NCBI GenBank assembly: GCA_945936135.1
Contig: CAMESG010000005.1
Span: 1 to 64,000, forward strand
Source: an uncultured Mollicutes bacterium
GTDB taxonomy: Bacteria; Bacillota_I; Bacilli_A; RFN20; CAG-826
Length of the DNA stretch: 64,000 nucleotides
Reading direction: 5' to 3'
Positions within the stretch are counted from its first letter, which is position 1; every line of letters starts with the position of its first letter. Below, piece by piece: positions 1 through 64,000 of the stretch. Both the position numbers and the translations under genes were made by a program. The notes under the pieces were generated by a model that did no database searches, had not been told where the DNA came from, and worked only from the letters and a program-made list of their open reading frames with translations.

Positions 1-77
1 GGAAATTCGTTATCAAGCCCAAAAAGAAGTAGAAACAAATTACCTTATAATGACACCTTCGGAGGCCGTGTTTGCCA

Positions 78-578
78 CTAGAGCGCAGCTTCCCAAATAT
101 CCAGAAGACGTTCAAACGAGAAGGCGGCATTTGCCGGGCTCGTCGAAGGTAGCGAAATCACCGATATGTCCGGATGCATTGTCAGAAAATCACTTTGAAA
201 TTTGTAGAACAATTCTTCCGCTTTCCGCCCGTTTAGCAAGATCTTTCGAATGTTCGTTCCTTGGCAAATTTCAAAAAGATTCGATGGAATCGCACTTTTT
301 ATCGACGAATCGGAACTGCCGCGGATTTCGCAAGATTCAATAACGTCATATAGAGCAATGTGATGAAGTTTGCAAAAAATGATTTTATTTTCGATTGTCG
401 TTAAATCATTCTCTCGCAAGATTTTTGCCAAAAGGGGCCAAAAACGGTTCTTTGGGTTGCCGTAATAGAACGAAACAGCGCGGGAAAGAACGCTTGGAAA
501 GGAACCAAGAATCAAAATTTCAGAGTCAGGGAACACCAAAGGATCTAATGTATGTTCGATTCTTTTAGCAGTTGCCAC
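78..578 (-). CDS. DNA-deoxyinosine (hypoxanthine-DNA) glycosylase
   Basis: This 166-residue protein belongs to the uracil-DNA glycosylase superfamily. The stretch ILGSFPS followed by YYGNPKNRFWP near residues 24-50 is typical of hypoxanthine/uracil mismatch glycosylases of the TIGR04274 type, which remove deaminated adenine and start base excision repair in the cytoplasm. The C-terminal motif SLPSTSPANA fits the second active-site loop. Translation starts at GTG (578) and overlaps the end of the upstream dus gene by 14 bases, so the two are probably co-translated. The length is normal for the family. The family assignment is firm; substrate choice between hypoxanthine and uracil is inferred. 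Confidence 0.82.
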   Translation of the reverse strand: MATAKRIEHTLDPLVFPDSEILILGSFPSVLSRAVSFYYGNPKNRFWPLLAKILRENDLTTIENKIIFCKLHHIALYDVIESCEIRGSSDSSIKSAIPSNLFEICQGTNIRKILLNGRKAEELFYKFQSDFLTMHPDISVISLPSTSPANAAFSFERLLDIWEAAL

Positions 579-1554
579 GTTCGATAATCCCTCTAAGAAG
601 GCGGAATAAGTGATCTTGAGTATTAGTGTTCATCGCAATCTCGTTACGGATTTTCTTATAACCCGGGAACCCAGAAAAGAACTTAGGAACAATTCCCCTA
701 AGCTCACGAACCGCAACAAACTCACCTTTTAAATCAATGAGTTTTTGTGAATATTCCATTGCCCATTTCGCCTGTTGAACAACGTCAGGATCCGGAAGTT
801 CTTCACCTGTTTTCAAATAATGATCAATTTGCGTTACAAGGAACGGGTTTCCAATTCCACCCCTTGCGACCATGACGGCATCAGCCTTCGAAATTTCCAA
901 AGCCTCCTTTGCTTTTTCGAGTGTAAAAATATCGCCAGAAACACAAACCGGAATAGAAATTTCTTCTTTGATTTTGGAAATTATCGAGTAATCCGCAACG
1001 CCAGAATAACCTTGAGAACGGGTGCGACAGTGAATTGTCAAAAAGGAAACTCCGGCGTTTTCTAAGCGTTTTGAAACCTCAATGACATTAATGGAATTTT
1101 CATCCCAGCCAAGGCGAATTTTTGCCGATACTGGTTTCGTGGATTTTTCGCATATAGCTCTCATGTAATCTTCAAGAGCTTCTGGGTCTTTAAGCCAAGC
1201 AGATCCAGCCCCGGTTTTAACCACCTTCGTCACAGGGCATCCTAGGTTAATATCCAGGATGTCGTACTCAGCATTCGCCTCCAAAATTTCTATTGCAGAT
1301 ATGGCATTTTCTTTGCAATATCCAAACAATTGCAATCCAATTGGACGATCAAGATCACTGGTTTTTAAATATTCATAAGTTCTTTGGTTCTTATAATTTA
1401 ACCCGCAGTCAGAAATCATTTCGCTGTAGCTTAAACCCACGCCAAACGGTTTCATAAATTCGCGATATGCTAAAGTCGTGACGCCTGCCATTGGTCCTAA
1501 GATAACGCGTGATTTCAAATGAATATTTCCGATTAATAAATCTTCAGATAACAT
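565..1554 (-). CDS. dus: tRNA-dihydrouridine synthase (DusB-like)
   Basis: FMN-dependent reductase that converts uridine to dihydrouridine in tRNA. The protein is a TIM barrel opening with LGPMAGVTTLAYR (FMN-binding start), followed by DINLGCPVTKVVKTGAGSAW containing the catalytic Cys in LGCP, then KIRLGW, IHCRTRSQGY, SGDIF and MVARGGIGNPF (phosphate-binding loop). The start at 1554 is chosen because AGGAG lies just upstream. A longer reading from 1593 would run into the preceding gene and adds 13 residues without homology. The length of 329 residues is typical. It is flanked by the glycosylase, which overlaps its end, and an AbiEi-like gene ending 10 bases upstream, so all three look like one transcript. 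Confidence 0.92.
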   Translation of the reverse strand: MLSEDLLIGNIHLKSRVILGPMAGVTTLAYREFMKPFGVGLSYSEMISDCGLNYKNQRTYEYLKTSDLDRPIGLQLFGYCKENAISAIEILEANAEYDILDINLGCPVTKVVKTGAGSAWLKDPEALEDYMRAICEKSTKPVSAKIRLGWDENSINVIEVSKRLENAGVSFLTIHCRTRSQGYSGVADYSIISKIKEEISIPVCVSGDIFTLEKAKEALEISKADAVMVARGGIGNPFLVTQIDHYLKTGEELPDPDVVQQAKWAMEYSQKLIDLKGEFVAVRELRGIVPKFFSGFPGYKKIRNEIAMNTNTQDHLFRLLRGIIERGNC

Positions 1555-1564
1555 ATGGAAACTC

Positions 1565-2314
1565 CTATTTAATATAGTCAGATAGCTTTTCAAAAATTTC
1601 AGCTGGCAAATTTTCTTGAATCAATTGATAAACAAGTCCATCAACCTTCCGTCTTTTCGCATAATTCATGACCGTCGATACCTTGAAGTCATAACGAGAT
1701 ATCAAATAAGAAACTTTAGATGTTAAGTCTTCTGTTGGAAAAGCAAAATTCAAGAATGAATCACACAGCAAATCTACAATAAGTTTCTCTATGGTTATGC
1801 TTCCGTTCGATTGACAAGGTGCCTTGCTGAAGAGCTTTTTAATGACGATTCCGCTATCTTCGAAATACATTTCTAAATCACGGTTCGAAGGGCTTAGCAT
1901 CGCCCTTCTACTATTTGAATTGTGAAGTTCGTAGTACAAAGGGAAGGTAAGATCTTTAGGCGTCTCAAGCACCGTAGCTTTTCGAAATTCTTCTATCATA
2001 AGAGCGCTAGCTAACGCTTCTATCGAGTATATACAGAACGGCTTTTCTCTCGTGATAGATTTCGTTACATCCAACAGCTTTTTAGATGGCTTCCAACTTT
2101 TTAACTCATTGAATGGCTTGGTCAACCTTTTGTAATAGCCATAGCCTAGGCCGAAAATCTTTTTTTCTTGAGTCAAGACACCCAAGGCCCACTGGCAGGA
2201 CGCGGGAGAAAAATTCGGATGAAGCCGAAAAACGAGATCAAAGAACTCGTCTTTCGTATAAATTCTTTCGTCCATTATCGAAAGAATGTCATCAAATTGA
2301 TTTTTCACGAACAT
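1565..2314 (-). CDS. AbiEi/DUF6577-like protein, orphan antitoxin-type regulator
   Basis: About 249 residues. The N-terminal half looks like a small winged-helix region (YTKDEFFDLVF, then ALGVLTQEKKIFGLGYGYYKR). The C-terminal half has IEKLIVDLLCD and YAKRRKVDGLVY, which resemble AbiEi-type antitoxins (DUF6577) of AbiE-like toxin systems. No AbiEii nucleotidyltransferase partner lies next to it; downstream is dus. The region is AT-rich compared with the rest of the window, which suggests acquisition. The start is uncertain. The ATG at 2314 directly abuts a TATTAT box, so GTG at 2308 or ATG at 2275 (MDERIYTK) may be used instead. The family call is from memory of motifs and is moderate. Confidence 0.5.
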   Translation of the reverse strand: MFVKNQFDDILSIMDERIYTKDEFFDLVFRLHPNFSPASCQWALGVLTQEKKIFGLGYGYYKRLTKPFNELKSWKPSKKLLDVTKSITREKPFCIYSIEALASALMIEEFRKATVLETPKDLTFPLYYELHNSNSRRAMLSPSNRDLEMYFEDSGIVIKKLFSKAPCQSNGSITIEKLIVDLLCDSFLNFAFPTEDLTSKVSYLISRYDFKVSTVMNYAKRRKVDGLVYQLIQENLPAEIFEKLSDYIK

Positions 2315-2475
2315 ATAATACTACACTTAATATATTTTGCCATTTTTCAATATTGTGTCCTTTTATATCTTTTGCCAATTTCAAATTTATCCCTATTAAT
2401 CGAATGTTTTCGCTTGTTAGGTATTCCAGAAATCTTCAAGTTTGTGTTCTCTGTTTCTTTTCGAAAATCAAATGA

Positions 2476-2533
2476 AAAGCGGCCTATATATCGCCACTTC
2501 CCACGAATGGAAAGTTCGTTGATAGGCCGCTTT
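2476..2533 (-). terminator. Hairpin terminator after the dipeptidase gene
   Basis: Perfect 12-base arms (AAAGCGGCCTAT and its complement) enclose a 34-base interior and are followed on the minus strand by a T-rich tract. It sits 8 bases past the stop codon of the dipeptidase gene and separates it from the AbiEi-like gene. Confidence 0.7.
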
Positions 2534-2540
2534 CGCTTTT

Positions 2541-3968
2541 TCAGTTATCGAAACGATGGAAACCGTTTTTCATCCCGTTTGAAGCTTCTTGCAAAACCAA
2601 ACGAAGCGTTTTTTTCGTTTCCTTTTGAGCCATCTCGGCTACTTCTTTGTTGGCTTTTTCAAGGAGAACTAAATCATTGGATTCAGCGAATAAGGCATCA
2701 TAATGGTTCAAAATTGCTCTTCCTTGATTCATCGTTGAAGATTGATAACGCTCAATGTGGATAATGGAGGTGCCATAGCTCACGTCTGCGAGCACACCCA
2801 AATAACGTGAACCCCAATATAGGTTCCTCGTAATATCCATTTCTTCGGTTGTGCCAGAGAAATATTTGGGGAAAGAAGGCACGTTCACATAAAGCGGGAA
2901 CATCGAATTGAAGGCGTTGGAAGCGAAACAAATCCATTCAACGCCTTTGATTGCATCGGGTACCCAAGAGCGAATTTGAAGCACCGCCATGACGCTGGTG
3001 CGATTAATTCCAATGGATCGGTAAATTCCCTTTCTCGGGTCGTTTCCGCGCCCATACGGGTTATATGGCGTTCCTTGGTAGTAAGACGAAAGAATATATT
3101 TCACCTCTTCCGGCGAAATTTTTCTTTCCGGAACCAAAGCCCAGGGAATATCGTCGCTTTCAGGCGTATAATCGGCGTTTTCTCCATCCCAATAATACGT
3201 CCTTGGATTGAAGTAGCGCGCCATATACCAGCCGCGAGGAGTGTTATAGACATGATCCGCATCGGTATGAGATCCGAAAATCAAGCGTGGGTTGATTTCA
3301 TCGCTGATTTCGTCCGAAAGGCGATATTTTTTAATGAAATCCATAAGATCTTTGGAGCAGAGATTCTCTTTTCCGTCGCCAAAAGCGTCTTTAAAGTCAA
3401 AACGATCCAAACCGAATTGGTTCGGCATAATCACGTATTCCTCGTCTTTAACGCGGCGCGCCATCCAATGGTGCCCGCCAATCGATTCAAGCCACCAGAC
3501 TTCGTTTTCATCATTAAAGGCAATTCCGTTGGATTCATAAGTGCCATATTGTTCAAGTAAGGCGCCCAAGCGAAGAACGCCCTCTCTCGCGCTGTGGATG
3601 TAGGGCAGAACCAAAAGGACAAGATCCTCTTCCCCGATGCCTTCTTTAACATATGGATCGGCGCCCATTACACGCGGATTGCTGGTCGTAGTTTCCGTTG
3701 CGGTCATGCCAACATTCGCGGAATTGATGCCGTTTGCGGGCCAAACGCCGGCTTTGGCCGTGACGTTCGGAGTCGAGGTATACCTCATTGGGTTATCCGG
3801 CAACTCGACCGTCAATAATTTGCTTTTGTTTTTGTAGATTTTCGGTTGTTTCGAAGGATCGACGACGATGAGCTTTTTCGTATCAAAACGGCCGTCGTCG
3901 TTGCGCGCGATCATCGTGGAACCATCCACGGAAGCCTTCTTGCCAACCAATATTGTTGTACAGGGCAT
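2541..3968 (-). CDS. pepD: C69-family dipeptidase
   Basis: 475-residue N-terminal nucleophile hydrolase of peptidase family C69 (dipeptidase A type, formerly U34), which cleaves a broad range of dipeptides. The protein begins MPCTTILVGKKAS with Cys3, which in this family becomes the nucleophile after processing. It continues with DGSTMIARNDD, GINSANVGMTATETTTSNP and WWLESIGGHHWMARRV, all family landmarks. No export signal precedes the Cys, which fits a cytoplasmic enzyme. A strong AGGAGG lies upstream of the ATG. Upstream at about 3985-4010 an imperfect inverted repeat (GGTGTTT / AAACACACC) overlaps the likely promoter and might be an operator. Single gene, ended by a hairpin at 2476-2533. 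Confidence 0.9.
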   Translation of the reverse strand: MPCTTILVGKKASVDGSTMIARNDDGRFDTKKLIVVDPSKQPKIYKNKSKLLTVELPDNPMRYTSTPNVTAKAGVWPANGINSANVGMTATETTTSNPRVMGADPYVKEGIGEEDLVLLVLPYIHSAREGVLRLGALLEQYGTYESNGIAFNDENEVWWLESIGGHHWMARRVKDEEYVIMPNQFGLDRFDFKDAFGDGKENLCSKDLMDFIKKYRLSDEISDEINPRLIFGSHTDADHVYNTPRGWYMARYFNPRTYYWDGENADYTPESDDIPWALVPERKISPEEVKYILSSYYQGTPYNPYGRGNDPRKGIYRSIGINRTSVMAVLQIRSWVPDAIKGVEWICFASNAFNSMFPLYVNVPSFPKYFSGTTEEMDITRNLYWGSRYLGVLADVSYGTSIIHIERYQSSTMNQGRAILNHYDALFAESNDLVLLEKANKEVAEMAQKETKKTLRLVLQEASNGMKNGFHRFDN

Positions 3969-4033
3969 ACTAAAACCTCCTATCGGTGTTTCATTCTAAA
4001 AACACACCGAAGAAAAGCAAGAAATACGAATTA

Positions 4034-4876
4034 TCACTTTAAGGAATCAAGCCAGAATTTTAACGCTCCATAGGCGTATTGATTCCAAGCGGACTCATGG
4101 TGAATGGCATTTGAATCGTAAACAAACGCGGTCTGATCGCGCGAGAAGCCTTTGGAAAGTAAATGCTTGTACACAAACTCCGTCGGGCGGGGGAAGATGC
4201 GTTCGAATCCTTTTCCGCCGGAGTAGAAGTAGATCATTCCGTATTCTTTTGGATCTGGATTCCAAGCCTTGATCGCCGCTTGGAATTCCGGCTTCCTGTA
4301 GATGCAGAATCCAGGAGAAAAGCACAGGCAAAATCCGATTTTCTCGCGGTGGCGGACAAATCCGTAAAAGGACATAAGCCCACCCATCGAAGAACCACCA
4401 AAGCCCGTATATTCTTTTCGTGGGTCAGTATGAAACATGCGATCAATTCTTGGTTTCAGTGTATTGAAGAAGAAGTCCACATAAACTTCGCCTTTCAAAT
4501 CGTAATTGGCCAAGTCCTTCATGGAAGAGCGAAAAATGCCAGGAACGGCCATTTCCGAAGCCCTCTCCATCTCCCCACAAGGGCAATCAACACCGACAAG
4601 CAAGAAAGGACGGGCGCCTTTGAAAATCAAGCGTTCTGCAACCTCATCAAGATTCCATTCGCCATAAGCAGTTGTATATTCGTCCACCATGTTTTGCCCA
4701 TCACACATATAAAGGGCGGGATAACGGGTGGCCGTATCATTTTCATCATAACAATCCGGTACCCATACACGAATCGTTCTCTTTTTGTTATCAAAAGGGA
4801 CATCCATTTTTGCCGTGTATAGTCTCCCAAAAGAAATCGCATTCGGTTTTTTGCGGTATAATTTGAATTCTTCCAT
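4034..4876 (-). CDS. Putative esterase (alpha/beta hydrolase, esterase D family)
   Basis: 280 residues beginning MEEFKLYRKK. The start at 4876 has an upstream AAAGGGATGA; the open frame continues to 5197 but that part has no recognisable content and poor composition. The body matches the PF00756 esterase family: VWVPDCYDEND, YPALYMCDGQNM, a nucleophile elbow GFGGSSMGGLMS with the catalytic Ser, and a late His in SNAIHHESAW. These enzymes hydrolyse acyl esters, including enterobactin-type or phenolic esters in relatives. No signal peptide is seen. The substrate cannot be told. A 65-base gap separates it from the dipeptidase gene on the same strand. Confidence 0.78.
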   Translation of the reverse strand: MEEFKLYRKKPNAISFGRLYTAKMDVPFDNKKRTIRVWVPDCYDENDTATRYPALYMCDGQNMVDEYTTAYGEWNLDEVAERLIFKGARPFLLVGVDCPCGEMERASEMAVPGIFRSSMKDLANYDLKGEVYVDFFFNTLKPRIDRMFHTDPRKEYTGFGGSSMGGLMSFYGFVRHREKIGFCLCFSPGFCIYRKPEFQAAIKAWNPDPKEYGMIYFYSGGKGFERIFPRPTEFVYKHLLSKGFSRDQTAFVYDSNAIHHESAWNQYAYGALKFWLDSLK

Positions 4877-5255
4877 TTCATCCCTTTCTAAAACCGCACA
4901 AAAACCCGTTATCTTTTTTAAAACAAGCGTAAATGAGCGACTTTGATCACGTTTTAATTGTAGCGGATTTTGTAAAAAGAAAAAGCATGAAAGCATGAAA
5001 GTATTTATCAAAACAATCTCATTTGTTTCACTGTGATTATCAAAGAATAGAAAATTCATCGGTGAGTTTTCAAATTCGTTTTCTAGCGATAGATTGAGGA
5101 GAACCGCGCTCATAAAGACATATCGCAATGCGTTGTCTTTTATCGTATATAGGAAACTTTCCTGAAAATTTTCATGCTTCTTGCTTTGCCTTTTCATAAT
5201 GCTTGAAAAAGTCTAACAACACAAAGCATTTGTGATCATTGATTCATTTGAAAAG
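4877..5255. other. Gene-free stretch between esterase gene and tmRNA terminator
   Basis: About 380 AT-rich bases. The esterase reading frame stays open through much of it on the minus strand, but the translated part (for example MKRQSKKHENFQESF) shows no family resemblance and lacks a ribosome-binding site. It probably holds the esterase promoter. I see no RNA gene or repeat here. Confidence 0.5.
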
Positions 5256-5280
5256 AAAAAGAGGCCGATCGTTCAGCCTC
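5256..5280 (-). terminator. Rho-independent terminator of tmRNA gene
   Basis: On the minus strand GAGGC and GCCTC arms around a ten-base loop are followed by TTTTTCTTTTC. It lies 34 bases beyond the 3' CCA of the tmRNA. Confidence 0.8.
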
Positions 5281-5313
5281 AGTTCTCGCGCAAAGTGCGC
5301 GGTTGTGTCAAAT

Positions 5314-5710
5314 TGGTGGAGTCGCGGGGAATCGAACCCCGGTCCGAAGGACATCCCTCAATGACCTCTACAGCTTAGTTCCGGTCAAATCACCACGAAG
5401 CTGGACCGGAACAAGTAGACTTCGTGGTTTGGCTTAGGGTTTTTCGTCCCTCGAAGCAGCCAAATCGAGAGCTTATCGCTTTTTGTTGCCCCCAATTTCG
5501 CCAAAGCGAGAAACGCGAAGAGGGAGGTGCTCGTCCGCTAAAATGGCGCGGAACCGTTTTTCAGGTGCAATTAGGCGCGAGCGAGGACGCGGGCGTTGTT
5601 GCCGAGCATCCAAGGTTTGACAGTGTTGTCAGTTATTGGTTTTTGGCGGTAAGTCGCCACCTTGCTGCAATCAAAGACAGACGTTCCCCCGTCAAAACCA
5701 GTACGGCCCC
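5314..5710 (-). ncRNA. ssrA: tmRNA (transfer-messenger RNA)
   Basis: About 397 nt. The 3' end reads GGGGTTCGATTCCCCGCGAC then TCCACCA, a T-arm and acceptor stem with encoded CCA. The 5' end reads GGGGCCGTACTGG then TTTTGACGGGGG, the conserved tmRNA start. The ends pair with one mismatch. Between them lie GC-rich pseudoknot arms such as TTCCGGTC/GACCGGAA. It rescues stalled ribosomes by adding a degradation tag. The most likely tag frame runs from GAC at 5630 to TAA at 5571 and reads DNTVKPWMLGNNARVLARA; the upstream ATAACT resembles the resume-codon context in Bacillus. The RNA call is firm and the exact tag start is inferred. Confidence 0.95.
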
Positions 5711-5744
5711 AGGAGAAGTACCAAGCAACACTTCTTGGCGCTTC

Positions 5745-5750
5745 ATTATA
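5745..5750 (-). promoter_or_regulatory. -10 box upstream of tmRNA
   Basis: A perfect TATAAT on the minus strand lies 34 bases before the tmRNA 5' end, allowing a short precursor leader to be trimmed by RNase P. The -35 region (around 5768-5773) is poor. Confidence 0.5.
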
Positions 5751-5789
5751 GGGTCCGACCTTTAAAAATGGAAGAAATCCGTTTCATTT

Positions 5790-7199
5790 TTATATTCGTT
5801 CCGAAGGCCACGTTCGATTCTCTTTAAACCAATCCGTTTCCTTTAGAATCGTGTCGTTGCTCGAACCATGAACTTCAAGATCCATGCCAAGCGAAGTGCA
5901 AACGATGTTGCCGTTTAAAGAATCCGCGCGATCTTCGTGCCAAAGCGAGGTTACGTAAATCTTTTCGGTGTATTTCCCCATGACATTCACCGTGGCTTGA
6001 GCAGGGAACTCGTTTCCAGCGGTCGGACGGAATTCCTTGGTGCCAGCACAGCAACAAATACAGATGACTTCGGGGCGAATCACCGAAAGCAATGCATCAG
6101 AATTCGCGGTGTAAGAGCCGTGGTGAGCGCCTTTAAACAACGTGACTTGAGGCAATGTGTTAGACGCCACCAAAGAAGCCTCGCCTCCCGCTTCAAGATC
6201 GCCCGTGAAGAGGTAATGGTTCTCTCCTTGGGTAAAAAGCAAGCACACCGAATAGTTATTTTCATCGCCTTTCGCGCTTTCGACGTAATACTTGTGATAA
6301 AGGATCTCCATGGTGATCCCAGAGGCGATTTCGTACGACTTCTGGGCGCCTTCTTTCGACTCGTTCCAGCACTCTAACGCAGTGAAATGTTTCGCTCCGC
6401 TTGCAACTTCGGCGGTTCTTTCTTCTACATAACGATTGTAAATGGAAGAGGTGGTGTCGGTCTTTGGGAAGTCGATGATCGTGCCGACGTCGAATTGTTT
6501 GAAGATGCCGGGGGCGGCGTTCGTGCCAACAAAGCCCGCGATATGATCCTGGTGAGCGTGCGTTGCGACAACGTACTCAAGTTTATTGTCTTCAACCAGA
6601 CCGGGTTGTTTTAAGTATTTTCCAATCGTCCCAGCGGAATATTGGCGGCTTCCGGCGTCAATCAAAATGTCGGTTTCGCCGGCCTTAATGTAGACGGAGT
6701 CGCCGGTATATTGGTTCCCAAGCTCAAGGAAGTGGATTGAAATAGAATCGGCGGTGATCGAAGTTACAACAACAGATCTTTCCAAGGATTTCACCAATTT
6801 TTCGTGTTCGATGGAATAGGTTACTTTAAAGGTTGCTTCCTTTGAGGTATCCACGGTTGGAACCGTTACGCCATCGCACGTGTAAACCGTTTTGATCTCA
6901 TTGGAAATGTCTTTGCCTTCGTAAGTTGCTTTGGCGCCCTTTTCAACGTAGGCCGATTCCAAGGCCACGGAATAAGAAGAAGGGCCATTAAGCACAAAGG
7001 ACATCTCGGGTTCCGGCGGGAAGAAATATTGCCGCGCAAAATATCCCGCGACCCCAAGAGCGATGATCGCGATCACCGCCAGCACAAACGCAACAGGATG
7101 TTTTTTCCTAACTTTCTTGATCTCTTTTTTCGCCGTCTTCTTTATCTTCTTTCCGGTAGAAGACGCCTTTTTCTTTTGAGCTGGTTTTTGCTCTGACAT
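5790..7199 (-). CDS. Membrane-anchored ComEC-like metallo-beta-lactamase-fold protein
   Basis: 469 residues starting MSEQKPAQKKK (GAGG upstream at a good distance; five extra residues are possible from 7214). Layout: a Lys-rich cytoplasmic tail (1-38), one membrane segment (about 39-60, FVLAVIAIIALGVAGYFA), an Ig-like DUF5011-type domain (about 70-150), then a metallo-beta-lactamase fold with THAHQDHIAGF (HxHxDH), LIDAGS, LFTGDLE and KGAHHGS. The last part resembles the extracellular domain of ComEC/Rec2, so it may be a surface phosphodiesterase or nuclease. It has none of the ComEC channel segments, so DNA uptake cannot be claimed. It lies downstream of a small membrane protein gene on the same strand. 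Confidence 0.8.
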   Translation of the reverse strand: MSEQKPAQKKKASSTGKKIKKTAKKEIKKVRKKHPVAFVLAVIAIIALGVAGYFARQYFFPPEPEMSFVLNGPSSYSVALESAYVEKGAKATYEGKDISNEIKTVYTCDGVTVPTVDTSKEATFKVTYSIEHEKLVKSLERSVVVTSITADSISIHFLELGNQYTGDSVYIKAGETDILIDAGSRQYSAGTIGKYLKQPGLVEDNKLEYVVATHAHQDHIAGFVGTNAAPGIFKQFDVGTIIDFPKTDTTSSIYNRYVEERTAEVASGAKHFTALECWNESKEGAQKSYEIASGITMEILYHKYYVESAKGDENNYSVCLLFTQGENHYLFTGDLEAGGEASLVASNTLPQVTLFKGAHHGSYTANSDALLSVIRPEVICICCCAGTKEFRPTAGNEFPAQATVNVMGKYTEKIYVTSLWHEDRADSLNGNIVCTSLGMDLEVHGSSNDTILKETDWFKENRTWPSERI

Positions 7200-7308
7200 A
7201 ACGTCTCGCCTCAACTTGTTTCCGAAACCATAATAAAGGATGAAAACGCCTTTCTCAACGGAAAGAAGAGAGGATTGAAGAAATATTCAAAAACAGAACG
7301 TTCGTTGG

Positions 7309-7821
7309 CTATTTGCGCCGTCTTTTACGCCAATAGCGCTTGGAACGAACAATTAAAATCACCAAGAAGAGAATGGACAGAACGAAACAGAAAACCGCGA
7401 GAAATAATCCGTAGTCATAGCTAACATCCGCGGCGTTCATCGAAGGGTTTCCTAAAGCCAAGAATTGAGGCGAAAAAAAGAGGGCGATCGTTCCCGCGAG
7501 CAATAGGAAAAGCCCAACCGTGAGGTTAGCTGGGGTGTTCCTGCCAAAGAGAACGGCCAAGAAAGCCAAAACGAAAACCGAAAGAAGAACTAAAAACCAA
7601 ACATTGAAGGAGAAGGGGAAGGTGACACGAACCCCGTTAACCACTTCCATTTGGAGACCGCCGAAATAGACGTAGAAAGAGTGAAGCGACACATAGGTGC
7701 CGTCGCTGGCTCTCGTCCCTAAAATCGGCAGAAAGAGAAAGCCAATGCCAACAAGCATCAAAATCGCGACCAAATAGCTTGGCCAGCCTATCGTTTTTTG
7801 CTTTCTTTTATCCTCGTCCAC
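7309..7821 (-). CDS. Small multi-pass membrane protein, unknown function
   Basis: 170 residues with four hydrophobic stretches (about 15-33, 62-82, 90-110 and 135-155) and a strongly basic C-terminus (RSKRYWRKRRRK). I do not recognise the family. Translation probably starts at GTG (7821). A TAGATAAT box ends 7 bases before the GTG and no Shine-Dalgarno sequence is present, so the mRNA may be leaderless. It may be co-transcribed with the metallo-beta-lactamase-fold gene 110 bases downstream. Confidence 0.6.
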   Translation of the reverse strand: MDEDKRKQKTIGWPSYLVAILMLVGIGFLFLPILGTRASDGTYVSLHSFYVYFGGLQMEVVNGVRVTFPFSFNVWFLVLLSVFVLAFLAVLFGRNTPANLTVGLFLLLAGTIALFFSPQFLALGNPSMNAADVSYDYGLFLAVFCFVLSILFLVILIVRSKRYWRKRRRK

Positions 7822-7957
7822 GTCGGTAATTATCTATGGTTTGGCCATTTGAGTAAACAAAAAACGAAAACACGGTCCTTCCGGCGAACCATATTATGGT
7901 TTTCAAATACCTTCAACTCGTGTATTGTTTACTTTGCTTAAGCAAAAGAGTACCGAA

Positions 7958-9100
7958 ATGTCGAATAAGAAGAAAAACAAAAACAAGAACCAAGCGGTTA
8001 AAGCAACGCCCGTCAAAGCGAAGAAAAACCGCAAGAAAATGGATCCGAAGAAGAAGGAGATGGTAAAAGTCTCTTTCATGACCCTGATCAACAACGACGC
8101 CTGCCTTAAGGTCGCCCGTGAATATCGCGGCGCTGGTTGGGCTGCGCTCGCCGTTGGATTGGGCCTTCTTTCCGTGGTCCTCGCTGATGTGCCAACCCTC
8201 TCCTCACAGCTTTCCGTCAATTTTGGCGACAGCGTCCTCGGCGCCCCGAACTACTCCCTTGATCAAGAACTCGCGACCTTCTCCAAAGAACTCTCCGAGA
8301 AGGGCGTTACCCTTGAAATCAAAGACGGCAAACCCTCGGTCCAACACTGGGACAATGTCGTTTACACCGTTGAGGGTGAAAACGGTCCCGAAAAACAAAC
8401 CTGGTACGCCGATTATTCTTCCTCTTTGGATAAAATCGTCTTCGAAGTCTTCGTCAACAGTGTCGACGCTGGTGGCATGACTGTTGAAGACTCCGTGTTC
8501 TTCGCTCGCATCACGAGCGCAAAAGACCCCCTTACGGGCAACGTCCGTCCTGGTTACGGCGGAAGCGACGCTTCCTACGCGACCAATTTCGTTGCTTTCG
8601 GCCAAGAAAATATCATGGTCGGTCGTTATAACGAAAACGGAAAAGGATCCACCATTACCGGTATCACCGCCGATTTGGAAGGCACGAAGTTCTCGGAATT
8701 CGCCAACGAAACAAAAAATGGTTTGGGCGAATACCCCGAAGAAAAGGAATTTGTCCGTGCGATTACTGCAAAATGGAAGGACGTCATCGTCCGCTCAACC
8801 GATCGCCAAAAGATCAGCAGTTCTTGGACCATGGCGGGCATTACCGCCGCAATCTATGTCGGCATTGAAGTCCTCTTCGGCTTGGTCGTCTTCTTGTTGA
8901 CCCGCGGCAAGCGTAACCCCTTCCGTATTTACACCTTCTGGGAAACGCAGAAGATCTCCTATTGGGCCGGCGTTGCTCCTGCCCTTCTCTCCTTGGCCTT
9001 TGGCTTTGCCATGCCAAGCTTCGCTATGATGTCGTTTATCGTCCTCTTCGGCCTGCGCCTCATGTGGCTTTCGATGAAGACGATGCGCCCCGCGGCGTAA
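7958..9100 (+). CDS. Membrane protein with large extracytoplasmic domain, unknown function
   Basis: 380 residues from the ATG at 7958 (MSNKKKNKNKN); an upstream in-frame TTG at 7925 is less likely. The layout is a very Lys-rich cytoplasmic tail (1-42), one membrane segment near residues 62-80, about 200 residues outside, then three or four membrane segments at the C-terminus (AAIYVGIEVLFGLVVFLL; APALLSLAFGFAMPSFAMMSFIVLFGLRLMWL). The overall shape recalls DUF1189 proteins, but I cannot confirm homology. The gene stands alone and ends in a strong terminator. A possible -10 (TATTAT, 7891-7896) lies upstream. Confidence 0.65.
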   Translation: MSNKKKNKNKNQAVKATPVKAKKNRKKMDPKKKEMVKVSFMTLINNDACLKVAREYRGAGWAALAVGLGLLSVVLADVPTLSSQLSVNFGDSVLGAPNYSLDQELATFSKELSEKGVTLEIKDGKPSVQHWDNVVYTVEGENGPEKQTWYADYSSSLDKIVFEVFVNSVDAGGMTVEDSVFFARITSAKDPLTGNVRPGYGGSDASYATNFVAFGQENIMVGRYNENGKGSTITGITADLEGTKFSEFANETKNGLGEYPEEKEFVRAITAKWKDVIVRSTDRQKISSSWTMAGITAAIYVGIEVLFGLVVFLLTRGKRNPFRIYTFWETQKISYWAGVAPALLSLAFGFAMPSFAMMSFIVLFGLRLMWLSMKTMRPAA

Positions 9101-9114
9101 TTCTCAATCAGCCT

Positions 9115-9140
9115 TGCCTGCCCACGCGGCAGGCTTTTTT
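9115..9140 (+). terminator. Rho-independent terminator
   Basis: GCCTGC and GCAGGC arms with a short loop followed by TTTTTT, 15 bases after the stop codon of the preceding plus-strand gene. Confidence 0.9.
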
Positions 9141-9144
9141 GTAC

Positions 9145-9172
9145 AAAAATGCCGAGCCTTTCAGCCCGGCAT
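9145..9172 (-). terminator. Rho-independent terminator of the cap operon
   Basis: On the minus strand ATGCCGGGCTGAAAGG then CTCGGCAT form a hairpin followed by TTTTTG, 8 bases past the capF stop codon. It lies back to back with the plus-strand terminator. Confidence 0.88.
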
Positions 9173-9179
9173 CATGGTC

Positions 9180-10274
9180 TTAGACATCCGCTCGATAGGT
9201 ATCCGCGGTCGATGGATCATAAACTTCGCTGATCCACATCAAGGTATAAGAGTCTTCCGTCCCGATGTTTTTGATTTCGTGGGTGTATCCTACTTTGATT
9301 TCCACGGGGTCCGAGACGCCGCCTTCAACGATGTTTTCGAGCATCTCATTTGTCTCGATGTTTCGTTGACGAATTAAGCACCTTCCCTTCACCGTGTAGA
9401 AGATTTCTTTCTTATAGGTGTGGTAGTGCCCGCCTTTCGTGATCCCGGGGAAGGAAACGTTCTCGCTGATTTGGCCATGAGCTTTAGATTTATAGAGTTC
9501 CTCAAAAGATCCGCGCATATCTGCGGCGAAATTGAAGGAATAGCCATCCTCGGATAAATAACCGCAGAAGGTTTTGAAAAGTTTTCGTTCAAATTCGCCC
9601 GTGACTTTTGGGAAGTGTTTCGCGGAGCAAATCCCTTCTTTGAAGGAATGGAGGAGGTCGGCCAAATGGCCAAGCGAACAATCGTCGGTGATCGAAATCG
9701 AAAGGGTGTTCTTCGCGCCTTCGTGGCAAGAAGAGAAGATGACTTCCATCCAATCCGAGACGATGTCTTCCACGTAGTTGTAATGGACCACGTAATCGCG
9801 ATCGCGAATGGTAATCGAAAGGCCGTGAGCAATGTTATAGCAGAACGTCGCAGCGGCACTGTTGTAGTTCGGGCGGCACCCACGACCATAAACATTTGCT
9901 AGGCGGTAGACGTAGACAGGGAGGCCAGAGGCGAATAAGAAATCTTCGCCCATCTTCTTTGACTTCCCATAATCGTTATCCAAGGTCGCTTGGATGGAAC
10001 TTGAGAAGATGATCGGCGTTTTCTTCCCGCTTCGAAGAACGAGATCAACGAGTTTTTTCGTCAAATTGGCGTTGCCGTCATAGAACTCCTCGACCGTTAA
10101 AGGGCGGTTAATGCCCGCGAGATGGACAATGAAATCGGCTTCGAGAACAGCTTTTTCAAGGAAATGTGGCTCGGAATCAACATCAAAAGGAAGGACTTCC
10201 GCTCCTTTGCGTTTTAAGGCCTCGCAAAGGTGCTTTCCGATGAACCCCTTGGCGCCGGTAACCAAAACCTTCAT
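9180..10274 (-). CDS. capF: UDP-2-acetamido-2,6-dideoxyhexulose reductase/3-epimerase CapF
   Basis: 364 residues with two domains. Residues 1-240 are a short-chain dehydrogenase (VTGAKGFIGKHL nucleotide-binding loop, IVHLAGINRP, catalytic YGKSK). Residues about 250-364 are a cupin (GGHYHTYKKEIFYTVKG, GYTHEIKNIG) with the metal-binding His residues. This matches Staphylococcus CapF, in which the cupin epimerises C3 and the dehydrogenase reduces C4 on the way to UDP-N-acetyl-L-fucosamine. It is the last gene of capE-capG-capF, 3 bases behind capG, and is followed by a terminator. Length and domain order are normal. Confidence 0.92.
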   Translation of the reverse strand: MKVLVTGAKGFIGKHLCEALKRKGAEVLPFDVDSEPHFLEKAVLEADFIVHLAGINRPLTVEEFYDGNANLTKKLVDLVLRSGKKTPIIFSSSIQATLDNDYGKSKKMGEDFLFASGLPVYVYRLANVYGRGCRPNYNSAAATFCYNIAHGLSITIRDRDYVVHYNYVEDIVSDWMEVIFSSCHEGAKNTLSISITDDCSLGHLADLLHSFKEGICSAKHFPKVTGEFERKLFKTFCGYLSEDGYSFNFAADMRGSFEELYKSKAHGQISENVSFPGITKGGHYHTYKKEIFYTVKGRCLIRQRNIETNEMLENIVEGGVSDPVEIKVGYTHEIKNIGTEDSYTLMWISEVYDPSTADTYRADV

Positions 10275-10277
10275 GGC

Positions 10278-11426
10278 TTAGGGTTTCCTCCAAACCATCT
10301 TGTTGACGACGCCGGTATAGGATTGGATCAACTTGATCACTTTATCCGACACATTGAGGTCGATGTAATCACGGACGGGGCGGCAACCATTTTTGTTGTT
10401 GATGGCGACTTCGACCGCTTGAAGGAGGTTCTTCTCGTCAATCCCAGCAAGGACAAAGCACGCTTCGTCCAAGGCCTCCGGACGCTCCGTAGAAGTACGA
10501 ATGCAGACCGCGGCGATAGGCTCGCCAATCGAGGCATAGAAACTGCTTTCTTCCGGCAAAGTGCCAGAGTCGCTAACGACACAGAAAGCATTCATCTGGA
10601 GATTGTTGTAATCATGGAAGCCCATCGGCTCATGAAGGATCACGCGCTCATCGAGTTGGAAGCCGGTTTGATCCAATTTCTTTTTGCTTCTCGGATGGCA
10701 AGAATAGAGAATCGGCATGTCGTAGGTCTTCGCCAAAGCGTTGATCGCGTTGAACAAAGAGAGGAAGTTCTCATCCGTATCGATGTTCTCTTCCCGATGA
10801 GCGCTCAAGAGAATATAACCATTCTTTTTCAAGCCAAGACGTTGCAAAACGTCGCTGTGTTTAATGGATTCCAGATTGTTGGTTAACACTTCAGCCATCG
10901 GGGAGCCCGTGACATAGGTGCGTTCTTTCGGCAGCCCGCAATCCGCGAGGTAACGTCTTGCGTGCTCCGAATAGGCGAGATTCACATCCGAAATAATATC
11001 GACGATGCGGCGATTTGTTTCTTCGGGCAAGCATTCATCCTTGCAACGGTTTCCGGCTTCCATGTGAAAGATCGGAAGATGGAGACGCTTTGCTCCGATC
11101 ACCGATAAGCAAGAGTTTGTATCGCCAAGTACCAAAACAGCGTCCGGCTTCGTCTCGACCATCGCTTCATAGGATTTCGCGATGATGTTACCCATCGTTT
11201 GGCCGAGGTTATCGCCAACGACGTTCAAATACGCGTCCGGTGCCTCAATGCCCAAATCCTTGAAGAAGACGCCATTGAGATTGTAATCGTAGTTTTGTCC
11301 CGTGTGGACGAGCAACGTATCGAAATAGATGCGCGCTTTGTTGATGACCGCCGCAAGACGGATGAGTTCCGGGCGGGTGCCCACGATGATCATGAGCTTC
11401 AGCTTGCCGTTGTTTTTAAATTGCAT
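10278..11426 (-). CDS. capG: Non-hydrolysing UDP-sugar 2-epimerase CapG
   Basis: 382 residues of the WecB/CapG epimerase family. Visible landmarks are IIVGTRPELIRL (substrate-binding loop), VLGDTNS, HMEAGNRC with the active-site Glu, CLPEETNRRIVD, SAHREEN and SDSGTLPEESSF. Placed between capE and capF, it is expected to invert C2 and yield UDP-N-acetyl-L-fucosamine rather than act on UDP-GlcNAc. AGGAGAGG lies just upstream of the ATG. Acts in the cytoplasm. CapG versus WecB is decided by gene context. Confidence 0.9.
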   Translation of the reverse strand: MQFKNNGKLKLMIIVGTRPELIRLAAVINKARIYFDTLLVHTGQNYDYNLNGVFFKDLGIEAPDAYLNVVGDNLGQTMGNIIAKSYEAMVETKPDAVLVLGDTNSCLSVIGAKRLHLPIFHMEAGNRCKDECLPEETNRRIVDIISDVNLAYSEHARRYLADCGLPKERTYVTGSPMAEVLTNNLESIKHSDVLQRLGLKKNGYILLSAHREENIDTDENFLSLFNAINALAKTYDMPILYSCHPRSKKKLDQTGFQLDERVILHEPMGFHDYNNLQMNAFCVVSDSGTLPEESSFYASIGEPIAAVCIRTSTERPEALDEACFVLAGIDEKNLLQAVEVAINNKNGCRPVRDYIDLNVSDKVIKLIQSYTGVVNKMVWRKP

Positions 11427-11446
11427 GGACGCCTCTCCTTATGGAA

Positions 11447-12640
11447 TTAATCGTGTTGACGGACGGGGCCGCCGAAAAGTTCGAGTTTCTTCAAGAGTTC
11501 CTTCATTCCCTCAACATCCAAACGATGGGTGTTGTGAGATGTGTAGGATTCGCCAAGATTGAGCTTTTGGTTTCCTGCCGTAAAGTACTTATCGTAGTTG
11601 AGGTCGCGATTGTCGGCTTTGACGCAGAAGAAGTTGCCCATGTCGATCGATTTGAGCATTTCTTCTTGCGTGACCAAGGTTTCATAGAGTTTCTCGCCGT
11701 GGCGCGTTCCAATGTAAGCGACGCCCGTTTTCGCTTTTTTGAGTTCCAAGACCGCTTTCGCGAGTGTCTCGATCGTCGCGGCAGGAGCCTTCTGGACGAA
11801 CAAATCGCCCTGCTCACCGTTTTCAAAGGCGTAGAGGACCAAATCGACCGCGTCGTCCAATGTCATCATAAAACGCGTCATCTCAGGGTTCGTAATGGTG
11901 ATGGGCTTGCCTTCTTCGATTTGAGAAAGGAACAAAGGGATGACCGAACCACGGCTTGCCATGACGTTGCCATAGCGCGTTAAACAAAGAACCGTGTCGC
12001 CCGGGAGCAATTGACGGCTGCGGGCAATGACGTTCTTTTCCATCAAGGCCTTGGAGATCCCCATCGCATTGATGGGATAAGCGGCTTTGTCGGTAGAAAG
12101 GAAGATCGCTTTCTTGACATGGTTACGAATGCAGGCGGTAATGACGTTATCGCTGCCAATGACGTTCGTGCGAACGGCTTCCATCGGATAGAATTCACAG
12201 GAAGGAACCTGCTTTAAGGCCGCCGCGGAGAAGACGTAATCAACGCCACGGAACGCGTCCATGATGGAATTTAGGTCGCGGACATCGCCAATGTAGAATT
12301 TGAGTTTGTCGTTGTGATACGCCTTGCGCATATCGTCTTGCTTTTTCTCGTCGCGAGAAAGGATACGAATTTCTTTGATTTCGGTATCCAAGAAGCGGTC
12401 GACAACCGCGTGGCCAAAAGAACCCGTGCCACCGGTGATCAACAAGACTTTGTCTTTTAGAATCGAGGTATCTTTCGCGGCGTGTTCCAGAAGAATTTGC
12501 TTCATCCGTTCGAGTTTTAACGCATTAGCGTTCTCTTCCGATTTCTCGTACTCGCTGTAGGTTCGCAGGGCGACATCGACGAGCTCTGCCGCCTCTTTTT
12601 GCGTTAAACCGGTTTTCGTGCGAATTTCTTTTAAGGTCAT
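11447..12640 (-). CDS. capE: XRE helix-turn-helix domain fused to CapE-type UDP-GlcNAc 4,6-dehydratase/5-epimerase
   Basis: 397 residues. Residues 1-55 (MTLKEIRTKTGLTQKEAAEL, then RTYSEYEKS) form an XRE/Cro-type DNA-binding domain. From about residue 62 (KDKVLLITGGTGSFGHAVVD) it is an extended short-chain dehydrogenase of the CapE/FlaA1 type, with STDKAAYPINAMGISK around the active site; MGxxK replaces YxxxK, as in CapE. It makes the first intermediate of UDP-N-acetyl-L-fucosamine from UDP-GlcNAc. The start at 12640 is set by AGAGGAG 8 bases upstream and a promoter-like region behind it; the upstream extension of the frame is non-coding. The DNA-binding domain is unusual for this enzyme and suggests self-regulation of the operon (inferred). 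Confidence 0.9.
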   Translation of the reverse strand: MTLKEIRTKTGLTQKEAAELVDVALRTYSEYEKSEENANALKLERMKQILLEHAAKDTSILKDKVLLITGGTGSFGHAVVDRFLDTEIKEIRILSRDEKKQDDMRKAYHNDKLKFYIGDVRDLNSIMDAFRGVDYVFSAAALKQVPSCEFYPMEAVRTNVIGSDNVITACIRNHVKKAIFLSTDKAAYPINAMGISKALMEKNVIARSRQLLPGDTVLCLTRYGNVMASRGSVIPLFLSQIEEGKPITITNPEMTRFMMTLDDAVDLVLYAFENGEQGDLFVQKAPAATIETLAKAVLELKKAKTGVAYIGTRHGEKLYETLVTQEEMLKSIDMGNFFCVKADNRDLNYDKYFTAGNQKLNLGESYTSHNTHRLDVEGMKELLKKLELFGGPVRQHD

Positions 12641-12652
12641 AATATTATCTCC

Positions 12653-12756
12653 TCTTGCCCATAGTATCCTTGAATTTGCATATAGGTGCAAGTATTGCTT
12701 ATCGAAAGACACATTTATCCGATATTCAAAGAAATCTATCCGCGCAGATAAGCAAT
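12653..12756 (-). promoter_or_regulatory. cap operon control region with two inverted repeats
   Basis: On the minus strand a TACTAT -10 candidate lies close to the capE ribosome site. Immediately upstream is a TTGCA-6-TGCAA inverted repeat (12676-12691), overlapping the -35 side. A longer pair ATTGCTTATC / GATAAGCAAT (12694-12703 and 12747-12756) is separated by 43 bases. These could be operators for the XRE domain of the capE product. Confidence 0.5.
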
Positions 12757-12764
12757 TATTGCCG

Positions 12765-12790
12765 AAAAGAAAACCGCCCGGTTGGGCGGC
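12765..12790 (-). terminator. Rho-independent terminator of the five-gene operon
   Basis: On the minus strand GCCGCCC AAC CGGGCGG is followed by TTTTCTTTTC, 5 bases beyond the stop of the M50-like gene. Confidence 0.88.
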
Positions 12791-12794
12791 TATC

Positions 12795-14015
12795 TTATTC
12801 TTCGTCTTCAGCCTCTTCTTTAGGCTCTTCTTTTTCTTTCCCTTCTTCAGGGGCGGTTTCCTTTTTCGCCTCCCAAGGCAAGGGGTAGAGATCCCAAGAA
12901 GGATGTAGTTTTGCAACAAAATCCTTGTCGTGTTGGAGCAAAGCCTTTTCCGATTCGAAGAAGACTTCTTCGTTTTTGCGAAGCGGCGCGATCACCTTTT
13001 CGACTTTATCAAGCGCGTAGTTGGCTTCGCCTTCGCTTTCTTCGACGCAAGCGCTAATTAAGAGATAAGCGCGAAGCGCGGCAACCGATCCGATATCGCT
13101 GATGTATTTCTTTTGCTCGTCGGTGAAGTCGGCATAATAGGCCTTGCCTACCGTCGTTTTGCTAGAAGCAAGAAGGAGACTGAGTTTGAAGCAGGAGGCT
13201 TCGTTCTTCGCCGTGGCGCTGACGCCTTTTTCGGCGTTGATCACGCGGTCTAGAAGGGCATTCGCTTGATCGAAATCTCCTTTGCGGACGCAATCGTAGA
13301 TCACGAAATAATTAAGATAAGAGGTGAAGTCGGTTATCGCTTCAAAAGAGCGAAGCTCTGGGGCGGGCTCGCCCAAGAATTTGGCTTTTTCGACGTTGAG
13401 GTAGTAGTTGTAAGCAACTTTGTTTTCGTTCTTGGAAAGAAGCAAGAAGAGGTAGCCGTCGTTCATCGAATCCAAGCGGAAGGGGAAGATGTCGTAGAGG
13501 AAGACCATGCCTCCAACCGCCAAAATCGTTAGGCTGAAGACTTGGAGCCACGCCATTTCGGGATGCGTTTTCAATTGTCCCGCAGCATAGGAATTAAGGA
13601 CCATCAAGACAATGGCCTCGATGAGGTAGAAGAAGATTGGAAGGAAGGCGTAGACCCCAAGCGAAGATTTCTCTTCGTCTTTTGGAGCGACTTTCGTTTC
13701 GCCCGTCAGGCCATCATAGGAATAAACGCCGAAGTGGTATTTCCCTTCTTTTTTGCGGACGCCGATCATGAACATAACGCAGGAGAGAACTTCGTATTTC
13801 CCAACCTTCGCGCCAAGTAAGTGGCCGGCTTCAAGAAGGATCCCGTTAATCAAAATGCCCGCGAGCAAGGAGAGAACCACCAACAACACAAAATGAAGCG
13901 GAAGTTTGTCGCTATACTCCATCATGATGGGTCGAATCGCCAAAAGGCCAACGCCCAAAGCGATGCCGAACATCAGCACATAGACCAAAAAGGTCGCAAA
14001 ATCGTTTCGTTTCAT
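12795..14015 (-). CDS. Membrane protein resembling a degenerate M50 (site-2-type) protease
   Basis: 406 residues. The first 210 carry about six membrane segments, then a soluble helical region of about 170 residues and an acidic Glu/Lys-rich tail (about 385-406). In the second membrane segment LLEAGHLLGAK has the shape of the HExxH metalloprotease signature but with Leu in place of the first His. A later FRLDSMNDGYLF recalls the M50 LDG motif. It may therefore be an inactive relative with a scaffold role; this is inference from local motifs. It is the last gene of a five-gene operon, overlapping the alcohol dehydrogenase gene by 4 bases. Confidence 0.6.
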   Translation of the reverse strand: MKRNDFATFLVYVLMFGIALGVGLLAIRPIMMEYSDKLPLHFVLLVVLSLLAGILINGILLEAGHLLGAKVGKYEVLSCVMFMIGVRKKEGKYHFGVYSYDGLTGETKVAPKDEEKSSLGVYAFLPIFFYLIEAIVLMVLNSYAAGQLKTHPEMAWLQVFSLTILAVGGMVFLYDIFPFRLDSMNDGYLFLLLSKNENKVAYNYYLNVEKAKFLGEPAPELRSFEAITDFTSYLNYFVIYDCVRKGDFDQANALLDRVINAEKGVSATAKNEASCFKLSLLLASSKTTVGKAYYADFTDEQKKYISDIGSVAALRAYLLISACVEESEGEANYALDKVEKVIAPLRKNEEVFFESEKALLQHDKDFVAKLHPSWDLYPLPWEAKKETAPEEGKEKEEPKEEAEDEE

Positions 14016-15202
14016 AATTCCTCCTTTGCGAGTAGACGCGAATAGATTGCTTCAACATCCTCGCGATCCAATGGTTGGGGGTAACGACCAACCAAACGTG
14101 TTCCGTTACCCGTAGCAAGATCGACAAGCGGCGCGAGGTCCAAAGAAGTCAACCCGACTTCCCCGAAGGAAGAAGGCATTCCGATCGATTGGAAGAAGGC
14201 TTCCATCGCTCGGATACCCATTATAGCGGTTTCTTCTTCGTTTGCACCTTCCAAAGAGAAAAGTTTTCTCGTAAGATTCGCGAATTTTTTGAGATCTTTC
14301 TTAAAGACGTGCTTCGCCCATGCGGGATAGATCAAGGCGACGCCTGCGCCATGAATGATAGAAGGACAATAGGCGGAAAGCGTATGTTCCAACGGATGAA
14401 CCACCGTCGAGAATTTCTTTCCAATCGATGTGAAACCATCGTGGCTAAGCGAGCTGCAAAGCATCAAAGAGGCTCTTGCCTTCTTGTCGTTTGGGTCTTT
14501 TAACAACGCTTTGCCCGCTTCCATCGTCGTTTTTACAACGTCCAAGGCCAAATTGTCCGCAAGTTCGTTTTCATCACTTGCGCAGAAATACCGCTCGAGG
14601 CTATGCATCATGGTGTCGCTAACGCCAGCAAACACATGAAGCGCAGGAACGCCTAACGTCAGCGCCGGGTTTTCAATCGCGAACAAAGGCCGAACCACAT
14701 CCGAATTAAAGCCTTGCTTGATTTGCCGTTCATCGTCTTGGATCACGCAGGAATTGCTCGATTCGCTTCCCGCGCTTGCAATCGTCAAAATAACGCCAAC
14801 GGGCAACGTCTTTTTGGGCGTTGCTAAATGCAAATTGAAATCAAAGGGGTCGCCTTCGTAGTAATACGCGACGCCAAGCGATTTCGCGGTGTCGATGACC
14901 GAACCACCGCCGACGGCGAGAAGAAGATCCACAGGACGCTCCTTGATTTCTGCAAGGGCCTTTCTCACGAAACCGATCTCGGGATTTGGACGAATGCCGC
15001 CCATCTCGCGATAGGAAATGCCGACACCTTTAAGCGATTCACGGATGCGATTCAACAAGCCCGAACGTTCCGCGCTTCCTCCTCCATAGAGGACAAACAC
15101 GCTAGAAAAGCCATATCCTTTCACGATATCCCCAACTTCGTTTTCCCTTCCTTCTCCGAAAAGAAGGCGGGTGGGGTTATAAAAATCAAAACGGTCTTCC
15201 AT
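14012..15202 (-). CDS. Iron-containing alcohol dehydrogenase
   Basis: 396 residues of the class III iron-dependent alcohol dehydrogenase family (butanol dehydrogenase type). N-terminal FYNPTRLLFGEG, the nucleotide-binding VGGGSVIDTAKSLG near residue 95 and the metal-site region HPLEHTLSAY followed by HGAGVALIYPAW are all present. It reduces aldehydes to alcohols using NAD(P)H in the cytoplasm. It overlaps the tetR gene by 1 base and the M50-like gene by 4, so all are one transcript; the adjacent TetR-type regulator may respond to its substrate. The substrate cannot be told. Confidence 0.9.
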   Translation of the reverse strand: MEDRFDFYNPTRLLFGEGRENEVGDIVKGYGFSSVFVLYGGGSAERSGLLNRIRESLKGVGISYREMGGIRPNPEIGFVRKALAEIKERPVDLLLAVGGGSVIDTAKSLGVAYYYEGDPFDFNLHLATPKKTLPVGVILTIASAGSESSNSCVIQDDERQIKQGFNSDVVRPLFAIENPALTLGVPALHVFAGVSDTMMHSLERYFCASDENELADNLALDVVKTTMEAGKALLKDPNDKKARASLMLCSSLSHDGFTSIGKKFSTVVHPLEHTLSAYCPSIIHGAGVALIYPAWAKHVFKKDLKKFANLTRKLFSLEGANEEETAIMGIRAMEAFFQSIGMPSSFGEVGLTSLDLAPLVDLATGNGTRLVGRYPQPLDREDVEAIYSRLLAKEEL

Positions 15203-15759
15203 CAGCGGTTCAACTCCTGTTTCGAGAAGCTCAAAACGGCAGGTTCGAGGACATCAACGGCCAAATCAATGAAACGGCTCATCGAATTCTTAAAGGAGAT
15301 CGGCGTAAGGGTCGGATCCTTGAAACAGAACTCGAATTCATCCGAGATGAAGTGGGCGAAACGCCGTGCGCAATTTCGCAAGACATCAACGTCTTCCGTC
15401 GGCTTGCTATCTTTCGTCCAAAGTTCGAAAAGAAAGGTCGTCAATTTCCCAAAGATGAAATCATCGGTCAGATCTCGCGCCGCGGAATTGTAGGTGGAAC
15501 GAAGAAAGAGAAAGTTCTTCGCAACATAATCCACGAAACCCCTAAGAACCGATTTCGTGTCCTTCGGTTTCTTTTTGAACCCAAGATTTTCGTTAAGGAA
15601 AATCGCAGCGATCAAGTCATAGATGTCCGTGTAGTGATAATAGAAGGTCTGGCGGTGGATCCCACATTTCCGACACAAGGCTGTGACATTGATGTCTTTC
15701 AGCTTCTTGGTCTTCATCATGTCCTTCAGAGCAATCTTTAATTTCGCTTCGGTGATCAT
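15202..15759 (-). CDS. TetR/AcrR-family transcriptional regulator
   Basis: 185 residues. The N-terminal DNA-binding domain has KLKIALKDMMKTKKLKDINV, then TALCRKCGIHRQTFYYHY, the classical TetR helix-turn-helix with FYYHY. The C-terminal ligand domain resembles the DhaS-like subgroup (TetR_C_8). It overlaps psuG by 4 bases and the alcohol dehydrogenase gene by 1. As an internal operon gene it probably controls its own operon. Confidence 0.88.
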   Translation of the reverse strand: MITEAKLKIALKDMMKTKKLKDINVTALCRKCGIHRQTFYYHYTDIYDLIAAIFLNENLGFKKKPKDTKSVLRGFVDYVAKNFLFLRSTYNSAARDLTDDFIFGKLTTFLFELWTKDSKPTEDVDVLRNCARRFAHFISDEFEFCFKDPTLTPISFKNSMSRFIDLAVDVLEPAVLSFSKQELNR

Positions 15760-16667
15760 TGTTTTTTCCTTAAGGAAGCATATTCTGCGGCGATTTTCGC
15801 ACCAAGTGACGCGTTATTGATAACGAGGTGGATGTTGGAGTCCAAGGATTTCCCGCCGGTGAGTTCAACGATTCTCTTTAACAAGAAGGGCGTGCTGTCT
15901 TTGCCGTGAATCCCCGCTTTCTCTGCGTCGTTGACCGCCTGATCAACGATCGCATCGATGTAGGAGTGCGGGAGCGCGAATTCTTCAGGAATCGGATTGG
16001 AAATAAGGATTCCGCCGCTCAAGCCGAGATCCTTTTTCGCAGCGATGATGGCAGCCGCGTCTTTTGGATCTTCAAACACAGCGTCGACCGAGCCGTTCGA
16101 AGAAACGCTATAGAAATTCGCGAAAGTCTTTGCTTTATAAGAAAGGATCGTGACTCCTTCCGTTTCAAGATATTCGAGGGTTTTCGGGATATCGAGAATC
16201 GCTTTCGCCCCAGAGCAAACGACCGTCACGCCGACTTCACCAAGTTCCTTCAAATCGCGAGAAACATCCCACGTCGTTTCCGCGCCGCGATGAACGCCAC
16301 CGATGCCGCCGGTAACAAACACGGGGATTCCCGCCATAGAGGCAATGAGCATGGTCGCCGAAACCGTCGTGGCGCCCCATTCTTTACGAGCAACGACAAC
16401 GGGAAGGTCGCGCTTAGAAACCTTCGCGATGCCTTTCCGCTTTCCAAAGGCTTCAAGTTCGTTATCGTCCATCCCGACGACAATCTCGCCATCGATGATG
16501 CCGATGGTTGCAGGAATCGCGCCATTATCGCGGACCGTTTTCTCAACGGCGCGTGCGGTTTCAACGTTCTTTGGGTAAGGCATGCCGTGGCTGATGATCG
16601 TCGATTCAAGCGCGACGACCGCACGACCTTCTTCTAACGCCAAACGGACTTCTTCGTTAATTTTCAT
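15756..16667 (-). CDS. psuG: Pseudouridine-5'-phosphate glycosidase
   Basis: 303 residues. VVALESTIISHGMPYPKNVETA, the ATIGIIDGEIVVGM segment, TTVSATMLIA and GGIGGVHRGAETTWDVS are hallmarks of PsuG/IndA. The enzyme splits pseudouridine 5'-phosphate to uracil and ribose 5-phosphate with a Mn-dependent Lys mechanism. No pseudouridine kinase (PsuK) gene is adjacent, so its substrate must come from elsewhere. It overlaps the P-type ATPase gene upstream and tetR downstream, each by 4 bases. Confidence 0.95.
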   Translation of the reverse strand: MKINEEVRLALEEGRAVVALESTIISHGMPYPKNVETARAVEKTVRDNGAIPATIGIIDGEIVVGMDDNELEAFGKRKGIAKVSKRDLPVVVARKEWGATTVSATMLIASMAGIPVFVTGGIGGVHRGAETTWDVSRDLKELGEVGVTVVCSGAKAILDIPKTLEYLETEGVTILSYKAKTFANFYSVSSNGSVDAVFEDPKDAAAIIAAKKDLGLSGGILISNPIPEEFALPHSYIDAIVDQAVNDAEKAGIHGKDSTPFLLKRIVELTGGKSLDSNIHLVINNASLGAKIAAEYASLRKKQ

Positions 16668-19144
16668 CGCTCTTTCTCCTTTGCAATTCTCTTTTCGATA
16701 TAACGGAAGAGAAAATCAAAGCCAAGATAAACGACGCCGGAAATCCCTAAACATGCGGCAAGCATACCTATGGATCCCCAATGGAGTGAGTCGTAGGAAA
16801 CACGGAAAGTGAAGCCAAAGTATTGCAACAGCCCGAAACGATCAAGGATGAAAGCGACGACCCCAGCCACAAACGCCAAGGCGCAGACAATGATTCTATA
16901 TTTGTTCATCGGCAAGCAAACGCGAAGCAAAATAAAGAAAGCAAACGTCGAGAAAGACAAAACGGAAAGCGATACGGCGGCTTGCCAGATATCCGCGGGG
17001 TTCGTCGCAAACGTGAACGTCTCTGGGGCCATTCTCCAAAGGAAGAGAGGGATCAAAGCGCATAAGCACTGGGCGATGCCCGCAGGAATCGCGCGCATCA
17101 CGATGTTCGTCAAGAATTTTCCCTTCAGGCGTTCGGCACTAGGTTGCAAGGCCAAGAAGAACGCGGGGATCCCGACAAAGATGCTTTCCCAAACAAAGAG
17201 GTTCGGGGTCACGAAGGGGAAACGCATGCTCACCCCGGCAACCGATTGAAGGATCAAGAAGAGGATGGAAAGGATGACGGAGAAGAAGGTCTTGTTCAAG
17301 AATAACGAGCAGGTGCGCTGGAGGTTGTTGATCACGCGCCGTCCTTGGAAAACGACGTCCGGCAGCTTGGAGAAGTCATTATCTAGCGAAACGATGTGGG
17401 CAACGCTTTGCGCGGCGGAAGAGCCGGAAGCCATCGCAATGGAACAATCCGCAACTTTCAAGGCCAAGATATCGTTGACCCCGTCGCCCGTCATAGCAAC
17501 TTGGTGCCCTTGGTCTTTGATTGCGGTGATCAAAGCTGCCTTTTGCTCGGGAGACACCCGTCCAAAGACCGCGTAATCATCGACAAGCGCCTTGCATTCT
17601 TCCAAGGTCTTTCCTTCAAGGTTCATGTATTTGTCCGCGTTTTTAACCCCGGCGCGTTTCGCGATTTCCGAAACCGTCCGTGGGTCATCGCCCGAGATCA
17701 CGCGAACGCGGACATCGTTGCTTTGGAACCAAGCGATATTTTCCGCGGCATCTTCCTTAATGTGATCGCTAAGCGAAACAACGCCGAGCAACTCCATTTT
17801 GGAGGTCAGTTTGCCATCGACAATCTTCTCGTTGCTCTTTCCAATCACCAAGACGCGATAACCTTTCGAAGCAAGGGAAGAAACCAATTCGCGAAGGCGA
17901 TCTGACGCATCCAAAGGCAAGAAGCCAAAGGCCCCAAATCCATAGGTCACATTTTCGAATTCTGCGGCGCTGTATTTCGAAGAAGAATCAAATGGCAAGG
18001 CCTTCTTCAAAGTTCCCGAGAAGGAATCACCGCAAGCCTTTCGCAAGGCTTCCGCCGTCGCGTTTTTGTCTTTCGTCGCACCAAGAATGGAGGCAATCGC
18101 CTCTTTTAAAACTTCGACTTTCGCGCCATCGAACGGGATGAATTCCCCGACGCTCATCGTTCCATCGGTCAAGGTTCCCGTCTTGTCGAAGCAAATCGCG
18201 TCGACGCGGGCAAGCGTCTCAATGCAATAGAGCTGCTGAACAAGCATCCGTTTCTTTGAAAGAAGGATAACGCCGACCGCCAGGGTGGCAGACGTTAACA
18301 GGAACATCCCCGTTGGAAGCATGGACACCATCGATCCCGAAACCGATTCGACCATTTTTTTGTTGGTAAAGAAGCCCAGCCAGTCGCCCGTAGATGCGGC
18401 ATAAACAAAATACATCGCCGCGCCAACAATCAACGCAAAAGTGCCAGTAACGCACACAAAAGCCGTAATCGAGCGGCGGATTTCGCTTTTCGGCTGTTGG
18501 AAAACCGACGCAGAACTGCGCAAAGACTCCGCGTAGTTCGCGGAACCTACTTTCGTTACTTCCACTTTGACGTGTCCGCTTTTAAGGAAGGTTCCTGAAT
18601 ATAGGATGTCCCCGGGTTTTTTGATCACTGAATCGGATTCGCCCGTAAGCAAGGATTCATCGACGTGGCATTCGCCTTCGACCACCCTTGAATCGCAAAG
18701 GATCTGATCGCCTTGCTCAAACAAAACGATGTCGCTTAAGACAACCGCCGCCGCATCGATTTCTTGAACGCTTCCTTCGCGAAGGACTTTCGCCTTAGGG
18801 TCGGAAACAACCTTCAACCGATCCACTAAAATTCGGGCGTGGATGTCTTGGTAAAGGCCGATCGCAATGTTAGCCCCGAGAATCAGCATGAAGAAGTACT
18901 GAGAAAAGGGCAAACCCGCGATCAACATCAACACGAAGACGCCAAAAAGGATCAGGTTGATGTAGTTGAATAAGTTATCGAAGATGATGCGTCCGATTGT
19001 CTTGGTCGGATGCTTTCCGACCTTGTTGACCAAACGACGCTTAGCGCGTTCTTCGACTTGTTCGTTCGTTAAACCTTTGCTGGGATCGACATTGTATTTT
19101 GGGGCGGAAGCAATGCGTTCTTCCATTGCCGCGGTCTTCTTCAT
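16664..19144 (-). CDS. P-type cation-transporting ATPase (CtpE-like)
   Basis: 826 residues from the ATG at 19144, chosen because AGGAGCG precedes it; eight more residues are possible from 19168. The order is typical: N-terminal cytoplasmic stretch, two membrane segments, actuator domain with the TGES loop (LLTGESDSV), two more membrane segments, phosphorylation motif DKTGTLTDG near residue 315, hinge TGDGVNDILALKVAD, and six C-terminal membrane segments. It lacks heavy-metal CxxC domains, so a Ca, Mg or similar light-cation pump related to CtpE is likely; the ion is inferred. It is the first gene of the five-gene overlapping operon. Confidence 0.93.
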   Translation of the reverse strand: MKKTAAMEERIASAPKYNVDPSKGLTNEQVEERAKRRLVNKVGKHPTKTIGRIIFDNLFNYINLILFGVFVLMLIAGLPFSQYFFMLILGANIAIGLYQDIHARILVDRLKVVSDPKAKVLREGSVQEIDAAAVVLSDIVLFEQGDQILCDSRVVEGECHVDESLLTGESDSVIKKPGDILYSGTFLKSGHVKVEVTKVGSANYAESLRSSASVFQQPKSEIRRSITAFVCVTGTFALIVGAAMYFVYAASTGDWLGFFTNKKMVESVSGSMVSMLPTGMFLLTSATLAVGVILLSKKRMLVQQLYCIETLARVDAICFDKTGTLTDGTMSVGEFIPFDGAKVEVLKEAIASILGATKDKNATAEALRKACGDSFSGTLKKALPFDSSSKYSAAEFENVTYGFGAFGFLPLDASDRLRELVSSLASKGYRVLVIGKSNEKIVDGKLTSKMELLGVVSLSDHIKEDAAENIAWFQSNDVRVRVISGDDPRTVSEIAKRAGVKNADKYMNLEGKTLEECKALVDDYAVFGRVSPEQKAALITAIKDQGHQVAMTGDGVNDILALKVADCSIAMASGSSAAQSVAHIVSLDNDFSKLPDVVFQGRRVINNLQRTCSLFLNKTFFSVILSILFLILQSVAGVSMRFPFVTPNLFVWESIFVGIPAFFLALQPSAERLKGKFLTNIVMRAIPAGIAQCLCALIPLFLWRMAPETFTFATNPADIWQAAVSLSVLSFSTFAFFILLRVCLPMNKYRIIVCALAFVAGVVAFILDRFGLLQYFGFTFRVSYDSLHWGSIGMLAACLGISGVVYLGFDFLFRYIEKRIAKEKER

Positions 19145-19287
19145 TTTCTCGCTCCTTTGGAAAAGCACTCCAAATCAAGCTTTTTCTATAAATAGAACGC
19201 CCCGATTCGGAACTCCGCCTGATTTTAGCACAGGAAAAGAAGGCGTGGGGAGAATCCGAAGAATTTATTACAAATGCAAAAAGGAGT

Positions 19288-19713
19288 TTAACGAAGTTTC
19301 GCGAAGAAATCCTTCAGAATTCCTTCGCACCCTTCTTTTCCTTCGCCCCGATAGACAAGAAGGTGGTTTTTGACATGGATATGATAGGCAGAAAGCGCGC
19401 CCTCCGAAGGATCGTCCGCCCCATAGACAAGGGTAGAGATCCTTGCCTGGAAAATCGCGCCAAGGCACATTAGGCAAGGTTCTAAGGTCACGTAGAGCAA
19501 ACAACCTTCCAAACTCCAAGAGCCAAGGACGTTCGCCGCTTGGCGCATCGCCTCGATCTCCGCGTGGGAAGAGATGTCGTTTTTCGCTTCGCGGTGATTG
19601 TGGGCGCGGGCGATGATTTTGCCGTCTTTCAAAATGACGGCCCCCACGGGGATTTCGCCTTCTTCTTTGGCTTTTTGCGCTTCTTTCAGCGCCTCGATCA
19701 TTCCTAATTCCAT
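19288..19713 (-). CDS. tadA: tRNA-specific adenosine deaminase TadA
   Basis: 141 residues. Zinc-dependent deaminase that turns A34 into inosine in tRNA-Arg(ACG). Catalytic HAE sits in ISSHAEIEAMRQA and the zinc cysteines in TLEPCLMCLGAI; the spacing and length match TadA rather than cytidine deaminases. It lies just downstream of the SRP RNA gene, a common arrangement in Firmicutes, with no separate promoter visible, so it may be read through from the ffs promoter. Confidence 0.94.
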   Translation of the reverse strand: MELGMIEALKEAQKAKEEGEIPVGAVILKDGKIIARAHNHREAKNDISSHAEIEAMRQAANVLGSWSLEGCLLYVTLEPCLMCLGAIFQARISTLVYGADDPSEGALSAYHIHVKNHLLVYRGEGKEGCEGILKDFFAKLR

Positions 19714-19727
19714 GGTTTAAAAAGACC

Positions 19728-19803
19728 ACCGCACAGGGGACGGCGATTTAAGGCTGCTTGGTTCCCCACCTGACCTGGTTCGTCGTCTTCCCCTCGCGAT
19801 GGC
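19728..19803 (-). ncRNA. ffs: Signal recognition particle RNA, short bacterial form (4.5S)
   Basis: The minus strand holds AACCAGGTCAGGTGG GGAA CCAAGCAGCC, the conserved SRP domain IV core: the asymmetric loop strands (CAGGTC / AAGCAG), the symmetric loop and a GGAA tetraloop. Outer arms GAGGGGA and TCCCC extend the rod. It lacks an Alu domain, unlike the long Bacillus form. Ends are approximate. It binds Ffh for co-translational membrane targeting. Confidence 0.88.
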
Positions 19804-19809
19804 GAAAAT

Positions 19810-19838
19810 ACGATAGCGCGTCTACGCTTTCTTTTCAA
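19810..19838 (-). promoter_or_regulatory. Promoter of the SRP RNA gene
   Basis: TTGAAA and TATCGT separated by exactly 17 bases on the minus strand; the predicted start falls at the 5' end of the SRP RNA. Confidence 0.65.
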
Positions 19839-19867
19839 TCTGCCTTTTCCTTCTAAGACAGGGGAAG

Positions 19868-19898
19868 ACAAAAAGAAAGGAGCCAGTTTCCTAGCTCC
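19868..19898 (-). terminator. Rho-independent terminator after serS
   Basis: On the minus strand GGAGCTAGGAAACTGGCTCC folds into a hairpin with a short loop and is followed by TTTCTTTTTG. It ends the yaaA-recF-gyrB-gyrA-glycosyltransferase-serS run. Confidence 0.9.
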
Positions 19899-19906
19899 AA
19901 TCGAGG

Positions 19907-21187
19907 TTATTTCTTGACGGGGTAGATGTATTCCATGCCGTCCATGTACTTGCGGAGGACTTCCGGGATCTTGACCGAGCCGTCTTTTTGCTGGCATTGC
20001 TCCAACAAGGCCGGGAAGACGCGAGAGGTCGCTAGACCAGACCCGTTGAGGGTGTGAACGAATTTCGTCTTTCCGTCTTCATCCTTGTAGCGCATCATGC
20101 CGCGGCGAGCTTGATAATCACGGGCGTTCGAGACGCTGGAGACCTCTTTGAAGATCTTCATCGACGGGATGTAGACCTCGATGTCATAGGTGCGGGCCAT
20201 CGAGTGGCTGCAATCGCCGGCGGCAAGCTTGCTGAGGCGATAGGTGAGGCCCAAGCCTTGGAGGAGGGCTTCGGCTTTCTTGACCATCTCTTCAAACGCG
20301 GCGTCGCTTCCTTCTTGCGTCGTGTATTGGACCATTTCGACTTTGTTGAACTGGTAGCCGCGGATCATGCCGCGCTCTTCGGTGCGATAGGATCCGGCTT
20401 CGCGGCGATAGCAAGGCGTATAGGCGAAGTATTTGAGAGGCAATTGATCGAGCGGGATGAACTCGTTGCGGTGCAAGTTCACAAGCGCGGTCTCCGCGGT
20501 CGGGAGCATGAATTTCTTCGGCTCGACGCCTTCGAGGTAGAAGACGTCATCGCAGAACTTCGGGAATTGGCCGGCGGTATAGCCGGAATCGTAGTTCAAG
20601 AGATGCGGCGGGAGGATCATCTCGTAGCCATCTTTCAAATGGGTGTCGATGAAGTAGTTGAGCAAAGCCCATTCAAGACGGGCGCCGAGATTTGTGTAGA
20701 TCCAGGTGCCGGAGCCGGAAATCTTCGCGGCCCTCTTGTAGTCGATGAGGCCAAGGGACTCTGCGAGTTCCACGTGATCCTTCGGCTCGAAGTCGAATTG
20801 CGGGATCTCGCCAAAGCTGGAAATCGGCTGGTTCGCCTCTTTTCCGCCAGCGGCCAAATCGTCATCCGGCAAATTCGGAAGGACTTCGACGAGGGAGCGG
20901 ATTTCCGCTTCGATCTTCTTCAATTCCTCCTCTTCTTCCTTCGTTTGGGCGGCAAGGGCCTTGACGGAAGCGAAGATCGCTTTGACGTCGCCCCCTTCTT
21001 TTTTAACCGCGGGAACGGTGGCGCTAAGACGGTTTTGCTCCGCCTTGGAGGCTTCGACCTTTTTCAAGAGCTCCAAACGGCGAGCGGAAAGATCGATGAT
21101 GGGCTTTGGATCGAAATCCCAAAGCTTCTTTTTCAAGCTCGCGACAACGTAATCGGGTTTTTCGAGAATTAATTTGATATCGACCAT
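19907..21187 (-). CDS. serS: Seryl-tRNA synthetase
   Basis: 426-residue class II synthetase. The N-terminal coiled-coil arm (about 30-105, rich in Lys/Glu) that grips tRNA-Ser is followed by the catalytic domain with motif 2 (CYRREAGSYRTEERGMIRGYQF split around residues 270-290) and motif 3 (NGSGLATSRVFPALLEQ). Length and order are normal. It is the last gene of the gyrase operon, 13 bases after the glycosyltransferase. No T-box leader is seen. Confidence 0.97.
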   Translation of the reverse strand: MVDIKLILEKPDYVVASLKKKLWDFDPKPIIDLSARRLELLKKVEASKAEQNRLSATVPAVKKEGGDVKAIFASVKALAAQTKEEEEELKKIEAEIRSLVEVLPNLPDDDLAAGGKEANQPISSFGEIPQFDFEPKDHVELAESLGLIDYKRAAKISGSGTWIYTNLGARLEWALLNYFIDTHLKDGYEMILPPHLLNYDSGYTAGQFPKFCDDVFYLEGVEPKKFMLPTAETALVNLHRNEFIPLDQLPLKYFAYTPCYRREAGSYRTEERGMIRGYQFNKVEMVQYTTQEGSDAAFEEMVKKAEALLQGLGLTYRLSKLAAGDCSHSMARTYDIEVYIPSMKIFKEVSSVSNARDYQARRGMMRYKDEDGKTKFVHTLNGSGLATSRVFPALLEQCQQKDGSVKIPEVLRKYMDGMEYIYPVKK

Positions 21188-21200
21188 GGTCGTTCTCCTT

Positions 21201-22208
21201 CTAGGCGTGCTCGTAGAGCAGCTTTTGATAAATTCGTTTCAGTTTGAGCGCGCTGCGTTCAATGGCGCGTTGTTTTGCCACTTCGTAGGCGCAAGACACG
21301 GTACTTTCCTTTTCGCCTTTGGTCAAGGCTTTCAAGCAGTTTGCGACTTGCTCGACCGACGTCGCGACCCAAGCGGTCGCGCCATCTTTGATCAAAGGTT
21401 CATAGGGATGATCTTCCATCGCGATGACCTGCGTCTTCGCGGCGAAGGCTTCTAGCAAGGACACGGAATCCGTTTTGCGGGAATTCAAGGTCAAGTAGGC
21501 ATCGGCGCGAAGCAGGGCGCTGCGGAATATGTCATCTTGCACGAGCGATTGGAAGTGGAGGTTCTTCGGCGCATTGCTTTGAAGGGCGAAGATCGGAAGG
21601 GAGGAGGGGAGGCGCTTCGTTGACCCGAAGAAGTAGAACTCCAACTCGGGGCAAAGAGAAGCGATCTCTTGGAAGAGGCGGATCGAATGATGATCGCCGT
21701 ATTCTCCCGTCGCAAGGACGATCCTTTCGTTTGGGCGGATGCCGAAGTAACGAGGGAAGATATCCTGCTCAATGGCATTGTCGTTGAACCTTGCCAAATT
21801 GATGGAGGTCTCGTGGATCCGAATCGGGGTTTTCACGCCCGAAGAAAGGCAGAGGTTTCGCATCACATCGCTTGGAACAAGGACGAGATCTGCGCGGTTT
21901 AAGAACTTTACGGCCTTTGGCTTTAAGGCGACTTCTCCCTTGGCCCTTGAATCAAGGAAGGCGCCTCGCGGCTCGGATTCGCAATAGAAGGCGGAGACGA
22001 TCACCGGGATTTTGCGCCAGTGCATATCGACGATCGTTTTCTCTTCTTCCATCGAGATCAAGTGAGCGATTTGCGGTTCCCTGACGACGTTATCGACCCA
22101 CTCGATGCCCGAGATCTCGCACTCCCTTTTGAGGGTCTTCCTTAAGCGGGAGACCTCAAAGGTTTGGCGGCTGTTTTGCTTTTTCCCATAAGGGATGAAG
22201 ACTTTCAT
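21201..22208 (-). CDS. Glycosyltransferase, probable GT4-type
   Basis: 335 residues with a two-lobe layout. The N-lobe includes KFLNRADLVLVPSDVMRNLCLSSGV, a phrase common in GT4 enzymes. The C-lobe has VLATGEYGDHHS, YFFGSTKRLP, RADAYLTLNSRKTDSVSLLEAFAAKTQVIAM (split around the ExxxxxE-like donor-binding motif) and PLIKDGATAWV. It probably adds a sugar to a lipid or cell-surface polymer; the donor is unknown. No membrane segment is obvious. It overlaps the gyrA stop by 1 base, an unusual place for such a gene, and translation may be coupled. Confidence 0.65.
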   Translation of the reverse strand: MKVFIPYGKKQNSRQTFEVSRLRKTLKRECEISGIEWVDNVVREPQIAHLISMEEEKTIVDMHWRKIPVIVSAFYCESEPRGAFLDSRAKGEVALKPKAVKFLNRADLVLVPSDVMRNLCLSSGVKTPIRIHETSINLARFNDNAIEQDIFPRYFGIRPNERIVLATGEYGDHHSIRLFQEIASLCPELEFYFFGSTKRLPSSLPIFALQSNAPKNLHFQSLVQDDIFRSALLRADAYLTLNSRKTDSVSLLEAFAAKTQVIAMEDHPYEPLIKDGATAWVATSVEQVANCLKALTKGEKESTVSCAYEVAKQRAIERSALKLKRIYQKLLYEHA

Positions 22209-24904
22209 TATTCTACGGTGTCCGGGGTGAAGGGTGCTTCGTCGACCAAGGTTTCGTCAACGGTCTCGGCGCCTTCTTCAATTTCTTCCTCTTCAGGATC
22301 GGCGTGAGGAACGATCGCAAGGGCCGCGACGGTGTCGCGTTGATCGAGGTTGATGATCTTAACGCCTTGGGTGTTGCGCCCGGCGATCTTGATCTCGGTG
22401 AGCGGGGTGCGGATGATGACGCCTTTCTTGGTGACGACGAGCAAATCGTCTTCCGTCGAAACGGCCTTGACCGCGACGAGGTCGCCGACCTTGTCCGTCA
22501 AAGCGATCGTCGTAACGCCTTTGGCGCCACGAGCGGTCAAGCGGTAGCCATCGTAATGGCGAACGGTGCCGTCAGCCAAGGTGACATCGGTGTCTTCGGC
22601 GTAGGACATCTTGCCAAAGCCTTTGGAGGTAAGGGCAAGGAGCATATGGCCTTCGAAAGACCCGCTGACGCCAACGATTTCGCTGCCATCGCTTAAGTTC
22701 ATGCCGCGAACGCCGGCCGCCGAACGGCCCATCGCGCGGACCTCGTCTTCGTGGAAGGAGCAGAGTTTGCCGTTGCTCGCCGCCAGGGAGATGATGGATT
22801 TGCCATCCGTCCGCTTGACGTCGAAGAGGGAATCTTCCGTTCCCTCTTTAAAGACAATGGCTTTTTTGCCGTTGGTGTGGATCGATTCGAATTCCTTGAG
22901 CGAGGTGCGCTTGACGATACCAAGCGTCGTGACGAAGAAGAGGTAGTTGTCTTCGGGGTAATCGTCGCAAGGAACGATCGAAACCACGCGTTCGTCCTTT
23001 TCAAGGGGCAAGAAGTTCTGCGCGGGCATGCCCTTTCCGGTGCGTCCGGAATCCGGGATTTGGTAGCCGCGGAGACGGTAGACCTTGCCATAGGTCGTGA
23101 AGAAGAGGATATCGGTGTGAGTGAAGGTGTGCTTCAAAAGCATGACGACGTCGCCGTTGGTGGTCTTCATGCCGGCGATGCCACGTCCGCCGCGATGTTG
23201 CGCAGAGAAGGTGTCATCGTCCATGCGCTTGATGTAACCGTTCTTCGTCAAAGCAATGAGGATGTGCTTTTGCGGGATGAGGTCTTCGTTTTCGATGTTC
23301 GCCGCTTCGTCGGTGATCTCCGTGAGGCGGTTGTCGCCGAACTTGTGCTTGATCTCTTCGAGCTCTTGGACCATCAATTCGACGATGTTGTCGCGACTCG
23401 AAAGGAGGCGGTTGTATTCGGCAATGTTTTTAAGAAGCTCAGCTTTTTCAGCGTTGAGTTTATCTTGCTCGATGCCTTGCAAACGACGGAGGGTCATCGC
23501 CAAGATCGCGGCGCATTGCTTTTCGCTCAACCCGAAACGTTCGTTGAGTTTTTGCGTGGATTCCGCGTCGTTTTCGCTTGAACGGATGATGTGGATGACT
23601 TCGTCAATGTTGTCGTGGGCAAGCAACAAGCCTTCGACCAAGTGGAGGCGATCGCCGTCTCTCTTGAGGAAGAAGCGGGTGCGGCGGGTCAAGACATCGA
23701 CTTGGAAATCGATGTAATCCTTGAGCAAGGGAACGATGCCAAGCGTCTTCGGGGCGCCATCTTCCAAGCAGAGATTGATAATACCGAAATTCGTCTGGAG
23801 CGAGGTGTGCTTAAGGAGGTTGTTGACGACGACTTCCGGGATCACGTCCTTGCGGACTTCGATGACCACGCGGAGGCCTTCTTTGTTCGATTCGTCGCGG
23901 ACGTCGGTGATGCCGTCGATGACTTTGGAACGAACAAGATCCGCGATGTTCGCGATCATGTTCGCCTTGTTCACTTGGTAAGGGATTTCCGTCACGATAA
24001 TGCGCGCTTTGCCGTTTTCCATCTCTTCGATGTGGTAGCGAGAACGGATCGTGATCGTGCCAATGCCGGTTTCATAGGCATCGAGAATGCCTTTGCGGCC
24101 AAGGATCACGCCGCCAGAGGGGAAGTCTGGACCGGGCAAATAGCCTTGCATGATCTCAAGTGCGGTAAGTTCGGGGTTGTGCGCCAAAGCGATGACCGCA
24201 TCGATCGTTTCGCCAAGGTTGTGCGGCGCCATGTTGGTCGCCATACCAACGGCGATGCCTTGCGAGCCGTTGACGATGAGGTTCGGGAAACGGGAGGGCA
24301 AAACTTCTGGTTCCACTTCGGTACCATCGTAGTTCCCGACCATATTGACGGTGTCGCAATCGATATCACGAACCATCTCAAGGGCGAGGCGATTCATACG
24401 GGCTTCGGTGTAACGCATAGCGGCGGGTTCATCGCCATCAATGGAACCGAAGTTGCCATGGCCATCCACGAGCGTATAGCGGAGCGAGAAGGGCTGCGCC
24501 ATGCGAACGAGGGTCAAATAAAGAGCGGAGTCGCCGTGGGGGTGATATTTACCCATGACGTCACCGACGATACGAGCGCATTTCTTATAGGGTTTGCTCG
24601 GATGCATGCCCATTTCGTTCATGCCGTAGATGATGCGGCGTTGAACCGGTTTCAAGCCATCGCGGACATCAGGAATGGCGCGAGAGACGATGACGGACAT
24701 CGAGTAATCCAAGAAAGCCGTTTGGACTTCCAAGGTGACATCGCGATCCGTAAGGCCGGGGATGATGCCGGAACGGGCGGCTTCTTCGCCGAAGACGGCG
24801 TCGGCGCTGTTGGCGTTTTCCGCCGAAGTCGCGGAAACGGTTTCGGCTTCTTCGTCATTCGAGGTCTCAGCGGCCTCTTCGATTTTCTTTTCGTCGTTTT
24901 CCAT
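22208..24904 (-). CDS. gyrA: DNA gyrase subunit A
   Basis: 898 residues. An acidic 45-residue N-terminal extension precedes the usual start of the breakage domain ([19 protein letters not shown]). The catalytic Tyr lies in AMRYTEARM. The C-terminal beta-pinwheel follows, with the GyrA-box-like [10 protein letters not shown]. In the quinolone-binding helix the sequence is [17 protein letters not shown]: Ser is kept, but the acidic residue at E. coli position 87 is Leu. With GyrB it introduces negative supercoils. It is 16 bases downstream of gyrB and ends in an acidic tail. Confidence 0.98.
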
Positions 24905-24920
24905 GTTTTATGCCTCCGGA

Positions 24921-28043
<3,123 letters not shown>

Positions 28044-28047
<4 letters not shown>

Positions 28048-28259
28048 GAGATGAGGTATCCCGATCCTTCGATCTCGACCTTGGTGCCGGGACGGAGCTT
28101 TTTCCCACGACGATTCTCTTTCTCGCCATCGACAAGGATTTCGTGTTTCTCAAGGAAGGGTTTTGCTTCCCATCCTTCGTCCACGATCCCCGCGAACTTG
28201 AGAAATTGACCAAGCGTGATGTACTCGGTCGTAATGTGAATGATTCTGGTTTCGCTCAT
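28044..28259 (-). CDS. yaaA: S4-domain RNA-binding protein YaaA
   Basis: 71 residues carrying one S4 RNA-binding fold (TLGQFLKFAGIVDEGWEAKPFL, then HEILVDGEKENRRGKKLRPG). This is the small S4 protein normally found between dnaN and recF in Firmicutes, linked to ribosome assembly. The 4-base overlap with recF indicates coupling. Confidence 0.9.
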
Positions 28260-28307
28260 AAAAATCGGGCCTTTTTCACCCGAAAATAGTTTACTACGAA
28301 GTAGTAA

Positions 28308-28337
28308 AAAATAGAAGGCTTTTTTGCCTTCTATTTT
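28308..28337 (-). terminator. Terminator between dnaN and yaaA
   Basis: AAAATAGAAGGC and GCCTTCTATTTT arms around six T residues. The hairpin is nearly symmetrical and can work in both directions; on the minus strand it ends the dnaA-dnaN unit 24 bases after dnaN. A second small stem (TTACTAC/GTAGTAA, 28291-28307) lies next to it. Confidence 0.82.
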
Positions 28338-28361
28338 TCGATTTAAGAGCGATTGTGACGC

Positions 28362-29486
28362 TCAGTATGTCCGCATGGGGGTGACGATCTCAACGGCGCT
28401 AGGATCCTTGGGATTTTTGACGACGAAGGGCTTCATCTCTCCGACGAAACAAAGCGTGACCTCTTCGGCGTGGAGCGCCTTGATCGCGTCAATCATAAAC
28501 GCGGGGTTGAAAGAGACTTCCAAAGGCTCGCCGACAAAGTTATACGTTTGGATCTTTTCATGGCCCGAGCCCGTAGCTTCGCTTTTGCCATAGACTTCGA
28601 CAGCGTCATCGCTCATCGAGAGTTTGACGCCGCAATCTTTTTCGGCGGAGAAAATGGAGAGGCGTCCCATGGCGGACATCAGCTCTTGGGCATTCACTTC
28701 CAAAAAGTAGTTGAATCCGGAGGGGACAATGCTCTTGGTCACGGGGTAATCCCCGGCGATCAAGCGGGTGGAAACAAGGGTGTTGCCGAAGTGGAACAAG
28801 GCCTTCTTGTCGTCGATGGCGATGCGCACAACATCTTCGTTTTCAAAGAGGCGCACGACATCGGAAAGGATGCGGGCGGGGACGTTCGCGGAGAAGCGGG
28901 CGTCGCCCGCGATCGAGATGGTCTTGCGGGCAAGGCGGGCGGAGTCCGTCGCGGTGCCGGTCAATTCACCTTCATTCTCGGTTTCGAGGTGAACGGCGCT
29001 CAAAACAGGTTTTTGCTCCTTGGTCGAGGCGGCAAAGAAACTTTGCTCGACAAGATCGGCGAAGTCCGAAACACGCGCTTCGAACACGTGGCCAGATTCT
29101 TCGAGATTGAGATCGGGGTATTCTTCCGCATTCGCGCAGAAGAGCTTGAAGGAGGAGCGGCCATCGTCAATCTTGACCATTGCGTTGTCAATGACTTCAA
29201 AGCTGATATCTTCTCCATCCATGCGACGAATCGTCTCGGTGATGTAACGCGCGTTGACCAAGGTTTTGCCTTCGTTGGCTTCGCGGATGATTCTGGTTTC
29301 TCCGATTTGATAGGGGGTGATGACGTTGATGGTCATTTCTCCGTTGCTACCAGTAAGTTCAAGACCCTTCTCGTTCAAATCAATTTTAATATTCGCCAAA
29401 GCGGGGACGGCGGATTTGACAGCGGCGGCTCTGCCGACGGTCAATAAGGCTTTGAGGAAGGGTTCTTTTTGGATATGGAAGCGCAT
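28362..29486 (-). CDS. dnaN: DNA polymerase III beta sliding clamp
   Basis: 374 residues. The three-fold clamp is recognisable from MRFHIQKEPFLKALLTVGRAA at the start, IDLNEKGLELTGSNGEMTI, ATDSARLARK in domain 2 and the C-terminal end VEIVTPMRTY, close to the canonical PMR ending. It tethers the replicase to DNA. It follows dnaA on the same strand after a 153-base origin segment. Confidence 0.96.
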   Translation of the reverse strand: MRFHIQKEPFLKALLTVGRAAAVKSAVPALANIKIDLNEKGLELTGSNGEMTINVITPYQIGETRIIREANEGKTLVNARYITETIRRMDGEDISFEVIDNAMVKIDDGRSSFKLFCANAEEYPDLNLEESGHVFEARVSDFADLVEQSFFAASTKEQKPVLSAVHLETENEGELTGTATDSARLARKTISIAGDARFSANVPARILSDVVRLFENEDVVRIAIDDKKALFHFGNTLVSTRLIAGDYPVTKSIVPSGFNYFLEVNAQELMSAMGRLSIFSAEKDCGVKLSMSDDAVEVYGKSEATGSGHEKIQTYNFVGEPLEVSFNPAFMIDAIKALHAEEVTLCFVGEMKPFVVKNPKDPSAVEIVTPMRTY

Positions 29487-29639
29487 TATTTAGTTCTCCT
29501 TATTTATAAAGAAACGGATTATTTATATTTATATAGAATGTGAATTGCGTGGGTTGTGTGGATAACCTTCCTTCACGTAAATTGATTTTACCATTGTTTC
29601 GCGAAGTTGGATAGTTCCTTATTTATTATATAAATAACT
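29487..29639. other. dnaA-dnaN intergenic part of oriC (AT-rich, DnaA box)
   Basis: 153 bases between dnaA and dnaN. It holds a perfect DnaA box TTATCCACA on the minus strand (29557-29565) and two very AT-rich blocks (about 29511-29536 and 29618-29639), candidates for the unwinding element, as in Bacillus where melting occurs between dnaA and dnaN. Confidence 0.65.
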
Positions 29640-30995
29640 TTACTTGACGAATCGCTTTTTCAACTCGTCGAGCGATTGGCGGGCCATCGGATCTGTTTCC
29701 CTCATGTTTTCCACTTTCGAAATGCCACTCATCGCAGAGGTGTGGTCCTTGCCGAAGGCTTTCCCGATCTCGGAGTAGTTCATTCCGAGCAAGGTCTTGC
29801 ATAAATACATAGAGATGTGGCGAGCCAAGGCAATCTGCTGAACGCGGGTCTTGCCCATGATCTGGGTCGGCGTGAGACTATAGAAGTCTGCGACGACCGA
29901 AACGATTCGGGAAACGCTTGGCTTTGCGAGTTCTTGCTTGGCGCCTTGGATGTCGCCGAGCGCCTCTTTCGCGATGCTGAGCGTGACTTGGCTGCAAGGC
30001 CCGAAGGTGATGGTGTGGAAGAGCAAACGATTTAAGGCGCCTTCCAATTCGCGGACGTTATCCCCGAATCCGGCGGCGATATAGTCGAGTGCATCGTCAT
30101 CGAAAGCGCAATTCTTTAGATCCATGCTATGGATTTTCGTTAAAAGGATGTTGCGCGCGGTCTCAAAATCCGGCTTTTTGACCATAACCGGGAGGCCTTT
30201 GGCGAACCTCGTCTTCAAACGTTCGTCCAAGCCGTCGATAAGGCGCGGATCTTGGTCGCAGGTACACACGATCTGTTTATTCGAAGGAACAAGGATCTGG
30301 AAAATGTTGAAGAAGGTCTCCATCGTCTTTTCCTTTGAACGGAGGAATTGAATGTCGTCGAGGAGGAGGACATCAACCTCTTCGCGGAAATAGCTGGAGA
30401 AGGTTTGACTGCCTTGATGGCCGGTGACGAAGGTGACGAACTGTTCGACAAAATCGTTTGCGGAGATGTAGAGGACCTTCAATCCCGGGTGACTTTTCGC
30501 AATCGAGTTTCCAATTGCTTGAAGCAGATGAGTCTTTCCTAGGCCGGAGTCCCCATAGATCAAAAGAGGGTTGAAAACACCGCCGGGTTTGGAGGACACA
30601 TAAAGCGCGGCCTGCAAGGCCTCGCGATCGCTTTCGCCAGAGACAAAATTTTCGAAGGTGTAATGAGGGTCTAAATGCGCATCTTTGAACAAAACGGGTT
30701 TGTTTTGCGTCTTTATTAGATTTTCTGATGCGACGGAATCCATGCTTCCGGGAAGGGCGATTGCAATCTTGAAATTCGTTCCCGTTACATTGCGGATGAC
30801 GTTATCTATAAGCCCGGAAAGGTCCCCTTGAAAAAGGGAAGAACCCAATTGAGAATTGGCTTCTATCGTCATTGTGTCGCCTTGGACGCTTTTGATGCGA
30901 GTTCCCGAAAAGAACGTCTCGTAGAAGATGGGATCCATTTCTTTTTTGAACTGATTCTTGGCCGCTTTCCATATGCTATCTAACTCGTTTTCCAT
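29640..30995 (-). CDS. dnaA: Chromosomal replication initiator DnaA
   Basis: 451 residues from the ATG at 30995 (MENELDSIWK); GAGGG lies upstream and the 15 extra residues of the longer frame are not DnaA-like. Domain I spans about 1-85. The AAA+ domain III opens with YTFENFVSGESDREAL and has Walker A YGDSGLGKTHLLQAIG, Walker B VLLLDDIQFL and sensor motifs. The DNA-binding domain IV has the signature GKDHTSAMSGISKVE. Domain II is short. It binds the boxes on both sides of its own gene, which probably also regulate its promoter. Confidence 0.98.
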   Translation of the reverse strand: MENELDSIWKAAKNQFKKEMDPIFYETFFSGTRIKSVQGDTMTIEANSQLGSSLFQGDLSGLIDNVIRNVTGTNFKIAIALPGSMDSVASENLIKTQNKPVLFKDAHLDPHYTFENFVSGESDREALQAALYVSSKPGGVFNPLLIYGDSGLGKTHLLQAIGNSIAKSHPGLKVLYISANDFVEQFVTFVTGHQGSQTFSSYFREEVDVLLLDDIQFLRSKEKTMETFFNIFQILVPSNKQIVCTCDQDPRLIDGLDERLKTRFAKGLPVMVKKPDFETARNILLTKIHSMDLKNCAFDDDALDYIAAGFGDNVRELEGALNRLLFHTITFGPCSQVTLSIAKEALGDIQGAKQELAKPSVSRIVSVVADFYSLTPTQIMGKTRVQQIALARHISMYLCKTLLGMNYSEIGKAFGKDHTSAMSGISKVENMRETDPMARQSLDELKKRFVK

Positions 30996-31032
30996 GGGTT
31001 TCCCTCGTCTTCTTCCGGGTAGATTATAGGAG

Positions 31033-31195
31033 TTTTCCACAGATAAAAAAGGACGAATTTGAGAAAAATTGAGTTTTCCACACCAAAAAACATTCGATGG
31101 AATCTAGATTTAGGTCAAAATATACGCACTTATCCCCAAATGGAAAACGGGGAAAACATGTGGAAAACTTTTTTGAAACGTTTGCCTGTGGAAAA
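31033..31195. other. oriC DnaA-box cluster upstream of dnaA
   Basis: Five DnaA-box-like 9-mers lie in 163 bases: TTTTCCACA at 31033-31041 and 31074-31082 and TTATCCCCA at 31130-31138 on the plus strand, and TTTTCCACA on the minus strand at 31159-31167 and 31187-31195. The three forward and two reverse boxes face each other. The location between divergent dnaA and rpmH is the usual origin position. Confidence 0.85.
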
Positions 31196-31364
31196 CTCTG
31201 ATTTTGTAAGCGCTTACTCACGGGCGAATCTTCGGGGGATAATCCGCTTGGCTTCTTGTGTGTTCTGCTTTTCTGCTTGATGAGGGGAGAAAAGTTTTCC
31301 CAACCTTGGGTAAAACCGGAAACTTTCGCGCGCTTTAACCTGCTTGCACCTGCGCGAAAAGGTG

Positions 31365-31393
31365 TTGCCCTTGGTGCCTGCCCTTTCTATAAT
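31365..31393 (+). promoter_or_regulatory. rpmH promoter
   Basis: TTGCCC and a perfect TATAAT separated by 17 bases, 34 bases before the rpmH start codon. Confidence 0.75.
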
Positions 31394-31427
31394 TGCTCTT
31401 GCTTTAGCAAAAAAGGAGATTTTACGT

Positions 31428-31568
31428 ATGGCTAGCAAAAGAACTTATCAACCTTCCAAAGTGAAGCATGCCCACCGCGCCGGCTTCCGCGCGAGAATGG
31501 CTACCCACGGCGGTCGCAATGTCCTTGCCCGTCGTCGCGCCAAAGGCCGCAAGCGCCTCGCTGCCTAA
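31428..31568 (+). CDS. rpmH: 50S ribosomal protein L34
   Basis: 46 residues, [20 protein letters not shown] then [20 protein letters not shown], the classic basic L34 sequence. AAAGGAG at 31411-31417 fixes the start at 31428; the frame is open further upstream but that part overlaps the promoter. First gene of the rightward rpmH-rnpA-yidC-jag unit. Confidence 0.97.
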
Positions 31569-31584
31569 TTCCGAGGGTCTTGCC

Positions 31585-31920
31585 GTGAAGAAAGAGAACA
31601 CGGTCAAGTCCCACGCGGAATTTGATCGCATCATTCGTAACGGCGTCAAAGTTAAGTCGACGCGCTTTTCCCTGTTTGGCATACGTTCCGATGCTGATTG
31701 TGCTCGGGTTGGAATCGCGGTAGGGAAGAGCAACGGCAAAGCGGTCACCCGCGTTCGCATCAAGCGCCAAGTTCGCGCTATGGTTGCCTCCGCGATGGAT
31801 TGGTCGCTCCCCGTAGACCTCATCATCGTGGTTCGCCCTTGTTATTCCACGGACGAATTCACGGAAAGCGAGCAAGAGCTGCACACCTTGCTCGGACAAA
31901 TAAAGGAATTACTGCATTGA
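31585..31920 (+). CDS. rnpA: Ribonuclease P protein component
   Basis: 111 residues from a GTG start (VKKENTVKSHAEFDRII), with GAGG 10 bases upstream and 16 bases after rpmH. It is the basic subunit that helps the RNase P RNA mature tRNA 5' ends. VGIAVGKSNGKAVTRVRIKRQVR covers the family RNR motif, but Asn in the usual RNR core is Val here (RVR). The gene ends in TGA that overlaps the TTG start of yidC. Confidence 0.93.
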   Translation: MKKENTVKSHAEFDRIIRNGVKVKSTRFSLFGIRSDADCARVGIAVGKSNGKAVTRVRIKRQVRAMVASAMDWSLPVDLIIVVRPCYSTDEFTESEQELHTLLGQIKELLH

Positions 31921-33785
31921 AAAAGAACACGCGCAAAAAACTTTTGACCGGCTCATTGCTTCTTGTCGGCGGGCTTTTCCTTGCGAGCTGCACCGCGAAC
32001 TTCTGCTCCTCTACGGACCAGGCCGCCATGGCCTATCCCTACGATCAGGGCGTCACGGTGTACGTGAGCAAGGCCGAGTTTGAAGCCCTCAAGACGCAAG
32101 AGAGCACCAAAGGCATCATTGAGCAAGAACTCAAGTGGTCAGAAGAGGCGAAGGCTTATGGCCTTCCCGCCATCGCCGGACCTGCTTTCGGCGACAAAAA
32201 CGACGATGTCTACAAATACATTCCCTTCTCGCCGAAGATGAAATCCACCACCGACGGGGAAGGAAACGTGGAGGAGAGCCTTGACCTTACGAAGGATGGT
32301 TCCCTCAAAGTTGAAGATTACACGGCGAAAAAGTACGTTTCTTCTGTTCTTTCGAGCGTTATCTCGCAAGCAAAGAGCAACGGCTACATGACGCCGAGCA
32401 TCTACTATTTCGGTTTGCTTGACGATTATGCTTTAAAAGCATCGATCATCGAAACCGACACCACCGGAGTTTACGGGGATGGCAAGTATACCTCCGTTTC
32501 GGATTGGGATGCTTACATCGCCGATCCGAGCGGTTCCGCCTTCGTCGGTGCTTTGAAAGCTACCGCCGAATCAAGCGAAGGAACTTCCTGGGTCGTCAAC
32601 CCCTACACGGTTTCCGACACCAACGGCGAAGATGGAGAATCGGTCGAATATTCGGTTCTTCGTCAAAACGGACGCCTCAAATTCTCTGGCGTCGCGCACG
32701 TTGACGACAACGGTGGGAGCAACCGCGAGATGTGGGAATTCTTCTCGATGTGGAACGAGGATCTTTCCGAGAACTACGTCGGCAAGGTCGTGGACGGCAA
32801 AACGTTCTCGATGTTGGATCGTTACGCGATGCCTTCTTCGGACTTTGAATCCCTTTACCGCAACGGGATCAACAACCAGGTGTACAACCTTCGTTCTTGC
32901 ATTGCGACCCGCCTTGGTGAATACGGCCACTACGGTCCGAACGCCGATTGGCGCGTGCCGATGGAAGAGAAGACCTGGGGCTATGCTTGGAGCAAAGGTT
33001 TCCTTGAAGGCTTGCTCGTTTACCCCGTTTCTTGGTTGACTGACACCTTCGCGATTGGCATGGATCCCTTACTTAGCGGCGTTGGACAGATCTGGGCGAT
33101 CATCTTTGTCACCCTCATCGTCCGTTGCTTGATGCTGCTTGTGAGCCTCCGTTCCACGATCGACCAGCAAAAGATGCAGGCGATCCAGCCGGAACTTGCG
33201 AAGATTCAGGCGAAATACCCGAATTCGAACGAGAATCAAGCGGAACGCCAACGTCTTGGCCAGGAACAGATGGCCCTGTACAAACGGTACGGCATTCGTC
33301 CTTTCCGTCAGATCCTTGTGATGATCGTTCAATTCCCTGTCTTCATCTGCGTTTGGTCCGGCCTCCAAGGCTCAGCGGCGCTTGCGACAGGCGAATTCCT
33401 CAACATGTCACTCTCTGACCCCATTAACCAGATCCTCTTCAACGTGAGCGGAACGTGGTACCTCAATACCCATGGCTGGTGGACGGCCTTGGTCTTGTTC
33501 ATCCTCATGTCCGGTATCCAGATTCTTGCGATGCTCACGCCTCGCATCTTTCAGAAGATCCAGACGAAGAACATGCCGAAAACCGTCGTGAACAAAGCGG
33601 CGAACCAACAGAACAAATCGATGAAGATCATGACTGTTGTCATGACCATCTTCACCATCATCATGGGCTTTATGTTGCCCTCCGCGATGGGTGTCTATTG
33701 GTTGATCGGCGGTTTGATCCAAGTGGCGCAAACCGTCATTACGCAGCTTGTTTTGATGAAAAAGAAACGCAAAGGAAATAAGTGA
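31917..33785 (+). CDS. yidC: YidC/Oxa1-family membrane insertase, lipoprotein type with large extracytoplasmic domain
   Basis: 622 residues from a TTG start overlapping the rnpA stop; AAAGGA lies upstream. A lipoprotein signal (KKLLTGSLLLVGGLFLASC, Cys25) is followed by an outside domain of about 330 residues with no family I recognise. The conserved YidC core starts near residue 355: VRCLMLLVSLRSTIDQQKMQ with the hydrophilic-groove Arg, the PELAKIQAKYP coiled region, FRQILVMIVQFPVFICVW, and two C-terminal membrane pairs ending LMKKKRKGNK. It inserts membrane proteins with or without SecYEG. Firmicutes YidC proteins are usually about 260 residues, so the large domain is unusual. Confidence 0.9.
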   Translation: MKKNTRKKLLTGSLLLVGGLFLASCTANFCSSTDQAAMAYPYDQGVTVYVSKAEFEALKTQESTKGIIEQELKWSEEAKAYGLPAIAGPAFGDKNDDVYKYIPFSPKMKSTTDGEGNVEESLDLTKDGSLKVEDYTAKKYVSSVLSSVISQAKSNGYMTPSIYYFGLLDDYALKASIIETDTTGVYGDGKYTSVSDWDAYIADPSGSAFVGALKATAESSEGTSWVVNPYTVSDTNGEDGESVEYSVLRQNGRLKFSGVAHVDDNGGSNREMWEFFSMWNEDLSENYVGKVVDGKTFSMLDRYAMPSSDFESLYRNGINNQVYNLRSCIATRLGEYGHYGPNADWRVPMEEKTWGYAWSKGFLEGLLVYPVSWLTDTFAIGMDPLLSGVGQIWAIIFVTLIVRCLMLLVSLRSTIDQQKMQAIQPELAKIQAKYPNSNENQAERQRLGQEQMALYKRYGIRPFRQILVMIVQFPVFICVWSGLQGSAALATGEFLNMSLSDPINQILFNVSGTWYLNTHGWWTALVLFILMSGIQILAMLTPRIFQKIQTKNMPKTVVNKAANQQNKSMKIMTVVMTIFTIIMGFMLPSAMGVYWLIGGLIQVAQTVITQLVLMKKKRKGNK

Positions 33786-33787
33786 TC

Positions 33788-34387
33788 ATGAAAGAATATA
33801 GTGCAAAGACCGTCGAAGAAGCCGTCGCGCAAGCGGCCGCCGAACTCGGCGTTGAAGAAAGGCACCTCGTTTTCGAGGTCAAGGAAGAGAAGAAGTCGCT
33901 CTTCCGCAAAGCCGCGACGATTATTGTCTACGAAGAAGGGGATGCCGCCGCTTATGCGGAATCCTACCTCCATGACGCCATCGCTGCCCTTGGTATCGAG
34001 ATCCAAACCTCTTCCGTGATCGAAGACTCGATCATCAAGGTTACGATCGATTCCGAACGTAATCCCGTTTTGATCGGTCGTGGCGGAAAAACGTTGCAAG
34101 CCCTCAATGAATTGACGAAACTTGCCGTTGGAAACAAGTTCAAACGCCGCTACCGCATCTTGCTTGATGTCGGTGGCTACAAAGAGGAGAAATACGAGAA
34201 GGTCGTGTCCATTGCAAAACGCGAAGCTTCCCGTGTTCTCCGCTCGAAGATCGGTGTCCAGCTTGATCCGATGACGCCGGACGAGAGAAGGATGGTCCAT
34301 AACGCCCTTTCGGGAATGGAACACATCAAGACCGAATCCGTCGGCGAAGGCTCGGAACGCGCCGTCACGATCAATTACATCGACTAA
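33788..34387 (+). CDS. jag: RNA-binding protein Jag/KhpB
   Basis: 199 residues from ATG 33788 (MKEYSAKTVEEAVAQ, aligning with the usual Jag start); a GTG two codons earlier overlaps the yidC stop and is an alternative. The Jag_N domain (about 1-50) is followed by a KH domain with LIGRGGKTLQALN and an R3H domain (RRMVHNALSGM, then SVGEGSERAV). KhpB binds RNA and influences cell division in relatives. Last gene before a strong terminator. Confidence 0.93.
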   Translation: MKEYSAKTVEEAVAQAAAELGVEERHLVFEVKEEKKSLFRKAATIIVYEEGDAAAYAESYLHDAIAALGIEIQTSSVIEDSIIKVTIDSERNPVLIGRGGKTLQALNELTKLAVGNKFKRRYRILLDVGGYKEEKYEKVVSIAKREASRVLRSKIGVQLDPMTPDERRMVHNALSGMEHIKTESVGEGSERAVTINYID

Positions 34388-34396
34388 ACCAATGAG

Positions 34397-34422
34397 AGGA
34401 ACCCTTCTGGGTTCCTTTTTTA
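34397..34422 (+). terminator. Terminator of rpmH-rnpA-yidC-jag
   Basis: AGGAACCC TTCT GGGTTCCT followed by TTTTTT, 10 bases after the jag stop codon. Confidence 0.92.
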
Positions 34423-34445
34423 TCGATTCCGAGAGGCAAAATCGA

Positions 34446-34451
34446 TATAAT
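34446..34451 (+). promoter_or_regulatory. -10 box directly before mnmE
   Basis: Perfect TATAAT ending 9 bases before the mnmE ATG. Transcription would start within about 3 bases of the start codon, giving a nearly leaderless mRNA. No good -35 is seen. Confidence 0.5.
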
Positions 34452-34460
34452 GGAGCCATC

Positions 34461-35792
34461 ATGTTGCATGAACCGATCATTGCCTTGGCCACCCCTCCCT
34501 TCAAAGGAGCGCTGGCCTTAATTCGCCTCTCGGGCGAAGGTGTTTTCGAAATCACGGAACGCTTCTTTTCGAAACCGATTCAAAGCTTGACGAAGCAGAC
34601 GCTTGTTTACGGCGACTTTTCAAAAGAGGGGCACCTCATCGATCAGGTCGTTTTGCTTCTTTACCCCAGGCCTCATTCGATGACGGGGGAAGACGTCGTG
34701 GAGATTTCTTGCCATGGATCGATGGTAATCGTGAACGAGATCATTGAAGCCTATCTTTCTTGTGGCGTCCGTTATGCGACAAGGGGCGAATTCACTTCCC
34801 GGGCCTTCTATGCCGGGAAGATGGATTTGGTGGAAGCGGAAGCGGTCAATGACGTGATCAACGCGACGACAAGAGAAGCGAAGAACATTGCCTTGCTTTC
34901 GCTTTCTGGGAAGACGGGAAAACTTGTTGCGCCCTTAAAGGAAGAAATCGCTTCGTTGCTCGCCTTGATTGAAGTCGGCATCGATTTCCCAGAATACGAC
35001 GAAGAAGAAAAAGCCGACAGCGAGAAACTACATCAAGGTGTCGGATCGCTTCGAAAGAAACTATCGATTCTTATCGCGCGCGGAGAAGAAGGAAAGGTCT
35101 ATCGCAACGGCGTAAAAGTCGCGATCATCGGAAAACCGAACGTTGGGAAATCCTCGTTGTTAAACGCCTTGCTGGAACAAGACAAAGCGATTGTTTCTTC
35201 GGTCCCCGGGACGACCCGCGATGTCGTTGAAGGCGACCTTTCGATCAAGGGCGTGCCGATTCATCTTCTTGATACCGCGGGCATTCGCGACGCGGAAGAC
35301 GCGATTGAGCGCCTTGGCGTTGAAAGAAGCAAGAAGTCGATCGAAGAAAGTGATCTCGTTTTGTTTGTCACCGAAGCGGGGAAAGAACTAGACGAAGAAG
35401 AAAAAGGACTCCTCGAATTGATCGGAGACAAAGACTGCATCTATGTCGAGAATAAAGCCGATCTTCAAAAAGGGAACAAAGAAGGCGCGATTTTGCTCTC
35501 CGCGATTCAAGGGAACGTCGATTCCTTGAAAGAGGCGATCTTTGATAAACTCGGGCTTTCGGAGAACGCCTATGAGATTCCTTCGCTTTCCAACGCCAGA
35601 GAGCTTGCGTTATTAAGGAAGATCGATAACGACTTGAAGGAAGTGGAAGAAAACATCGGGCAAGGGTTGCCTTTGGATTTGCTTTCCGCGAGCTTGCTTT
35701 CCGCCTATAACGAAGCGCGCCAATTGCTCGGAGAAGACGCGACGCAAGATTTGACGGACGAAATTTTCTCCAGGTTTTGCGTAGGAAAATAA
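34461..35792 (+). CDS. mnmE: tRNA modification GTPase MnmE
   Basis: 443 residues from ATG 34461 (MLHEPIIALATPPFKGALAL). The N-terminal tetrahydrofolate-binding domain carries ECHGS-like EISCHGSMV. The G domain has GKPNVGKSSLLN (G1), TTRD (G2) and DTAGIRD (G3); the C-terminal end FCVGK is the invariant CxGK active-site motif. With MnmG it makes the 5-carboxymethylaminomethyl group on wobble U34. tatD follows after 4 bases, opening an operon through glmU. Confidence 0.96.
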   Translation: MLHEPIIALATPPFKGALALIRLSGEGVFEITERFFSKPIQSLTKQTLVYGDFSKEGHLIDQVVLLLYPRPHSMTGEDVVEISCHGSMVIVNEIIEAYLSCGVRYATRGEFTSRAFYAGKMDLVEAEAVNDVINATTREAKNIALLSLSGKTGKLVAPLKEEIASLLALIEVGIDFPEYDEEEKADSEKLHQGVGSLRKKLSILIARGEEGKVYRNGVKVAIIGKPNVGKSSLLNALLEQDKAIVSSVPGTTRDVVEGDLSIKGVPIHLLDTAGIRDAEDAIERLGVERSKKSIEESDLVLFVTEAGKELDEEEKGLLELIGDKDCIYVENKADLQKGNKEGAILLSAIQGNVDSLKEAIFDKLGLSENAYEIPSLSNARELALLRKIDNDLKEVEENIGQGLPLDLLSASLLSAYNEARQLLGEDATQDLTDEIFSRFCVGK

Positions 35793-35796
35793 AAAA

Positions 35797-36579
35797 ATGT
35801 ACTGCGATTCTCACTTGCATTTAAACGACGAAGCCTTCGCTGAAACGCTAGAACAAACGATTCTAGAAGCAAAGAAGGAAGGCGTTTCGTTGTTCCTTTG
35901 CGCTGGGTATGATCTCGCTTCTTCAAAAAGGGCCGTGGAGATCGCTTCGCGATACCCTGAGGTCTATGCCTTGGTTGGCTTTCACCCCGAGAATTTGGAA
36001 GGTGTAAGCGAAGGTGCCTTGAAGGAAATCGAGGAACTTTCGAAGTCTCCAAAAGTTTTGGGCATTGGGGAAATCGGGCTTGATTACCACTGGTACAAAG
36101 ACCCAAAGGATCACGAGAACCAAAAGAAGTGGTTCGTCAAACAAATCGATCTCGCGAACCGATTGAATCTTCCGATTTGCATTCACGCGCGTGAAGCGTA
36201 TGGTGATTTGCTTCCTTTGCTTAAGGAACATCCCGTTCATCGTTCCGGGGTCCTTCATTGCTATTCGGGATCCGTCGAGATGATGAAGGAATTCGCGAAA
36301 CTTGGGTTCTATTTCGGTTTTGACGGTCCGATTACCTATAAGAATGCGGTCACCCCGAAAGAATGCGTGAAGGCTTGTCCAATCGACCGAATTCTCGCGG
36401 AAACGGATTCGCCGTATTTGCCCCCGGTTCCGCATCGCGGGAAACAGAATAAACCCGCTTTCATTCCAATAATTGTTCGCCAAATGGCATCCCTTCGCGA
36501 AATCGATGAAAATTCTATGAAGGAGGCGTTGGAACAAAACTTTATGCGTTTGTTCCACGTGAAACATGGACAAGATTAA
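35797..36579 (+). CDS. tatD: TatD-family metal-dependent DNase
   Basis: 260 residues. MYCDSHLHLN provides the first metal-binding His pair, followed by GIGEIGLDYHW, LPICIHAREAYGDLL, LHCYSGSVE and LAETDSPYLPPVPHRGK, all TatD landmarks. The family has 3'-5' exonuclease and AP-endonuclease activity. The start has no clear Shine-Dalgarno and lies 4 bases after mnmE, suggesting coupled translation. A parS site lies in its last codons, and its end overlaps rnmV by 14 bases. Confidence 0.93.
   Translation: MYCDSHLHLNDEAFAETLEQTILEAKKEGVSLFLCAGYDLASSKRAVEIASRYPEVYALVGFHPENLEGVSEGALKEIEELSKSPKVLGIGEIGLDYHWYKDPKDHENQKKWFVKQIDLANRLNLPICIHAREAYGDLLPLLKEHPVHRSGVLHCYSGSVEMMKEFAKLGFYFGFDGPITYKNAVTPKECVKACPIDRILAETDSPYLPPVPHRGKQNKPAFIPIIVRQMASLREIDENSMKEALEQNFMRLFHVKHGQD
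36551..36566. promoter_or_regulatory. parS centromere site 1
   Basis: TGTTCCACGTGAAACA matches the Gram-positive parS consensus TGTTNCACGTGAAACA at every position. It lies in the last codons of tatD and its final A is the first base of the rnmV start codon. ParB (Spo0J) is expected to bind here to organise the origin. Confidence 0.9.
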
Positions 36580-37111
36580 GTATCCCGCGGTTATCGTCGT
36601 AGAAGGCACCTCGGATGTTGCTTTTTTAGGCTCTTTCCTTGAATCAGAGTTCGTAACGACAAACGGGTCGGATGTTCCACGTGAAACAATTGAGTATCTA
36701 AAGAAGATCAAGGAAAAGAAGGATATCGTTGTTTTGACGGATCCAGATTATCCAGGGAAAAGGATCCGTGCGATCTTGGACGAACAGATCCCGGGGCTCC
36801 TTCACGCCTTCGTGCGGAAAGAGAAATCCATCAAGCACCATAAGGTTGGTGTCGCGGAATCAACGCGTGGCGAAGTTTTGATGGCGCTCTCGCACATCGT
36901 TCCTCAAGAAAGCGAAACCCCGGGGACACTCACGATGTCCGATCTCCAAGATTTAGGATTAATGGGCGGCGATCTAGCGAGCCTAAAACGAAAAAAGCTT
37001 CAAGAAAGCCTTTGTTTGGGCTTTGGCAACGCGAAAACCTTGTTGAGGCGTCTTAACGCCTTGGCGATAACGAAAGAAGAAATCGAAGAGGTCTTAACCG
37101 ATGGTGAGTGA
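36566..37111 (+). CDS. rnmV: Ribonuclease M5
   Basis: 181 residues with a TOPRIM domain: AVIVVEGTSDVAFL (catalytic Glu) and VVLTDPDYPGKRIR (DPD acidic pair), followed by RKEKSIKHHKVGVAESTRGE, typical of RNase M5, which matures 5S rRNA in Firmicutes. It overlaps tatD by 14 bases and rsmA by 11, the usual tatD-rnmV-rsmA order. A second parS site lies inside it. Confidence 0.94.
   Translation: MDKIKYPAVIVVEGTSDVAFLGSFLESEFVTTNGSDVPRETIEYLKKIKEKKDIVVLTDPDYPGKRIRAILDEQIPGLLHAFVRKEKSIKHHKVGVAESTRGEVLMALSHIVPQESETPGTLTMSDLQDLGLMGGDLASLKRKKLQESLCLGFGNAKTLLRRLNALAITKEEIEEVLTDGE
36673..36688. promoter_or_regulatory. parS centromere site 2
   Basis: A second exact copy of TGTTCCACGTGAAACA, 122 bases after the first and inside the rnmV coding sequence (encoding part of DVPRETI). 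The pair lies about 5.5 kb from the DnaA-box cluster. Confidence 0.9.
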
Positions 37112-37907
37112 AACGAAATTCTATGAAAACGTGGCTTCCTTGAAATTCTTGGCGAAGAAAGAAGTGGGGCAGAACTTTCTCGTGGACGCAAGCGTGTGCA
37201 AACGGATTGCAGAGGCCTTAGATCTCCAAGAAGGTGAAAAGGTCCTAGAAATCGGCTGCGGCGCCGGGAGCTTGACTTACGCTTTGGCGAACTATCCAAA
37301 TGATCTCGACGCCATCGACATCGATGAAGGCATGCTTTTGAAAGCCACCGAAGACTTCAAAGAGGTTTCGAACGTTCGCGTTCAATACGGGAATGGCGCG
37401 AAATGGGATTATGGCCCTTACGATAAAATCGTCGGCAATTTGCCGTATTACATTACTTCTTTGTTGGTGGAGCAATGTTTCCTTGGACAAAAGCAAGCCA
37501 AACGGATGGTCTTCATGGTTCAAAAGGAGGCCGCAACCCGATTGCTATCTACAACGGGCAGCAAGGATTATGGCCCTTTGTCCGTTTTGTTGAGATTATC
37601 GGGAGAGCCGAAGCGTCTTTTTGGCGTTTCAAGGAACGCCTTTGTCCCCGTTCCACACGTTGATTCTTCCGTCTTTGCCATTGAAATGAAGCTGAAAGAT
37701 ACGAAAGAAGCGATCGTGGGAACCTATGAGATGGCGTTAAAACTCTTCTTGAATCGCCGAAAGACCTTGTTAAATAACTTGAAAGGCCTAACTCCGAAAG
37801 CGGAAGAGATCCTCGCTTCGGTTGGTTTGAAAGAAACCCTTCGCCCGGAGAACGTCACGCCGGAGCAATATCTCCTTCTTTGGAAAGCTTGGAAAGAGGT
37901 AAAATAA
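37101..37907 (+). CDS. rsmA: 16S rRNA (adenine1518-N6/adenine1519-N6)-dimethyltransferase
   Basis: 268-residue SAM-dependent methyltransferase (KsgA). EVGQNFLVDASVCKRI, the SAM loop LEIGCGAGSLTYAL, and catalytic NLPYYITS (NLPY) followed by FVPVPHVDSSV identify it. It dimethylates two adenines near the 3' end of 16S rRNA. It overlaps rnmV and is 5 bases upstream of ispE. Confidence 0.96.
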   Translation: MVSETKFYENVASLKFLAKKEVGQNFLVDASVCKRIAEALDLQEGEKVLEIGCGAGSLTYALANYPNDLDAIDIDEGMLLKATEDFKEVSNVRVQYGNGAKWDYGPYDKIVGNLPYYITSLLVEQCFLGQKQAKRMVFMVQKEAATRLLSTTGSKDYGPLSVLLRLSGEPKRLFGVSRNAFVPVPHVDSSVFAIEMKLKDTKEAIVGTYEMALKLFLNRRKTLLNNLKGLTPKAEEILASVGLKETLRPENVTPEQYLLLWKAWKEVK

Positions 37908-37912
37908 AACGC

Positions 37913-38764
37913 ATGATCATCAAGTCTTACGCGAAAATCAATTTGTCGTTGAAGAACAAAGGCAAACGCCCAGAAGACGGGTATCACGAGCTTGAAATGG
38001 TGAACCTTCCTTTGGATCTTCACGATGTCATCGAAATCGATCGTCTTCCATTTGAAGGCGACACCTATATCACCTGCAACGATCTTCGTCTTTTAAGCGT
38101 CAAAGGGAATCTGTGCACCCTCGCTTTTGAAGCGATGAAAAAGAAGTACGGATTCAAGGATTCCTTCCGTATCGCGATTCATAAGAACATCCCTTTTGCG
38201 GCAGGGCTAGGCGGAGGGTCGAGCAACGCCGCCGCGGTTATCCTTGCCTTGAACAACATCTTGAAACTCCACGCAAAACCTGAAGATTTGCAAGAAATTG
38301 CATTGAGTCTCGGCGCAGATGTCCCTTATTTCTTGGATCCAAAGCCGATGAAAGTCACCGGCATTGGCGATGTCATGGAGCCGATCAGCGCGAAGAAAGG
38401 CCTTCTGTGTCTTGTGGTAAAACCTATTGAAGGCTTGAGCACGAAAGACGTCTATTCGATTTGCGATGATTTCCCTTTAGAAGAGATCAGCACAGAAGAC
38501 GTCATTGGCGGGTTGAAAGACGGCGACTTGGCGCGTATTGAAAAGACGAGAGGGAACGATCTTTTCCCCGCTGCGAAACACCTGCTTCCAAAAGTCGAAG
38601 ACATCGTGAAGAAAATCAAAGATAGAGGGTTTGAAGTCGCCGGGATGTCCGGGTCCGGATCGTCTTGTTTTGGTTTGACCTTCGACCATCGATTGGCATT
38701 GAAGGCGGAACGGCTCTTCATCAAAGAAGGTTATGTCGTTCGTCTTACGAAAATATTGAACTGA
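37913..38764 (+). CDS. ispE: 4-diphosphocytidyl-2-C-methyl-D-erythritol kinase
   Basis: 283-residue GHMP kinase of the non-mevalonate isoprenoid pathway. It starts MIIKSYAKINLSL and has the ATP loop IPFAAGLGGGSSNAAAVI and the C-terminal GMSGSGSSCFGL. The start at 37913 has AAAGAGG about 13 bases upstream, a slightly long spacing. Its presence implies isoprenoid precursors come from the MEP route. It lies between rsmA and glmU, as in many Firmicutes. Confidence 0.95.
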   Translation: MIIKSYAKINLSLKNKGKRPEDGYHELEMVNLPLDLHDVIEIDRLPFEGDTYITCNDLRLLSVKGNLCTLAFEAMKKKYGFKDSFRIAIHKNIPFAAGLGGGSSNAAAVILALNNILKLHAKPEDLQEIALSLGADVPYFLDPKPMKVTGIGDVMEPISAKKGLLCLVVKPIEGLSTKDVYSICDDFPLEEISTEDVIGGLKDGDLARIEKTRGNDLFPAAKHLLPKVEDIVKKIKDRGFEVAGMSGSGSSCFGLTFDHRLALKAERLFIKEGYVVRLTKILN

Positions 38765-38776
38765 AAGGGTTAATTT

Positions 38777-40162
38777 ATGGAATGCAACGTCATCCTTCTC
38801 GCCGCGGGAAAAGGAACCCGCATGATGAGCCACAAAAGCAATGTTTCGAAAGTATCGATGCCTTTGTTAGGCGTGCCGATGGTACGCTGGGTCATCGAAG
38901 CAACGAAGCCGTTGCATCCAGAAACCATCGTAACCGTCGTCGGCTATGGTGGCGACTCTATCCGCCCGTTGGTAGAAGGCGATGCGGAAGTCGTGGTTCA
39001 AGAAGAACAAAAGGGTACGGCGGATGCGGTTCGCTGCGCGAAATCGATTCTCAAAGATAAAAAAGGTGTGGCCATCGTCGTTTCTGGCGATCGTCCTTTG
39101 CTTCGCGATAAGACGCTTGCGGCTTTGCTTAGCGCCCACGAAGCCAATCACGATACCATGACTATTCTTTCTGCGTTAGAAGGAGAAGTCGGCAAAATCG
39201 TGAAGGAGAACGGACGCGTCCTCCGTATTACGAAAACCAAGAATGACCCGTCGGCAAAAGATTGTAAGGAGTCGAACCTTGGCGTTTATGCCTTTGATAA
39301 CCAAGAATTGTTCAAAGCAATCGAAGCGTTGAAGCCAGGCGTCGGGGGCGAGTATCACCTCGCGGATCTCGCGGAGGTCTTCGCAAGCGAAGGCAAAAAG
39401 GTTTCCTCCTTTGTTATCGCGGATCCCTTGGAAGCAAACGGGGTCAACGATCGCCTTCAACTTAGCAACGCGATTTCCGTTTTACAGGATCGAATCAACC
39501 GTAAATTGATGCTTTCTGGCGTTACCATCGAAGATCCTAGAACGACCTATGTTGGGCCTAATGTCCGCATCGAACCCGATACCGTTCTTCGTCCGAACAC
39601 CCATATCTATGGCGATTCTGAAATCGGCGAAGGGAATTCTATTGGCCCTGGAACCTATTTGGAGAACGTCAAAATCGGCGATAATAACGTCATCGAATAT
39701 TGCCACCTTGTCGATACGATCGTCGAAGGAAACACGACCCTTGGACCGTATCTCCGGACGAGAAAGAACACGATCCTTCGTAACGGCGTCCACATCGGAA
39801 ACTTCAACGAACTTAAGAACGTGGATTTTGGTGAAGGCAGCAAATGCGCCCACCTCTCTTATTTAGGAGATTCGACCTTCGGGAAAGAAGTGAACGTCGG
39901 TTGTGGCTCCATTGTCGCGAACTACGATGGCGTCAATAAGTTCCATAGCGATGTCGGCGATCACGCCTTCATTGGATCTGGGACGATCCTAGTTTCGCCG
40001 GTTCATGTTGAAGATTATGGATTCACGGCCGCGGGAAGCACGATCACGGAAGATGTGCCCGCGCATTCGATGGCCATCGCCCGGGCGCGTCAGGTGAATA
40101 AAGATGGCCTCGCAGACACCTTCCACGAAAAGGCGCTTGCGAAGAAGAGCGTAAAGAAGTAA
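38777..40162 (+). CDS. glmU: Bifunctional GlmU (GlcNAc-1-P uridyltransferase / GlcN-1-P acetyltransferase)
   Basis: 461 residues. The N-terminal pyrophosphorylase has LLAAGKGTRMMSHKSNVSK, EQKGTADAVR and VSGDRPLL. The C-terminal left-handed beta-helix holds repeated hexapeptides and the acetyl-transfer site (YLGDSTFGKEVNVGCGSIVANYDG split over residues 360-385). It makes UDP-GlcNAc, feeding peptidoglycan and the CapE pathway in this window. AAAGG lies upstream and a terminator follows. Confidence 0.96.
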   Translation: MECNVILLAAGKGTRMMSHKSNVSKVSMPLLGVPMVRWVIEATKPLHPETIVTVVGYGGDSIRPLVEGDAEVVVQEEQKGTADAVRCAKSILKDKKGVAIVVSGDRPLLRDKTLAALLSAHEANHDTMTILSALEGEVGKIVKENGRVLRITKTKNDPSAKDCKESNLGVYAFDNQELFKAIEALKPGVGGEYHLADLAEVFASEGKKVSSFVIADPLEANGVNDRLQLSNAISVLQDRINRKLMLSGVTIEDPRTTYVGPNVRIEPDTVLRPNTHIYGDSEIGEGNSIGPGTYLENVKIGDNNVIEYCHLVDTIVEGNTTLGPYLRTRKNTILRNGVHIGNFNELKNVDFGEGSKCAHLSYLGDSTFGKEVNVGCGSIVANYDGVNKFHSDVGDHAFIGSGTILVSPVHVEDYGFTAAGSTITEDVPAHSMAIARARQVNKDGLADTFHEKALAKKSVKK

Positions 40163-40178
40163 AAAGAAAGCAAACTCA

Positions 40179-40213
40179 ATGGGTATCGGTGCAAAATCGA
40201 TACCCATTTTTTG
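40179..40213 (+). terminator. Terminator after glmU
   Basis: ATGGGTATCG and CGATACCCAT arms around a short loop, followed by TTTTTTG. It ends the mnmE-glmU run. Confidence 0.92.
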
Positions 40214-40219
40214 TTTTCA

Positions 40220-40250
40220 AAGAAAACCAGCCCTTCCGAAGAAGAGCTGG
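40220..40250 (-). terminator. Terminator after ppdK
   Basis: On the minus strand CCAGCTC and GGGCTGG (one G-T pair) form a 7-bp stem followed by TTTTCTTTG, 20 bases past the ppdK stop. Confidence 0.75.
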
Positions 40251-40270
40251 CGTTAGAAGCTTTCGCTTCC

Positions 40271-42922
40271 TTATTTCTTGTGGGCGATGGCCGCTTGAGC
40301 CGCAGCGAGGCGGGCAAGCGGGACGCGGAACGGCGAGCAGGAGACGTAGTCGAGGCCGACTTCATCATAGAACATGATGGAAGCGGGATCGCCACCGGTC
40401 TCACCGCAGACACCGATCAAGAGATCCTTGCGGGCCGCACGGCCGCGTTCAACCGCGATCTTAACGAGTTCGCCAACACCATCGACGTCGATCGTTTGGA
40501 ACGGATCGAATTCGTAGATCTTGCGGTCGTAGTAGAAGGGGAGGAATTGGCCGGAGTCATCACGGGAGAAGCCCATAGTGAGCTGGGTGAGGTCGTTCGT
40601 GCCGAAGCTGAAGAACTCAGCGTCCTTGGCGAGGTCGCCCGCACGGAGCGCGCCACGCGGGATTTCGATCATCGTGCCGACGTGGTAAACGAGCTTCTTG
40701 CCCGCTTTGGCCATTTCGTCTTCGACGGCGTTGACGACAACTTTCTTGGCCCAGAGGTATTCCTTGGATTCGCCAGCGAGCGGGATCATGATTTCCGGTT
40801 CGACATCGTGACCGAGTTCGGCGGAAGCCTTGATGGCGGCTTGGACGATGGCTCTCGCAAGCATCGCGTAGATTTCCGGATAGGCGACGCAGAGACGGAC
40901 GCCACGGAAGCCCATCATCGGGTTGGCTTGCTGGAGTTGGTTGATGCGATCCTTGACCTTTTGCTCGGAAATATTGAGCTTTTCAGCGAGTTCTTTGATG
41001 GTCTTTTCTTCGTGGATGGCCGGGAGGAACTCGTGGAGAGGCGGATCGAGGAGACGGATGTTGACAAGCGAATCGGGGTTCGACATGTACATTTCGTAGA
41101 AGTCCGAAGCGAGGAACGGACGGATGCGCTCAAGGGCGGCTTCGCGTTGTTCGGTCGTGTCGGAGAGAATCATGGAGCGCATATTGAGGATACGGTCATC
41201 CGCAAAGAACATGCGTTCGGTACGGCAGAGGCCAATGCCTTCGGCGCCAAAGGCGCGTCCATTCTTGGCATCTTCCGGGGTGTTCGCGTTGACGCGGACT
41301 TTGAGACGGCGATACTTGTCAGCCCATCCCATCAAGCGGCCGAAGTCGCCGCCGAGGTTGGCGGGGACCATCTTGATCGCGCCTTCGTAGACGAGGCCGG
41401 TGGAACCGTTGACGGAGAGGATGTCACCTTCGTGGTAGACCTTGTCGCCAACTTTGAGGGTTTTTTCTTCTTCGTTGACGATGATGTCCATCGCGCCAGC
41501 AACGCAGCATTTGCCCATGGAACGAGCAACGACGGCGGCGTGGGAGGTCATGCCTCCACGAGCGGTGAGGATGGCTTCGGAGTTGACCATGCCGATGATG
41601 TCTTCCGGCGAGGTCTCGGTGCGGACGAGGACGACTTTCTTGCCGTCATCGTGCCAGGCTTTGCAATCTTCGGCGGTGAAGACGATGGCACCAGTGCCAG
41701 CGCCTGGGGAAGCCGGAAGGCCTTTGACGATCGGGTCGTGCGCCTTGAGGTCATCGGCGTCGAAGGTCGGGTGGAGAAGGTCGTTGAGCTGCTTCGGTTC
41801 GACGCGGCAGACGGCTTCTTCTTCGGTGATGAGGCCTTCATCGACGAGATCGCAGGCGATCTTGAGGGCGGCGCGAGCGGTGCGCTTTCCGTTGCGGGCT
41901 TGGAGGAAGTAGAGTTTGCGCTTTTCAACGGTGTACTCCATATCCTGCATGTCGCGGAAGTAGTTTTCCATGCGCTTGATGGTGGCCATGAACTCTTCAT
42001 AGACTTCGGGCATCATCTCTTTGAGCGCATCGATGTGAAGCGGGGTGCGGACGCCAGCGACAACGTCTTCGCCTTGGGCGTTCGGGAGGTATTCGGCGTA
42101 GATCACCTTTTCGCCGGTCGAAGGAGAGCGGGAGAAGGCGACACCGGTGCCGGAATCGTCACCCATGTTGCCGAAGACCATCGATTGGACGTTGACGGCG
42201 GTGCCCCATTCGTAGGGGATGCCGTTCATCTGACGATAGACGTTGGCGCGGGGGTTGTCCCAGCTGCGGAAGACGGCGGCAACCGCTTCGCGGAGTTGGG
42301 TGTAAGGATCGGTCGGGAAATCCTCGTTGAAGGTCTTCTTGTAGTAGGCCTTGTAGGCTTTGACGAGGTCCTTGAGTTGATCGGTGGTGACTTCGGTGTC
42401 AAGCTTGTAGCCGTTGTCTTCCTTGATCTTGTCGAGCATCGCGTCCATCTCGGTGCGCGGATGCCCTTTGGCGATGTTCGTGAACATCAAGATGAAGCGG
42501 CGGTAGGAGTCCCAAGCGAAGCGTTCGTTGTTCGCGAACTTCGCGAGTTTCTCGACGACGACGTCGTTCAAACCGAGGTTGAGGATCGTGTCCATCATGC
42601 CCGGCATGGATTGACGAGCGCCAGAACGGACCGAAACGAGAAGCGGCATAACGCCCTCTTTCTCTCCGCCAAAGGATTTGTCGTTGGTCGCTTCCACTTC
42701 GTGGATGTGCGCCACAATGTCGTTCCACACGTAGTCCGGGATTTGCTTTCCGGAATCGTAGTAGAGCGTGCAAGCTTCGGTCGAGATCGTGAAACCAGCG
42801 GGAATGTTGACGCCGGCAGCCGTCATCTCAGCGAGGCCGAAGCCTTTTCCGCCAAGGATGTCCTTGCCAAGCTTCGCGGCGTGGGCTTCCTTGAAGGAAT
42901 AAACGTACTTCTTTTCTGCCAT
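40271..42922 (-). CDS. ppdK: Pyruvate, phosphate dikinase
   Basis: 883 residues, full length. The N-terminal nucleotide-binding domain opens with YVYSFKEAHAAKLGKDILGGKG. The central phosphohistidine domain has TARGGMTSHAAVVARSMGK with the catalytic His. The C-terminal PEP-binding barrel has GIGLCRTERMFF and ends with FGTNDLTQLTMGFSRDD and CGETGGDP with the active-site Cys. It interconverts pyruvate, ATP and phosphate with PEP, AMP and diphosphate, a common energy-saving step in anaerobes. AGGAGG lies directly upstream; the long leader contains a TAGGAT/TAACC-type promoter region. Monocistronic. Confidence 0.97.
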   Translation of the reverse strand: MAEKKYVYSFKEAHAAKLGKDILGGKGFGLAEMTAAGVNIPAGFTISTEACTLYYDSGKQIPDYVWNDIVAHIHEVEATNDKSFGGEKEGVMPLLVSVRSGARQSMPGMMDTILNLGLNDVVVEKLAKFANNERFAWDSYRRFILMFTNIAKGHPRTEMDAMLDKIKEDNGYKLDTEVTTDQLKDLVKAYKAYYKKTFNEDFPTDPYTQLREAVAAVFRSWDNPRANVYRQMNGIPYEWGTAVNVQSMVFGNMGDDSGTGVAFSRSPSTGEKVIYAEYLPNAQGEDVVAGVRTPLHIDALKEMMPEVYEEFMATIKRMENYFRDMQDMEYTVEKRKLYFLQARNGKRTARAALKIACDLVDEGLITEEEAVCRVEPKQLNDLLHPTFDADDLKAHDPIVKGLPASPGAGTGAIVFTAEDCKAWHDDGKKVVLVRTETSPEDIIGMVNSEAILTARGGMTSHAAVVARSMGKCCVAGAMDIIVNEEEKTLKVGDKVYHEGDILSVNGSTGLVYEGAIKMVPANLGGDFGRLMGWADKYRRLKVRVNANTPEDAKNGRAFGAEGIGLCRTERMFFADDRILNMRSMILSDTTEQREAALERIRPFLASDFYEMYMSNPDSLVNIRLLDPPLHEFLPAIHEEKTIKELAEKLNISEQKVKDRINQLQQANPMMGFRGVRLCVAYPEIYAMLARAIVQAAIKASAELGHDVEPEIMIPLAGESKEYLWAKKVVVNAVEDEMAKAGKKLVYHVGTMIEIPRGALRAGDLAKDAEFFSFGTNDLTQLTMGFSRDDSGQFLPFYYDRKIYEFDPFQTIDVDGVGELVKIAVERGRAARKDLLIGVCGETGGDPASIMFYDEVGLDYVSCSPFRVPLARLAAAQAAIAHKK

Positions 42923-43056
42923 TTTTTCCTCCTAATGACAATTCGTGGGGGGTTAGCCCCGACGTTGGTTATCCTACCATAACTTCGCGCGCACGTAAAA
43001 GCAGGAATATCGAAGAAAAAGCGAAATCGAAAATTGGATACCGATTGAGGCAAGGC

Positions 43057-44346
43057 CTAGTTTTTGGCGAGGATATCGTCAATGGCCTGTTCTAAGGTGG
43101 TGTAGATTTTCTCGGGTTTGGCGTCTTGACATTCTCTTGTTGGGTTCGGATCGCCGCCGAGAAGAAGGGCGGTATGGGTACCAGCATTGAGCCCGGTTTG
43201 CACGTCTTTCATGGTATCGCCGATGAACCAAGAGGAAGAAAAATCGATGTTATAGCGGGATTTCGCCTTCAAAAGCATGCCAATTTTCGGTTTACGGCAA
43301 TCGCAAACTTGAGTGAATGTCGGGTTGGATCCCTCGACGGCGCGCGGGAAGTGCGGGCAGAAGTAGATCCCGTCGAGATACGCGCCCTCCTTGCCAAGCA
43401 ATACTTCCAAACGGGCGAGGATCTGACGCATCGTTTCGATGGTTGTTTCTCCTCTAGCGACGACGGGCTGGTTGGTGGCGAGGATCGCCAAATGGCCTTC
43501 TTCGTTGATCCGGCGGATCGCTTTCGCGGCACCGGGGATTAAGACAAGCATATCCGGTTCGGTGACAAAACCTCCAAAGACGTTGATCGTTCCATCGCGA
43601 TCGAGGAAGAACGCTTTCTGAGGGCGCTTCGTATTTCGTTTTTGAACAATTCCGCGCGAAAGATCTTTTTCAATTTCGTTTTTGCTTCGTTCATCTACGA
43701 TGGCTTTTACATAATCGGAAGACTGATAGGCGAATAACGATTCGATGGCAAGAGAAGGTTCAAGGATTTCCTTTCGGATGTCCATGGGGCACGGGTCATC
43801 TTCATCCAAGGTTTCAAGAATGTCAGGAGAGAGGATGCATAGATCGGTTGGGATAAGGTTCTTGTAATAGAAATCACGTGCCGAGGTTGTTTCCTTCGGG
43901 AGGATGATGAAACCTTGCCCGTCGTTTCTCGCGACCAAGACATCTTTGCTTTCCGGATGGGGCTCTGGATGCGTGAAACACGTCATATAAGCGCCCTTTT
44001 TTTGGTGATATTGGAAAAACGGAGGGAGATTTACGTCAAAAACAAGATTGCCTGGCACGAAAAGAAGGTCTTCGTCCTTCGGGACAAAGGCCAGGGCTCC
44101 TGCGGTAGAAAGAGAAGCGGACAAAGTAATTAGATGGAGATCGTCATTCTTGCCGAAGGCGTCTAAGATGGCTTCTTGACCTTTCGGGATCGCGATGTAG
44201 ATGCGATTGATTCCATTGGATCTCAAAGCTTCGACTTGATGTTCAATTAATGTTTTCCCATTGAGGAAATCTAGGCTTTTGGCAAAGCCATAACCCGCGA
44301 TTTTTGGGTCCGCGTCATAGGCGGCAAGAGAGATGAAGGCGTTCAT
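43057..44346 (-). CDS. Nucleotidyltransferase-like domain fused to GmhB-type HAD phosphatase
   Basis: 429 residues from ATG 44346. Residues 1-210 have a nucleotidyltransferase-like fold (AKSLDFLNGKTLIEHQVEAL, then DLLFVPGNLVFDV), but the usual LAAGxGxR loop is LAAYDADPK, so catalysis is doubtful. Residues about 245-429 are a HAD-IIIA phosphatase close to heptose-bisphosphate phosphatase GmhB: FFLDRDGTIN (nucleophile Asp), LATNQP, a zinc loop CPHFPR with CDCRKPK, and FIGDTMKDVQ. It probably acts on a sugar phosphate destined for a surface polymer. A TGGAATAAT box ends 9 bases before the ATG, suggesting a leaderless mRNA. It is divergent from the sugar kinase gene. Confidence 0.78.
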   Translation of the reverse strand: MNAFISLAAYDADPKIAGYGFAKSLDFLNGKTLIEHQVEALRSNGINRIYIAIPKGQEAILDAFGKNDDLHLITLSASLSTAGALAFVPKDEDLLFVPGNLVFDVNLPPFFQYHQKKGAYMTCFTHPEPHPESKDVLVARNDGQGFIILPKETTSARDFYYKNLIPTDLCILSPDILETLDEDDPCPMDIRKEILEPSLAIESLFAYQSSDYVKAIVDERSKNEIEKDLSRGIVQKRNTKRPQKAFFLDRDGTINVFGGFVTEPDMLVLIPGAAKAIRRINEEGHLAILATNQPVVARGETTIETMRQILARLEVLLGKEGAYLDGIYFCPHFPRAVEGSNPTFTQVCDCRKPKIGMLLKAKSRYNIDFSSSWFIGDTMKDVQTGLNAGTHTALLLGGDPNPTRECQDAKPEKIYTTLEQAIDDILAKN

Positions 44347-44465
44347 GTTGGCTCTATTATTCCATAAGAAAAGGTTTGTTTCATCTTGTCTTGCGTCCAT
44401 TCTACTTTGAAGAGAAAGGGGATATTCCCCTTTTCATTTGTCCCGTTTTATTGATAATGGTAGGC

Positions 44466-46022
44466 ATGGACAAATCCCCATTAATATTAGCCATCGACTT
44501 TGGGACTCAATCGGTTCGCGTTTCCTTGATCGACAAGAAAGGCGATTGTCTCGATTTCGAAAAAGAAACCTATGAGCCTGCCTACTACTCCCCAAAGCCA
44601 GGCTTTGCCGAGATGGATCCAAGCATCTATTTCGATTATTTATGTAAAGCCACCCACCGTTTGGTGGAGAAGTGCGCCGAAGAGATGAGCCGCGTCAAAG
44701 GCATCGTCCTTGATTGCTTCCGCGATTCCGCGGTCATGCTCGACAAGGATCGCAACGTCGTTCGCCCCGCGGTTCTTTGGCTGGATTCTCGCATGGCCAA
44801 ATGCGAGAAGAAGCTTCCTTTGATTCGTCGCGCGATTTTCAAAATCGTCGGCATGGATTACGTCGTGAAGATGAACCGCCGCCGCACGGTGATGAACTGG
44901 ATGATCGAAAACGAACCGGAAAGTGTCGCCAAGTGCGATAAGTATGTCTCTGTTTCGACTTATTTCATTTATCGTTTGACGGGGCAGCTTCAAGATTCTG
45001 CCGGATCCTACACGGGTCACTATCCTATGGATTATAAGAAAGGGAAGTGGGACAAAAACCCGGCGACTCATTTGACCGGCAGCGTCTTCAGCATTCGCAA
45101 AGACCAACTTTGCCGCATCGTCGAACCCAACGAAAGCCTTGGGAAAATCACAAAAGAAGCTTCCGAACTGACCGGCTTGCCCGAAGGAATGGAAATCCTG
45201 CTTTCGGGATCGGATAAATCTTGTGAAACCCTTGGCGATGGCGTCATCGATTCCACGATGGCTTCGATTTCTCTTGGCACCGCGTGCTCTGTTGAAACCA
45301 CAACAAAGAAATACATCTCTCCGATTCCTTTCTTGCCCTGCTATCGTAGTGTCGTTGAAGGCGACTTCAACATGGACATCCAAGTCTATCGCGGCTTCTG
45401 GATGATGAACTGGTTCTTGAAGGAATTCGCCGCCGAAAAGGTCGACGACTTCTTTAAAGATCCCGAGCCTCAAGACTACGATTCGATGCTTGAAAGCATC
45501 CCTCCGGGAAGTGGAGGCTTGCTCCTTCAACCCTATTGGGGAAGCTTGCTGGATCGCCCTCAAGTCCGTGGCGCGATCATTGGTTTCAACGATTCGACGA
45601 CCCGTGCGCATATTTATCGTTCTTTGCTCGAAGGCATTGGCTTTGAACTCTATGCCTCGTTGAATGGCATCCGTAAGCGCCTTGGCAAATTGGACAAGAT
45701 CCAATCCTTGCGCGTCTCTGGCGGCGGTGCCAAGAGCGATGAAATCTGCCAAATGTTCGCCGACATCTTTGGCCTCCCGGTCACCCGCGTCCAGTCGGTC
45801 GAAACCTCTTCCCTTGGCGCGAGCATCGCGGGCTTCCTGCGTCTAGGCGAATTTGCCTCGACGGAAGAAGCGGTAAAGGCCATGGTCCATCCTCAGAAGA
45901 CCTTTGAGCCAAACATGGAGAATCACGCGATCTACGAAGATCTCTTCAAGAACGGGTACTCGAAGCTTTACCCCCAACTGAAGGGCGTCTACGCCTATCT
46001 CTATAATTGGAGCCAGAAGTAA
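44466..46022 (+). CDS. FGGY-family carbohydrate kinase (xylulokinase-like)
   Basis: 518 residues from ATG 44466 (MDKSPLILAIDFGTQSVRVS). The two-lobed FGGY kinase fold shows the N-terminal phosphate loop DFGTQSVR, WLDSRM, the middle GSDKSCETLGDG, and the C-terminal ATP-site SLRVSGGGAKSDEICQMFADIFG. It phosphorylates a pentose, polyol or similar sugar with ATP. The usual Gly-Asp substrate motif is not decisive, so the sugar is unknown. A TTGATAAT box ends 7 bases before the start and no ribosome site is seen. An IS3 element sits 20 bases downstream, inside its terminator. Confidence 0.85.
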   Translation: MDKSPLILAIDFGTQSVRVSLIDKKGDCLDFEKETYEPAYYSPKPGFAEMDPSIYFDYLCKATHRLVEKCAEEMSRVKGIVLDCFRDSAVMLDKDRNVVRPAVLWLDSRMAKCEKKLPLIRRAIFKIVGMDYVVKMNRRRTVMNWMIENEPESVAKCDKYVSVSTYFIYRLTGQLQDSAGSYTGHYPMDYKKGKWDKNPATHLTGSVFSIRKDQLCRIVEPNESLGKITKEASELTGLPEGMEILLSGSDKSCETLGDGVIDSTMASISLGTACSVETTTKKYISPIPFLPCYRSVVEGDFNMDIQVYRGFWMMNWFLKEFAAEKVDDFFKDPEPQDYDSMLESIPPGSGGLLLQPYWGSLLDRPQVRGAIIGFNDSTTRAHIYRSLLEGIGFELYASLNGIRKRLGKLDKIQSLRVSGGGAKSDEICQMFADIFGLPVTRVQSVETSSLGASIAGFLRLGEFASTEEAVKAMVHPQKTFEPNMENHAIYEDLFKNGYSKLYPQLKGVYAYLYNWSQK

Positions 46023-46042
46023 ACAAAAAAATAAGCCGCTTC

Positions 46043-46068
46043 TGAAGTGAACCCCAATAGTTGGACAA
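46043..46068. repeat. Terminal inverted repeat of IS, right end of element
   Basis: 26 bp, TGAAGTGAACCCC then AATAGTTGGACAA, identical to the reverse complement of 47533-47558. Confidence 0.95.
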
Positions 46069-46074
46069 AATAAG

Positions 46075-47511
46075 TCAGTTAGATTTTAAGGCTTGGCTCC
46101 TTGCCTCGCAAGGCGTTAGGCCTTTTAATCTGGCTTGAATTCGTTCCGTGTTGTAATAGGCAATATATTTTTCCATGGCTTCCTTCAGCTCATCCAGGCT
46201 TTTGAATTCATATTCATGCCCATAGAACATTTCGTTCTTCATCTTGCCGAAGAAGTTTTCCATGATGCAGTTGTCCAGACAGTTGCCTTTTCTGGACATT
46301 GACTGCACGATCTTACGTTCCTTCAGAATCTGCTGATACTGAGCCATCTGGTACTGCCACCCCTGATCACTGTGAAAGATCAGTCCATCCAGATGATTAT
46401 TGGCCGCCAATGCCTTGCCGAGCATATCAACGGTCTGGGAAAAATCGGGACTTGCAGAGATGTTGTAGGAGATAATGGAACGATCAAATAAATCGAGAAT
46501 CGGTGACAGATACAGTTTGCCTGCAGCGATATGAAACTCTGACACATCTGTGGTCCATATGCAGTTGCTTGTCTCCGGCTTGAAATCACGAATGTATTTA
46601 GTCGTGTGATTTACTGTATCCACTTCTTTATGCATCAGCTTATTCGGTACGGTTCGATGGAAATCTCCTTTGTAGGACTTGTATTTCGCACGCGGTGTCA
46701 GTCCGTAAAGATCCATCTTCTTCATCAGCCTCTTTACTGTCTTATGGTTTACATGTATGCCGTTATTACGAAGCTGAAGCACAATTCGGCGGTATCCATA
46801 GCGCTTCTTATTCTTCGTATAGATGGTACGGATTTCCTTCATCAGGCCGCTGTGTTTCGCTTCATCCGGATCCTTATGATTCAGCCAGTAATAGTAAGTT
46901 GAGCGGCTGATCTGAGGCGGTGAAGGCTGGGAAGCGATGGCCTTCATGATAAAGTCAACGCTCCTTTTCACTTCATGCCTCAGCTCCGTCACTGCCTGTG
47001 CGATTTCTTCTTTTTCCGGTTTTCCCTTTTCGCAGCTAAGGCGTCTAATTTTTTTAAGTATAAGTTCTGTATCATAAGAATCTCGTTCCGATTGCGAAGC
47101 TCTGCATTCTCTTTGCGCAGAGCTTCGTTCTCTTTCTGAAGATCCTCCGGCTTCTTCACTGCCATGCGGTTTCCTACCTTTCTCCCTCTCGATAACAGTA
47201 TAACCGTTAGTGATATATTCCCTGATCCAGTTGACTAACATTCCATCGCTGGACAATCCAAGATCAACTGACGTTCGCCTTATCGTTTCGTGTTGAATCA
47301 GGACACGATCAATCGCTGCTTTCTTAAATTCAGGGGAATAGTAAGTCCAGGTATGCTTAAGCTTCTCTATACCCCAGCGCTCTACCAGCTGGCACATATA
47401 TTGGATATTCGATTTTCTAATCTTATATTTGAGGGAAAGCTCGCGAAATGTTTTATGTTTGTACTTTCTTTCCTTGTAAATCTGTACTTTCTGTTCATAT
47501 GTCAGTTTCAT
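46075..47511 (-). CDS. IS3-family transposase, single long frame with out-of-frame middle
   Basis: 478 residues. Residues 1-120 hold two helix-turn-helix units (TFRELSLKYKIRKSNIQYM; RRTSVDLGLSSDGMLVNWI). Residues about 175-478 are the OrfB part with the DDE rve domain: WTTDVSEFHI (first Asp), FHSDQGWQYQ (second Asp), GNCLDNCIMENFFGKMK (Glu). The middle (about 120-170) is rich in Ser/Arg and makes no protein sense. The +1 frame at 46989-47165 instead encodes a leucine zipper (MAVKKPEDLQKENEALRKEN...), the normal end of OrfA, with a slippery run of seven A residues at 47049-47055. So HTH and OrfB are in one frame and the zipper in another, suggesting a one-base change near 47166. GGAGGGG precedes the ATG. 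Confidence 0.9.
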   Translation of the reverse strand: MKLTYEQKVQIYKERKYKHKTFRELSLKYKIRKSNIQYMCQLVERWGIEKLKHTWTYYSPEFKKAAIDRVLIQHETIRRTSVDLGLSSDGMLVNWIREYITNGYTVIEREKGRKPHGSEEAGGSSERERSSAQRECRASQSERDSYDTELILKKIRRLSCEKGKPEKEEIAQAVTELRHEVKRSVDFIMKAIASQPSPPQISRSTYYYWLNHKDPDEAKHSGLMKEIRTIYTKNKKRYGYRRIVLQLRNNGIHVNHKTVKRLMKKMDLYGLTPRAKYKSYKGDFHRTVPNKLMHKEVDTVNHTTKYIRDFKPETSNCIWTTDVSEFHIAAGKLYLSPILDLFDRSIISYNISASPDFSQTVDMLGKALAANNHLDGLIFHSDQGWQYQMAQYQQILKERKIVQSMSRKGNCLDNCIMENFFGKMKNEMFYGHEYEFKSLDELKEAMEKYIAYYNTERIQARLKGLTPCEARSQALKSN

Positions 47512-47532
47512 AAGAAAAACCCCTCCAGTTGG

Positions 47533-47558
47533 TTGTCCAACTATTGGGGTTCACTTCA
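47533..47558. repeat. Terminal inverted repeat of IS, transposase-start end
   Basis: 26 bp, exact inverted copy of 46043-46068. It lies about 20 bases upstream of the transposase start codon and may contain its promoter. Confidence 0.95.
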
Positions 47559-47599
47559 TTCCTGTGGGATTTGCGGCTTTTTTCGTGCAATAGGGAAGG

Positions 47600-48553
47600 T
47601 TATTCTGCTTTGATTTCAACCTTTTTCTTTTCCGCGTGGCGGATCAAGAAATAGGTTCCGATACCAGCGCCAACAAAGAGGATAGCGCCCACGAGGAACT
47701 GCCACCATTGATTGGTCGAAGGCGTTACATAGACTGTGTACATTTGGTTGTTCACGAACATCGAAACCAAGGAACCAAGGACGAACCCGACGACCATCGT
47801 AAAGGTACCGCGATGATGTTTTTCCATCAAACCTTTCATCGCTTTGGAGACGACGAACAAACCAAGGATGACCCCAACGAGAAGAACGAGGATCAAGAGA
47901 AGCCCAGGGATTAACATCTCTTGATTATGGAAGATCGAAGGATGGGTTGGAGTGGAGATGAAGAGGTTCACAACCGGCTGATAAAGGCCAAAGATGAACA
48001 GGACCATGGATCCGGAGATTCCGGGGATCAAGCAAGCGACCGCGGCAATGAAGCCGACGACCAAGACGATGGTGAAGACCCACCAATTTTGATACGGAGC
48101 ATCAAAAGCGGCTTGTAAATCCAACTCCGGGAGGACGCCCGAGGCGCTTAAGAAGGAGAACACGCCGATCGTTGCGGCCAAGAAGAAGCCCAAGGCGATT
48201 CTTCCGATATCACCCTTGGTAAGAGAGTCACCCTTGAGTTCTTTGTAAAGTAAGGGAATACCTCCGGCGACGAAACCCGCAAGAACAGCGACAAGAATAA
48301 AAGGGAAGTAGACGCTTGCGACTTTTTGCCAAAAGACCAAAAGACCGATCGCAGAAACAAGGCAGCCGATCGCGATGGGGAGAAGCGTTAAAAAGCTACG
48401 CCCGAATTTGTGGCGCAAGCCATCGATTGAATCGATCAATTTATCGTAGACGTCAACGATGAGACCAACGGTTCCTACGCTGACCCCGGGGAGGATCCCC
48501 GTTCCTAATGCCGCGCCTTTGGCGGCATCGATAGCTTTTTCTTTGAAGGACAT
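47600..48553 (-). CDS. DUF368 membrane protein, probable polyprenyl-phosphate (C55-P) transporter
   Basis: 317 residues with about eight to nine membrane segments. KGAALGTGILPGVSVGTVGLI near the N-terminus and ACLIPGISGSMVLFIFGLY in the middle are the paired, internally repeated signature of DUF368. Members of this family (PopT) were recently shown to return undecaprenyl phosphate across the membrane for reuse in cell-wall synthesis. The role here is inferred from family. It converges with the sugar kinase gene; their shared terminator is interrupted by the IS. Confidence 0.85.
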   Translation of the reverse strand: MSFKEKAIDAAKGAALGTGILPGVSVGTVGLIVDVYDKLIDSIDGLRHKFGRSFLTLLPIAIGCLVSAIGLLVFWQKVASVYFPFILVAVLAGFVAGGIPLLYKELKGDSLTKGDIGRIALGFFLAATIGVFSFLSASGVLPELDLQAAFDAPYQNWWVFTIVLVVGFIAAVACLIPGISGSMVLFIFGLYQPVVNLFISTPTHPSIFHNQEMLIPGLLLILVLLVGVILGLFVVSKAMKGLMEKHHRGTFTMVVGFVLGSLVSMFVNNQMYTVYVTPSTNQWWQFLVGAILFVGAGIGTYFLIRHAEKKKVEIKAE

Positions 48554-48631
48554 AGGGCAAGTATAAACGGATTTCCCTTCGTTTGGAACGAATAAGGGAA
48601 AGTGCCGTGCCCGGCTTCCGAAGGAAGCGGC

Positions 48632-48644
48632 ATTGTGCTACGAT
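48632..48644 (+). promoter_or_regulatory. Extended -10 promoter of the flavodoxin gene
   Basis: ATTGTGCTACGAT contains TG-C-TACGAT, an extended -10, ending 9 bases before the ATG. It follows a small hairpin (GCTTCCGAAGGAAGC, 48614-48628). Nearly the same 13-mer precedes rqcP. Confidence 0.6.
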
Positions 48645-48653
48645 TAACACGAT

Positions 48654-49196
48654 ATGCGTACCTTGGTTTTATATACTTCGAATACCGGCAACACGAAACG
48701 CTACGCCGAGCGGATTGCCGAAGGAATCGGCGCTGACATCCTTCCCTTCAACAAGCGGAAGTTCAAGAAGATGTCCTTGAAAGATTACGACACGATTGTC
48801 TATGGCGGCTGGCTTAGCGGAACGACCATCCAAGGCGTCAATGAATTCTTGGCGCGTTGGGATGATATGAGCGAGAAAAATGTCCTCATCTACGCCGTTG
48901 GCATGGGCGTTGTTAGCAAGGAGTCTCGCGATAACCTGATCAATAGCAATTTGTTGGATCTTTATCACCTTCGTTTCTATCAACTTCGCGGATCGTTTGA
49001 TTACAGCAAGTTGAAATTCCCCTATACCTGGATGATCCGCCTTGGCATCAAGGGCGCGATCCAACGCAACGATCCTGGGACGGACGCCGAAACGCTTGGC
49101 CGCTTGATCGAGACCCCGCTTGAATACGACGACAACGATGGCGTGGATCGCGTGTTGAGCGTCCTCCACCGCCTTGCTTCGGAGAGTAAAGAGTGA
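48654..49196 (+). CDS. Flavodoxin-domain protein
   Basis: 180 residues. LVLYTSNTGNTKRYAERIAEGI is the FMN phosphate-binding loop of the flavodoxin fold, followed by YDTIVYGGWLSGTTIQGVNEFL and VLIYAVGMGVVS. It resembles flavodoxin_5/HemG-type proteins. It probably transfers electrons in the cytoplasm; the partner is unknown, though an Rnf complex is encoded 8 kb away. No ribosome site is seen and the -10 box is 9 bases from the ATG. It overlaps pth by 4 bases. Confidence 0.8.
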   Translation: MRTLVLYTSNTGNTKRYAERIAEGIGADILPFNKRKFKKMSLKDYDTIVYGGWLSGTTIQGVNEFLARWDDMSEKNVLIYAVGMGVVSKESRDNLINSNLLDLYHLRFYQLRGSFDYSKLKFPYTWMIRLGIKGAIQRNDPGTDAETLGRLIETPLEYDDNDGVDRVLSVLHRLASESKE

Positions 49197-49753
49197 AACT
49201 GATCGTTGGACTTGGCAACCCGGGCAAAGAATACGAAGGCACTCGCCACAACATGGGTTTCATCGTCCTTGATAAATTCGCGGAGCTTTGCCAGGTGGAT
49301 TTGGATCGCGAAGGCTTCAAAGGGAAGTACACCATGGTGAAGCATCCTTCCTTCGATGAACCTGTGATTCTTTTAGAACCCCAAACGTTCATGAACCTTT
49401 CGGGCGAAAGCGTTCAGCCTTTGATGGCTTACTTTAAGATTGCGCCCGAAGATTTGATCGTGATCTATGATGATATGGCGATCCCTGAGGGGAAGATCCG
49501 CCTTCGTCCTTTTGGCTCCGCGGGGAGCCATAACGGGATGAAGAGCATTATCTCTCGCCTTGGCACGGATCAATTCAAAAGGATCCGTGTCGGGATTGGC
49601 GAGCCTCCGCATACAGGGGTTGATTACGTCCTCTCCCGCCCTAGCGGGGAATCGAAAGTCAAAACGGACGAAGCCTGCTCGCTTGCCGCTTTGGCGGTGC
49701 GCGACACCTTGCTCCATGGCTGGGATTACGCCATGAACCACTACAATCGATAA
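49193..49753 (+). CDS. pth: Peptidyl-tRNA hydrolase
   Basis: 186 residues. LIVGLGNPGKEYEGTRHNMG contains the catalytic His; FMNLSGESVQPLM and YDDMAIPEGKIRLRPFGSAG, then HNGMKSI complete the family pattern. It releases peptides from prematurely dropped peptidyl-tRNA. The start codon appears to be GTG at 49193, overlapping the flavodoxin gene; mfd follows after 13 bases, as in many Firmicutes (pth-mfd). Confidence 0.96.
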   Translation: MKLIVGLGNPGKEYEGTRHNMGFIVLDKFAELCQVDLDREGFKGKYTMVKHPSFDEPVILLEPQTFMNLSGESVQPLMAYFKIAPEDLIVIYDDMAIPEGKIRLRPFGSAGSHNGMKSIISRLGTDQFKRIRVGIGEPPHTGVDYVLSRPSGESKVKTDEACSLAALAVRDTLLHGWDYAMNHYNR

Positions 49754-49766
49754 AGGAGCACCTTGC

Positions 49767-52700
49767 TTGGACGATCTATTGAGCTTGGTTCGGGAAACGC
49801 CTGCTTACCTCTCCTTAAAAGAAGGTAAAGGCCGTTTTATCGTTGATGATGCGCTTGGTCCGGGCTTGCTTTTCGCCGCCTTGTTCAAGGAATGTCCAGA
49901 CACCTATTGCCTTTTGGCGAACAACCAATATAGCGCCCAACGCCTTTACGAGTTCCTCTTGAACTTCCTTGAAGAGGAGGACGTTCTCTTTTTGCCGTCG
50001 GATGAACTCTTGAGGGCGGAGACCCTTTCCGCGAGCCGCGAGCTTTTGTCTCAAAGGCTTTATGCGTTAGGCAACCTTCTTGATGAAAGCCGTCCGAAGA
50101 TCCTCATCACGCATCCTAGCGCCTTCATGCGCTTCCTTCCGGATCCGGATTTATTCCGTTCCTATGTTCTTCGGTTTGAAGTGGGCGAACAGGTAAGTTT
50201 GCGCAAATTGCGGGCCAAATTGTTGAAAATGGGGTATGAAGCCGTCCATAAGGTTGAGCATTCGCTGCAGTTTGCGAGTCGCGGCGATATCCTCGATATC
50301 TATTCCGTTTCCTATTTAGACCCGATTCGCATCGAGTTCTTTGACGACGAAATCGAATCAATCCGTCTCTTCGATATCCAAACTCAAGAGTCGAAAGAAA
50401 ATAAACAAGAAGTCACGATTTTCCCGGCGAGCGACCTTTTGCTTTCTGACGACGACCTCGCCTCTTTCCTAATTAAGGCTAAGGCGGATCTAGAAAGCCA
50501 AGTCAAAGGGTTTGCAAGTTTTGCCCCGAACCTTGCGGACGGCTTAAAAGGAGAGGTTGAGCAAGCATTGGAAGACTATGCCTCTTCGAACCTTCGTCCG
50601 GATCTTTATAAATACTTTGGCTACGCTTCAAAGCGCGATTTCAGCGTTCTTGATTACCTTAAGCCAAAGGCGATTTTTGTCCCGGATGAAGATGGTTTCC
50701 GCGAAGCCTCGGATCGTCTCGATCAAGAGGCGGTCCAATTCTACGGGGAACTCGCCAGCGGAGGGCGTGCTCTTTCAGGGCTTCGTCCCTTCCGTGCTTT
50801 CGTAGATTCCTTTGGGAGAAACAACACCATTTTGAAAGGCTCTCCTTTCTCGGAGAAGGAAGACGATCTTCGCTTCCCCGTCCATCGAATTCACGCGGTA
50901 GGGACGTCTTTGTCTTCGCTTCCTTTGACGATCCAAAGCTATCTTTACGCAAACGAGAAAGTCTTGCTTTGTTTACCGGATCCCCATCAAAAAGAAACGG
51001 TCACTGGTTTGCTTAGCGAAAACAAGATCGATTTCGAAGAAGTGGAAGGATTATCTTTGCCTAATGGTCGTCTGGGTGTATCGAGCGTCGCGATATCGGA
51101 AGGGTTTGAAGCGCCTTCTTTAAAGCTCGCCTTCCTTTCGAGTTCGGAACTTTTCCGCTCCCGTGCGACGGCTTCGCGTTTCGTCAGCAGGTTTAAAGAA
51201 GCTACGGTTCTTCGTTCTTATGAAGAATTGAAACCCGGAGACTACGTTGTCCATGAGACCAAAGGCATCGGAAAGTTCCTTGATATCAAGACCTTGGAAG
51301 TCGAAGGGGTGCACCGCGATTACCTCCATTTGGAATACGCGGACCATCAATATCTATATGTGCCTCTTGAGCAGTTCCGCCTGGTCCGTAAGTATTCCGG
51401 AAGAGAGGGCGTCGCCCCAAAGCTCAGCTCCATTTCGGGCAAGGATTGGAGCAAGAAGAAAGCCAAGATCAAAGAGAGGATCAACGAACTCGCGGATCGC
51501 CTCATTGCTTTGTATGGATCAAGAGCGAGGAACGAAGGCTTCTCTTTCCCAATGGATGATGAACTTCAAAAGAACTTCGAAGACGAGTTCCAATATCCTT
51601 TGACCCAAGATCAGGCGAAAGCGGTCGCGGACATCAAAAGGGACATGGAATCCCCGATCATCATGGACCGCCTCCTTTGCGGCGACGTTGGCTTTGGCAA
51701 GACCGAAGTCGCCTTCCGCGCGATCTTCAAAGCTTTATCGGCGAACAAACAGGTGGCCTTGCTTTGCCCGACGACCTTGCTTTGCCGGCAGCATTTTGAA
51801 GTCGCAAGTGAGCGTTTTGCTTCGTTTGGCATTCGAATCGCAATGTTTTCGCGCTTGATTCCGGACAAAGAGCAAAACGAAAACATCGAGAAAATCAAAC
51901 GCGGGGAGATCGATCTCGCGATAGGGACGCACCGCTTGCTCTCCAAAGACTTTGCTTTCAAAGACCTTGGCTTATTGGTTATTGATGAAGAGCAGCGTTT
52001 CGGCGTTGAGCAAAAAGAGAGAATCAAGGAGATGAGCAAGGACGTCGATGTCTTGACCTTGTCCGCGACCCCGATTCCAAGAACCCTTCAGATGTCCTTG
52101 GTTGGCATTCGCGCGATCTCCGAGATCAACACCGCGCCTTCTAGCCGCATGCCGATTCAAACCTACGTCACGCCTTTCCGACAAGATGTCGTCGATGAAT
52201 TGATTGAGCGCGAGCTTGCCCGTTCGGGACAGGTTTACTATGTCTACAATCGCGTCGAGACGATTTACGGGATTGCCCATAAGATCGCTTCAAGGATCCC
52301 TGGCGCCAAAGTTGGGGTTGTCCATGGACAGATGGATAAGGAAGAAATCGAAGAAGTGATGGAGCGTTTCTATGAAGGGGAGGTCAATGTTTTGGTTTGC
52401 ACTTCGATCGTGGAAAACGGGATCGATGTGCCGAACGCGAATATGTTGATCGTAGAAAACGCGGACCACTTTGGGTTATCTCAGCTTTATCAAATCAAGG
52501 GTCGTGTAGGTCGTGGGAACCGCATCGCCTACGCCTATTTGACGTATCGAGAAAAGAAAGAGATGAACGAAGAGGCCAAGAAAAGGCTTCAGGCGATTCA
52601 AGAATTCACGGAACTTGGATCCGGTTACAAGATCGCTCAGCGAGATTTGATGATCCGTGGCGCGGGCGACATGCTTGGGCCCGAACAAGCGGGCTTCATC

Positions 52701-53246
52701 GATTCCGTTGGTTTGGATCTCTATTTGAAGTTGCTTAATGAAGCCGTCGAAGAACGCAAGACCGGCGTTCCCTTATTGCCTCCGAAGGAATCGAAAATGT
52801 TCAATGTCGATGCCTACATCCCCGGGGAATACGCTTCGGAAGAAGACAAATTGGCGCTTTATCAAGAGTTGGAAGACGCCAAAAATGAAGCGGATGTGGT
52901 GCGGTTTTGCAAAAAGATACGCGACATTTACGGCAAAATCCCGGAGGAAGTGCGTCTTCTTTCCGAAAAGAAAAAACTCGATTTGCTTTCGGATTTCGAA
53001 GAATTCGATTCCGTCAAAGACTATCCCGGAAGGCTCGATATCCTCATGGCCAATTGTTTCACCGCGGTCAACGGGATCGCGACTTCGCTCTTTGAAGCGA
53101 TCGTGCCTTATCTCGATACGACCAAGGTTAGCTTTTTCCGCAAAACGCTTGTGATTTCGGTCGCCAAGAAAGGCGATTGGTTGACCAAGGCGTTGAAAGT
53201 GATGAAAGCCGTCCACAAAACCTACGCTTCATTACACAATGCCTAA
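49767..53246 (+). CDS. mfd: Transcription-repair coupling factor Mfd
   Basis: 1159 residues from a TTG start with AAAGGAG 7 bases upstream. Order: UvrB-like N-terminus (FASRGDILDIYSV, RIEFFDDEIESIR), RNA polymerase-interacting domain (KPGDYVVHETKGIGKFL, then YADHQYLYVPLEQ), RecG-like translocase with Walker A LLCGDVGFGKTEVAFRAIF and DEEQRFGV, then QIKGRVGRGNRIAYAYL and the C-terminal regulatory domain. It removes stalled RNA polymerase and recruits UvrA. A hairpin follows its stop codon. Confidence 0.97.
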   Translation: MDDLLSLVRETPAYLSLKEGKGRFIVDDALGPGLLFAALFKECPDTYCLLANNQYSAQRLYEFLLNFLEEEDVLFLPSDELLRAETLSASRELLSQRLYALGNLLDESRPKILITHPSAFMRFLPDPDLFRSYVLRFEVGEQVSLRKLRAKLLKMGYEAVHKVEHSLQFASRGDILDIYSVSYLDPIRIEFFDDEIESIRLFDIQTQESKENKQEVTIFPASDLLLSDDDLASFLIKAKADLESQVKGFASFAPNLADGLKGEVEQALEDYASSNLRPDLYKYFGYASKRDFSVLDYLKPKAIFVPDEDGFREASDRLDQEAVQFYGELASGGRALSGLRPFRAFVDSFGRNNTILKGSPFSEKEDDLRFPVHRIHAVGTSLSSLPLTIQSYLYANEKVLLCLPDPHQKETVTGLLSENKIDFEEVEGLSLPNGRLGVSSVAISEGFEAPSLKLAFLSSSELFRSRATASRFVSRFKEATVLRSYEELKPGDYVVHETKGIGKFLDIKTLEVEGVHRDYLHLEYADHQYLYVPLEQFRLVRKYSGREGVAPKLSSISGKDWSKKKAKIKERINELADRLIALYGSRARNEGFSFPMDDELQKNFEDEFQYPLTQDQAKAVADIKRDMESPIIMDRLLCGDVGFGKTEVAFRAIFKALSANKQVALLCPTTLLCRQHFEVASERFASFGIRIAMFSRLIPDKEQNENIEKIKRGEIDLAIGTHRLLSKDFAFKDLGLLVIDEEQRFGVEQKERIKEMSKDVDVLTLSATPIPRTLQMSLVGIRAISEINTAPSSRMPIQTYVTPFRQDVVDELIERELARSGQVYYVYNRVETIYGIAHKIASRIPGAKVGVVHGQMDKEEIEEVMERFYEGEVNVLVCTSIVENGIDVPNANMLIVENADHFGLSQLYQIKGRVGRGNRIAYAYLTYREKKEMNEEAKKRLQAIQEFTELGSGYKIAQRDLMIRGAGDMLGPEQAGFIDSVGLDLYLKLLNEAVEERKTGVPLLPPKESKMFNVDAYIPGEYASEEDKLALYQELEDAKNEADVVRFCKKIRDIYGKIPEEVRLLSEKKKLDLLSDFEEFDSVKDYPGRLDILMANCFTAVNGIATSLFEAIVPYLDTTKVSFFRKTLVISVAKKGDWLTKALKVMKAVHKTYASLHNA

Positions 53247-53256
53247 AGGTATTGTG
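53235..53256 (+). terminator. Hairpin at the mfd 3' end
   Basis: CACAATGCC TAAA GGTATTGTG forms a 9-bp stem. It overlaps the last mfd codons and is followed by only a moderate T-rich stretch (TTTTCTTC), so termination may be partial. Confidence 0.5.
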
Positions 53257-53263
53257 CTATGAT
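53251..53263 (+). promoter_or_regulatory. Extended -10 promoter before rqcP
   Basis: ATTGTGCTATGAT contains TG-C-TATGAT, an extended -10 ending 7 bases before the ATG of rqcP. It differs by one base from the sequence before the flavodoxin gene. Confidence 0.6.
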
Positions 53264-53270
53264 TTTCTTC

Positions 53271-53543
53271 ATGAGGATCGATAAATATTTGAAAGTGTCC
53301 CGACTCATCAAGCGGCGCGAAGTCGCCAAAGAGCTCTGCGATGCCTCCTATATCCTCCTCAATGGCAAGGTGGCCAAACCTTCAAGCATCGTTGCGCCCG
53401 GAGATCAAATGCAACTGCGTTTGGGACGGCATATGATCCTCGTTCGCGTGCTTGAGATTTCGCCCTGCGCCAACAAAGCGACCGCTTCTTCGATGTATGA
53501 AGTGCTCGAAGACCGCGTGGACGAAAGGACGGAAACATGCTGA
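53271..53543 (+). CDS. rqcP: S4-domain ribosome quality-control factor RqcP
   Basis: 90 residues from ATG 53271 (MRIDKYLKVSRLIKRREVAK), a sequence typical of YabO/RqcP. GKVAKPSSIVAPGDQMQLRLG continues the S4 fold. RqcP binds obstructed 50S subunits and works with RqcH in alanine tailing of stalled chains. The gene ends overlapping tilS by 7 bases. Its -10 box abuts the start codon without a ribosome site. Confidence 0.93.
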   Translation: MRIDKYLKVSRLIKRREVAKELCDASYILLNGKVAKPSSIVAPGDQMQLRLGRHMILVRVLEISPCANKATASSMYEVLEDRVDERTETC

Positions 53544-54793
53544 ATTACAAATTCAACGCCAACGCAGCTTACCTTGTAGCCGTTAGCTTTAGCGCCGATT
53601 CGATGGCCTTGCTCGACATGCTGCAAAAGGAAGGGATCAAACCGATCGTTTGCTGCGTAAATTACCGTTTCGGGCCCCATTGCGAATTCGATTGCCAAAG
53701 CCTGCGGTCGTACTGCGAAGAAAAAGGTTTGCCGTTTGAATATTTCGATACGGCGACGCTTCCGGAAGAAAAGAAGTACCATGAAGGCGATGTTTTCAGC
53801 GACTGGGCGAGAAAGGCTCGCTACGAATTCTTTCACTCGGTCTATGCGAAATATGACGCCGAAGCCTTGTTCTTGGCTCACCAAATGGATGACTTGCTCG
53901 AAGTCTATTTGAACGAAAAAGCGGGGAAGGGACATGCGAAATTCTACGGAATGAGCCCCGTTGCCGAAGTCGGAGGGATGCTCGTCATCCGTCCGCTGCT
54001 TGAATGGACCCATCACGACCTTGTTGCCTATGACAAGGAACACCGCGTTCCCTATAGCGAACGCAGCGAGCAATACGAAGAAGAGCACATCCGCAGCGAC
54101 CTTCGCAAGAACGTGATCTCGAAACTCAATGCCGTAGATAGGGACAATCTACTGAACGAGATGAAGGCGAAAAAGGACAACGAGATCCAACTGACGAACG
54201 ACCTTCGCAAGAAAGTCCAGGACGGGGACGAACTCGATATTCGCGCGCTGATTGCCTTGCCGCGCGATGAATTCGCCGCCGTTCTCACCGACTTCTGCAT
54301 GAACTCGCCTGAACCTTATTTGTTGAAGGCCAAAGACATCAAGGCGATTCGCGAGTTCATCCTCTCAAGAAAAACCAACGACGCCTACCCACTTAAGGGG
54401 TCGACCTATTTGATCAAGGAGTACGACGTCGTGTTCTTGGGCAAGCAGTTTAAAATCTTGCCCTATACCTATGTTCTTGAAGCGCCTGGAAAACTCAGCA
54501 ACGAGCATTTCGATTTGGATTTCAGCCAAGGGGCGGAAGACCGCGGAATCAAGGCGGAGGACTATCCTTTGACGATCCGTACGGCGATCCCTTCGGATAC
54601 CTTTGCAAATCACGGCTATCTCCAAAATGTTTTGCGTGCGTATTCCGTTTGGAAGATGCCCGCGAAATTGCGTCACCTTTGGCCGGTTTTCTTGAACAAA
54701 GACGGGAAGATTGTCTACGTTCCTCGCTACGCGATGAACTTCCGCGAATATCACTCTTCCGTGCTGAAATTGCACATGCCCGAAGAGCTTTAA
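53537..54793 (+). CDS. tilS: tRNA(Ile)-lysidine synthase, altered PP-loop
   Basis: 418 residues. The N-terminal PP-loop ATPase domain is recognisable from YLVAVSFSADSMALLDML, CCVNYRFGPHCEFDCQSLRSYCEEKGL, ARKARYEFF, LAHQMDDLLEVYL and RPLLEWTHHDL, and the C-terminal half from RHLWPVFLNKDGKIVYVPRY. TilS adds lysine to C34 of tRNA-Ile(CAU) so that AUA is read. The nucleotide loop, normally SGGxDS, reads SFSADS: both glycines are replaced, while Asp and Ser stay. It lies in the usual rqcP-tilS-ftsH order. The identity is firm and activity is uncertain. Confidence 0.87.
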   Translation: MLNYKFNANAAYLVAVSFSADSMALLDMLQKEGIKPIVCCVNYRFGPHCEFDCQSLRSYCEEKGLPFEYFDTATLPEEKKYHEGDVFSDWARKARYEFFHSVYAKYDAEALFLAHQMDDLLEVYLNEKAGKGHAKFYGMSPVAEVGGMLVIRPLLEWTHHDLVAYDKEHRVPYSERSEQYEEEHIRSDLRKNVISKLNAVDRDNLLNEMKAKKDNEIQLTNDLRKKVQDGDELDIRALIALPRDEFAAVLTDFCMNSPEPYLLKAKDIKAIREFILSRKTNDAYPLKGSTYLIKEYDVVFLGKQFKILPYTYVLEAPGKLSNEHFDLDFSQGAEDRGIKAEDYPLTIRTAIPSDTFANHGYLQNVLRAYSVWKMPAKLRHLWPVFLNKDGKIVYVPRYAMNFREYHSSVLKLHMPEEL

Positions 54794-54802
54794 TCAAAGC
54801 GG

Positions 54803-54830
54803 TTGACAAATATTATCCCTTTAGTAAAGT
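54803..54830 (+). promoter_or_regulatory. ftsH promoter
   Basis: Perfect TTGACA and TAAAGT separated by 16 bases, about 47 bases before the ftsH start. Confidence 0.72.
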
Positions 54831-54877
54831 GCTCATTACGGCCTATGGGCCAACTCCAATCATAGAAAGGAAAAATC

Positions 54878-57028
54878 ATGAACGACGGAAAGAAAAAAAG
54901 AAGCATATTCTCTTACATTCTCCCCTACCTATTGATCGGTGCGGTTGTCGGCATGTTCGTGTGGCTTATCGTGCGCAACATGTTCAACAACGTCGAAACC
55001 TGGAATCAATCGGATCTTGATACCTATTTAAAAGTAGATCTCTCGGGCGAGGGCACCCAAGATAGTCCCTATGAAGTGTCGACAAAGGGCACGAGCTGGG
55101 ACGATTACACCCAAGAAAAAGGCATCATCTATTCTTATAGCGTTTCCGAAGGCCAGAAGACGGTCAACGTCAATGGTTATTACTTCGATAACAGCAACCG
55201 TTCCAAAGGCTTCACGGTCCGCGTCGAATCGACGGTTTGGAACAACGCCTTTGACGTCAACATCGAGATGGCCACGGGATCGACCTTCAAGACCGTGACG
55301 GCGAAACACTTGTCGTATCGTTCTTTGTTCGAGGCGCGTGTCGATCAAGGCAAGCTTCACGAAACGGACGAAAGCCGTCGTGCGGCCTACGGTTACACCG
55401 TGGCGGACGCCTTTCAAGTCTCTTGGTGGGATGCCTGGGGACCCACGATCATCTCCACCGGGATCACCCTCCTTTTGGTCTTCTTCCTCTTCTCTCGCCT
55501 CAACAGCGCGATGAGGGATGGAGGACAAGGACCGCTCAATTCCTTCAACAAATCCCCGGCGCGTCGCGCGGATAACACGAAAGTCACCTTCGCGGATGTT
55601 GCGGGATGCGAAGAAGAAAAGGCCGAGATGCAAGAGCTCGTCCAATACCTCAAAGACCCAAAGAAGTACACCAAACTCGGTGCGCGTCTCCCGAAAGGCT
55701 GCTTGTTGATCGGCCCGCCTGGCACCGGTAAAACCTTGCTTGCGAAAGCGGTTGCCGGCGAAGCGGGCGCTCCGTTCTATAGCATCTCTGGTTCGGATTT
55801 CGTTGAAATGTACGTCGGCGTTGGCGCAGGACGTGTCCGCGACCTCTTCAAACAGGCGAAAGCGACCGCTCCTTGTTTGATTTTCATCGATGAAATCGAC
55901 GCCGTTGGACGTCAGCGTGGCGCAGGCCTCGGTGGCGGCAACGACGAACGTGAGCAGACCTTGAACCAATTGCTCGTTGAAATGGACGGCTTTGAAGCGA
56001 ACTCCGGTATTCTCGTCATGGCGGCGACGAACCGCGACGACGTCCTCGACCCCGCGCTTCGCCGCGCTGGGCGTTTCGATCGCACGATCACCGTTTCCCT
56101 TCCGGATAAAGCCGGACGCGAAGCGATCTTCAAAGTTCACGCCCGTAACAAAAACATCGATCCTTCCGTTGATTTCGAGGCTCTCGCCAAGAGAACCGTC
56201 GGCTTCTCTGGCGCGGATATCGATAGCGTCTTGAACGATGCTGCGATCCTCGCGGTTCGTAATAACGAAGAGAAGATCACCCTGAAAGACATCGACGAAG
56301 CCATCGACCGCCGCATCTCTGGACCGGCGAAATCGAGCCGCGGCATGTCGGAAGATGAGCGCAAGCGCGTTGCCTACCACGAAGCGGGCCATGCGATCAT
56401 CGGCATCAATCTCCCGCACAGCGACAAGGTCCAAAAGATCACCATCGTTCCTCGTGGCAACACGGGCGGCCACGTCTTGATGACGCCGGAAGACGACCGC
56501 TTCTTGATGACAAAACAGGAGTTGATCGCTCGCATCACGGGCCTTCTCGGCGGGCGCACTTCGGAAGAAATCTTCTTTCAAGACGTCTCCACGGGTGCCT
56601 CGAACGACATTGAGCAAGCGACCCATTTGGCCCGTTTAATGGTCACGGAATTCGGGATGTCTGACCTTGGCCCAATCCAATACGAACGCGATACGGGCTC
56701 GGTCTTCCTTGGCCGCGACTACGCGAACACCCAAAAGAATTTCTCGACGCAAATCGCGTATGAAATCGACAAAGAAGTTCGCGCTATCGTCGAAACCGCT
56801 CACGAAAATGCGCGCAAAGTGCTTCTCGATCACAAGGATCAAGTGATTCTTGTCGCCGAGCGCTTGCTGGCGCAGGAAACGATCACCGCCGAAGAAATCG
56901 ACTTCCTCTGCACCAACGGCTACCTCCCCGAGGACAAGCCGGAAGTCAAGGAAGCGGAAGTGGTCGACAAGCCCGCCGAACCTGCTTCCGAAGAGAAACC
57001 GGAAGAGAAAAAACCCGACGCGGAATAA
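54878..57028 (+). CDS. ftsH: ATP-dependent zinc metalloprotease FtsH
   Basis: 716 residues. Two membrane segments (about 11-29 and 185-205) bracket an outside domain of about 150 residues. The AAA+ domain has [19 protein letters not shown] (Walker A), [12 protein letters not shown] (Walker B) and a second-region-of-homology stretch ending [10 protein letters not shown]. The protease part has [10 protein letters not shown] (HExxH zinc site). The tail is Glu/Pro/Lys-rich. It degrades unstable membrane and regulatory proteins. AAAGG precedes the ATG and a strong terminator follows. Confidence 0.97.
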
Positions 57029-57037
57029 ACAACGTCA

Positions 57038-57076
57038 AACGAAGGGAACGCCCGAGCAGGAATTCCCTTCGTTTTT
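57038..57076 (+). terminator. Rho-independent terminator after ftsH
   Basis: AACGAAGGGAA and TTCCCTTCGTT arms around a 14-base loop, followed by TTTTCTTTT. Confidence 0.92.
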
Positions 57077-57120
57077 CTTTTGCTTTTTAAGCAAGAAAAG
57101 CCCGTTCACGCCTTTTCTTC

Positions 57121-57149
57121 TTGCTTCCTATAGGTAAAGAAATTATATT
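57121..57149 (+). promoter_or_regulatory. Promoter of the rnf operon
   Basis: TTGCTT and TATATT separated by exactly 17 bases, 25 bases before the rnfC start codon. Confidence 0.68.
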
Positions 57150-57174
57150 TCTTTTGTTAGAAAGAGGTTATCAC

Positions 57175-58476
57175 ATGATTGCAAAAATCAAAACCATTGA
57201 CAAAGTGCCTCATCTTCTATCGAGCCGCGAGACGGTGACTCTCGACGCGCCAGCGTTTGTTTACCTGACGCTTGAGTTGCCTCGCGCTCCGAAAGTGGAG
57301 CTTTTTGTCAAGGAGGGCGACCACGTTTACTTCTGCCAAAAAATTGGCGTAAGACATGGCTCGTCCTTCGATCTACCGATTTTCTCGACGGTCAGCGGAC
57401 AGGTGCTCGGCATCGAAAAGCACACGTCCAGCTCGGGAAAACCCGCGAACTTCCTGAAAGTTCAAAACGACTTCAAGGACGAATTGGATCCTGAAGCCAA
57501 GCCGCGCACCGCAGAAGAGATCGCGGCCCTGACCAAAGAAGACGTGTTCAACATCGTCAACGACTTCGGCCTCACCGGCCTTGGAGGCTCTGGCTTCCCG
57601 ACCATCATCAAGTTGAAGTCGAGCGAGAAGGTCGATCACATCCTCCTCAACGGCGTCGAATGCGAGCCGTACTTGAACAGCGACCAAACGTTGATGCTCA
57701 ACCACGCCAAAGAAATCATCGAAGGCGCCTTGATCTTACAGAAGATCTATGACTGCAAGGACGTGCGCATCTGCGTCAAGGGCATCCACCAAGACATCGT
57801 GGATCATTTGAACGAAGTGCTTGCTGCGGACTACAAGGATTCCGGCGTCACGGTTGCCTTGATGAAGAACTTCTATCCGCAGGGATGGGAAGTCGCTGAA
57901 ATCAAAACCGCGCTGAATATCGAGGTTGCTTCGGGCAAATTGCCGTTTGCTTACGGCGTCTTAAACCTCAACGTCGCGACGGCGATGAGCCTCTACCGCG
58001 CCGTTGCCCTCCGCCTCCCGATGGTCGAACGCTATGCGACGATCAACGGCGATGGCGTCGCTGCGCCGAAGGACTTCTTGGTCCGCATCGGCACCTTGTT
58101 CACCGATGTGCTTCCCGTTGTGGGCGGCTACACCGCGGAAGAAGGACTCCGCATGTCGGTCGGCGGCCCGATGATGGGTTCCACCGTTCCGAATGACGAC
58201 GTGGTGTTCTCCGACCTTGTGACCAACGTCCTCGTGACGAAGGATCACACCGTTGCAGAATCCCCGTGCATTCGTTGCGGATCCTGCGTCCTCTCTTGCC
58301 CGACCCATCTTGAGCCCGTGCTCATTATGGAAGCCGTCAAGAGCAACGATCGCGACCGCGTGAAGGCGTTGAAACCGTTGAGCTGCGTTGAATGCGGCCT
58401 TTGCACCTACGTCTGCACCTCGGGCATTCGCGTTACCGATTACATCAGGAGGGCAAAGATCTTAGCGAAGCTTTGA
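57175..58476 (+). CDS. rnfC: Rnf electron-transport complex subunit C
   Basis: 433 residues from ATG 57175, with AGAAAGAGG upstream. The N-terminal barrel-sandwich region is followed by the NADH/FMN-binding domain (GLGGSGFPTIIKL, NGVECEPYL) and a C-terminal ferredoxin part with two [4Fe-4S] motifs, CIRCGSCVLSCP and CVECGLCTYVC. RnfC is the peripheral NAD-binding subunit. It is the first gene of rnfCDGEA-small-B. Length is near the usual Firmicutes size. Confidence 0.96.
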   Translation: MIAKIKTIDKVPHLLSSRETVTLDAPAFVYLTLELPRAPKVELFVKEGDHVYFCQKIGVRHGSSFDLPIFSTVSGQVLGIEKHTSSSGKPANFLKVQNDFKDELDPEAKPRTAEEIAALTKEDVFNIVNDFGLTGLGGSGFPTIIKLKSSEKVDHILLNGVECEPYLNSDQTLMLNHAKEIIEGALILQKIYDCKDVRICVKGIHQDIVDHLNEVLAADYKDSGVTVALMKNFYPQGWEVAEIKTALNIEVASGKLPFAYGVLNLNVATAMSLYRAVALRLPMVERYATINGDGVAAPKDFLVRIGTLFTDVLPVVGGYTAEEGLRMSVGGPMMGSTVPNDDVVFSDLVTNVLVTKDHTVAESPCIRCGSCVLSCPTHLEPVLIMEAVKSNDRDRVKALKPLSCVECGLCTYVCTSGIRVTDYIRRAKILAKL

Positions 58477-58487
58477 TCGCAATCTCT

Positions 58488-59561
58488 ATGAACTTTATTA
58501 AAGAATCTGCTCCCCACCTTCAGAAAGGGAAGAGCCTCGGCTGGATGCTTGGCAACGTCTTGATTGCGTTGGCCCCTGTGTTCATCTGGTCCTTCGTCGT
58601 CTATCCGATCCCCTCGCTTCAGATCTATCCGATCAGCATCGTAACCTGCTTGGCCTCGGAATTCGTCTTTATTCTCATCACCAAGAAAAAGGTATCCGAA
58701 TTCAAGATCGAAAATATCTTGAGCGCCATCATCACGGGCATCATCTATGCGATGTGCTTGCCAACCGACCTTAGCTTCAGCAACGGTCTAGGCTACTTCA
58801 TCGTCTTCATCGGTGCCTTGCTTGGCATGATCCTTGGCAAACTCGTCTTCGGAGGGTTTGGCAATAACATCTTCAATCCGGCGGCCCTTGGCATGGTCAT
58901 CGTCCGCGCTGGTTGGGGTTCCAAATTGGGCGTTGGCGAGTCCGCCTTCCCCGATTGGGTCGAAGCCGGCGGAACCCACTTCTTCGGCGGTTCCTTCAGC
59001 GAAATCGCGAACGTGAATCTTCTTGATTCCTTCCTCGGTCGCGCCCCTGGTGCGCTTGGCGAAACTTTCGCGATTGCCATCCTCATTGGCCTAGTCTACC
59101 TCTTGGTCACCAAGACCATCGATTGGCGCGTCGTTGTTTCCTTTTTCGGAACCTTCGTTGTCTTGATGCTCGCCGCGGGCATCGTCGTCCAAGTGAAATT
59201 GCCGGAATCTGGCGTTAACGCGGGCAAATTCCTCCTCTATCAATTGCTTTCTGGCGGCGTCCTCTTCGGCGGCGTCTACATGATGACCGACCCAGTTACG
59301 GGTCCTGCTGGTTCTCCTGCCCGCTATATCTATGGCGCCTTCGGGGCCATCATGGTCACCTTCATCCGTCTCTTCATGCACGTTGGCGGCGTTGGATACT
59401 CCATCCTCTTCGCGAACCTTCTTGCCTGCGTGCTTGATTACCCGCAATGGACTTCCTCCCGCTGGAAGAAGTGGCACATCATCACCTTGCCGGTCATGAT
59501 CGTGGTCGCCTTGGCCGCTGTCATCCTCGTCTTGGTCTTTAAGGAAGGAGCTGTCGCATGA
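58488..59561 (+). CDS. rnfD: Rnf complex subunit D
   Basis: 357 residues from ATG 58488 (MNFIKESAPHLQKGKSLGWML), 11 bases after rnfC; no clear ribosome site is seen, so translation may be coupled. About nine membrane segments are visible. KLVFGGFGNNIFNPAALGMVI and APGALGETFAIAILIGLVYLL match RnfD/NqrB. The SGAT-type loop that normally holds a covalent FMN before this segment cannot be found; the region reads GGTHFFGGSFSEIANVN. It overlaps rnfG by 4 bases. Confidence 0.93.
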   Translation: MNFIKESAPHLQKGKSLGWMLGNVLIALAPVFIWSFVVYPIPSLQIYPISIVTCLASEFVFILITKKKVSEFKIENILSAIITGIIYAMCLPTDLSFSNGLGYFIVFIGALLGMILGKLVFGGFGNNIFNPAALGMVIVRAGWGSKLGVGESAFPDWVEAGGTHFFGGSFSEIANVNLLDSFLGRAPGALGETFAIAILIGLVYLLVTKTIDWRVVVSFFGTFVVLMLAAGIVVQVKLPESGVNAGKFLLYQLLSGGVLFGGVYMMTDPVTGPAGSPARYIYGAFGAIMVTFIRLFMHVGGVGYSILFANLLACVLDYPQWTSSRWKKWHIITLPVMIVVALAAVILVLVFKEGAVA

Positions 59562-61105
59562 GCAACGAACAAAGCAAAAAAGCCATGAATCCTTATATCA
59601 AGGCACCGCTCGTTCTCGGTGGCATCTGCGTCGTGTCTGCCCTCTTGCTTGGCGGACTCAACATGGCGGCGCAAGCCTACAAAAAAAGTCAACCCGCTGC
59701 CGCGCCGAAGAGCATTCAAGCCCTCGACCCGAAAGCGAGTTTCGTCGCCGTCGAAGGCTTCGAGCCTTACACGGATCGCGGATCGAACACGAAAGTCACG
59801 ATCGAAGAAGCTTATCAAATCCAAGAAGGCGGCAAGCTTACGGGCTACGCCTACTCCGTGAATTGCGGGAAAGCCGTCAAGTCCGACATCACCTTCACGG
59901 TCGCTTTCAAAGGCGATATCAGCGAATCGACCGTCCAAGACGTCCAGCCGTTCAGCGCCGTTGCAACCGGCATGGGCGATCCCGGCTATGCCGATAACGC
60001 TAAGGCGTTGTTGGACAAAATCGCCGCCGGAAACGTGTCGATGAACGACGATTCCGCGGTTGTTACCGGCGGCACGAAGTCCCAAAAATTCGTTTTGGAT
60101 GGGCTCCAGGTCGCACGCAATCTCTATCTAGCCCATTGGACGGGTGGATCGATCGACGAGAAAGACGAAACCCTCTCGGCGATCCAAAGCTTCTTCGAGG
60201 ACGCTGTTTCCTATGAAGAGGAAGAAGCCTTCAAACCGCTTGCCTTCACCTATAAGGATATCGCGGATGTGAGGCGGACCGGGCACGTCACCAAGCGTTA
60301 CGCCGTCACGTTGGAAGATGGTTCCATCGCGAGAGCCTACGTTGGCGACGGCAAGACGAAAGTCTCGCCCTATGAACCGGAGCTCTCCGTCGAACTCATG
60401 GTCGGCTTCAGAGGCGATGTTGAAGAAGGCAAAGAGAAAGCCGTCCAGCCTAAGGGCTACGCCGTCCTTTCCTCCGACTTCTCCTATTCGCAATGGCAGG
60501 AGAACTACCTCCCTGGCGTTGTCGATGGCTCGAACGACATCGACGATAGCAAGGCCGTGAACTGCGGCGCTACCGTTTCCGCCAAAGTGGTCCGTGCGAT
60601 GATGGTCGCGATGCGCGATGATTACGCAAAGACCGTTATCGCCGAAAAAGCCGCAAATGTCGTGCTTGATTTCCAAAACATCTACGGCCAAGCCTTTGAT
60701 TCCTACGTCAAAGACGAGGATTTTGAAGCAAAGAGCGGCAGTCTTGAAACCGTTACTGGCACGTATAGCATCGACGAGCGTTACACCATCGCCTTGACCG
60801 GCGGCGAAACCGTGAAGGCCTATAGAGGATCTGCGGCTTCGCAATTCGATGTCGGCGGCGAAGGCGAAAGCATGTCCACGACGATCATCGCGGGCTTCGA
60901 TGCTTCGAACGCTGTGAAAGGTATCGCCGTCAAGAAAGTCAGCGGTTTCGACAACTGGGTCGATGGTTACGTCCCCGGCATCGTGGATGGATCGAAAGAT
61001 CTCGATTCCCTCAATGACGTCACGGGCGGATCCACCTATTCCGCGAAAGCCGTTCGCGAGCTCTTGATTGCTATGCGCGCGGATTCCGCCACGCCGAAGG
61101 AGTAA
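59558..61105 (+). CDS. rnfG: Rnf complex subunit G with three FMN-binding domains
   Basis: 515 residues, whereas RnfG is usually about 200. One membrane segment (about 15-36) is followed by three tandem FMN-binding domains (about 60-195, 225-355, 375-510). Each ends with a flavin-attachment-like motif: TGGTKS (Thr173), CGATVS (Thr339) and GGSTYS (Thr493), followed in domains 2 and 3 by AKVVRAMMVAM and AKAVRELLIAM. The conserved lead-ins LPGVVDGSNDID and VPGIVDGSKDLD confirm that domains 2 and 3 are copies; domain 1 is more diverged. ApbE, encoded downstream, would attach FMN to the Thr residues. The protein could carry up to three flavins on the outer face. Confidence 0.93.
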   Translation: MSNEQSKKAMNPYIKAPLVLGGICVVSALLLGGLNMAAQAYKKSQPAAAPKSIQALDPKASFVAVEGFEPYTDRGSNTKVTIEEAYQIQEGGKLTGYAYSVNCGKAVKSDITFTVAFKGDISESTVQDVQPFSAVATGMGDPGYADNAKALLDKIAAGNVSMNDDSAVVTGGTKSQKFVLDGLQVARNLYLAHWTGGSIDEKDETLSAIQSFFEDAVSYEEEEAFKPLAFTYKDIADVRRTGHVTKRYAVTLEDGSIARAYVGDGKTKVSPYEPELSVELMVGFRGDVEEGKEKAVQPKGYAVLSSDFSYSQWQENYLPGVVDGSNDIDDSKAVNCGATVSAKVVRAMMVAMRDDYAKTVIAEKAANVVLDFQNIYGQAFDSYVKDEDFEAKSGSLETVTGTYSIDERYTIALTGGETVKAYRGSAASQFDVGGEGESMSTTIIAGFDASNAVKGIAVKKVSGFDNWVDGYVPGIVDGSKDLDSLNDVTGGSTYSAKAVRELLIAMRADSATPKE

Positions 61106-61110
61106 AGACA

Positions 61111-61842
61111 ATGGCTAACGAACAGAAAACAAAATCCAATCGCCTGGCGATCTTCACCGATCCGCTTCTTAAGGCGAACCCCCTCTTCATGATGGTTCTC
61201 GGCATGTGCCCTGCGCTTGCTGTTACCACCTCCGTTGAGAACGCCATCGGCATGGCGCTCCTCTTCATCTTCGTCTTGTTCTTCTCGACGCTGATCATCT
61301 CCGCCCTTCGCAAGGTCATTCCTGACGAAGTGCGCACCCCGGCTTACATCGTCATCATCGCGACCTTCGTCACGGTGGTGAAGATCTTGACCGAAACCTT
61401 CTTGCCGGAACTCTATTCCTCTTTGGGCGTCTTCATCTCGTTGATCGTCGTTAACTGCATTGTCCTCGGGCGTGCGGAAGCCTTCTCCTCGAAGAACGGT
61501 GTCGTCGACACGATGCTTGACTCCCTCGGCAACGGTTTGGGCTATGGCTGGGCCATCATCGCGGTCGGCTTGATCCGTGAAGTCTTCGGCAAAGGAACGC
61601 TCTCCTTTGGTCAAGTCTTTACTTTCGTTCCCTCGACCACGATTCCCGTCTTGGGCGGGTTCGAAGGCACGGACTTCTCGCTTGCCATTCCTCTTCTTGC
61701 CTCTCCGGCTGGCGGCTTCCTCGTCATTGCTGTGATCTTGGCGATCATCGCTGCGGTCAACAACGCGAAGCTTGCCAAGGAGCGTGCGAAGGCCCGCGCG
61801 GCACGAGCCGCGTCCGCCACCGCCCCGAAAGGAGATAAATAA
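61111..61842 (+). CDS. rnfE: Rnf complex subunit E
   Basis: 243 residues with six membrane segments. NPLFMMVLGMCPALAVTTSVENAIGM is the paired-Cys half-repeat typical of RnfE/NqrD, and VVNCIVLGRAEAFSSKNGV is the second signature. The basic, Ala-rich tail is slightly longer than usual. It shares a [2Fe-2S] site with RnfA inside the membrane in known structures. 5 bases after rnfG, 2 before rnfA. Confidence 0.95.
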   Translation: MANEQKTKSNRLAIFTDPLLKANPLFMMVLGMCPALAVTTSVENAIGMALLFIFVLFFSTLIISALRKVIPDEVRTPAYIVIIATFVTVVKILTETFLPELYSSLGVFISLIVVNCIVLGRAEAFSSKNGVVDTMLDSLGNGLGYGWAIIAVGLIREVFGKGTLSFGQVFTFVPSTTIPVLGGFEGTDFSLAIPLLASPAGGFLVIAVILAIIAAVNNAKLAKERAKARAARAASATAPKGDK

Positions 61843-61844
61843 AC

Positions 61845-62447
61845 ATGCCGTACATTGTTGCTTTCTTCTTGGCGATCATTAACTTCGCCGTCATCAACAA
61901 CGTCATCCTTGCGCGTTATTTCGGCATTTGCTCCTTCGTTGGCGTGTCCAACAAGGTCAAATCCGCGGCGGGCATGGGCGTTGCCGTCGCCTTCGTCACC
62001 ATCATGGCGGCCTTGGTTTGCTGGCCGATCTACCAATTCATCCTCGTCCCGGCGGGCATGCAATACATGGAGACCATCGTCTTCATCCTCGTCATCGCCT
62101 CCTTGGTCCAGATGGTTGGCTTCGTCATCAAAAAGAAATCGCCGTCGCTTTACAAAGCGCTTGGCATCTATTTGCCGCTTATCACCACGAACTGCGCCGT
62201 TTTGGGCGTGTGCTCTGGCAACGTCGGTTATGACTTCGGCTACGCGATGGCCAATGCTATTGGCACCTCGCTTGGCTTCTTGCTCATCATCGTCCTCTTC
62301 GCTTGCGTCCGCGTCCGTCTCGAAGGCAGCTCCATCCCCAAGCCGTTCAAGGGCGTTCCTATCGCTCTTATCGTCGCGGGGCTTATGGCGCTCATCTTCG
62401 GTTCGCTCGGTGGTATGATCGACCTCGGATCCTGGGGGTTGATGTAA
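61845..62447 (+). CDS. rnfA: Rnf complex subunit A
   Basis: 200 residues with six membrane segments, inverted in topology relative to RnfE. NFAVINNVILARYFGICSFVGVSNK and LPLITTNCAVLGVC carry the two conserved cysteines. With RnfE it forms the membrane core holding an iron-sulfur centre. The length is standard. Confidence 0.95.
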   Translation: MPYIVAFFLAIINFAVINNVILARYFGICSFVGVSNKVKSAAGMGVAVAFVTIMAALVCWPIYQFILVPAGMQYMETIVFILVIASLVQMVGFVIKKKSPSLYKALGIYLPLITTNCAVLGVCSGNVGYDFGYAMANAIGTSLGFLLIIVLFACVRVRLEGSSIPKPFKGVPIALIVAGLMALIFGSLGGMIDLGSWGLM

Positions 62448-62451
62448 TTCC

Positions 62452-62712
62452 ATGCCGGAGTGGGCTTATGTCTTGATCGCGGTCCTCTTGATCGCGGGCC
62501 TGCTCATCCTCTTCTTCGTTTCCTTCGTGCTCTACGTGAAAACGCCAGCACCCGCAGGATGCGAGAAGACCTATGGCCCGAATTGCGATCAATGCGATCA
62601 AGCAAGCTGCCAGTTCTATCATTTCAAAGAACAGGCCTTGGAAAAAACAAAAGAAGAAGAGAAACCTTTGGAAGAACAATCTGAAGGTTCCTCTTCCGAA
62701 AGAAAGGAATAA
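62452..62712 (+). CDS. Small membrane protein with RnfB-like Cys spacing, in rnf operon
   Basis: 86 residues, not a known Rnf subunit. One membrane helix (about 5-29) is followed by a Cys-rich patch GCEKTYGPNCDQCDQASCQF (C37, C45, C48, C53) and a charged Glu/Lys/Ser tail. C45-x2-C48-x4-C53 has the same spacing as the first three Cys of the iron-sulfur motif in RnfB encoded 3 bases downstream. The gene is packed between rnfA and rnfB, so a role in the complex is likely. Iron-sulfur binding is inferred. Confidence 0.85.
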   Translation: MPEWAYVLIAVLLIAGLLILFFVSFVLYVKTPAPAGCEKTYGPNCDQCDQASCQFYHFKEQALEKTKEEEKPLEEQSEGSSSERKE

Positions 62713-62714
62713 AT

Positions 62715-63092
62715 ATGTTGTTATTCTTAGCGGAAGCCGCCGAAGAAACGCCATCCTCCTTCGATCCGACGAGCCTCAACATGGTTTGGGCGATCCTCTT
62801 GCTCTTGGTGCTTGGCGTTGCCTTTGCTGCCTTGTTGGTTCTTTTCTCCAAGATCTTCCACGTCGAAGAAGATCCGCGCGTTGAAAAGGTCACGGAATTG
62901 CTCCCTGGCTATAACTGCGGCGCCTGCGGCAAAGCGGGCTGCCATGATTTGGCCGAAGCCTTGGTCTCCGGCGAAGTCAAGAACGTCACCGCCTGCAAGA
63001 CCGGGAAGAAGGACAAGAACTACGATCCGATCATCGAGTACCTGAAATCCACCCCGGGTCCCGATGGAACGACCGTCGACGTAAAACTCTAA
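62715..63092 (+). CDS. rnfB: Rnf complex subunit B, short form without ferredoxin domains
   Basis: 125 residues. After a short N-terminus comes one membrane helix (about 24-45) and the Fes domain LLPGYNCGACGKAGCHDLAEA with C68, C71, C76 and C94. Standard RnfB continues with at least two [4Fe-4S] ferredoxin motifs that accept electrons from ferredoxin; here the protein stops soon after the first cluster, and a strong terminator follows, so nothing further is encoded. AAAGGA precedes the ATG. Confidence 0.93.
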   Translation: MLLFLAEAAEETPSSFDPTSLNMVWAILLLLVLGVAFAALLVLFSKIFHVEEDPRVEKVTELLPGYNCGACGKAGCHDLAEALVSGEVKNVTACKTGKKDKNYDPIIEYLKSTPGPDGTTVDVKL

Positions 63093-63096
63093 TGGA

Positions 63097-63122
63097 AGCC
63101 GCCCTTAGGGCGGTTTTCTTTT
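63097..63122 (+). terminator. Terminator of the rnf operon
   Basis: GCCGCCC TTA GGGCGG followed by TTTTCTTTTG, 5 bases after rnfB. Confidence 0.92.
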
Positions 63123-63149
63123 GCGGGTGGCGAACCCACCCATTTCGCA

Positions 63150-63155
63150 TATAAT
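63150..63155 (+). promoter_or_regulatory. -10 box directly before apbE
   Basis: Perfect TATAAT ending 8 bases before the apbE ATG. No convincing -35 is seen; transcription would start at or next to the start codon. Confidence 0.55.
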
Positions 63156-63163
63156 AGGCAACG

Positions 63164-64000
63164 ATGAAAAAACACGCTATTTTCTTATTTGCGCCCTTCT
63201 TAGGGCTTCTCGCTTCTTGCGCGCAAGGAACGATCTACAAGGGCTATGCGACGCACACCTTGTTCCATTCTTTTTTTAGCTGGTGGTTTGAATCGACCCG
63301 CGGGGATTATGGATCGGATATCGTTGATCTTGCGACGAAGATCAACGATCTCACGGATCCTTACACGGAGCCTAAGGACGGCATGACGACCCTCTATACG
63401 GTCAACACTTCTTCGGATTGGGTCGAAGTTGACCCAACCCTTTATGAGGTTCTGGAGCTTGCCGTCGAGCTTCAAGAAAAGACGGAAGGATACTTCAATC
63501 CGTTTATCGGAGAGCTCACCATGCATTGGAAGGAAACGCTTTTTGGGTTGGGCGAGTTCGATATCAAAGATCCGACCTACGAGGAGATTGAGGAAGCAAA
63601 GGAAGAAGTTCCGGCGATGCTTCAAAGGATGAATGCATCCTCGTTGGAATTTAACGCAGAACGCCATGCGGTGAAGCGCAACGGCGAAGGCGCGCTTGAC
63701 CTAGGGGGCCTTGTTAAAGGCTTTGCGGTCAACAAAACGAAAGAACTGATCAAGTCTCGTGGCGGCGACCGTTATTTGATCAACGGCGGCCAAAGCTCGT
63801 TGGCTTTAGGAAAACCTCAAAGCAATGAAAATTTCACCGTGTCGTTGCTTTATACGCTTGTCGAGAAGGAAATATCTTATGCATTAAAAGAAGTTGACTG
63901 CTCAACTTCTGCAATCTACGAACAAAAGGTCGATGTCGTGGCGCCCGATACGGCGAAACGGGTTACCTATTCCCACATCTTGAACCCGAAGACGGGAATG
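63164..64000 (+). CDS. apbE: FAD:protein FMN transferase ApbE, lipoprotein (cut by window end)
   Basis: The first 279 residues are present; the gene runs off the right edge. A lipoprotein signal (MKKHAIFLFAPFLGLLASC, Cys at 19) anchors it outside. GYFNPFIGEL, LDLGGLVKGFAVNK, LINGGQSSLALG and SHILNPKTG match ApbE/Ftp, the enzyme that moves FMN from FAD to Thr residues of RnfG, RnfD and related proteins. Its place after an RnfG with three candidate sites supports that job. It has its own possible leaderless promoter and follows the rnf terminator. Confidence 0.93.
   Translation, partial: MKKHAIFLFAPFLGLLASCAQGTIYKGYATHTLFHSFFSWWFESTRGDYGSDIVDLATKINDLTDPYTEPKDGMTTLYTVNTSSDWVEVDPTLYEVLELAVELQEKTEGYFNPFIGELTMHWKETLFGLGEFDIKDPTYEEIEEAKEEVPAMLQRMNASSLEFNAERHAVKRNGEGALDLGGLVKGFAVNKTKELIKSRGGDRYLINGGQSSLALGKPQSNENFTVSLLYTLVEKEISYALKEVDCSTSAIYEQKVDVVAPDTAKRVTYSHILNPKTGM

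Follow-up and report, generated by a model that had tools for sequence, protein, structure and literature searches.

The window, i.e. the whole stretch of 64,000 nucleotides that was analyzed, closes with an operon for an Rnf (ferredoxin:NAD) complex, a membrane ion pump, from a bacterium with a small genome. Open reading frames and family searches gave the order rnfC-rnfD-rnfG-rnfE-rnfA-X-rnfB-apbE, such that RnfA, B, C, D, E and G are all encoded (Table 1). The gene under study, whose coordinates and sequence had been given exactly in the earlier note, lies between rnfD and rnfE, as expected of rnfG, and its identification as RnfG is supported alike by gene order, homology and fold.

Table 1. 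Features of the Rnf operon and of the domains encoded by rnfG
Feature	Position	Strand	Description
rnfC	57121..58476	+	start codon uncertain; NCBIfam TIGR01945 E 5.6e-95
rnfD	58392..59561	+	start codon uncertain; Pfam NQR2_RnfD_RnfE E 2.6e-63; flavinylation-like Thr, codon at 58974 (AGGT)
rnfG	59558..61105	+	515 aa; membrane helix (model residues 16-40), then three tandem RnfG/FMN_bind domains
domain 1 (D1)	59738..60142	+	residues 61-195; candidate FMN site Thr173, TGGTKS (codon 60074-60076); profile 23.6 bits
domain 2 (D2)	60173..60640	+	residues 206-361; candidate FMN site Thr339, CGATVS (codon 60572-60574); profile 42.7 bits
domain 3 (D3)	60653..61090	+	residues 366-511; candidate FMN site Thr493, GGSTYS (codon 61034-61036); profile 18.3 bits
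rnfE	61111..61842	+	NCBIfam RsxE/rnfE
rnfA	61845..62447	+	NCBIfam TIGR01943 E 9.1e-64
X	62452..62712	+	86 aa; hydrophobic N-terminus, C-x7-C-x2-C-x4-C; between rnfA and rnfB
rnfB, short	62715..63092	+	Pfam FeS E 3.9e-11, without Fer4 match
apbE, lipoprotein FMN transferase	63164..64000	+	Pfam ApbE E 2.3e-30; runs past the window end

In the contig, the complete apbE gene encodes 352 amino acids and is followed by two further genes, both also present in relatives, which by eye appear to be NusG-domain-II-like and Gx-transporter-like. As noted earlier, this downstream ApbE is a lipoprotein (lipobox LASC, Cys19), and it was the sole ApbE found in a search of the genome. The G[AG]T flavin site of RnfD is present in the window as GGT and was retained in nearly all of the aligned relatives (Ser in G007), which rules out an RnfD without its flavin threonine. 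One match to PFOR and two to FeFe-hydrogenases in the genome would fit a ferredoxin-based metabolism.

The RnfB of the window consists of a membrane helix and the first Fe-S domain (FdI/B8) only. Within the order, RnfB proteins were 94-164 residues long as called, mostly 104-125; the four-cysteine FeS pattern was observed in 119 of 120, and the CxxCxxCxxxC ferredoxin pattern in none of the 120. The short form is not a peculiarity of the genus, since it also occurs in a sample of the class, in which 203 of 395 genomes gave RnfB matches and nearly all of the listed open frames were about 100-130 residues long. A homologue of X was recognized in 115 of the fetched operons and in most of 20 further operons from the class. 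Across these operons X is a small cysteine-rich membrane protein with the pattern C-x(5-8)-C-x2-C-x4-C, likely carrying one membrane helix as judged from its sequence.

Three tandem domains in one RnfG

The earlier note proposed a single membrane anchor followed by three FMN_bind-type domains, and this arrangement was confirmed. A domain profile built from 91 single-domain RnfG proteins of the same order matched the window RnfG at residues 77-195, 234-358 and 419-509, with scores (Table 1) well separated from the best value of 8.9 bits among 2000 shuffled copies. In pairwise comparisons, D2 and D3 are clear duplicates, as had been claimed (30% identity, BLASTP E 4e-19); D1 resembles D2 (E 4e-7), and the similarity of D1 to D3 reached no significance. 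D1 is the divergent member, and its TGGT deviates from [S/T]GA[S/T].

The standard family models proved unsuitable for this lineage. The FMN_bind search suggested earlier (Pfam PF04205) left the window RnfG unmatched even at E 10, yet it also failed on two ordinary single-domain RnfG proteins from the same genus; to rely on it would thus have meant rejecting the finding wrongly. Similarly, NCBIfam TIGR01947 (RnfG) gave E 4.7e-4 and 20.3 bits against a cut-off of 102. Four single-domain RnfG proteins from sister operons scored just 22.9-34.7 bits and likewise fell short, so the cut-off is unsuited to the lineage. Both models were accordingly dropped as deciding tests.

In an AlphaFold model of the whole protein (mean pLDDT 75, pTM 0.58) the same layout is seen three times; at these values the individual domains are believable, whereas their mutual arrangement is not. 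A single long helix, modeled with moderate confidence, connects D2 to D3. Since the structure search with the whole model left D2 uncovered, D2 was also folded by itself (pLDDT 89, pTM 0.86). In comparisons with VIA-align 2, D1 (model residues 96-189) matched domain 1 of CbFMN4 (8p2b_A; Z 8.1, rmsd 2.1 over 81 residues), D2 matched the RnfG of Thermotoga maritima (3dcz; Z 8.9, next row 5.8), and D3 matched the RnfG proteins of Clostridium tetanomorphum (7zc6_G; Z 12.1) and Acetobacterium woodii (9eri_G; Z 11.8). Each of the three domains thus matches an RnfG or multi-FMN domain in the structure prediction that had been called for, and the RnfG/NqrC fold itself is recovered through D3 and D2. 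Z values of about 8-9 are just moderately above the stated background of the tool, and the fold matches of D1 and D2 are therefore counted jointly with the sequence evidence. The input alignments of the models (12-14 rows) contained RnfG proteins of archaea and of Mycoplasmatota zrk7, such that the RnfG relationship is partly built into the models. Foldseek alone was weak: the whole model matched the A. woodii RnfG with E 0.016, and RnfG was absent among the best 50 rows listed for the D2 model. Taken together, the three-domain RnfG is real and is conserved among close relatives.

Candidate flavin sites

Each domain was earlier said to carry a threonine in a motif resembling a flavin-attachment site, and all three residues are correctly placed in the fold: Thr173, Thr339 and Thr493 begin the last helices of their respective domains (174-195, 339-376 and 492-510 in the AlphaFold model). 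In C. tetanomorphum RnfG the FMN is carried by Thr164 at the start of the last helix (PMC9588780), and the FMN-threonine of the second domain of SaFMN3 is described at the same position (PMC10339131). Three matches to [STCGN]G[AGS]TxS are present in the window RnfG versus 0.02 expected, and none of 5000 shuffles contained three, a count that is descriptive only, the pattern having been drawn up after the sites were seen.

None of the three threonines is substituted in any of the seven three-domain proteins from the window's clade, which share 28-70% pairwise identity. Of the 470 columns in their alignment only 47 are invariant, and of the 30 threonines only 5; the probability that these three threonines all fall among those five is 0.0025. 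The flanking residues vary within the clade (CGATVS, CKATIS, TGATFA, AGGTMT), which identifies the threonine itself as the conserved element. From sequence and models, covalent FMN is therefore likely at Thr173, Thr339 and Thr493.

The same evidence bears on the view that not all of the domains hold FMN and that one or both of the extra ones are structural spacers. In the order's other three-domain RnfG proteins (G006, G019, G246, G247 and G248) the middle domain has no recognizable threonine at the site, and forms above 1000 residues are mixed in this respect. Within the window's clade, the invariance of Thr339 and Thr493 and their correct placement speak against spacers, which we regard as improbable here. 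A motif-pattern reading in which most extra domains outside the clade lacked the threonine was overturned by profile alignment: at the aligned site the extra domains mostly have Thr or Ser, and losses are found mainly in the middle domain of three-domain RnfG proteins from outside the clade and in some domains of the longest forms.

Domain gain among related Rnf operons

In the genus, 24 of 31 genomes gave RnfE matches, and in the order 144 of 279 did so. A survey of RnfG length, as had been recommended, revealed one-, two- and three-domain proteins as well as forms above 1000 residues in related genomes: among 124 proteins examined (one of them from Mycoplasmatota zrk7), domain classes assigned by length comprised 96 with one domain, 10 with two, 14 with three and 4 of more than 1000 residues. 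The longest proteins (L086, L087, L089 and L091; 1004-1154 residues) gave about six profile matches each, with Thr, Ser and other residues mixed at the site.

In a FastTree phylogeny of RnfE and RnfA, the long RnfG proteins are distributed in several separate groups, although some branches are weak; by this evidence, extra RnfG domains were gained several times within the order. The clade of the window is fully supported and also contains a two-domain and a one-domain member. In the latter (G022) only domain 1 is present, and domain 1 is thus apparently able to serve alone. In a tree of the individual domains, all of the D1 sequences form a single clade. The D2 and D3 sequences of four relatives cluster with one another, which suggests repeated duplication or gene conversion. 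Operons of another genus (G231, G240, G241 and G242; L074, L071, L073 and L072, respectively) are located inside the window's RnfE/RnfA clade, which could reflect operon transfer or a problem with the genus boundary.

Enlargement was observed in other components as well. RnfD proteins of about 480-996 residues in L144 (G068), L156 (G065), L183 and L194 carry C-terminal FMN_bind-like domains; one of them passes the Pfam FMN_bind cut-off (residues 414-532, 22.6 bits versus 22), and by the local profile others have one or two such domains. Some relatives possess a second RnfG-like gene, and in L009 rnfE is preceded by a pair of adjacent RnfG-like genes, each encoding two domains (5847-7903; Mycoplasmatota zrk7). 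That such domains were gained repeatedly within one class of bacteria suggests that they have a function, either in electron storage or as an outlet.

Electron path and comparison with known systems

We consider it probable that the protein is the RnfG of the Rnf complex, with its FMN-binding domain tandemly duplicated to three on one anchor, and that the operon's ApbE flavinylates all three threonines; D1 would retain the normal role and D2 and D3 would add two flavins. Most likely, ApbE would attach FMN to Thr173, Thr339 and Thr493, and D1, which adjoins the membrane helix, would perform the usual transfer of electrons between RnfA/E and RnfD. D2 and D3, farther along the chain, would exchange electrons with D1 and either hold them or pass them on. 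If the three sites do carry FMN, the clade supplies natural RnfG proteins whose complexes are otherwise similar but whose flavin domains number one, two or three, and the effect of added outer flavins on the ion pump becomes directly testable.

Two uses of the added flavins were weighed, both presupposing that three are present. The earlier note envisaged a flavin chain on the outer side of the membrane that passes electrons to an external acceptor; the three outer flavins of that proposal are likely, but the acceptor is not visible. Such an outlet, by which D2 and D3 would transfer Rnf electrons to an acceptor outside the membrane, is consistent with the conservation of two further outer sites and with the repeated gain of outer FMN_bind-like domains in the order, and has been proposed for multi-flavinylated RnfG (PMC8238504). 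Against it, no acceptor protein was recognized among the operon genes examined. Genome searches with FMN_bind and the domain profile gave no other FMN_bind-like protein, a soft negative of limited sensitivity, as the profile search missed D1 itself; a search with FAD_binding_2 gave short N-terminal matches only and no full-length fumarate-reductase-like match. Furthermore, all three flavins of SaFMN3 are reported to have the same potential, close to -184 mV, and the authors of that study observed no directional flow (PMC10339131). We thus treat the outlet as a tentative and rather doubtful reading.

The same lack of an acceptor in the operon genes examined and in the genome searches would suit extra domains that, without involving an outside acceptor, store electrons or help RnfG to make contact with RnfA/E or RnfD. 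The presence of the full set of Rnf subunits and the retained flavin site of RnfD agree with such a role, although electron storage by an RnfG has no precedent known to us. To this possibility we assign slightly less than an even chance.

On a broader scale, it is conceivable, although we hold it only tentatively, that the Rnf of this class is a distinct subtype, in which RnfB retains only the first, mobile Fe-S domain and has X as its neighbor, and in which the outer flavin arm was repeatedly enlarged by tandem RnfG domains, a second RnfG gene or FMN_bind-like domains on RnfD. Electrons from ferredoxin would then enter by a shorter inner route and be stored or released by a longer outer one. 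The RnfB proteins of A. woodii and C. tetanomorphum share the first, mobile domain but have additional clusters, close to the presumed docking site of ferredoxin (for C. tetanomorphum, PMC9588780); such clusters are not seen in the RnfB of the window or in the RnfB proteins sampled from the order and class. Paper searches of an open library returned nothing fitting on RnfD fusions or a short RnfB, which is weak evidence of absence.

Canonical RnfG proteins (C. tetanomorphum 7zc6, A. woodii 9eri, T. maritima 3dcz) have one domain, versus three here. The two-subunit NQR/RNF-like complexes, for which one-way outward flow was proposed (PMC11334425), similarly combine an outer flavin domain of the NqrC/RnfG type with a membrane subunit of the NqrB/RnfD type; in contrast, the window has a full Rnf gene set and the flavin threonine of RnfD, both of which those complexes lack. 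SaFMN3, with three FMN by mass spectrometry, and CbFMN4 each consist of three or four FMN_bind domains in a chain anchored to the membrane (PMC10339131), and D1 resembles the first domain of CbFMN4, as described above. Unlike the window RnfG, they are not described as Rnf subunits in the parts of that source consulted, which give 84-94% identity and flexible linkers for the SaFMN3 domains, in contrast to the more divergent D2 and D3 and their modeled long helix.

As in multi-flavinylated proteins, more than one FMN_bind-type domain is located within one extracytosolic protein, and the comparison with them drawn in the earlier note is apt: multi-flavinylated RnfG proteins in Rnf clusters, with a proposed second path to outside acceptors, were described by Meheust et al. 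(2021, eLife; PMC8238504), and the kind as such is already known. The main text of that paper contains nothing specific on the lineage of the window and names Christensenellales for a cytochrome form. In both cases an Rnf cluster encodes an RnfG with multiple FMN-binding domains; in the present operons, close relatives differ in how many domains they have, and one clade retains all three sites. The present operons add the repeated gain of domains in the order (RnfG of up to 1154 residues), the extra domains on RnfD or in a second RnfG gene, and an RnfB with the first Fe-S domain only, beside X.
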